From a virus, in the IMG/VR virus record IMGVR_UViG_3300011115_000152, positions 1 to 24,855 of that record: a stretch of DNA of 24,855 nt. One strand, written 5' to 3'. The first letter of the stretch is position 1, and each line of letters begins with the position of its first letter. This document shows, one piece after another, positions 1 to 24,855 of the stretch. Under the pieces are notes generated by a model. It did not search any database. It saw nothing but the letters and a program-made list of their open reading frames with translations, and was not told the origin of the DNA. Made by a program: the position numbers and the translations under genes.

Positions 1-477
1 CAGTACTTTGATATTGAACGCCAAGAGCGTGAACTTCTTGCTAATGAAGGAAGTATTCCAGAGCGTCGTGCGATTATTAAGCGTTCAACTAATGCTCGTC
101 AGCAAATTAAAAATGCTAACCCATTGCTACGCCTATCTCTTGAAACAGGTGGCTTTGAAGTAGCAACTGAAGAGAACCTACTTCGTTCAGTAGAAGAGAT
201 GCTTCTTAACAAGCAAGCACCTATCTCTGCTGATACAAGACAGCGTATGGCTATAGCAACAAAGGCTGTTCGTGAGTTCATCTCATTCTCTACTGACCCA
301 GAAATGAGACTTATCTGGAACTTTACAGATGCTAAGCGTGCTAAGCGTGAGGCTATTGAAAAGGCTTTAGAGCCTTTGATTCAATTAGACCCAGCAGTTC
401 GTGAAGCAAACAGGGCTATCTTCTCATCAATTCTAGGATTCTATTCTCGTGACACGTATTCAATCGGAGGCAACTAA
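1..477 (+). CDS. C-terminal part of a large phage protein (5' end outside window)
   Basis: The reading frame is open from base 1 to the TAA at 475-477, giving 158 residues, so the gene starts upstream of the window. An apparent TTG start at 124 is only an internal codon. The visible part is hydrophilic, charged and predicted mostly helical, with many Arg/Glu residues (for example ERQERELL near the start) and no membrane segment or catalytic motif I recognise. It lies just before two probable minor virion proteins and the scaffold and capsid genes, so a structural or assembly role (portal-proximal or internal virion protein) is likely by position only. The stop overlaps the next ATG (TAATG), which suggests translational coupling. 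Confidence 0.75.
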   Translation, partial: QYFDIERQERELLANEGSIPERRAIIKRSTNARQQIKNANPLLRLSLETGGFEVATEENLLRSVEEMLLNKQAPISADTRQRMAIATKAVREFISFSTDPEMRLIWNFTDAKRAKREAIEKALEPLIQLDPAVREANRAIFSSILGFYSRDTYSIGGN

Positions 478-1679
478 TGGCTGATAACACACAGACCCTC
501 AAAGATATGGCTGAGGACTTTGGTGGAGCAAATGCCAAATACGTAGTCACACAAGATGGTAATAATTGGATTTTGAATGCAAGCGATGGAACAGGTGAAA
601 AGTTCCTTTATATTGATTCAAAGGGTGATTATAACGTTTTTAATGCAGACCAGGTTCGTCGTGCATATATGACAAATGCTGGCGGTGCTGCTGGCATAGA
701 TGCTCTTCGTACTAAGTTGTATAAAGCCAACTATATGAACGAGACAGAGTTTAAGTTCAAAGATGCTACTGCACTAAACCGAGCAATCATTGAGGCTGCT
801 CGTAACGTAAGCGTTGAGGCTGTTACTAACTATACTGATATGGCAACCCCGCTTACCCAGTCATTTGACTCATGGCTAAACAAACGTGTTGCTATGGCTG
901 GTGCATCTAGTCAGCCAGATTCAGGTATCAATCTTACTAGTCGTATGGATACCAATCAGGATATTAATGAGTTCTTTATGGAATATCTTGGTCGTAATGC
1001 AACAGAGGCTGAAAAGACTGACTACTACAACAAGGTAAATGCCGAAGAAAAGAAGGCGGTCCGTACCGTTAAGGTTGTAGGTGGCAAGCAAGTTTCCACT
1101 GGTGAGCAATTGGATGCTACTGATTACTATCGTATTCGTGCATCAGTTCTAGCACCTGTAGTTAAAGGTTCAGCAATTGAAGATGTTACCAAGGGTAACG
1201 GAAAGATTGCACAGGATGTTGCAGAACTAAAGGCTTTTGCTACCGACTATGGAATTAAACTAGATACCAAGCAGGCGCTTGACCGCATTGTTGGTGGATT
1301 AAAGCCAGGCGGAGCACTCACAACTGGTAAATTAGATGCAGAGAAGACTGCTATTCGAGAAATGTCTAAGGCATTCTATGGCAAGTTAACACCACTTATT
1401 GACCAAGGTGTAAAGATTTCAGATATTGCAAACCAGTTTGCATATTTTAAAGGACAGATGCTTGAACTTCCAGATAATGCAGTTAGTGTATTTGATGAGG
1501 ATATTCAAGCAGCACTAAGAAATGAAGGTGGAGATGGAGTTATGTCTCTTACCGATTATCAAAAGTTTTTACGTACAAATCCAAAGACAAAACAACAATG
1601 GCTAAAAACAAAGGGTGCTAAAGAAGAGGCAGCAAGTTATGCTACTCAAATTCTTAAGTCATTCGGATTGATGGCATAA
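477..1679 (+). CDS. Putative minor virion protein, 400 aa
   Basis: A complete ORF of 400 residues starts with ATG overlapping the previous stop. A clear Shine-Dalgarno GGAGG (466-470) sits 6 nt upstream. I recognise no enzyme family. The N-terminal ~60 residues look like a small beta-rich segment (VVTQDGNNWILNASDG, then FLYIDSKGDYNVF). The rest is helical and rich in Ala, Lys and Asp, with no signal peptide or transmembrane helix. It is co-directional with, and overlaps by 1 nt, the next gene, which looks similar in character. The position upstream of scaffold and capsid suggests a minor head, internal or tail-associated protein. This is inference from context. Confidence 0.6.
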   Translation: MADNTQTLKDMAEDFGGANAKYVVTQDGNNWILNASDGTGEKFLYIDSKGDYNVFNADQVRRAYMTNAGGAAGIDALRTKLYKANYMNETEFKFKDATALNRAIIEAARNVSVEAVTNYTDMATPLTQSFDSWLNKRVAMAGASSQPDSGINLTSRMDTNQDINEFFMEYLGRNATEAEKTDYYNKVNAEEKKAVRTVKVVGGKQVSTGEQLDATDYYRIRASVLAPVVKGSAIEDVTKGNGKIAQDVAELKAFATDYGIKLDTKQALDRIVGGLKPGGALTTGKLDAEKTAIREMSKAFYGKLTPLIDQGVKISDIANQFAYFKGQMLELPDNAVSVFDEDIQAALRNEGGDGVMSLTDYQKFLRTNPKTKQQWLKTKGAKEEAASYATQILKSFGLMA

Positions 1680-2950
1680 TGAGAATATCTGCTAATTTAA
1701 TAGATGGTGGCGGTTCAGACACACCTAAAAAAATTGATACACCCACTTCAACTGTTACTAGACCTTCAATTTATGCAAGAGGTGGCAGAATTGATTCTGC
1801 TGGTAATTACAATGCATTCAATCCAGAAATGGTTGGTATGACTTCTGGCACAAGTACATCAAAGTCAGGGTCAGAAAATAAAACAACTGGTTGGGTAAAG
1901 GCTGGTACAGTTCAGACTGCTTCTGGTCCAGTTGATGTAGATGCAAATGGAAAAGCCCAAGATGGTTCTACTCCAGTTGCTGTTACTACCAATGAGGGCG
2001 GAGATGATACTCCAATTACTCTTGTTGATACTACATTAGATGATTATGGCAATACAATTGGTATATATTCAGATAGTTCTACAAAAGTTTTAATTAAGTC
2101 TGGTAAGAAGTACCGCTCTACTGTAGATGAAGATGCTTATGCAATTCTAAAAAAGACATTAGAAGATTATGATTTACCAGAGTTTGTTCCAATTATTCAA
2201 GGTTACATGGATAGAGGTATTGGTTCAGAGCAAGCATTACTTGAAATACGCAAAGACCCTGTATATGCAAAACGATTTGAAGGTAATGAAAATCGCAAGA
2301 AGTCTGGGCTTAATGCTATATCAGAGGCTGCATATCTTGAATTAGAAAATTCTTATTCTGAAACACTTAAAGCCTATGGCCTTGCATCACAGTTTGGTGC
2401 AGATAGAAAAGCACGTCAGGCTGCAATGGCTGAAATTATTGGTGGAGATGTATCTGCTGATGAATTTAAAAGCAGAATTGATACAGTAGTTACTCGTGTA
2501 AAAAATGCTGACCCAACAATTAAGGCTACTATGGCTGGATTCTTTGGTATTAAAGACGAAGACTTGGTTTCATACTTTATTAATCCAAAAGAAAATCTAC
2601 CTAAGTTGCAAGAAAAAGTTACAGCCGCTGAGATTGGTGCAGCAGCAAAAGGCCAGAACTTAGCAACATCTGCAGAAGCGGCTACAGCATTAGCACAATT
2701 TGGTGTAGATAGAAAAGCAGCACTAGAGGGTTATCAGGCTATAGGTGAAGTACTACCTACTGCTACAAAACTTGGTGAGATTTATGGAGATAAGTACACA
2801 CAAGCAACAGCAGAACAGGAAGTATTCCAGGGTACAGCCTCTGCTAAGCGTAAGCGTCAGCAACTTGCTGAACGTGAAGTAGCCGCTTTCTCTGGCTCAT
2901 CTGGACGTATGCGTTCAGGTAGACCAATAAGCAATACAGGCCAATTCTAA
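1679..2950 (+). CDS. Putative minor virion protein, 423 aa
   Basis: The ORF of 423 residues starts at an ATG overlapping the TAA of the preceding gene. The first ~130 residues are low-complexity and rich in Ser, Thr, Gly and Asp, probably disordered. They include a segment RIDSAGNYNAFNPEMV that echoes the IDSKGDYNVFNADQV segment of the previous protein, so the two neighbours may share a short motif. The remainder is helical, and the basic C-terminus (AKRKRQQLAEREVAAF, then SGRMRSGRP) resembles the tails of minor head proteins. No catalytic motif is visible. It is followed by a 121-nt gap before the scaffold-like gene. Confidence 0.6.
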   Translation: MRISANLIDGGGSDTPKKIDTPTSTVTRPSIYARGGRIDSAGNYNAFNPEMVGMTSGTSTSKSGSENKTTGWVKAGTVQTASGPVDVDANGKAQDGSTPVAVTTNEGGDDTPITLVDTTLDDYGNTIGIYSDSSTKVLIKSGKKYRSTVDEDAYAILKKTLEDYDLPEFVPIIQGYMDRGIGSEQALLEIRKDPVYAKRFEGNENRKKSGLNAISEAAYLELENSYSETLKAYGLASQFGADRKARQAAMAEIIGGDVSADEFKSRIDTVVTRVKNADPTIKATMAGFFGIKDEDLVSYFINPKENLPKLQEKVTAAEIGAAAKGQNLATSAEAATALAQFGVDRKAALEGYQAIGEVLPTATKLGEIYGDKYTQATAEQEVFQGTASAKRKRQQLAEREVAAFSGSSGRMRSGRPISNTGQF

Positions 2951-3071
2951 GAATCCCTAGGTGGACCCACTAGCCCCACCAGGCGTATAAGACTAGGAGT
3001 AGAAGCCAGCCAGTTTCCCCGAACTGTCACTGTGGTCTGCGAACTAAACAACAATAGAAGGGTGAGGTTGC
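2951..3071 (+). promoter_or_regulatory. Structured leader upstream of scaffold/capsid genes
   Basis: This 121-nt gap is one of the longest non-coding stretches in the otherwise packed plus arm and lies just before the scaffold and capsid genes. It holds an 8-bp stem with a one-base bulge (CCT-A-GGTGG at 2956-2964 pairing with CCACCAGG at 2976-2983) and a second small stem (CAGTT 3011-3015 with AACTG 3022-3026). A TATAAG hexamer at 2986-2991 could serve as a -10 element, but no convincing -35 is present. There is no U-tract after either stem. The region may hold a promoter or an RNA element that sets capsid expression. That role is inferred. Confidence 0.35.
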
Positions 3072-3569
3072 ATGAGAAGCAACAATGACTGGGATAACGA
3101 CGACGACCTTGATTTATATCAAGATGCCAACAATGACGAGACGAATGGTATTAAAGACCTTCGTAAGGCAAAGAAGGCTGATGAGAAACGAATCAAGGAA
3201 TTAACTGAACGACTTGAAAAGTTCGAACGTCAGGAACGTGAAGGTACTGTCGCTAAAGTCCTAGAATCTAAGGGAGTCAACTCCAAGGCTGCCCGTCTAA
3301 TCCTAAAGGATTTAGATGAAGTCAATGAAGAAGCAGTGAATAACTGGCTTTTTGAAAATGGAGATATTGTCGGGTACAAACCAGAAGCAGAGCAACCTGT
3401 TGATAAGCCAAATGTGCGAGAGTTTTCTCGCCAGGATGGTGCAACACAGTTTGCTGCGACTCCCGACGTTTCAGATGAATATGTTGATATGTTACAAAAC
3501 TATGACGGAAACTCTGAAGAAGAATTACTATCCATCATTAACAGCATCGCTAATAAGATGCAAGACTAA
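3072..3569 (+). CDS. Putative capsid scaffolding protein
   Basis: This is a 165-residue acidic, hydrophilic protein immediately upstream of the major capsid gene, the usual place of the scaffold. The N-terminus is strongly acidic (DNDDDLDLYQDANNDE). A Lys/Glu-rich, heptad-like segment at about residues 28-60 (KKADEKRIKELTERLEKFE) is a probable coiled coil, as in phage scaffolds. The C-terminal part has no motif I recognise. The ATG at 3072 has AGAAGGGTGAGG upstream (GTGAGG 4 nt before the start). The gene is 17 nt from the capsid start. Assignment rests on position, size and composition, not on a sequence signature. Confidence 0.65.
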   Translation: MRSNNDWDNDDDLDLYQDANNDETNGIKDLRKAKKADEKRIKELTERLEKFERQEREGTVAKVLESKGVNSKAARLILKDLDEVNEEAVNNWLFENGDIVGYKPEAEQPVDKPNVREFSRQDGATQFAATPDVSDEYVDMLQNYDGNSEEELLSIINSIANKMQD

Positions 3570-3586
3570 GAAAGAGGTATCGCCAA

Positions 3587-4588
3587 ATGGCAGATGTCTT
3601 TACCACTACATCAAGTGGATTAGGTACTAACCTTGTAACCTTAGCATACGATAAGTTGATTGAAACCAACCTCCGCGTGTTGCCTAAGTTCCGTGAGATT
3701 GCAGACAAGAAGGTCGGCTCACTCACACACAATGGTTCTTCTATCCGCTTTCAGTTCAATAACGATATTGCTGACGTAACTGTCGCAGGAGCAACTCTCA
3801 ATGAGACAGTTGACCCAGATTCAGTTGCACTACCAGCAACATCATACATTGATATTGCACAACTTGAACTCGGACGCTCAGTGCTTCCAGTCAAGAAGAT
3901 TAACCTTATGTCAATTGCAAACATCGACCCATGGGTTGCTAACGCAATTGGCTTTAACATGACTAAGACACTTGACAACGCAATCGTTGCTAAGTTGGAT
4001 GCAGGCACAAATATCGTCCGCGTTGCAGGCGGTTCAGACGCAGTATCAAATGTCTATGAAGGCGTTGGAACAGTTGCTGCTAAGAACACAATCGCTCCTG
4101 GCGACACAATGAGTTCTGCTGCTATCCGTACTGCAGTTACCAAGATGCGTGCTGCTGGAGTTCAATACAAGGCTGCTGGAATGTTTGTTTCATACATCCA
4201 CCCAGAAGTTTCTGTAGACCTCCGCACCGAGACAGGTAACAACGTATGGCGTACACCACACGAGTACCAGAATGCTGCTCCACTTTACGGCGGAGAGACA
4301 GGTTCATGGGAAGGCGTTCGCTTCATTGAGACAGCAAATGCAACATCATCACAGTCAGGTACTGGCTCAGGTGGTTCACAGACACGTGTTTACAACACAT
4401 ATGTTGTTGGAGCACAGGCTCTTGCAGAGGCTGTATGGAAGGAACCAGGAATGGAAGTGGGCGTTGTCCAGGACCGTTTCAACCGTTTCTCACCAGCAGG
4501 ATGGTACGGAATTATCAACTGGTCGCTTTACCGCACACCAGCATTGGTTCGTATCGAGACAGCCGCATCAGGCCGTCCAAGCGCATAG
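3587..4588 (+). CDS. Major capsid protein (N4-gp56-like, HK97 fold)
   Basis: This 333-residue protein has the pattern of the N4-gp56 family of major capsid proteins found in many actinophages. The N-terminal region reads AYDKLIETNLRVLPKFREIA, followed by a basic Gly-Ser-Ser loop (NGSSIRFQF), an ND-ADVT segment, a proline/valine-rich stretch, then a conserved run around INLMSIANIDPWVANAIGFN and a Leu-Asp helix (TLDNAIVAKLD). The family forms the head shell, assembling on the scaffold encoded just upstream. AAAGAGGTATCGCC precedes the ATG (AGAGG 8 nt away). Codon choice is more C-ending (ATC, AAC, TTC) than in neighbouring genes, consistent with high expression. A strong hairpin lies 14 nt after the stop. 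Confidence 0.85.
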   Translation: MADVFTTTSSGLGTNLVTLAYDKLIETNLRVLPKFREIADKKVGSLTHNGSSIRFQFNNDIADVTVAGATLNETVDPDSVALPATSYIDIAQLELGRSVLPVKKINLMSIANIDPWVANAIGFNMTKTLDNAIVAKLDAGTNIVRVAGGSDAVSNVYEGVGTVAAKNTIAPGDTMSSAAIRTAVTKMRAAGVQYKAAGMFVSYIHPEVSVDLRTETGNNVWRTPHEYQNAAPLYGGETGSWEGVRFIETANATSSQSGTGSGGSQTRVYNTYVVGAQALAEAVWKEPGMEVGVVQDRFNRFSPAGWYGIINWSLYRTPALVRIETAASGRPSA

Positions 4589-4602
4589 TCAATAGTTTGA
4601 CG

Positions 4603-4634
4603 CTGGTGCAGGTACAGAAATGTACCTGCACTAG
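4603..4634 (+). terminator. Stable GAAA-capped hairpin after the capsid gene
   Basis: An 11-bp perfect stem (4606-4616 with 4621-4631) closes a GAAA tetraloop at 4617-4620. It extends by a G-U, a U-A and a C-G pair to 4603 and 4634, giving 14 pairs. The following sequence (AGTAAACC) has no U-run, so this is not a classic intrinsic terminator. Actinobacterial terminators often lack a U-tract, so partial termination is possible. Equally it could protect the 3' end of the capsid mRNA from exonucleases or be a processing site. It lies between the capsid stop and the GGAGG of the next gene. Confidence 0.7.
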
Positions 4635-4655
4635 AGTAAACCTATTGGAGGAACA

Positions 4656-4910
4656 ATGGCGTATAGATTTACAACACCAACAATTCTAGAAGAGATGGAA
4701 AGTGATGGCCACCCATTATTTTCTAGAATTAAAATTCCCAAAGGGATTACGGTATTAAAAGATGGTGGTGTATACACACAAGTTCGCTATCCATCTGCCG
4801 AAGAAGTAGCCGCTGCAGATATTGCATACATTGGTGGCTACTCATATGAAGTTACATTAGCAGAAAAGACTGCACTAGAAGCAGCAGGATACACAGTGGA
4901 GACGGTATGA
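4656..4910 (+). CDS. Small conserved phage protein, 84 aa, unknown
   Basis: This 84-residue protein starts at ATG 4656 behind a good Shine-Dalgarno (TTGGAGG at 4645-4651). It is soluble, mixed alpha/beta, with no cysteine or transmembrane segment. Features include a short helix (ILEEMESDGHPLF), a beta-like segment (KIPKGITVLKDGGVYTQV) and an acidic C-terminal helix (AEKTALEAAG). It comes directly after the capsid gene and hairpin, and overlaps the next ATG (ATGA at 4907-4910). Small proteins at this place can be head decoration or completion proteins, but nothing in the sequence proves that. Confidence 0.65.
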   Translation: MAYRFTTPTILEEMESDGHPLFSRIKIPKGITVLKDGGVYTQVRYPSAEEVAAADIAYIGGYSYEVTLAEKTALEAAGYTVETV

Positions 4911-5350
4911 CTTATTGCAATCATATTAGCAGGGTAAAAGAATGGGGTTTTGATGAAACCCACAACTTTAGGGTGACACAATATGACTGCCTATTATGTG
5001 GCTTAGTATCTGATAAGCCATTTAAGGATGAAGAAAATATTGATATTGACCACGTAAATTGTGACGATGATTGTTTCGGATGCAAGGCACGTAGCCTACA
5101 ACTTAATACAGGTGATGCTAATTCTAGCAAAGCAATGAGTAATAAAAAATGGAATGGCGAACTAGATGCCTACCGAGCAGCACGTGCTCAGGGTATTCAA
5201 CCTGCTGGTACATCTATGGCTCATGTTAAAGCAGCAGTTGAAGCATCAAATGCTATGGGTTCAGCCTATGATGCTGATACCGCTATAGCACCAGCACAAT
5301 CAATCAACAAGAAATCAATAGCATCACTTAGTGAAGTAGGAGCAATATAA
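4907..5350 (+). CDS. Conserved phage protein with Cys/His zinc-ribbon-like N-terminus
   Basis: This 147-residue protein has an N-terminal half rich in Cys and His: YCNH, then YDCLLCG, then HVNCDDDCFGCKARSLQLN. That arrangement suggests one or two structural zinc sites. The C-terminal half includes KWNGELDAYRAARAQGIQPAGT, a stretch that I recognise as conserved among actinophage proteins encoded next to virion genes, with no assigned function. The C-terminus is Ala/Ser-rich. The start overlaps the stop of the preceding gene by 4 nt (ATGA), and its own stop overlaps the next ATG (TAATG). Possible roles are a minor virion component or an assembly factor. Confidence 0.7.
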   Translation: MTYCNHISRVKEWGFDETHNFRVTQYDCLLCGLVSDKPFKDEENIDIDHVNCDDDCFGCKARSLQLNTGDANSSKAMSNKKWNGELDAYRAARAQGIQPAGTSMAHVKAAVEASNAMGSAYDADTAIAPAQSINKKSIASLSEVGAI

Positions 5351-5550
5351 TGCCAATGGTAGATGGTAAGAAATTCCCATATACACCAGCAGGAATTAAG
5401 GCTGCAAAGAAGGCTAATAAGAGGCACGAAAAAAACGAAGGCAAAATGGAACGTACTGTTGAGTACGGTGGAATGTTTGGCGCAAAGAAAAAAGCAGTTA
5501 AGAAGTCTGCTAAGAAGGCTATGCCCAAGAAGATGGGAAAGAAGAAGTAA
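5350..5550 (+). CDS. Small Lys-rich basic protein, 66 aa
   Basis: This is the first of six consecutive small basic proteins. The 66 residues include about 20 lysines, and the C-terminus is a Lys/Ala run (KKKAVKKSAKKAMPKKMGKKK is 21 long; its core is KKSAKKAMPKK) that resembles histone-H1 tails or protamine-like peptides. The N-terminal MPMVDGKKFPYTPAGIKAAK is a motif seen in many small phage proteins of unknown role. The frame was chosen because the ATG overlaps the previous stop (TAATG) and the stop overlaps the next ATG. The alternative frame at 5363 lacks these contacts. Nucleic acid binding is inferred from charge. Confidence 0.7.
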   Translation: MPMVDGKKFPYTPAGIKAAKKANKRHEKNEGKMERTVEYGGMFGAKKKAVKKSAKKAMPKKMGKKK

Positions 5551-5783
5551 TGGCTACTAAACCAACACCAAAGCCAACGCCTAGACCTAAGGCTGGGTTG
5601 GCTAAACCTCCACGTAAAACAACAGTTACTGTTAAGCCTAAGGTTACACCAATACCAAAGTTTACACCACCAACTCTTGCTCAATTTAAAAGTTCAGCAG
5701 CATATAAAGCAGGAGACTGGACTTACAAGCAATACGTTGATGAATTTTTAGCACAGTATAACGCTAAATATAAGAAGAAATAA
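5550..5783 (+). CDS. Small basic Pro/Lys/Thr-rich protein, 77 aa
   Basis: The N-terminal ~45 residues are a disordered Thr-Pro-Lys repeat (KPTPKPTPRPKAG, then VKPKVTPIPKF). The C-terminal ~30 residues look like a short helical module ending in Tyr/Lys (YKQYVDEFLAQYNAKYKKK). The start ATG overlaps the TAA of the upstream gene, so the two are probably translationally coupled. I know no family for it. Composition and neighbours suggest a DNA-binding or virion-associated peptide. That is inference. Confidence 0.65.
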   Translation: MATKPTPKPTPRPKAGLAKPPRKTTVTVKPKVTPIPKFTPPTLAQFKSSAAYKAGDWTYKQYVDEFLAQYNAKYKKK

Positions 5784-5784
5784 T

Positions 5785-5946
5785 ATGCCAAAGGGTATGG
5801 GCTTTAAAGCCGCACAAAAATCAATCGCCAAAAAGCAAGGCGTATCTATGAAGTCTGCTGGAGCAATTCTAGCAGCAGGTGCACGCAAGGCCAGTCCTGC
5901 TGCAAAGAAGAAAAATCCAAACCTAAAGAAAGTAAAAGGTAAATAA
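5785..5946 (+). CDS. Small Lys/Ala-rich basic protein, 53 aa
   Basis: A 53-residue ORF fills the gap between its neighbours, beginning 1 nt after one stop and ending 1 nt before the next ATG. It reads MPKGMGFKAAQKSIAKKQG, then an Ala-rich helical centre (SAGAILAAGARKASPAA), then a Lys-rich tail (KKKNPNLKKVKGK). About a quarter of its residues are Lys. Short phage proteins with this MPKGMGFKAAQ start occur widely and have no assigned function. The tight fit between flanking genes and the same composition as its neighbours support it as a real gene. Confidence 0.75.
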   Translation: MPKGMGFKAAQKSIAKKQGVSMKSAGAILAAGARKASPAAKKKNPNLKKVKGK

Positions 5947-5947
5947 A

Positions 5948-6394
5948 ATGGCAATTAAGAAATCAACACCTACACCACCAAAACCACCACGTCCTGGTGG
6001 GCCAGTACCGCCAGACACTAAATCAATAAAGATTAGTTCTGGTGTAAAAGTTCTTGGTGGAATTGACTGGATGCGTAGTATGACTGGCGAAATACGCAAA
6101 AATCTTACACCAGCACAAATGAAAGAAGCAACAGCATTGGCTGCAAGGATTAGGGCTCTTCAATCTAAAGTAGCCGCTGATAAGAAAACTAACGCAAAGA
6201 TTATTAAGAAGCAGAACAAAAAGCCTCTTGTCACAGGTCGTGGTGCAACAAAGCCTGTAACACCATCAACAATTGGTGCGCCGAAGAAGCCAGTTGTTAA
6301 AGTAAAGCCACCTAAGGGCCGTCCTGGTCTACGTGGCGGTATGGGTGGCGGAGGCGGACTCTTTGGAGGACGCGGACTTGGTGGCACACGCTAA
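5948..6394 (+). CDS. Basic Pro/Lys/Gly-rich protein, 148 aa
   Basis: The 148-residue protein has three parts. An N-terminal Pro/Lys-rich tail (PTPPKPPRPGGPVPP) is followed by a folded-looking centre at about residues 28-75 (SGVKVLGGIDWMRSMTGEIR, LTPAQMKEATALAARIRAL). A strongly basic C-terminus then runs into Gly/Arg repeats (GRPGLRGGMGGGGGLFGGRG) similar to RGG boxes that bind RNA or DNA. There is no signal peptide or membrane segment. Its stop abuts the next ATG directly (6394/6395). No family is recognised. It fits the adjoining block of basic proteins. Confidence 0.65.
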   Translation: MAIKKSTPTPPKPPRPGGPVPPDTKSIKISSGVKVLGGIDWMRSMTGEIRKNLTPAQMKEATALAARIRALQSKVAADKKTNAKIIKKQNKKPLVTGRGATKPVTPSTIGAPKKPVVKVKPPKGRPGLRGGMGGGGGLFGGRGLGGTR

Positions 6395-6673
6395 ATGATG
6401 GACCCACGACTAAAGCGAGCAGGAGTATCTGGGTTTAATAAACCAAAGCGTACGCCTAACCATCCTAAGAAGTCACACGTTGTTGTGGCTAAAGAAGGTA
6501 CAACGGTTAAGACTATTCGCTTTGGTCAGCAAGGTGTGAGCGGCTCTCCTAAAAAATCTGGAGAGTCTGCTTCATACCGCAAACGTCGCGAGTCCTTTAA
6601 GGCTCGCCATGCAAAGAATATTTCTAAAGGTAAGTTAAGCGCAGCATATTGGGCAGATAAGGTTAAGTGGTAG
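6395..6673 (+). CDS. Conserved small basic phage protein (KARHAKNI..AAYWADKVKW type), 92 aa
   Basis: The C-terminal ~35 residues (SYRKRRESFKARHAKNIS, then KLSAAYWADKVKW) form a block I recognise as widely conserved in small proteins from diverse tailed phages. The conserved Trp, Tyr and the KVKW end suggest a compact helical module that binds nucleic acid or a virion surface. The function is unknown. The N-terminus is basic and Pro-rich. The ATG directly follows the previous stop. A second ATG (6398) is the neighbouring codon, so the protein could start one residue later. Confidence 0.75.
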   Translation: MMDPRLKRAGVSGFNKPKRTPNHPKKSHVVVAKEGTTVKTIRFGQQGVSGSPKKSGESASYRKRRESFKARHAKNISKGKLSAAYWADKVKW

Positions 6674-7071
6674 CAGTGGCATATACCAAGGCAAGCACAC
6701 GCGAAAGACTTAAGAACCAGATTATGGCTGGGTCTAAAGGTGGCAAGCCTGGTCAATGGTCTGCCCGCAAAGCCCAACTGTTAGCCCAAGCCTACAAAAA
6801 GGCAGGCGGTGGCTACTCTGGCAGCAAGACTACTGCTCAAAAGTCCCTATCTAAGTGGACTAAAGAGAAGTGGACTACAAAGTCAGGCAAGCCCAGCACA
6901 CAGGGGCCAAAGGCTACTGGTGAGCGTTACCTACCTAAGAAGGCAATCGGGGCTTTATCAGCCTCTGAGTACGCTAAAACCAGTGCTGCAAAGCGGGCTG
7001 GTACTGCCAAGGGCAAGCAGTTTGTAAAACAGCCAAAGACCATAGCAAAGAAAACGGCGAGGTATAGATAG
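6667..7071 (+). CDS. Conserved basic phage protein, probable DUF5872 family, 134 aa
   Basis: The protein contains a string of conserved blocks: GSKGGKPGQWSARKAQLLA at about 22-40, SLSKWTKEKWTTKSGKPS at about 60-77, GERYLPKKAIGALS and GKQFVKQPKTIAKKTARYR at the C-terminus. I believe these match the DUF5872 family, known from phages and large DNA viruses and lacking a proven function. The family name is from memory. The start is uncertain: GTG at 6667 overlaps the previous gene by 7 nt and GTG at 6676 is 2 nt after its stop. Strong positive charge suggests DNA contact. The stop overlaps the next gene's GTG start (TAGTG). Confidence 0.75.
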   Translation: MVAVAYTKASTRERLKNQIMAGSKGGKPGQWSARKAQLLAQAYKKAGGGYSGSKTTAQKSLSKWTKEKWTTKSGKPSTQGPKATGERYLPKKAIGALSASEYAKTSAAKRAGTAKGKQFVKQPKTIAKKTARYR

Positions 7072-7994
7072 TGACAGTTACGTTAGATGATTTAGCCAAT
7101 GAGGTGATTATGAGCCTTGCTGGTTATACACTACAGCAAGACCAGACTACCCACCTTACTACTGCTATTACAACTACAACATCAACCCTTGCTTCGCCTA
7201 CAGTATTTTCACTGGCAGCAGACCAAGTTGGTGAAGGTATCGTTGAGATTGACGATGAATTAATCTGGGTTAATGAGTATGACCGCATTTCAAGAAATGC
7301 TACAGTGCCTCCGTATGGCCGCGGTTTTATGGGCAGTACTGCAGTAACTCACGTTGCTGGTGCACGTGTAGTTATTAAACCTACATTTCCACGTATATCT
7401 GTAAAGCGTGCAATTCAAGATACTATTCGAGCCATTGGCTCTAGCATTTTTGCAGCAAAGAATACTTCTTTTACCTATAACTCAACTGTAGATTCATATG
7501 CATTTTTAAATCTAAACATTCAAAACATTCTTCGTATGTCTTGGCAGGATATTGGTTCATCACAACGCTGGATTCCAATTACTAAGTGGCTCTGGGACGC
7601 TTCACCAGATGTGGCTACATGGGGAACGGGTTCTCAGTTAGTTACTATTAATGATGCTCGTATTCATACTGGACGTAAAGTAAATGTTACTTACGCAACT
7701 GCACCAGCAATTTTAAGCACAACATCTGAGGCCACATTTGCAACACAGACTGGTCTTCCAGAATCTGTTAAGGATGTAGTAGTACTCGGCGCTGCATACC
7801 GACTTCTATCATTCCTTGACCCAGCACGCAACACTCTTACTAGCCCACAGTCTGATGAGATTGATAGCAAGCGTCCATATGGTTCAGGCAACTCAGCAAC
7901 AAGAGAATTATATAAACTTTATACAACACGTCTTGCAGAAGAGACACAAGCACAGCAACAGCAATATCCCCCACGCATTCGCTATAGCCGATAG
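7071..7994 (+). CDS. Putative head-tail adaptor/connector protein, 307 aa
   Basis: This 307-residue protein starts with GTG overlapping the previous stop. Residues ~28-105 form a beta-rich module (TTHLTTAITTTTSTL, then EIDDELIWVNEYD, then RGFMGSTAVTHVAGARVV) that also occurs at the N-terminus of the following tail fibre. The middle is beta-rich (WIPITKWLWDA). The C-terminal ~85 residues are helical (LPESVKDVVVLGAAYRLLSF and the Gln-rich LAEETQAQQQQYPPRIRYSR). Its size, its place after the head genes and before the fibres, and this alpha/beta composition fit a connector between head and tail. There is no sequence signature that settles this, so the call is moderate. Confidence 0.5.
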   Translation: MTVTLDDLANEVIMSLAGYTLQQDQTTHLTTAITTTTSTLASPTVFSLAADQVGEGIVEIDDELIWVNEYDRISRNATVPPYGRGFMGSTAVTHVAGARVVIKPTFPRISVKRAIQDTIRAIGSSIFAAKNTSFTYNSTVDSYAFLNLNIQNILRMSWQDIGSSQRWIPITKWLWDASPDVATWGTGSQLVTINDARIHTGRKVNVTYATAPAILSTTSEATFATQTGLPESVKDVVVLGAAYRLLSFLDPARNTLTSPQSDEIDSKRPYGSGNSATRELYKLYTTRLAEETQAQQQQYPPRIRYSR

Positions 7995-8003
7995 GAACAG
8001 TCA

Positions 8004-9791
8004 ATGGCCGTTAGAAAATACTCATCACGCTCACAGAAGACAACGCTAACAACAGCAATTACTTCTTCAAGCAGTTCTATTACAGTAGTATCTGGACCAG
8101 CCCTTATGGGCGGTATTACTATGACTGCTGGTCAAACATACACAGTAGTCATTGACCCAGACACGGCCCTTGAAGAAATTGTAGACGTATATTCTGCAAG
8201 CACAAATCCTGTTTCTGGTAACACACTAGCGATTGTTCGCAATATTAACGGCTCTGTAGCACAGGCTCACTCAGCGGGTGCTGAGGTTCGCCACATGGCT
8301 ATTGGTCGTGACTATCAGGAAGCCAATGACCACATTGAGGCAACCACAGGACACGGTGCTACGGGTGCTGTAGTTGGTACAACCAATACACAGACCCTAA
8401 CCAATAAGACTCTTACTACTCCAACAATTACTAGCCCAACCATTACTGGTACTGGTGCTATTGCTGGTACCTTCACAGGCAATCTCACAGGAAACGTCAC
8501 AGGCAATGTCACGGGAAATGCTTCTACAGCAACTACCCTTGCCACAGGTCGTGACTTTCAGATTCTAGGTGATGTTGAGGCTAGCGCAGTATCTTTCAAC
8601 GGTTCAGGCAATGTTAGCCTAACAACCCAGATTGCAACTGGTGTTATCGTCAATGCTGATGTTAATGCAGCAGCAGCGATTGCTCCGAGCAAGATTGCTG
8701 GAACTGCTATTACAGCAGCAGATACTGGCACAGTTACAAGCACAATGATTGCTAATGGTACAATTGTAGATGCAGACATTAATGCTTCCGCAGCAATTGA
8801 TAAGACAAAGATTTCTGGTACAGCGATTACTGCTGCTGATACAGGTACTGTCACATCAACAATAATTGCCAATGATACAATTGTTAACGCAGATATTAAC
8901 TCATCTGCACAGATTGCTTACAGCAAGTTAAATCTTACCAACAGTATTGTCAATGCAGACATCAACGCATCTGCTGCAATTGACTGGAGCAAGATTGCTC
9001 CGTCATCTACAGTATCTACTACAGAACTTGGATACTTAGATGGCGTTACCTCTGCTATCCAGACTCAACTAGATTCTAAGTTGGCTACATCTACAGCAGC
9101 CAGCACCTATGCTCCACTTGCTAGCCCAGCATTAACTGGTGTTCCTACTGCACCAACTGCAGCAGCAAATACCAATACAACTCAGGTTGCTACAACTGCC
9201 TATGTTCAGACAGAAATCAATGACTTGATTGCATCTGCTCCTGGAGCACTTGACACCCTTAACGAGTTGGCTGCTGCCCTTGGCAATGACGCATCATTTT
9301 CAACCACAGTAACCAACTCTTTGGCAGGTAAGTTATCTCTTACTGGTGGCACTATGTCTGGCGCTATTGCTATGGGAACTAACAAGATTACAGGTCTTGG
9401 AAACCCAACTAACGCACAGGATGCAGTTACTAAATATTACCTTGATAACGTAGTACTTGCACCTAGCAACTTAACTGGTCCTATTACTTCTGTAGGCTCA
9501 GCAACATCTATTGCTTCACAGACTGGTACTGGTACTAAGTTTGTAATGGACAATACACCAACTCTTATTACTCCCGTTCTTGGTGCGGCTACTGCTACAT
9601 CTATTAACGGTACAGCAATCCCATCAAGCAAGACTCTTGTGGCTACAGATTCAACTACTTATGTAGTTCCTTCCCAAACTGGTAACTCAGGCAAGTATCT
9701 AACTACAAATGGAACAACTTCTTCTTGGGCTGCAGTAAATGTAAGCGCAATTGACGACAACTATATACTCGCTCTTATGGGCGCAATCTAA
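8004..9791 (+). CDS. Tail fibre protein with internal repeats, 595 aa
   Basis: Residues 1-~110 hold the beta-module shared with the preceding gene (TTLTTAITSSSSSITV, then IVRNINGSVAQAHSAGAEV). After a Thr-rich linker with short repeats (NLTGNVTGNVTGNAS) come about four copies of a motif of the form IVNADINASAAIDxSKI, residues ~210-335. Then follow typical fibre-shaft elements: LDTLNELAAALGNDASF, LSLTGGTMSGAI and KITGLGNPTNAQDAVTKYYLDN, all common in phage tail fibres. The protein is almost free of Cys. It likely forms a trimeric fibre or host-recognition spike. The start ATG at 8004 follows GGAACAGTCA. Confidence 0.85.
   Translation: MAVRKYSSRSQKTTLTTAITSSSSSITVVSGPALMGGITMTAGQTYTVVIDPDTALEEIVDVYSASTNPVSGNTLAIVRNINGSVAQAHSAGAEVRHMAIGRDYQEANDHIEATTGHGATGAVVGTTNTQTLTNKTLTTPTITSPTITGTGAIAGTFTGNLTGNVTGNVTGNASTATTLATGRDFQILGDVEASAVSFNGSGNVSLTTQIATGVIVNADVNAAAAIAPSKIAGTAITAADTGTVTSTMIANGTIVDADINASAAIDKTKISGTAITAADTGTVTSTIIANDTIVNADINSSAQIAYSKLNLTNSIVNADINASAAIDWSKIAPSSTVSTTELGYLDGVTSAIQTQLDSKLATSTAASTYAPLASPALTGVPTAPTAAANTNTTQVATTAYVQTEINDLIASAPGALDTLNELAAALGNDASFSTTVTNSLAGKLSLTGGTMSGAIAMGTNKITGLGNPTNAQDAVTKYYLDNVVLAPSNLTGPITSVGSATSIASQTGTGTKFVMDNTPTLITPVLGAATATSINGTAIPSSKTLVATDSTTYVVPSQTGNSGKYLTTNGTTSSWAAVNVSAIDDNYILALMGAI
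8636..9003 (+). repeat. Tandem degenerate repeats within the tail fibre gene
   Basis: The DNA encodes about four degenerate copies of an (I/V)VNADINASAAIDxSKI unit. Two copies include a longer spacer (GTAITAADTGTVTST) that is repeated almost identically at about residues 233-247 and 272-286. At DNA level the copies differ at many third positions, so they are old duplications kept at the protein level and not recent slippage. Such repeats make a fibre shaft longer or shorter by recombination. Confidence 0.7.
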
Positions 9792-9809
9792 CAGAAAAGG
9801 TAGTAACTA

Positions 9810-10112
9810 ATGGCTACAACATCAAAGGCTCTGTCTCGTACAGCAGCAGCAACATCAAGCACAACTTTATACACAGTACCAGCATCAACTACAACAGTTG
9901 TAACTAACATTGTGGTAACTAACTCAGCAGCATCTGCTGCTACATTTACAATCACACTTGATGGTGTTGATTTGTTTAAAGATGCAGCCATTGCTGCTAA
10001 CTCAACTGCAACTTTTGATTTAAAACAAGTGCTGACAACAACTAAAATTATTGCTGGTCTTGCATCAGCAGTTACAGTTAAGTTTCACATTAGCGGAGTG
10101 GAGATAGTATAA
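9810..10112 (+). CDS. Small beta-rich tail-associated protein, 100 aa
   Basis: This 100-residue protein is rich in Thr, Ala and Val, with alternating hydrophobic and Thr residues (TLYTVPASTTTVVTNIVVTN, then TFTITLDGVDLF). That indicates a small beta-sandwich, as found in phage tail appendages and fibre accessory proteins. It lacks Cys, Trp and a signal peptide. It lies between the tail fibre and the Gly-rich protein and its stop overlaps the next ATG (TAATGG). AAAAGGTAGTAACT upstream gives a reasonable Shine-Dalgarno (AAAGG). A role as fibre cap or connector is inferred from its place. Confidence 0.65.
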   Translation: MATTSKALSRTAAATSSTTLYTVPASTTTVVTNIVVTNSAASAATFTITLDGVDLFKDAAIAANSTATFDLKQVLTTTKIIAGLASAVTVKFHISGVEIV

Positions 10113-11455
10113 TGGCATCATCGGTATTCCCTGTAGCATCAACTGCGGCAACAACCAATACTGGTTGGACTGCTGGCGTTGCTGGTACATTTACACTATC
10201 CAATTCATTGGCTGCTGGCACTTATCTTATTAAAACAGATACAACCCAGACAATGACCATTTCGTTGCAGGATGCGACGGGACACACTTTTAGCGGTACT
10301 ATTCGTGGTGGTTCAGGCTTTATTTCAGTACCAGTTACTGTTACTAAAATTGTTATTCCTGGTAGCCTTACATACCCATTTGGTATTGAGATAACACCTA
10401 TATCTGTAATTCAACTTGCTGCACCTACAAATGGTGCGCTATCTCTTGGTCTTGGTGGAGTTATAACTGGAACCTGGGATACAGCACCAGCAGATGCAGT
10501 AAGTGCTCATCTTCTTACAACAACTGGGGACATTCTTAACTTTAGTTCTACAACATCTGGTGCAACAGTAACAGTTACCGCATCAAATACTACACCTAAT
10601 GCTTTAAACAACTTTATAATTGCATTCAAGAACTCATCTGGTGCGTACGGTATTGGCGCTACAGTTCCATATACTATGCCCGTAGCCCCTTACCCATTCT
10701 ATGTTGAATACTTAGTTGTTGGCGCTGGTGGTTCTGCTGGTGGAAGCGTTAGCCGTTCAGGTGCTGGTGGTGGTGCAGTAAAGACTTCTACTACTTTAGC
10801 AAATACGGCAATTGGTAGTTCATTTACTGTTAACGTTGCTCCAACTCCTGCTGTTAATACTAGCGGTGGTTCATCTACATTTACTTATGGTTCAACAACT
10901 ATTACTGCTACTGGTGGTGCAGCGGGTGTTTCAGGCAGCAGTAATGGTGCTAATGGTTCATCTGGTTCAGGTGGACGCTCAGAAGGCAGCACTACTGCTT
11001 ACAGTGGTGGTACTGGTAATGATGGTGGTAATGGTGGAACTACACCTACTCCTAACACTAGTTACGCATCAGAGGCTGGTGGCGGTGGAGCAGGTGGTTC
11101 TGCATCAGGCTGGAACTCTGGAAATGGCGTAGCATCTAGTATCACTGGAGTATCAACTTACTACGCAGGTGGCGGTGCTGGTGGTCAATACTCAAATGCT
11201 GGTACGGCAGGTTTAGGTGGAACTGGTCGCGGTGCTTCCGGTGCAGCAAATACAGGCGCGGGCGCAGGCGCAGGTGGTAACTTTGGTAGCGGTGATAAAC
11301 TTGGTGGTAGCGGAGTTGTAATTTACGCATACCCATCTTCAGCGCCAGCACTTACAACAATCCCTGGCACACTAACATACACAATTGATACATCAACTCG
11401 CGCTGGATATCGTGTTTACAAGTTTACAGCAGGAAGTGGAACGGTGACAATCTAA
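10112..11455 (+). CDS. Gly-rich tail adhesin-like protein, 447 aa
   Basis: The N-terminal ~200 residues are beta-rich with Thr-rich segments and a fibronectin-like middle part (LSLGLGGVITGTWDTAPADA). From about residue 200 there is the signature VEYLVVGAGGSAGGSVSRSG, then long Gly/Ser-rich loops (for example GGGAGGSASGWNSGNG and GGGAGGQYSNAGTAGLGG), and a C-terminal beta strand region (GYRVYKFTAGSGTVTI). The pattern matches Gly-rich domains in phage tail tips, where polyglycine helix sandwiches carry variable loops that bind the host surface. It is probably the receptor-binding or fibre-tip protein. Its stop overlaps the methyltransferase start. Confidence 0.7.
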   Translation: MASSVFPVASTAATTNTGWTAGVAGTFTLSNSLAAGTYLIKTDTTQTMTISLQDATGHTFSGTIRGGSGFISVPVTVTKIVIPGSLTYPFGIEITPISVIQLAAPTNGALSLGLGGVITGTWDTAPADAVSAHLLTTTGDILNFSSTTSGATVTVTASNTTPNALNNFIIAFKNSSGAYGIGATVPYTMPVAPYPFYVEYLVVGAGGSAGGSVSRSGAGGGAVKTSTTLANTAIGSSFTVNVAPTPAVNTSGGSSTFTYGSTTITATGGAAGVSGSSNGANGSSGSGGRSEGSTTAYSGGTGNDGGNGGTTPTPNTSYASEAGGGGAGGSASGWNSGNGVASSITGVSTYYAGGGAGGQYSNAGTAGLGGTGRGASGAANTGAGAGAGGNFGSGDKLGGSGVVIYAYPSSAPALTTIPGTLTYTIDTSTRAGYRVYKFTAGSGTVTI

Positions 11456-12027
11456 TGATGGATTATCCAAATTGGTTCAAAGTAAAATCAGAAGATTACT
11501 TTACTCAACATCTTCAAGACTTTAAAGGTAAAGACAATCTTAAGTTTTTACAAATTGGAGTCTTTACTGGTGATGGTAGCGTATGGCTTCTTAACAATCT
11601 TTTAACTGGTCAGGGTTGCACCCTTACTGATGTTGAAAGATGGGAATTAGATGCTAGTGCAAATCAAGAATCACACGATTGGTTTGCAGACACTGAGGCA
11701 ACTTATGATAACAAGGTAAAAAATTATACCAACATTATCAAGCATAAAATGCCTAGTACAACTTTCTTTGCACAGAACACAGAGTCATACGACTTCATCT
11801 ACTTAGATGGTGACAAGTCAGAAGATGGTGTCTATGCAGACGCTATGGCTGCGTGGAAAACACTTAAGCCAAATGGCTTGCTTGTTCGTGATGATATGAA
11901 TTTCTGCGTACCAGACCAAAACTGGAACTCCGCTCCTGGTATGAATGCTTTCTTGGCTGCAATTAATGGTCAATATGAGGTAGTCAACCAAACTGAGCAA
12001 CATCTTCTCATCAAGAAGATAGCCTAA
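11455..12027 (+). CDS. Class I SAM-dependent methyltransferase (Methyltransf_24-like)
   Basis: This 190-residue protein has a Rossmann methyltransferase layout. Motif I is FLQIGVFTGDGSVWLLNNLL at about residues 31-50. A DVERWE acid segment follows at about 60-65. The later motif YDFIYLDGDKSEDGVYADA leads into WKTLKPNGLLVRDD, typical of the Methyltransf_24 type that acts on sugars or small molecules. Its substrate is unknown. It is inserted between the Gly-rich adhesin and the large tail protein, with its start overlapping the adhesin stop (TAATGATG). That suggests it may methylate a glycan, a tail protein or a host surface component. A DNA methylase is unlikely, since no DPPY or PC motif is present. 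Confidence 0.75.
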   Translation: MMDYPNWFKVKSEDYFTQHLQDFKGKDNLKFLQIGVFTGDGSVWLLNNLLTGQGCTLTDVERWELDASANQESHDWFADTEATYDNKVKNYTNIIKHKMPSTTFFAQNTESYDFIYLDGDKSEDGVYADAMAAWKTLKPNGLLVRDDMNFCVPDQNWNSAPGMNAFLAAINGQYEVVNQTEQHLLIKKIA

Positions 12028-12091
12028 TTACTTATCCCTGAGTATGGATTAAAACTGCTCAACTAATTTTTCTATATAACGGAGGTGTGCC

Positions 12092-14335
12092 TTGGCGGGT
12101 AGAGATATAACCGAGGGTCGCGGTAATGAAGTTGATATTGCACGCGCATTTGCCGATATTGGAATTGTATCTACTGATGCAGTCTGGCAGAACACAAACA
12201 TATCTTATGATGTGGCTGTCGCTGGTATGCCTTTTATTTCTGCTATTAGTGATAAAAATCCATCAACCCGTGAGACTGCACCGTTCCGCAAAGACCAGTT
12301 TGATAATGGTGCAGAACCAGGTGAGCAATCACTAACTGGTTGGTGGCTACGCTCACAGATGTCTTTTCATGGTGGTACTGGTATTTCTTTTTATGACCCA
12401 CTGACCAATGATGAGTCTGGACACTATCGGTTTTCAGATAGCAAAGGTGTAGATGTTTGGACTAAAGGTCAGGTAACAATGCTTAAAGAATCTGTTGCTG
12501 GCCACATTACTACTGGTGATTTACGTACTAACAAACGACCATTTCAATCACTACGTTCTATTGAGTGGAATGGTACTAAAGGCGTACTATTACATGACGA
12601 GTATGATGTAGATAAGATTGATATAAATGGAAATGAAACTCATTTTATTAACTACAATGCTGGCACTAACGCACCAGTTTATGCTATCTGTGATGATGGT
12701 ACACATGCATATTGGATTACCAATTCATCAACTAAAAAAGAAGTTTACAAAAAAGCATTAACACTAGATAGTTCTACAGCAATTGGCTCACCAATGTTTG
12801 ATGAAATTGGAACTATCTCAAATGCAATTATGGAATACGTTAAAGAACGTATTGTTATGTGTGCAGACAATAAAGTCTATGAGTTTGCTGGTTCAGCAGT
12901 TGCTATGCCACCAGTTTTATATACTCATCCAGCACCTACACACGTTTATACTTCTATAACAGCATCTGGTCCAGCAATTTATATTGCTGGCTATAACGGT
13001 ATTCAGTCTACTATCCAGAAGTTTACGCTTAATACATCTGGCGCTATGCCTACTCTTACATCTGCTGTAGTTGCAGCCGAACTACCAGTAGGTGAGATTG
13101 TACATAAGATTTATTACTATCTTGGCTACATGATTATTGGCACAGATAAGGGTGTTAGAGTTGCATCTGTTTCAGACCAAGATGGCTCTGTAAATTATGG
13201 TCCACTTATTGTGGAAACAAGCCAGCCTTGCTATGACTTTGCTGCTCGTGACCACTATGTATGGTGCGCTACTGGTGTTGCTGGTGAGCCAGGAACAATT
13301 CGTTTAGACCTTAGCAATGAAATAGAACCACTTCGTTTTGCATATGCTAATGATATATATTACCCAGGAGTAACTGGTCGTCAAACAACCGCTTGTGCTT
13401 TTATTGATGGTACAAATCGTTTAGCCTTTACTTCACAAGCCTTAACTAAAGGAACACTTGTTACCAATAAAGCCAAGACATCTAGTGTCGTAACTCTTAC
13501 AACCTCAACAGCCCATGGCTTAGCCGTAGATGATTCTGTTTGGGTTGAAGGAGTTGCTGCTGTTTCTGGTTCTGTTTTTAATAGCGGTGAAGCCCCAACT
13601 CCTGGCCCATTTACAGTAGCATCTGTACCTAGTACAACAACATTTACTTATGCTCTTACTGGTGCAAATGTTGCATCTACTGCAGTTTCTAGTAGTACTG
13701 CAAAAGTTCAATCTCCTGGTGGTATTTATGTTGAAGCAGAATCAAATTTAATAACAACTGGTTATTTAAAAACAGGTAATATTCGCTATGGAACACTAGA
13801 GCCAAAGAACTTTAAGCGTCTTGTTGGACGTGGTGACTTTAGGTATGGAATCCTAGCATTAGAAACTGTTGATATAGATGGCACAGAATATGAACACATT
13901 TCATATGACTCAGTTGTATCTTCTATTGAAGTAGGAACTAATCAGCCAAGTGTTGCTCGTGAGTATGTAGCGTACAAGTTTGTATTTACACGCGACTCAG
14001 TTGCGCCTACTCGTGGTCCAGTATTTAAGGGCTATCAGGTTAAGGCTACAATTGCTACACCACGTCAACGTTTGATTACATATCCTGTGTATAACTTTGA
14101 TACCGAAACAGACCGCAACGGGGTTATTCTTGGATACAAAGGCAGAGCATTTGAACGTATGACACAACTAGAAGAATTAGAAAGTTCTGGTGATATTGTG
14201 TTATGGCAGGATTTAAATACACAAGAACTACGTCAAGTTCAAATTGAAAGAACTTCTTTTACCCGTTTAACCCCACCATCTGGTGCATTTTCTGGCTATG
14301 GTGGAATTATTGAGATTACTGTAAGGACGGTTTAA
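12092..14335 (+). CDS. Large tail protein, possible tail tube/nozzle or tip, 747 aa
   Basis: This is the largest gene in the window. It begins with TTG at 12092, backed by a strong GGAGGT (12081-12086). No in-frame ATG or GTG lies close by. The protein is beta-rich with repeating short strands separated by Gly/Asn/Asp turns (AYWITNSSTKKEVYK, IYIAGYNGIQSTIQKF, MIIGTDKGVRVASVSD, YVWCATGVAGEPGTIRLDL). That fits a beta-propeller in the middle ~350 residues. Residues ~460-540 form a Thr/Ser-rich inserted module. The C-terminal ~200 residues are alpha/beta (PRQRLITYPVYNF). Its length and propeller resemble the ~790-residue nozzle of T7-like phages (gp12), but this is a structural analogy only. Confidence 0.6.
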   Translation: MAGRDITEGRGNEVDIARAFADIGIVSTDAVWQNTNISYDVAVAGMPFISAISDKNPSTRETAPFRKDQFDNGAEPGEQSLTGWWLRSQMSFHGGTGISFYDPLTNDESGHYRFSDSKGVDVWTKGQVTMLKESVAGHITTGDLRTNKRPFQSLRSIEWNGTKGVLLHDEYDVDKIDINGNETHFINYNAGTNAPVYAICDDGTHAYWITNSSTKKEVYKKALTLDSSTAIGSPMFDEIGTISNAIMEYVKERIVMCADNKVYEFAGSAVAMPPVLYTHPAPTHVYTSITASGPAIYIAGYNGIQSTIQKFTLNTSGAMPTLTSAVVAAELPVGEIVHKIYYYLGYMIIGTDKGVRVASVSDQDGSVNYGPLIVETSQPCYDFAARDHYVWCATGVAGEPGTIRLDLSNEIEPLRFAYANDIYYPGVTGRQTTACAFIDGTNRLAFTSQALTKGTLVTNKAKTSSVVTLTTSTAHGLAVDDSVWVEGVAAVSGSVFNSGEAPTPGPFTVASVPSTTTFTYALTGANVASTAVSSSTAKVQSPGGIYVEAESNLITTGYLKTGNIRYGTLEPKNFKRLVGRGDFRYGILALETVDIDGTEYEHISYDSVVSSIEVGTNQPSVAREYVAYKFVFTRDSVAPTRGPVFKGYQVKATIATPRQRLITYPVYNFDTETDRNGVILGYKGRAFERMTQLEELESSGDIVLWQDLNTQELRQVQIERTSFTRLTPPSGAFSGYGGIIEITVRTV

Positions 14336-14559
14336 TGTCAGCAGCAGAATGGGCTGGCTTTGCCGTAGCCATAATGACACTTTTAGTTGGTTTTACTGGT
14401 GCAATTCGTTGGCTGGTTAAACACTACTTAAGTGAACTTAAACCAAATTCAGGAAGCAGTATGAGGGACGCAGTTAATATCAACACCGAACGATTGGACC
14501 GAGTTGAACAACGCGTTGACCAGATTTACCTTATCCTCTGTGAAGGAAAAATCAAGTAA
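14335..14559 (+). CDS. Small membrane protein, holin-like, 74 aa
   Basis: One transmembrane helix spans residues ~7-28 (WAGFAVAIMTLLVGFTGAIRW). A basic stretch and then an amphipathic, charged coiled-coil tail follow (NTERLDRVEQRVDQIYLIL). This resembles the one-helix proteins (DUF2746-like) encoded in actinophage lysis modules. ATG 14335 overlaps the preceding stop (TTTAATG). It could be a holin or a holin partner. One helix is short for a classical pinholin, so the role is uncertain. Its end overlaps the next gene by 20-56 nt, depending on the start used. Confidence 0.6.
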   Translation: MSAAEWAGFAVAIMTLLVGFTGAIRWLVKHYLSELKPNSGSSMRDAVNINTERLDRVEQRVDQIYLILCEGKIK

Positions 14560-15829
14560 ATTTGCGGTATTACTTATACTAATTGGAACTACATTTCTTT
14601 TGTATCCACAAGCATATGCAGCAGTTGTTTATGCTGATGTAACTTGTGCTAATCAAGAAAGTACTCAGCAAACATATCAAATTGGATGGGATAATAGTAA
14701 CCAGTTTTTTGAAGGCAAGGGTTATATTCCTAGATTATTTTGTGAGGGCGGATATGCACCACCAGGATTCATTATTTATGTTAGTGATAATCTTTCTGAT
14801 AGTTCTACTGGTTACTACAATGGCGTAGTTCCTACCCCTGTAGTTACACCAGAACAAGAAACATCAACTGTTACCGAGAGTCAAACGGCTTCGGAAACTG
14901 TAACCGCCCCTTCGGAGACCGCAACTTCTTCTGAGACGGTGACTGCTCCTGTGGAAAATGAGACTGCGACTCCTTCAACTTCTGAAAGCGTGACTGCTTC
15001 CGAGTCTGTACCTGCAACTTCTGATACTCAGACTTCCACAATTGAGACACCTTCTGCGACGCTTGATACTTTGACTTCAAATGTCGAATCTGTAACACCT
15101 GTGCTACCAACAGAAACATCAATGGTAGATACCCAAACAGTAGAATCAATTCCAACATTAGAAGTTACTCCTGTTCCTCAACCCGTACCCAGCCTACCCA
15201 CTCCTCCTGTGGCGGTAAAACCTGAGCCGACTCCTGAACCTGTGGTTCCAGAACCTCAACCTGAGCCTCAGCCTCAACCAGAGCCTGAACCTGAACCTGA
15301 GATTTTGCCTGAGCCAGATATCGTCGAGGAAGAGGTGATTGAGGAGCCTTTGGAAGAGACTCTACAAGTGCCTGAAGAGCCTTTGCCTGTCGAGCAACTT
15401 TCTGAACGTCCAGAAGAAGAAGAAATAAATGAGATTCCAGTTGAGGAGATTGTTCAGGAACCGAGCGAAGAGTCACCTGCGTCTCAACCTCAGCCTGTTC
15501 AAGAACCGCAACCAATCGTTGTACCTGAAGTTTCACCAGTGGCTCCTATCGTTAGTGAGCCAATGGTAACACTAGACAATGGCGTAGTTCTGACAGAAGA
15601 ACAAGCAGCAGCAGTTGTGTTGCTATCTAATCCAACAGAATTACTAGCAGAATTATTTACAAATCCAGTCGCAGCCTTGGCTGCGCTAGGGTCAGTTGGT
15701 GCAGATATGACACCAGAAGAAAGAGAAGAGTCTGAAAAGGTAGTGGTATCTGCCATTATCGCAGGGGGCATAGCAACACAAGCAGCGGCATCCGCCGCTG
15801 GAGCCGCCGCATATAGGAGAAAACCATGA
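14540..15829 (+). CDS. Secreted Pro/Glu/Thr-rich stalk protein with C-terminal hydrophobic anchor
   Basis: With the GTG start at 14540 the protein is 429 residues and begins with a clear signal peptide, KEKSSKFAVLLILIGTTFLL followed by PQAYA and a likely cleavage site before AVVYADV. A TTG at 14504 gives a longer N-terminus. Next is a small domain with two Cys (ADVTCANQES, RLFCEGGYAPPG). Then comes a long disordered stalk, first Thr/Ser/Glu-rich (SETVTAPSETATSSETVTAP), then Pro/Glu-rich (PEPQPEPQPQPEPEPEPE). The C-terminus has Ala-rich helices ending VVVSAIIAGGIATQAAAS and RRKP, which looks like a membrane anchor. No LPXTG-like signal is seen. It probably sits at the cell surface during lysis. 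The function is unknown. Confidence 0.7.
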   Translation: MKEKSSKFAVLLILIGTTFLLYPQAYAAVVYADVTCANQESTQQTYQIGWDNSNQFFEGKGYIPRLFCEGGYAPPGFIIYVSDNLSDSSTGYYNGVVPTPVVTPEQETSTVTESQTASETVTAPSETATSSETVTAPVENETATPSTSESVTASESVPATSDTQTSTIETPSATLDTLTSNVESVTPVLPTETSMVDTQTVESIPTLEVTPVPQPVPSLPTPPVAVKPEPTPEPVVPEPQPEPQPQPEPEPEPEILPEPDIVEEEVIEEPLEETLQVPEEPLPVEQLSERPEEEEINEIPVEEIVQEPSEESPASQPQPVQEPQPIVVPEVSPVAPIVSEPMVTLDNGVVLTEEQAAAVVLLSNPTELLAELFTNPVAALAALGSVGADMTPEEREESEKVVVSAIIAGGIATQAAASAAGAAAYRRKP

Positions 15830-15993
15830 GAAACTTCCTGTCAGATTTAGCAAACCAGTTGTGGACATTCTTGGGAATGTTCATTGCATGGGTAGTACTA
15901 GATGGGTCAGCCAAATCAGTTGTTGGTTACTTCATAGTAATTACCTTTGTCGCACATGTTGTGACATTTAGACTACGTAACCCAAAGGAATAA
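15826..15993 (+). CDS. Two-helix small membrane protein, holin candidate, 55 aa
   Basis: This 55-residue ORF starts at ATG 15826 overlapping the previous stop (ATGA). A GGAG lies at 15816-15819 (AGGAGAAAACCATG). It has two hydrophobic segments, about residues 12-26 (LWTFLGMFIAWVVLD) and 31-48 (VVGYFIVITFVAHVVTF), with a basic end (RLRNPKE). Size, topology and place between the secreted protein and another hydrophobic protein fit a class II holin or antiholin. I know of no close family. Confidence 0.7.
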   Translation: MRNFLSDLANQLWTFLGMFIAWVVLDGSAKSVVGYFIVITFVAHVVTFRLRNPKE

Positions 15994-15995
15994 TT

Positions 15996-16238
15996 ATGGA
16001 TACATTTAAGAATGTAATGATGCGAATCTTTGCAGTCATTGCAGCAGAAGCATTAGGAGTTATTGGTGCTGGTTCACTTGTAGGTATTGAAGTATGGCAG
16101 GCAGCAGTTCTTGCTGGTGCATTAGGTGCAGCACGTGTACTTGAAGCACTTGCTCGCTTCTTCCTCAATGATGGACACCTATCTGCAGATGAAATCAACG
16201 CAGCATTTGCTAAGGTAGATAAGAAGGCGAGTGAATAA
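15996..16238 (+). CDS. Putative holin, 80 aa
   Basis: The 80-residue protein has two hydrophobic segments near residues 9-29 (RIFAVIAAEALGVIGAGSLV) and 34-50 (WQAAVLAGALGAARVLE). A charged C-terminal tail follows (FLNDGHLSADEINAAFAKVDKKASE). A short basic N-terminus and acidic/basic tail are common in phage holins. It starts 2 nt after the preceding stop and lies immediately upstream of the endolysin gene, the normal place of a holin. Among the four small membrane proteins here, this one has the best holin character, but the choice between them is inference. Confidence 0.65.
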   Translation: MDTFKNVMMRIFAVIAAEALGVIGAGSLVGIEVWQAAVLAGALGAARVLEALARFFLNDGHLSADEINAAFAKVDKKASE

Positions 16239-16239
16239 T

Positions 16240-16749
16240 ATGGGTCAACGTAATGACTTTATCGCAGTAGCAAGAGGAGAACTCGGAGTAATCGAGGGAC
16301 CTAAAGATAACGAGACAAAGTATGGTGCTTTCACTAAGGCTAATTTTCTACCTTGGTGTGGCTCATTCGTGAATTGGTGTGCAAATGAAGTGGGACTTAA
16401 AATTCCTAATGTGGTCAGCACAGTTAAAGGCGCTGAAGCGTTCATTAAAAAGAATCAGTGGGAAAAAGTAAGTGAAGCGACTCCTCTCCCTGGCGACATT
16501 GTTTTTTTTGATTTTCCCAACGATGGTGTGGACCGCATTAGTCATGTTGGAATCGTGGTTAAAGACAACGGAGACGGAACTATAACCTGCATTGAGGGCA
16601 ATACAAGCCCTGATAAGAAAGGCGACCAGCGCAATGGTGGCCAAGTCTGCAAGAAGATTCGTGCTTACAAAGTTAAGAACGGACCAGCATTAAAGAAGTC
16701 ACTGCCAGTTTATATCGTAGGCTTTGGCAAGCCTGTCTTTAAGTCATAA
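16240..16749 (+). CDS. CHAP-domain endolysin (peptidoglycan amidase/endopeptidase)
   Basis: At 169 residues this is a single-domain CHAP lysin. The catalytic Cys is in LPWCGSFVNWC (Cys40 in this numbering), the His in RISHVGIVV (His102) and the polar third residue in CIEGNTS (Asn121, Glu119). The arrangement Cys-His-Asn is the standard CHAP triad. It cuts peptide bonds in peptidoglycan to release progeny. No wall-binding domain is present. The start at ATG 16240 follows the previous stop by 1 nt. A GTG at 16231 (in frame, 3 residues longer) is an alternative. No signal peptide is visible, so export depends on a holin. Confidence 0.88.
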   Translation: MGQRNDFIAVARGELGVIEGPKDNETKYGAFTKANFLPWCGSFVNWCANEVGLKIPNVVSTVKGAEAFIKKNQWEKVSEATPLPGDIVFFDFPNDGVDRISHVGIVVKDNGDGTITCIEGNTSPDKKGDQRNGGQVCKKIRAYKVKNGPALKKSLPVYIVGFGKPVFKS

Positions 16750-16758
16750 GGAGTAACA

Positions 16759-16953
16759 ATGGATACAAAGAAGTTAGTTGCAATTGCAACAACATATGCT
16801 CGTGCTGCTGTCCCATCAGTGGTAGCCCTATACGCAGCAGGAATTACTGACCCTAAGACATTGGCTTACGCCTTTTTGTCTGCCTTTATTGCTCCACTTT
16901 GGAAGGCATTAGACCCTAAAGCCAAGGAATTTGGCATTGGAAGCAAGAAGTAA
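16759..16953 (+). CDS. Small hydrophobic protein after endolysin, holin-like, 64 aa
   Basis: The 64-residue protein has a basic start (MDTKKL), then two hydrophobic segments near residues 7-27 (VAIATTYARAAVPSVVALYA) and 36-49 (AYAFLSAFIAPLWKAL). The end is charged (DPKAKEFGIGSKK). A good AAGGAG (16748-16753) precedes ATG 16759. Actinophages often carry such a small membrane protein after the endolysin. It is the last gene before the terminator that closes the plus arm. It could be a second holin or antiholin. Confidence 0.6.
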   Translation: MDTKKLVAIATTYARAAVPSVVALYAAGITDPKTLAYAFLSAFIAPLWKALDPKAKEFGIGSKK

Positions 16954-16966
16954 ACACCCTGTTTTA

Positions 16967-16982
16967 GGGGCCTAGCAGCCCC
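16967..16982 (+). terminator. Minor hairpin after last late gene
   Basis: A 5-bp GC-only stem (GGGGC at 16967-16971 with GCCCC at 16978-16982) closes a 6-nt loop. It lies in the 3' untranslated region, 13 nt after the stop codon. The sequence after it (ATAGAGAC) has no U-run, so it is weak as a terminator by itself, but it precedes the main terminator. Confidence 0.4.
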
Positions 16983-16990
16983 ATAGAGAC

Positions 16991-17039
16991 TAAAAAGCCC
17001 CCGTTCAGGTACCTTAACCTACCTGACGGGGGTCTTTTT
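16991..17039. terminator. Strong bidirectional Rho-independent terminator between convergent arms
   Basis: A 13-bp stem with one bulged T (16998-17011 with 17020-17032, CCCCCGTTCAGGTA / TACCTGACGGGGG) has an 8-nt loop. A T-run follows it on the plus strand (17033-17039, TCTTTTT). An A-run (AAAAA, 16992-16996) precedes it and acts as the T-run for the opposite strand. It therefore can end both the late plus-strand transcript and the minus-strand operon at the junction of the arms. Confidence 0.9.
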
Positions 17040-17044
17040 CTTAT

Positions 17045-17308
17045 TTAGCGAGTCTTCTTTTTGGCTGCAGTCTTCTTCTTGGCTGGCTTTTTAACTGGCT
17101 CATCTACCTCATCACAGATATTGCAATCATCATCGCACTCATCCCAGTCTACTCCTAGCCAGGAGTCATACTTATATTCTAGTTTTGATAGACGCTTCTT
17201 AAAGCGATAAGTGTGAATCTTTAAGGCTAGATAATCACTAAAGATTTCTAATACTTTATAGATTGCAATAGCAAGAACAACGCTAGATACAATTGTTGAA
17301 TCAATCAT
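17045..17308 (-). CDS. Small membrane protein with Cys/Asp cluster and Lys-rich tail
   Basis: This 87-residue protein starts at ATG 17308, overlapping the WhiB stop by 4 nt. An N-terminal hydrophobic helix (STIVSSVVLAIAIYKVLEIF, residues ~4-23) is followed by a basic helical region (YRFKKRLSKLEYKY). Next comes an acidic cluster with three Cys (WDECDDDCNICDEVDE) and a Lys/Ala-rich tail (KKPAKKKTAAKKKTR). The cluster could hold a metal or a disulphide. It is the last gene of the minus arm. A membrane-bound or envelope role is suggested by the N-terminal helix. No family is recognised. Confidence 0.65.
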   Translation of the reverse strand: MIDSTIVSSVVLAIAIYKVLEIFSDYLALKIHTYRFKKRLSKLEYKYDSWLGVDWDECDDDCNICDEVDEPVKKPAKKKTAAKKKTR

Positions 17309-17577
17309 TCGTATATCCTATCTGACACAAGCGGTATCGGTGTGATACCTAGTCTTCTTCTTTCTTCTCTTCGCATCCTTTCGGATGTGTTTCCCCACCA
17401 TCCCAGTACATAGTAACGTAAGGAATACTCTTTACACTCTGATATGACTGGACATGCTGAGCAAATTCTTTTTAATGCGGGAAGGTTTTCGTACATTTTT
17501 GACTGTTCATCTGTAAAGAACTGCTCTGTATCTGTACTTGCACAGTTGGCTTGTTCCATCCATTTTGTTTCTTGCAC
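17305..17577 (-). CDS. WhiB-family [4Fe-4S] transcription factor
   Basis: The 90-residue protein has the WhiB layout. Four cysteines (Cys12, Cys39, Cys42, Cys48, as QANC and ICSACPVISEC) ligate an iron-sulfur cluster, and a GWWGNTS turn (residues 59-65) matches the family's G(V/I)WGG motif. A basic C-terminal segment (RMRREERRRLGI) is the DNA-binding part. WhiB proteins act with the host principal sigma factor at promoters in Actinobacteria, and phage copies can alter host transcription or block superinfection. The second Gly of GWGG is here a Trp/Asn variant. GTG 17577 has GGAGG (17583-17587, complement) 5 nt upstream. Confidence 0.92.
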   Translation of the reverse strand: MQETKWMEQANCASTDTEQFFTDEQSKMYENLPALKRICSACPVISECKEYSLRYYVLGWWGNTSERMRREERRRLGITPIPLVSDRIYE

Positions 17578-17578
17578 A

Positions 17579-17674
17579 CTAACCTCCGATAAAGTTATCT
17601 GCCCAATCGTTCCAAAAGTCTATCCAATAGTCAATATCATTGCGCTCATCTAAATCACTCTCGTGGCCTGACAT
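17579..17674 (-). CDS. Tiny acidic Trp-rich peptide, 31 aa
   Basis: A 31-residue ORF lies exactly between its neighbours: its ATG overlaps the TAA of the FmdB-like gene (TAATG), and its TAG ends 1 nt before the WhiB GTG. The sequence is acidic with three Trp (DIDYWIDFWNDWADNF). It also contains the WhiB Shine-Dalgarno at its 3' end (GGAGG just before its stop), so its translation could serve mainly to couple expression to WhiB. No family is known. Confidence 0.5.
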   Translation of the reverse strand: MSGHESDLDERNDIDYWIDFWNDWADNFIGG

Positions 17675-17835
17675 TATCCACCTGTTGAGTAGAACCCTGG
17701 TGCATTAAACTTAATGCCTGGAGCAGTCCAGATGCGCTGCATAGTTCCACTACACGTAGAACAAACTGGTGGTATGTTTTCATTTGTCTCTATTACCTCA
17801 TTACAAGTTATACATTTAAAATCATATAATGGCAT
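17674..17835 (-). CDS. FmdB-type zinc-ribbon protein, 53 aa
   Basis: The protein starts MPLYDFKCITC and continues PPVCSTCSGTMQRIW, which is the CxxC...CxxC zinc ribbon of the FmdB family (Cys8, Cys11, Cys25, Cys28). It ends with KFNAPGFYSTGG, matching the GFYxT ending of that family. FmdB proteins are small putative regulators found in bacteria and phages. The start ATG overlaps the stop of the gene before it (TAATG) and its TAA overlaps the next ATG. It sits among regulatory genes (sigma-like, WhiB). Confidence 0.8.
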   Translation of the reverse strand: MPLYDFKCITCNEVIETNENIPPVCSTCSGTMQRIWTAPGIKFNAPGFYSTGG

Positions 17836-18020
17836 TATTCACACCCATCTATTTCTGTCGGTGCAGTTGTAATTGTTCCGCATTCTATGCACTCCTGTGC
17901 TAGGTCGTACCAACCAACTGCTCTAGTATCTTCATCCCACATAACTGTAATCTTAAACATCATACAGCCACATATACAGGCAAATGTAGGCTCACCTCTA
18001 AGGTCTACTTTAGACTGCAT
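17835..18020 (-). CDS. Small Cys-rich zinc-binding-like protein, 61 aa
   Basis: The 61-residue protein has two Cys clusters, FACICGCMMF at about residues 13-22 and ECIECGTI at about 43-50, an arrangement that suggests a single zinc ribbon. There is an acidic end (EIDGCE). The ATG at 18020 overlaps the end of the sigma-like gene by 11 nt. Its stop overlaps the FmdB-like start. The zinc fold and the neighbours suggest a protein- or DNA-binding accessory factor. No further family assignment is possible. Confidence 0.65.
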   Translation of the reverse strand: MQSKVDLRGEPTFACICGCMMFKITVMWDEDTRAVGWYDLAQECIECGTITTAPTEIDGCE

Positions 18021-18648
18021 GTTCTTCTTTCTTGACTATATCATCTTCGTGGTATGGTCTCCATCCACCTAGATTTTTAATTAAAGAACTTATCGCACGC
18101 TGCACTTTCATGCGTGCACCATCTGGTGTGCTATCCATATCCTTGGCAAGTAATGCCCAGTCAGGTGAGTCTATGCTAAAGCGTAGACGTAGCACATTCT
18201 GCTTTGCTTCACTTAACTTTTCAAATGCATGTGATATATCGCTTCTTAATGCAAGCCAATTGTTACCTTCTGCGTCGTTACCTGTTCCAAACTTGGCGTT
18301 GAGGTCTTGAATACTAACTGGGATTGAATATGTGCCTGCGATAATTGATGGTAGGAATGCTTCAACAACTGTTGCATCATAGTAATAAAGGTCGGAGGAA
18401 TCATAACCAGACTTTTTGGCTTTCTCCTTCTCACAATATTTAAGAGCCGCATTACGTAGCGATTTAGCAATTAATTTATCCCTATCTTTTTGTTCTAATT
18501 TAGCCCACTCTTGCGACTTACGGGGGTGCGCTACAAACCATAGCCATAACTCTTGCCTAATATCATCACGTTCTAACATGCCATAACGCTTGTGATACTC
18601 AGCAGATAGTTGTTGAACCATCTCATTGTATTCTTCTAGATAGTTCAC
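18010..18648 (-). CDS. Sigma-70-like protein / sigma-factor-related transcription regulator, 212 aa
   Basis: The 212-residue protein has the two-part organisation of small sigma factors. An N-terminal helical region (ERDDIRQELWLWFVAH, then RNAALKYCEKEKAKKSGYD) resembles sigma region 2. The C-terminal part (FEKLSEAKQNVLRLRFSIDS, then WALLAKDMDSTPDGARMKVQ) resembles sigma region 4 with its helix-turn-helix (LSE..Q..VL.LR, then LA, and a recognition helix). It could direct RNA polymerase to phage promoters or act as a DNA-binding regulator. The start is GTG 18648 overlapping the TGA of the previous gene. Co-occurrence with WhiB, which binds sigma region 4, is notable. Confidence 0.65.
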   Translation of the reverse strand: MNYLEEYNEMVQQLSAEYHKRYGMLERDDIRQELWLWFVAHPRKSQEWAKLEQKDRDKLIAKSLRNAALKYCEKEKAKKSGYDSSDLYYYDATVVEAFLPSIIAGTYSIPVSIQDLNAKFGTGNDAEGNNWLALRSDISHAFEKLSEAKQNVLRLRFSIDSPDWALLAKDMDSTPDGARMKVQRAISSLIKNLGGWRPYHEDDIVKKEEHAV

Positions 18649-19391
18649 GGAAGATTAATCTCTCCATTAACAATAGGTACCGCATATGGAGTTACTTTAT
18701 TGCCTGATTGGACTAGGATTCCAATGCCATGTTGCCAGTTGGCTGTACCTGCAGATAGATAATCAGCCTGTTTCATATCCATCATGTGTCCAACTTCAAG
18801 ACCAAAGAGGGTATGAGTCTTTCCATACATGCCAACTGTTTCATGTTGTAAGCCCAAGCGATGCGTGTGCCCGCAGACTACTGACTTGCCTAAACGTTTT
18901 GCTAATGAAAGAGCGGTAGCCCCTGGAGCCTGAGATAACTTGCCTTCGTCTCCATGTGCCATTACCCATCCAGGTAGTAACTCATGCATTTTATGTAGGT
19001 AAGTTACGCCTAAAGAGTTATACCCCAGTAGTTCTTCAATTTCTAATGATTTGAGACTGCTAAACGCTGGGGCATACTTACGAATGTAAGTGTCAATGCG
19101 GTCTGTATGATTAGACCGCTGAATATAAAATGGTTTCTTTCCTAATGCTTTTCTAAACTCACCAATGATTTGTTTTGTCTCGTCAATGCCTTGCTGCAGA
19201 GTACCTGCGTACTCACCAGCCATGCCTTTGTTCCAACGGCTAGGCTCTGGTGCATCTAGTTCATCTCCAACACACCAAAGTTCGTCTGGTTTATAATCAG
19301 ATATGAAATCCAGTGCTGCTTGTACTATTGCGTTGTTCTGATACGGTATCTGTAGGTCGCTCAGAATTACGACTCGCTTTTGTTTTGTCAT
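18645..19391 (-). CDS. Calcineurin-like metallophosphoesterase, 248 aa
   Basis: The metallophosphoesterase motifs are in order: VVILSDLQIP (Asp12), LWCVGDELD (Gly42-Asp43), RSNHTD (Asn94-His95), WVMAHGDEG (His146) and VVCGHTHRLG (His175, His177). The usual DxH of the first motif is DLQ here, a variant common in phage enzymes. They bind two metals and cleave phosphate esters in nucleic acids or nucleotides. ATG 19391 is preferred because the motifs begin just after it. A GTG at 19421 would add 10 residues. The first ~95 nt overlap the preceding gene in another frame. A role in DNA processing is inferred from the neighbours. Confidence 0.85.
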   Translation of the reverse strand: MTKQKRVVILSDLQIPYQNNAIVQAALDFISDYKPDELWCVGDELDAPEPSRWNKGMAGEYAGTLQQGIDETKQIIGEFRKALGKKPFYIQRSNHTDRIDTYIRKYAPAFSSLKSLEIEELLGYNSLGVTYLHKMHELLPGWVMAHGDEGKLSQAPGATALSLAKRLGKSVVCGHTHRLGLQHETVGMYGKTHTLFGLEVGHMMDMKQADYLSAGTANWQHGIGILVQSGNKVTPYAVPIVNGEINLP

Positions 19392-19677
19392 ATAAATCGG
19401 GTACACCTTCCCATTGTCCACGCTGGACTAGTAACCCGATTATGGCATAGTTTGCAAGGTCAAGTAAGGTATCTTCGATTGATTCGTAGTTCGGCGTGTC
19501 GCCTGTGTCTACTAGGTTGTTAAGTCTGGCTAACTTGTCATACATGCGGACTCGTAGTCCATTCATTGGCCCACCTGGGGCTCCAGATATATTCATAGGT
19601 CCATAGTCTGCATGCTTTTTAAGCATTGTACTGCTAAGTTCATGCAGAATTGCCTGCATATCATCATGGTTTTTCAT
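19297..19677 (-). CDS. DUF1599/Nmad1-like nucleotide-related protein, 126 aa
   Basis: The core reads MLKKHADYGPMNI, GLRVRMYDKLARLNNLV, YESIEDTLLDLANYAIIGLL. This matches the small alpha-helical family (DUF1599, also proposed as nucleotide-modification-associated domain 1) found in many actinophages. ATG 19677 has AGGAG (complement) 7 nt upstream, inside the end of the preceding gene. A TTG at 19680 would add one residue. The conserved core ends near RGQWEG. The last ~30 residues (from KASRNSERPTD) overlap the phosphoesterase gene and have low complexity, so the C-terminus may be a tail without a conserved role. The biochemical function is not established. Confidence 0.75.
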   Translation of the reverse strand: MKNHDDMQAILHELSSTMLKKHADYGPMNISGAPGGPMNGLRVRMYDKLARLNNLVDTGDTPNYESIEDTLLDLANYAIIGLLVQRGQWEGVPDLYDKTKASRNSERPTDTVSEQRNSTSSTGFHI

Positions 19678-19978
19678 CAAGCAACTCCTTTAGTTCATCA
19701 TCCATATTCTCATTTAAGACTTTAACTATCATCTCGTTGAGAACATCTTGGCTTTTACCATACTTGGCAGCCAACATAGTTGCAGCCAGCCCTGTAATAA
19801 AGAACATAGCATCTTCTGGCTTGTCTTCTTTGATGAGTTCATAAATACTTTCTAGTGCATGAAGGATATTAAGATACTTACCTTCCTCCAGTTGTATACC
19901 TACCTTAAAGTCTAGGTGCTTGATATGCTCCCAAAAACTATCATCCAGCGGCAATGCATTCTCTGATTCGTTCGTCAA
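19664..19978 (-). CDS. Helical acidic protein, unknown
   Basis: The protein is about 104 residues, acidic and helical (DSFWEHIKHLDFKVGI, YLNILHALESIYELIKEDK, FFITGLAATMLAAKYGKS, NENMDDELKELLDEKP). No cysteine or motif is recognised. The start is unclear. TTG 19978 is used here because AAGGGAG lies about 8 nt upstream, whereas GTG 19987 overlaps that same Shine-Dalgarno. Either start overlaps the end of the primase gene. It is sandwiched between primase and the nucleotide-related gene, so it may act in replication, but this is inference. Confidence 0.6.
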   Translation of the reverse strand: MTNESENALPLDDSFWEHIKHLDFKVGIQLEEGKYLNILHALESIYELIKEDKPEDAMFFITGLAATMLAAKYGKSQDVLNEMIVKVLNENMDDELKELLDEKP

Positions 19979-20588
19979 TCCATTCACTCCCTTGCTTGAT
20001 TATCATACTGTTTACGTCTTCACCGTCTGGCATGCTAATGATATTAACGTTGCCTAGTTCACGACTAATCTTCTTGCCAAATTCTAGCCCTGGTTTATCG
20101 CCATCGGCTAGTACTACAACTGTTTCGAAATCATCTAGAATCTTTGAGTAATGTTTCTTCCAGTTGTTTGCTCCAGGAATACCGACTGTTGGATGTTGAG
20201 TCTTGACACTCATCATAATACAATCAAACTCACCTTCGGTCACACATATGTAATCATCGGCAGCAAAGACTGCCTGAGTATTAAACATAGTAGTTTCAGA
20301 ACCAACTAACCCCATATACTTAGCATCATGTGTACCTGTTAGGTCACGGAATCTAATATCTACCACGCCTGATGGCGTGATATATGGGATGGCTAGTCTG
20401 CCAGTATACGGTTCATGTCCTGGCAGTGGGTCTTCTACCAGTCCCAGATGAAATATGTTTGCCTCTTCTACCGAGAGTTGACGGCTTGATAGATACTCGG
20501 CTACGTTTTCTATCTTGGCTGCGTATCTCTGTGTTGCCTGCAGAAGAAAACTTCTCTGCGAATTGTTTAGCCTCACTAAAATTAACAC
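19941..20588 (-). CDS. dnaG-like: Primase catalytic part, TOPRIM domain (second frame of split primase)
   Basis: The 215-residue ORF carries the catalytic half of a DnaG-type primase. Around residues 60-85 there is LAIPYITPSGVVDIRFRDL. The TOPRIM signature follows: ICVTEGEFDC (Glu118) and VVVLADGDKPGLEFGKKI (Asp162, Asp164). These residues bind the metals for RNA primer synthesis. The zinc domain lies in the overlapping ORF 20413-20793 in another frame. The ORF's GTG start at 20588 has no good Shine-Dalgarno, and its first ~14 residues do not resemble primase, so the C-terminal part may be made by a +1 frameshift from the upstream ORF (see findings). Confidence 0.88.
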   Translation of the reverse strand: MLILVRLNNSQRSFLLQATQRYAAKIENVAEYLSSRQLSVEEANIFHLGLVEDPLPGHEPYTGRLAIPYITPSGVVDIRFRDLTGTHDAKYMGLVGSETTMFNTQAVFAADDYICVTEGEFDCIMMSVKTQHPTVGIPGANNWKKHYSKILDDFETVVVLADGDKPGLEFGKKISRELGNVNIISMPDGEDVNSMIIKQGSEWIDERIRECIAAG

Positions 20589-20793
20589 CTTCCTTGTGCA
20601 TAATTAAGGAATAAGTATCGCCTTTGACACCACAACCGTGGCAGACAAAGGCGTTCTTATCAAAGTTTACTGCTGCACTTGCATGTGTATCTATGTGGAA
20701 TGGACATTTCATTTTGCGCCAGCCGCTGCCCATAGCAGGCACGGCTGCGCCTATGTAATAAAGATACTCTTCAATGCTGGGTTTACTTTCCAT
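20413..20793 (-). CDS. dnaG-like: Primase zinc-finger part, CHC2 type (first frame of split primase)
   Basis: The 126-residue ORF carries the N-terminal zinc domain of DnaG primase. The ligands are Cys30, His33, Cys51 and Cys54 (MKCPFHIDTHASAAVNF, then AFVCHGCGVKGDTYSLIM), followed by EGVNFSEAKQFAEKF. This domain reads template and sets the primase start site. After residue ~82 the translation stops looking like primase and becomes Arg/Ser-rich (QDRKRSRVSI, RRGKHISSG), which is the frame mismatch described in findings. If the frames fuse, the protein would be about 283 residues. ATG 20793 overlaps the end of a small zinc protein. Confidence 0.85.
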   Translation of the reverse strand: MESKPSIEEYLYYIGAAVPAMGSGWRKMKCPFHIDTHASAAVNFDKNAFVCHGCGVKGDTYSLIMHKEGVNFSEAKQFAEKFSSAGNTEIRSQDRKRSRVSIKPSTLGRRGKHISSGTGRRPTART

Positions 20794-20893
20794 TTGTACA
20801 ATCTAAACATATAGGAAAATCATATTTGTAATCAAATTTATCATCGTCTAAGTTCTTTAAGCAATCTTCACAATACGTTTTTTCCTGAATCAT
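20783..20893 (-). CDS. Tiny double-CxxC zinc protein, 36 aa
   Basis: The 36-residue ORF has two CxxC knuckles, YCEDC (Cys8, Cys11) and ICLDC (Cys29, Cys32), the spacing of a minimal zinc ribbon. Between them lies an acidic stretch (NLDDDKFDYKYDF). ATG 20893 has AAGGAG 8 nt upstream. It overlaps the nuclease gene by 26 nt and the primase ATG by 11 nt. Its place directly before the primase suggests a partner role. I know no family. Confidence 0.65.
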   Translation of the reverse strand: MIQEKTYCEDCLKNLDDDKFDYKYDFPICLDCTNGK

Positions 20894-21227
20894 TTAATGC
20901 TCTCCTTAGTAAATCAAGCCAAACATGGCCAGGTGTAGTGCAATACCATTCGCCAGGACTTCCCCTACCCTTGCGTTTGTGCCACACTACACCTGTCCAT
21001 GCCCCGTCATTACTCATTTCGGTGAGTAATTCTTCTGTCCATCCAGCAAGGTCCATCTTGCTATGGTTTTTGATTTCAATTGTAACTCCAGGTATACCTG
21101 AAATGTCACCTTTGTCTAGAGTTGCACCAGCCAAACGTCTATCGGCGTAGGGAAAACCATTCTCTTTAAGATAGTCTCGAACATCACGCTCTGCTCCTGC
21201 GCCTTTAGCCTTGGCTGCTTTACTCAT
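20868..21227 (-). CDS. PD-(D/E)XK nuclease, Holliday-junction-resolvase-like, 119 aa
   Basis: The protein shows the archaeal Hjc-like layout of small junction resolvases: KGAGAERDVRDYL with Glu13, then DKGDISG with Asp41, then TIEIKNHSK with Glu51 and Lys53 (the ExK). A helical region with Trp follows (GWTEELLTEMS), then WHKRKGRGSPGEWY. Such enzymes cut branched DNA during phage replication and packaging. It lies between the helicase-like ATPase and primase. ATG 21227 overlaps the preceding stop (ATGA). Confidence 0.8.
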   Translation of the reverse strand: MSKAAKAKGAGAERDVRDYLKENGFPYADRRLAGATLDKGDISGIPGVTIEIKNHSKMDLAGWTEELLTEMSNDGAWTGVVWHKRKGRGSPGEWYCTTPGHVWLDLLRRALNDSGKNVL

Positions 21228-21367
21228 TCTTTGGATTGCTCCTTAATTGTATTAATCATCCAGCCATTTGTTTCTAATTTTTGTGCACGTTCTTCTGCTA
21301 TTTCTAGTGAAGAAGCACGAATAATTTTTGTTTTATTTTTTTCATATACAATCTCATATTTTGGCAT
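21224..21367 (-). CDS. Small protein, 47 aa
   Basis: A 47-residue ORF connects its neighbours exactly: its ATG at 21367 overlaps the ATPase stop (TAATG) and its TGA overlaps the nuclease ATG (ATGA). The sequence is mixed alpha/beta (MPKYEIVYEKNKTKIIRASS, LEIAEERAQKLETNGWMINT), a pattern of a strand pair and helix with a terminal strand. It has no cysteine. The fit between genes is the main support. Function is unknown. Confidence 0.65.
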   Translation of the reverse strand: MPKYEIVYEKNKTKIIRASSLEIAEERAQKLETNGWMINTIKEQSKE

Positions 21368-22182
21368 TATACTCTCATTTCTACCTGTCTGTAGTCTCTA
21401 ACTATATCTTCTAAGTGCATTGATGCTGGGTCAAATGATAGTGATATATATGTGTTACCAGTTGCATCTGCTTTGCCATAGCGATTCTTAACTGGGGCTA
21501 CACATAGATACATATCCATGCCTTGCATCATTTGTCCTACTGTGAGAACCATAGCAGGAATCTGGGCAACCTTGCCCTGCAACGCAGAACGTGGTTGACA
21601 TGGATAGCCAGGGGCACCTTCTTGTGTATGGTGCAATACCAATACTGCTGCATTGGTATCACGGGCTAAATACTTTAACTCTTTCATAACCTGTCGCATA
21701 CCTGCGAACTCTTCATGTCCATCGATTGCAATGTCCATAAGGTTATCTACAACTATAAGAGTAGGAGACCTACCCCAGATAGTTTCAAATGCAGATACTT
21801 CTTCATCTAAGTCACGAAGAGTAGGGCTTGGTTCGAATGACCAATACATATTTCCATACTCACGTAAGATTGACTCTGCTGTATCTGGTTGAGTCTTTAG
21901 CATTAGTTCTGCTTGTTGCTGTGGTATGCGTGCTCGAAGTGCGAGTAATCGCATAGCCATTGTATGTGCATTGGTATCTGCTGAGAAGTATAGTGTTGGT
22001 TGTTTTAATCTTGCAGCAATATGCAATGCAATACTTGACTTGCCAGCACCAGGAGTGCCAGCAATTACTGTTACTTCTGCACGCCGTAGAATAATTCCTT
22101 CTCTAGCAAAGGCTTGGAAAGGTGGGAGTAATGGTTCTCCTCCCACCTCTGCCTTACCTACACTACGGCGTAGTGTTTTCAA
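21367..22182 (-). CDS. RecA/DnaB-type ATPase (replicative helicase-like)
   Basis: The AAA/RecA-fold protein has Walker A IAGTPGAGKSS (Gly42 to Ser49 from the start used) and Walker B LIVVDNLMDI with Asp146. A VLVLHHTQEG segment like the sensor/H4 motif of DnaB follows. Single-domain ATPases of this form are annotated as DnaB-like helicases in many actinophages and act with the primase encoded downstream. TTG 22182 has GGAG 6 nt upstream. GTG 22194 (four residues longer) is possible but lacks a Shine-Dalgarno. It lacks the N-terminal domain of full DnaB. Confidence 0.82.
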   Translation of the reverse strand: MKTLRRSVGKAEVGGEPLLPPFQAFAREGIILRRAEVTVIAGTPGAGKSSIALHIAARLKQPTLYFSADTNAHTMAMRLLALRARIPQQQAELMLKTQPDTAESILREYGNMYWSFEPSPTLRDLDEEVSAFETIWGRSPTLIVVDNLMDIAIDGHEEFAGMRQVMKELKYLARDTNAAVLVLHHTQEGAPGYPCQPRSALQGKVAQIPAMVLTVGQMMQGMDMYLCVAPVKNRYGKADATGNTYISLSFDPASMHLEDIVRDYRQVEMRV

Positions 22183-22267
22183 TTTTATCTCCACATCTAA
22201 CGCAGTAAATACCTACGCCTGTCAAAGAACTCCAGTAACTATGCCCAAATAATTTGCATAGCCACAT
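22163..22267 (-). CDS. Tiny zinc-knuckle protein, DUF1660-like, 34 aa
   Basis: A 34-residue ORF starts at ATG 22267, overlapping the end of the upstream gene by a few bases less than one codon's distance (its upstream TAA is 22271-22273). The sequence MWLCKLFGHSYW, then YCVRCGDKIENT, is a CxxxxGH...CxxCG module (Cys4, His9, Cys22, Cys25) that I recognise as typical of many small phage proteins. It overlaps the first part of the ATPase gene in another frame by 20-32 nt. The metal site is inferred from the Cys/His spacing. Confidence 0.6.
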   Translation of the reverse strand: MWLCKLFGHSYWSSLTGVGIYCVRCGDKIENTTP

Positions 22268-22270
22268 TCA

Positions 22271-22735
22271 TTACTGCTTTGTCTGGTCGGCTACGAATGT
22301 AGCAAACTCTGGTGAGTTAGCCTTGACATACTGAGTTGTACACTTGGTTGGGTCGCCTTGCTTAGCAGGGCAGAAGTGTCCCTTGTATGGACCAAACTTA
22401 CCTGTAAGACCATGGATACGTGTCATAGTTCCATGAGGACACATACGTTGTCCGCCTCCTGCTGGTGCTGCGGCTGGAGTAAAGGACTCTGCAATGACTG
22501 TACCACCTAGTGCATTGGCTGCATAACCAACTGCTGGTGATACTGGAGTTGCCGATGGTGCGCTAAAACCAGTGCCACGCACTGCTTTTTCGAGTTCTTC
22601 TGTTGCTGATGCAAGAGATGCAAGTGTCATTGCAATAGTCTGGTCAAGTTCTTCTGCTGTTGTAGCACGAACTGTAACCAATGAACCTGCTGCTGACTTA
22701 ACTGTGATGCTGATAGGTGCTTCTGTGTGAGACAT
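22271..22735 (-). CDS. Protein with C-terminal Cys/His motif, 154 aa, unknown
   Basis: The N-terminal ~50 residues are beta then helical (ISITVKSAAGSLVTVRATTA, ELDQTIAMTLASLASATEEL). A disordered Ala/Pro/Gly-rich linker of ~45 residues follows. The C-terminus has CPHGTMTRIHG, GHFCPAKQGDPTKCTTQYV, where three Cys and several His could hold zinc. Proteins with a disordered linker and a C-terminal motif next to a RecB-like nuclease may be recombination partners or single-strand-binding accessories, but I cannot name the family. Start ATG 22735 overlaps the stop of the nuclease. Confidence 0.65.
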   Translation of the reverse strand: MSHTEAPISITVKSAAGSLVTVRATTAEELDQTIAMTLASLASATEELEKAVRGTGFSAPSATPVSPAVGYAANALGGTVIAESFTPAAAPAGGGQRMCPHGTMTRIHGLTGKFGPYKGHFCPAKQGDPTKCTTQYVKANSPEFATFVADQTKQ

Positions 22736-23508
22736 TATTCTCCTTGTATTGGTGTTGATATGTTCTTTTTGTCGCGGTGCTTTCTTACTTTCATGGCTAG
22801 TTCAATACCTTTCCAACCATGAACTAAGTCTACAAAGTGTAGAGTACATTGTCCACTACCTGCTGGTAGGTGCACGATGATTCCTTTCTCTGTATTGATG
22901 TCACCCCAACTACCACGGCTTGCGGTAGCAGGGTCATACGGCAAGCCGTGTGCATATACTGCTAACTGCATAGCAATTTTATTTGGGTAACTAATGCTAC
23001 CTGTTTTAAGGTCAGAAATAAACTTCTCACCTTTGTATTCAACAATTCTGTCTGGAGTTCCTGCAATCTTGTACTTATCCAATACACAGAACTGTTCAAT
23101 ATGAATGTTTGTAAACTTGCTAGTAGCACTAGCATACGCCTGTATGTCTGCTACATAGTCTTCTGGAATTGGACCAAGGTCTTGACCTCTATCCAACTTT
23201 TCTGTTAGAGCATGGATTGCAGTACCAATAGTAGCCTGACGAGTAGCGCCTGCTGCTTCCATTGAATCTTCTACTAACTTATCCATCTCTAGTTTGTCTT
23301 CACGTGCTGCAGATGCAGCAAGTAAAAGGTCTGGTCGTAATGTTAAACCAGTCGCAGCCATGCGTAACTTCCAAGCAACAAGAGCAGTGCCATCATCTAA
23401 CGAACCTGCAACTGTTGTTGTTCTAGTATACGGCACTGGCTTACCACCTTTAGGTGGAACAATCATTGGTCTACCGTACCTATCTCTAGGTACTTCTACT
23501 TCTGCCAT
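22735..23508 (-). CDS. RecB/Cas4-like PD-(D/E)XK exonuclease, 257 aa
   Basis: The nuclease motifs are in order: GTAIHALTEKL with His99, KIAGTPDRIV with Asp153, FISDLKTG with Asp166 and Lys168, and MQLAVYAHG with Gln181. This His-Asp-DxK-Q order is that of RecB-family and Cas4-like exonucleases. Such enzymes trim DNA ends for recombination. AAGGAG lies 5 nt before ATG 23508. Its stop overlaps the ATG of the Cys/His protein, so they may work together. There are no Cys ligands for an FeS cluster, so it is not a classic Cas4. Confidence 0.87.
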   Translation of the reverse strand: MAEVEVPRDRYGRPMIVPPKGGKPVPYTRTTTVAGSLDDGTALVAWKLRMAATGLTLRPDLLLAASAAREDKLEMDKLVEDSMEAAGATRQATIGTAIHALTEKLDRGQDLGPIPEDYVADIQAYASATSKFTNIHIEQFCVLDKYKIAGTPDRIVEYKGEKFISDLKTGSISYPNKIAMQLAVYAHGLPYDPATASRGSWGDINTEKGIIVHLPAGSGQCTLHFVDLVHGWKGIELAMKVRKHRDKKNISTPIQGE

Positions 23509-23526
23509 ACGTTCTCCTTAGATTAG

Positions 23527-23573
23527 CCAGTGGCGGTAGGACAAGGAGAGAGCCAAAACCTACCGCTCACTGG
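23527..23573 (-). promoter_or_regulatory. Imperfect 14-bp hairpin in leader of the nuclease gene
   Basis: In the 92-nt gap between the winged-helix gene and the nuclease gene, 23527-23540 pairs with 23559-23573 (CCAGTGGCGGTAGG with CCTACCGCTCACTGG): 14 bp with one bulged base, and an 18-nt loop. On the minus strand it ends 18 nt before the nuclease ATG at 23508. There is no U-run, so it is more likely a leader RNA structure, an operator or a processing site than a strong terminator. Confidence 0.55.
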
Positions 23574-23600
23574 TTGTTCCATCATAGCATAAGGAACGGC

Positions 23601-23975
23601 TTATGCATTGATGTCATGCCCACAATGCGGACAAAGTTTTTCTTTCCGTTTGTATTCTTCATACATGACGAGGTCTTTATAATTTTGATGCACATATATC
23701 TTGCATCTATTTCTTGTTTTAATTGTGCGTACTATTGCACCTGACTGATGCAGTACTGACAACACACCACTTGATGTGCCGTGATGCCACCCTGTTTCTG
23801 TTGCTAACTCTTTCCAAGTAGCACCATCAATGCCTCTACTTTTTAAGTATATTAACGCTGCTTGCTGGTTGTTTAATTCCCGACCAGAATACAAATTATC
23901 CAACGCTCTCTGTTGAGATGTATCTGTACCTGACCAGCCAGCAGTACCATTATACGGCACATATGCTGTTGTCAT
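23601..23975 (-). CDS. Winged-helix DNA-binding protein with C-terminal CxxC zinc tail, 124 aa
   Basis: Residues ~38-90 look like a winged helix: QQAALIYLKSRGIDGATWKEL, TETGWHHGTSSGVLSVLHQS, GAIVRTIKTRNRCKIYV, with a recognition-helix segment and a beta wing. The C-terminus ends KEKLCPHCGHD, a CxxC that could join a metal site. Small proteins of this shape in actinophages act as regulators of gene expression. Start ATG 23975 overlaps the stop of the upstream gene. It precedes the hairpin region and nuclease gene. Confidence 0.7.
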   Translation of the reverse strand: MTTAYVPYNGTAGWSGTDTSQQRALDNLYSGRELNNQQAALIYLKSRGIDGATWKELATETGWHHGTSSGVLSVLHQSGAIVRTIKTRNRCKIYVHQNYKDLVMYEEYKRKEKLCPHCGHDINA

Positions 23976-24388
23976 TAGTCCTCTGTAATTTCGTCTACAT
24001 TTACGGAATCAATTGTGGTTGAAACTCCATATAATTCTACCTGAATTTCATCTTCAATCATAGCGATTGCACTATCGGCATCATCTGCATCTAAGTCGCA
24101 GAAACTAAGTGAGATTGTAATGCTGCCTGAGTAAGTGCTTTGGATTGCATGGCTGCCGATGTTGTTGAGTAACTCATTGACTTCATCAAGAGTGACTGTT
24201 GTTTCACGGTCTGACCATTCACGCTCACTGAAAAAGTCACGGACCTGATTACGAATTCTTGAACTGGTTGTGACTTCGTTTCCATATTGAGTCTTATAAC
24301 TTTCTACTTGTTCAAATGCACGAACAATTTCTGTTTCTGTGTAATTGATTGTTGCGCCTGTCTCTAACTTAACTTGGATTGTATTCAT
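23975..24388 (-). CDS. Acidic protein, 137 aa, unknown
   Basis: The protein is acidic and alpha/beta, reading MNTIQVKLETGATINYTETE, then VTTSSRIRNQVRDFFSERE, then VTLDEVNELLNNIG, then SITISLSFCDLDADDADSAI and a strand-rich acidic end. There is one Cys and no membrane segment. I know no family. AAGGAGAGAAAGAAAT precedes the ATG (GGAG about 11 nt away). It is transcribed between the DUF932 gene and the DNA-binding protein. Confidence 0.6.
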   Translation of the reverse strand: MNTIQVKLETGATINYTETEIVRAFEQVESYKTQYGNEVTTSSRIRNQVRDFFSEREWSDRETTVTLDEVNELLNNIGSHAIQSTYSGSITISLSFCDLDADDADSAIAMIEDEIQVELYGVSTTIDSVNVDEITED

Positions 24389-24405
24389 ATTTCTTTCTCT
24401 CCTTT

Positions 24406-24855
24406 TTAGTATGAGTTTTCTAAGATAAGACTTAATGCTTTATCCTTTACTTTATCATTGCGTCCACTGAGGGTGGATACCGCAAGGCGTTCGGAGCCAC
24501 CCGAAGCATGATGGTCAGCGTATTCTACCACTGCTTGCCACATACCAAAGGCTGTGCCACGAATGTTTTCTTGGGTAGGTGATTCGCTGTAGATTTCAAA
24601 TGCTTTATCACGGGCTGTGACTGCAATGGTTTGTTGTCTACGCTCACCTTGTGTGAGCATGTGATAAGGCTTGCCTTCTACTGTAGATGGCAGCGCCCAT
24701 ACACGCTTGAAGAAGTCACGTGCTCTGGCATGAGAAGCCTCACGACTAAGCAGCGTTGCAGATACTTGTTCGTATTGCTCGATTGAATCATAAGATAACT
24801 TAATGATATTACCAATCTCAGAAGGTGACAACGTTGCATTAGTTGTGTGCTTCAT
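24406..24855 (-). CDS. DUF932-family protein, C-terminal part (5' end outside window)
   Basis: The 149 visible residues match the second half of the DUF932 phage/plasmid-like family: FFKRVWALPSTVEG, then RRQQTIAVTARDKAFEIY, then SPTQENIRGTAFGMWQAVVEYADH, then GGSERLAVSTLSG and a KDKALSLIL end. The family is usually about 300 residues, so about half is missing. The ATG at 24853-24855 is at the edge and is probably an internal Met before KHTTNATLS, not the true start. DUF932 proteins occur in phage early regions and plasmids. Their function is not known. Confidence 0.75.
   Translation of the reverse strand: MKHTTNATLSPSEIGNIIKLSYDSIEQYEQVSATLLSREASHARARDFFKRVWALPSTVEGKPYHMLTQGERRQQTIAVTARDKAFEIYSESPTQENIRGTAFGMWQAVVEYADHHASGGSERLAVSTLSGRNDKVKDKALSLILENSY

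Follow-up and report, generated by a model that had tools for sequence, protein, structure and literature searches.

The window considered here is the whole stretch of 24,855 nucleotides of viral DNA in IMG/VR record IMGVR_UViG_3300011115_000152. Its minus strand carries two overlapping genes, P1 and P2, whose products correspond to different parts of a DnaG-type primase (Table 1). P1 matches the Pfam CHC2 family (PF01807, 8.7e-13) and phrog_360 (1.3e-30), and its model resembles the DnaG zinc domain 1d0q. The CHC2 zinc ligands are intact in the window (CPFH...CHGC), and C29, H32, and C50 are invariant across 42 P1 members. The mechanical P2 open reading frame (19941-20588, minus strand) matches the Toprim family (PF13155, 1.4e-07) and phrog_849 (1.6e-44), and P2 resembles the DnaG catalytic domains of the PDB both by sequence and by fold. 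The catalytic TOPRIM residues of DnaG are present in P2 as EGEFD, DGD, and a later Asp, and are invariant across 36 members (E113, E115, D117, D157, D159, and D186 in A5 numbering). An earlier note on this DNA had placed a CHC2 part and a TOPRIM part in different frames, +1 apart, and the PF01807, PF13155, and phrog_849 matches bear this out. The overlap of 176 nt given there is correct for the mechanical reading frames, but that of the actual genes, counted from the conserved GTG, is 164 nt.

Table 1. Features of the primase locus and its neighbours in the window
Feature	Coordinates	Strand	Basis or remarks
P1, CHC2 zinc-binding domain protein of primase, 126 aa	20413..20793	-	ATG start, TGA stop
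P2, RNA polymerase (TOPRIM) domain protein of primase, 211 aa	19941..20576	-	Conserved GTG start
Dual-coding overlap, P1 frame 0 / P2 frame +1, 164 nt	20413..20576	-	Both frames constrained
P2 start codon GTG	20574..20576	-	GTG/ATG in 61/61 unique relatives
Shine-Dalgarno-like AAGGAAGG, within P1 codons K-E-G, 5' of P2 start	20588..20595	-	Sequence inspection
Proposed +1 slip site TTT-T, P1 codon 82, judged not functional	20547..20550	-	Hexamer variation
P1 C-terminal basic tail, predicted disordered, kept up to own stop	20413..20535	-	pLDDT, N1S2 rate, R4 clade
36-aa CxxC...CxxC mini-ORF adjoining P1 5' side	20783..20893	-	Pattern match
RusA-like Holliday junction resolvase, neighbour	20868..21227	-	phrog_244 7.7e-24
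DnaB/RecA-fold helicase, neighbour	21367..22194	-	Pfam AAA_25 3.2e-15, DnaB_C 1.3e-12

The DnaB/RecA-fold helicase encoded nearby is likely the primosome partner of the primase. The mini-ORF overlaps the P1 start by 11 nt at its stop end, and the same small reading frame was found by pattern in two further loci (L005 and L010).

The split between the two genes is conserved. The +1 overlap occurs in 79 of 80 relatives from viral contigs, with much the same length throughout, and the 80th relative is a truncated locus. Overlapping loci from viral contigs, three further sets, and annotated phages have the +1 relation in 199 of 199 instances, some contigs being counted in more than one relative set. 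Among 80 distant relatives, 67 encode both parts in separate reading frames, which are +1 and overlapping in 67 of 67; the other distant matches are mostly long single-chain proteins, and one has both domains in one frame. Family-wide, P2 overlaps the end of P1 by about 110-190 nt, and by more in some members, a range into which the window fits; 59 of the 61 unique close relatives have exactly the window's distance from the P2 start to the P1 stop. No close relative with one intact fused primase frame was found. Two annotated DNA primase genes in the same arrangement are present in phages of Mycobacterium, Rhodococcus, Gordonia, Streptomyces, and Propionibacterium, and the possibility raised in the earlier note that the split is real, with a parallel in mycobacteriophages, is borne out by these overlapping pairs. 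One rival explanation supposes a single-frame primase gene that was broken by an assembly or sequencing error of one base or recently inactivated by mutation, and in any one genome a single-base insertion would look identical to such a split. Conservation across the viral contigs (79/80) and many isolate genomes rules out the single-base assembly error also raised in that note and, with both frames under selection (see below), leaves this explanation next to no probability. The openness of the second frame was dropped as evidence, since synonymous recoding of the P1 tail leaves the +1 frame open by chance in 18% of cases (3641 of 20000); the case for a second gene therefore rests on homology.

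The bacterial release factor 2 gene is a programmed +1 frameshift gene, with two frames +1 apart. An event of this kind had been proposed for the window, in which the ribosome would shift at P1 codon 82 to produce a single fused primase of about 283 residues. The codon TTT (20550-20548) is present as described and is followed by T, which would allow re-pairing in the window genome; every overlapping relative has its frames +1 apart, and ordinary DnaG has both domains on one chain. The site itself, however, is variable. Across the 61 unique relatives the slip hexamer is GTTCTT in 47, TTTTCT in 9, and TTTCTT in 5, so that the perfect slip site of the earlier note exists in the window but recurs as TTT-T in only 9 of the 61. 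What is conserved about the frame break is the +1 relation, shared by all overlapping loci, and not the slip codon. Unlike programmed +1 frameshift genes, the window family has no conserved shift site, and its second frame has a start of its own and is constrained 5' of the site.

Conservation of the P2 start codon, which counts against a frameshift, is complete among the 61 unique close relatives. Aligned on the conserved motif that follows, the start position holds GTG in 59 and ATG in 2 of them, and the frame-1 codon straddling it ends in T in 61 of 61 against a background of 48-54%, although these relatives, like the mycobacteriophages below, share ancestry and the counts are not independent. 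An in-frame stop lies three codons 5' of the P2 start in 15 of the 61. The P2 residues ahead of the slip site, RLNNSQRS, had been read as a non-primase start; they instead stand at the head of a conserved motif (L-S/N-x-S-Q-K/R), where the catalytic domain's first helix also begins. A longer P2 beginning at GTG 20588 was rejected, as this codon is present in only 20 of the 61 and has in-frame stops behind it in some relatives. The mycobacteriophage group has TTT or TAT as the straddling codon in all 54 members (T-ending background 6% and 9%), 51 of which carry TGA two codons 5' of the P2 start, and its P2 Shine-Dalgarno beats 100 of 100 synonymous recodings. That of the window clade is only weakly better than chance, 8 of 100 synonymous recodings being equally good, and this signal alone is not significant. 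A conserved start and Shine-Dalgarno for a P2 translated alone, which the earlier note had set against a fusion, are therefore found at the level of the family, where the Shine-Dalgarno is strong in mycobacteriophages and the Streptomyces phage R4/Omar clade; in the window clade the start is conserved but the Shine-Dalgarno is weak.

Three mycobacteriophage sublineages have ATC at the P2 start position, with a good Shine-Dalgarno ahead of it (for instance AGGAGGTGAACT-ATC). These comprise L093 (1489-1491), most of L322-L350, L351-L361, L364, and one further locus. P2 in these sublineages likely has a conserved AUC start, with another route possible there; their want of a common P2 start is a point in favour of the +1 frameshift. 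In RidgeCB, no ATG, GTG, or TTG was found ahead of the conserved P2 first helix; the P2 start in its deposited record, like that of HanShotFirst, falls 3' of this helix.

Substitution patterns also bear on the question. In 29 disjoint pairs of relatives, each substitution was assigned to a class according to what it changes in either frame. Changes silent in frame 1 and non-silent in frame 2 fall from a rate of 0.029 ahead of the P2 start to 0.0063 in the stretch between it and the slip site, a frame-1-synonymous rate ratio of 0.22 (95% CI 0.07-0.39). This drop indicates that frame 2 is already coding ahead of the slip site; none would be expected in a frameshift gene, because frame 2 is unread there. 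Between the slip site and the P1 stop, changes silent in frame 2 and non-silent in frame 1 occur at a rate of 0.0121, as compared to 0.0317 beyond that stop, and the resulting frame-2-synonymous (N1S2) ratio of 0.38 (95% CI 0.28-0.50) indicates translation of, and selection on, the P1 tail 3' of the slip site. In 14 pairs of mycobacteriophages, the first ratio is 0.42 (0.12-0.82) and the second is 0.76 (0.54-1.08), an interval that spans 1. At the level of sequence, the comparison shows both frames of the overlap to be coding, in the manner of two proteins with two starts.

The predicted P2 structure has a mean pLDDT of 95 and matches DnaG catalytic cores (1dde, 1.5e-10; 5vaz), the full domain being present from the first residues. 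Its first helix begins at model residue 4, 5' of the slip site, with a pLDDT of about 93 there. A fusion at codon 82 would abut the two domains and lose the first residues of this helix. The P1 model has a confident zinc domain up to about residue 86 and is disordered after it, with a pLDDT below 50 for tail residues 87-117 of the 125-residue model, which lacks Met1. The P1 tail often ends in P-x-W or is rich in R/K.

In the R4/Omar clade of Streptomyces phages, covering 39 loci of which 30 are unique, the same two genes stand side by side without overlap. P1 ends in YVPAWKRK and a TAA or TAG stop; a Shine-Dalgarno of the GGAGG type follows, and P2 starts at TTG. Both peptides that one stretch of bases encodes in the sister phages L130, L131, and L139, the tail of P1 and the start motif of P2 (LSTSQKE), persist in the clade. 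In the P2 tree, the R4/Omar clade is nested within overlapping phages, as one change, so that the separation of the genes is derived; the direction of the change was read from this tree together with the shared P1 tail. Of the 39 loci, 25 have P2 in frame +2 relative to P1, 11 in frame +1, and 3 in frame 0. In the three R4-type loci with P1 and P2 in the same frame (L109, L114, and L134), only the stop codon and the Shine-Dalgarno stand between the genes. Frames 0 and +2 cannot be joined by a +1 shift, and the P1 tail is kept even where the genes do not overlap. Given also the variable site, the P2 start and frame-2 constraint 5' of it, and the constraint on the P1 tail 3' of it, a programmed +1 frameshift producing a fused primase is highly improbable. 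Equally hard to credit is a compromise in which P1 and P2 are made separately and low-level +1 slippage adds a minor fused product. Comparative data reveal what is selected and not every product made, which leaves some room for such a product; nevertheless, there is no conserved slip site, and 28 of the 39 R4 loci have a frame relation other than +1 and so manage without a slip.

The locus very probably encodes a two-chain primase of the DnaG type, made from two independently translated, dual-coding overlapping genes whose chains would act together. Translation of P1, a zinc-binding domain with a disordered basic tail, would run from the ATG through to the stop codon of that gene. P2, the catalytic RNA-polymerase/TOPRIM chain, would be initiated separately at the internal GTG in the +1 frame; initiation within the P1 gene is necessary because that gene, stop codon included, runs on for 164 nt from the P2 start. 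As the comparison shows, the end of P1 and the beginning of P2 are both encoded in the shared nucleotides, and no ribosomal frameshift would be required to join the two. The chains would form one primase, with the zinc domain acting in trans on the catalytic domain beside the DnaB-like helicase. Corn et al. in 2005 reportedly described subunit crosstalk in trans in ordinary DnaG. A bolder version, tentative and somewhat more apt to fail than to hold, takes the two-chain state of this DnaG primase to be ancient and natural, with a zinc domain that works in trans only. The P1 tail would then be a functional docking peptide long locked in dual-coding overlap with the first helix of P2, from which the R4 clade alone escaped by separating the genes.

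Bacterial DnaG (PDB 1d0q, 2au3, 1dd9, 5vaz) shares with the window the zinc and catalytic folds and the conserved acidic residues. It is, however, one chain with a helicase-binding domain, whereas the window encodes two chains that lack this C-terminal domain, the tail of P1 overlapping the start of P2. The closest known counterpart is the overlapping primase pair of actinobacteriophages (phrog_360 and phrog_849; genes 54/53 of Mycobacterium phage Journey13; gp32/gp31 of P. acnes phage), with which the window shares a zinc-ribbon gene followed by a +1 TOPRIM gene with a long overlap. The neighbourhood is also similar, with a DnaB-like helicase and a resolvase or endonuclease VII upstream and, in most, a metallophosphoesterase downstream. 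The window nonetheless belongs to a different, uncultured clade, its P2 having about 45% identity to the nearest annotated isolates. Compared to mycobacteriophages, its Shine-Dalgarno is weaker and its GTG is one codon further in than their TTG. The R4/Omar pair is like the window in both proteins, the P1 tail, and the P2 start motif, and differs in having no overlap, a free relative frame, and a canonical Shine-Dalgarno between the genes.

Overlapping primase pairs, a frequent layout among phages of actinobacteria, are already known to actinophage annotators: "overlapping DNA primases" were remarked on for cluster A1 mycobacteriophages (PMC12613952), and gp31 and gp32 of P. acnes phage, both DNA primase, are listed at overlapping coordinates (PMC3094311). 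In the open-licence literature, no paper was found on a split primase under that name, nor any study of how overlapping actinophage primases are translated. In passages of the Kampy proteomics paper (PMC4626039), no protein-level detection of overlapping primases was found. The present comparison removes a false frameshift candidate, and comparison alone can tell overlapping genes from frameshifting. The family also amounts to a natural experiment in dual coding, since one clade separated genes that nearly all others keep overlapping, and the constraint that the overlap places on each protein is directly measurable by setting R4 against the overlapping clades. If the trans model is true, the two-piece primase is ready-made for studying control of primer synthesis by the zinc domain.

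Other genes of the window touch on its host and on the primase gene block. A sigma-factor-like gene (18010-18648, minus strand; phrog_354, 1.5e-19) lies in the block. A WhiB-type regulator gene is present at 17305-17577 on the minus strand (PF02467, 2.7e-13); WhiB is an actinobacterial marker, and the gene suggests that the host of the window phage may be an actinobacterium.
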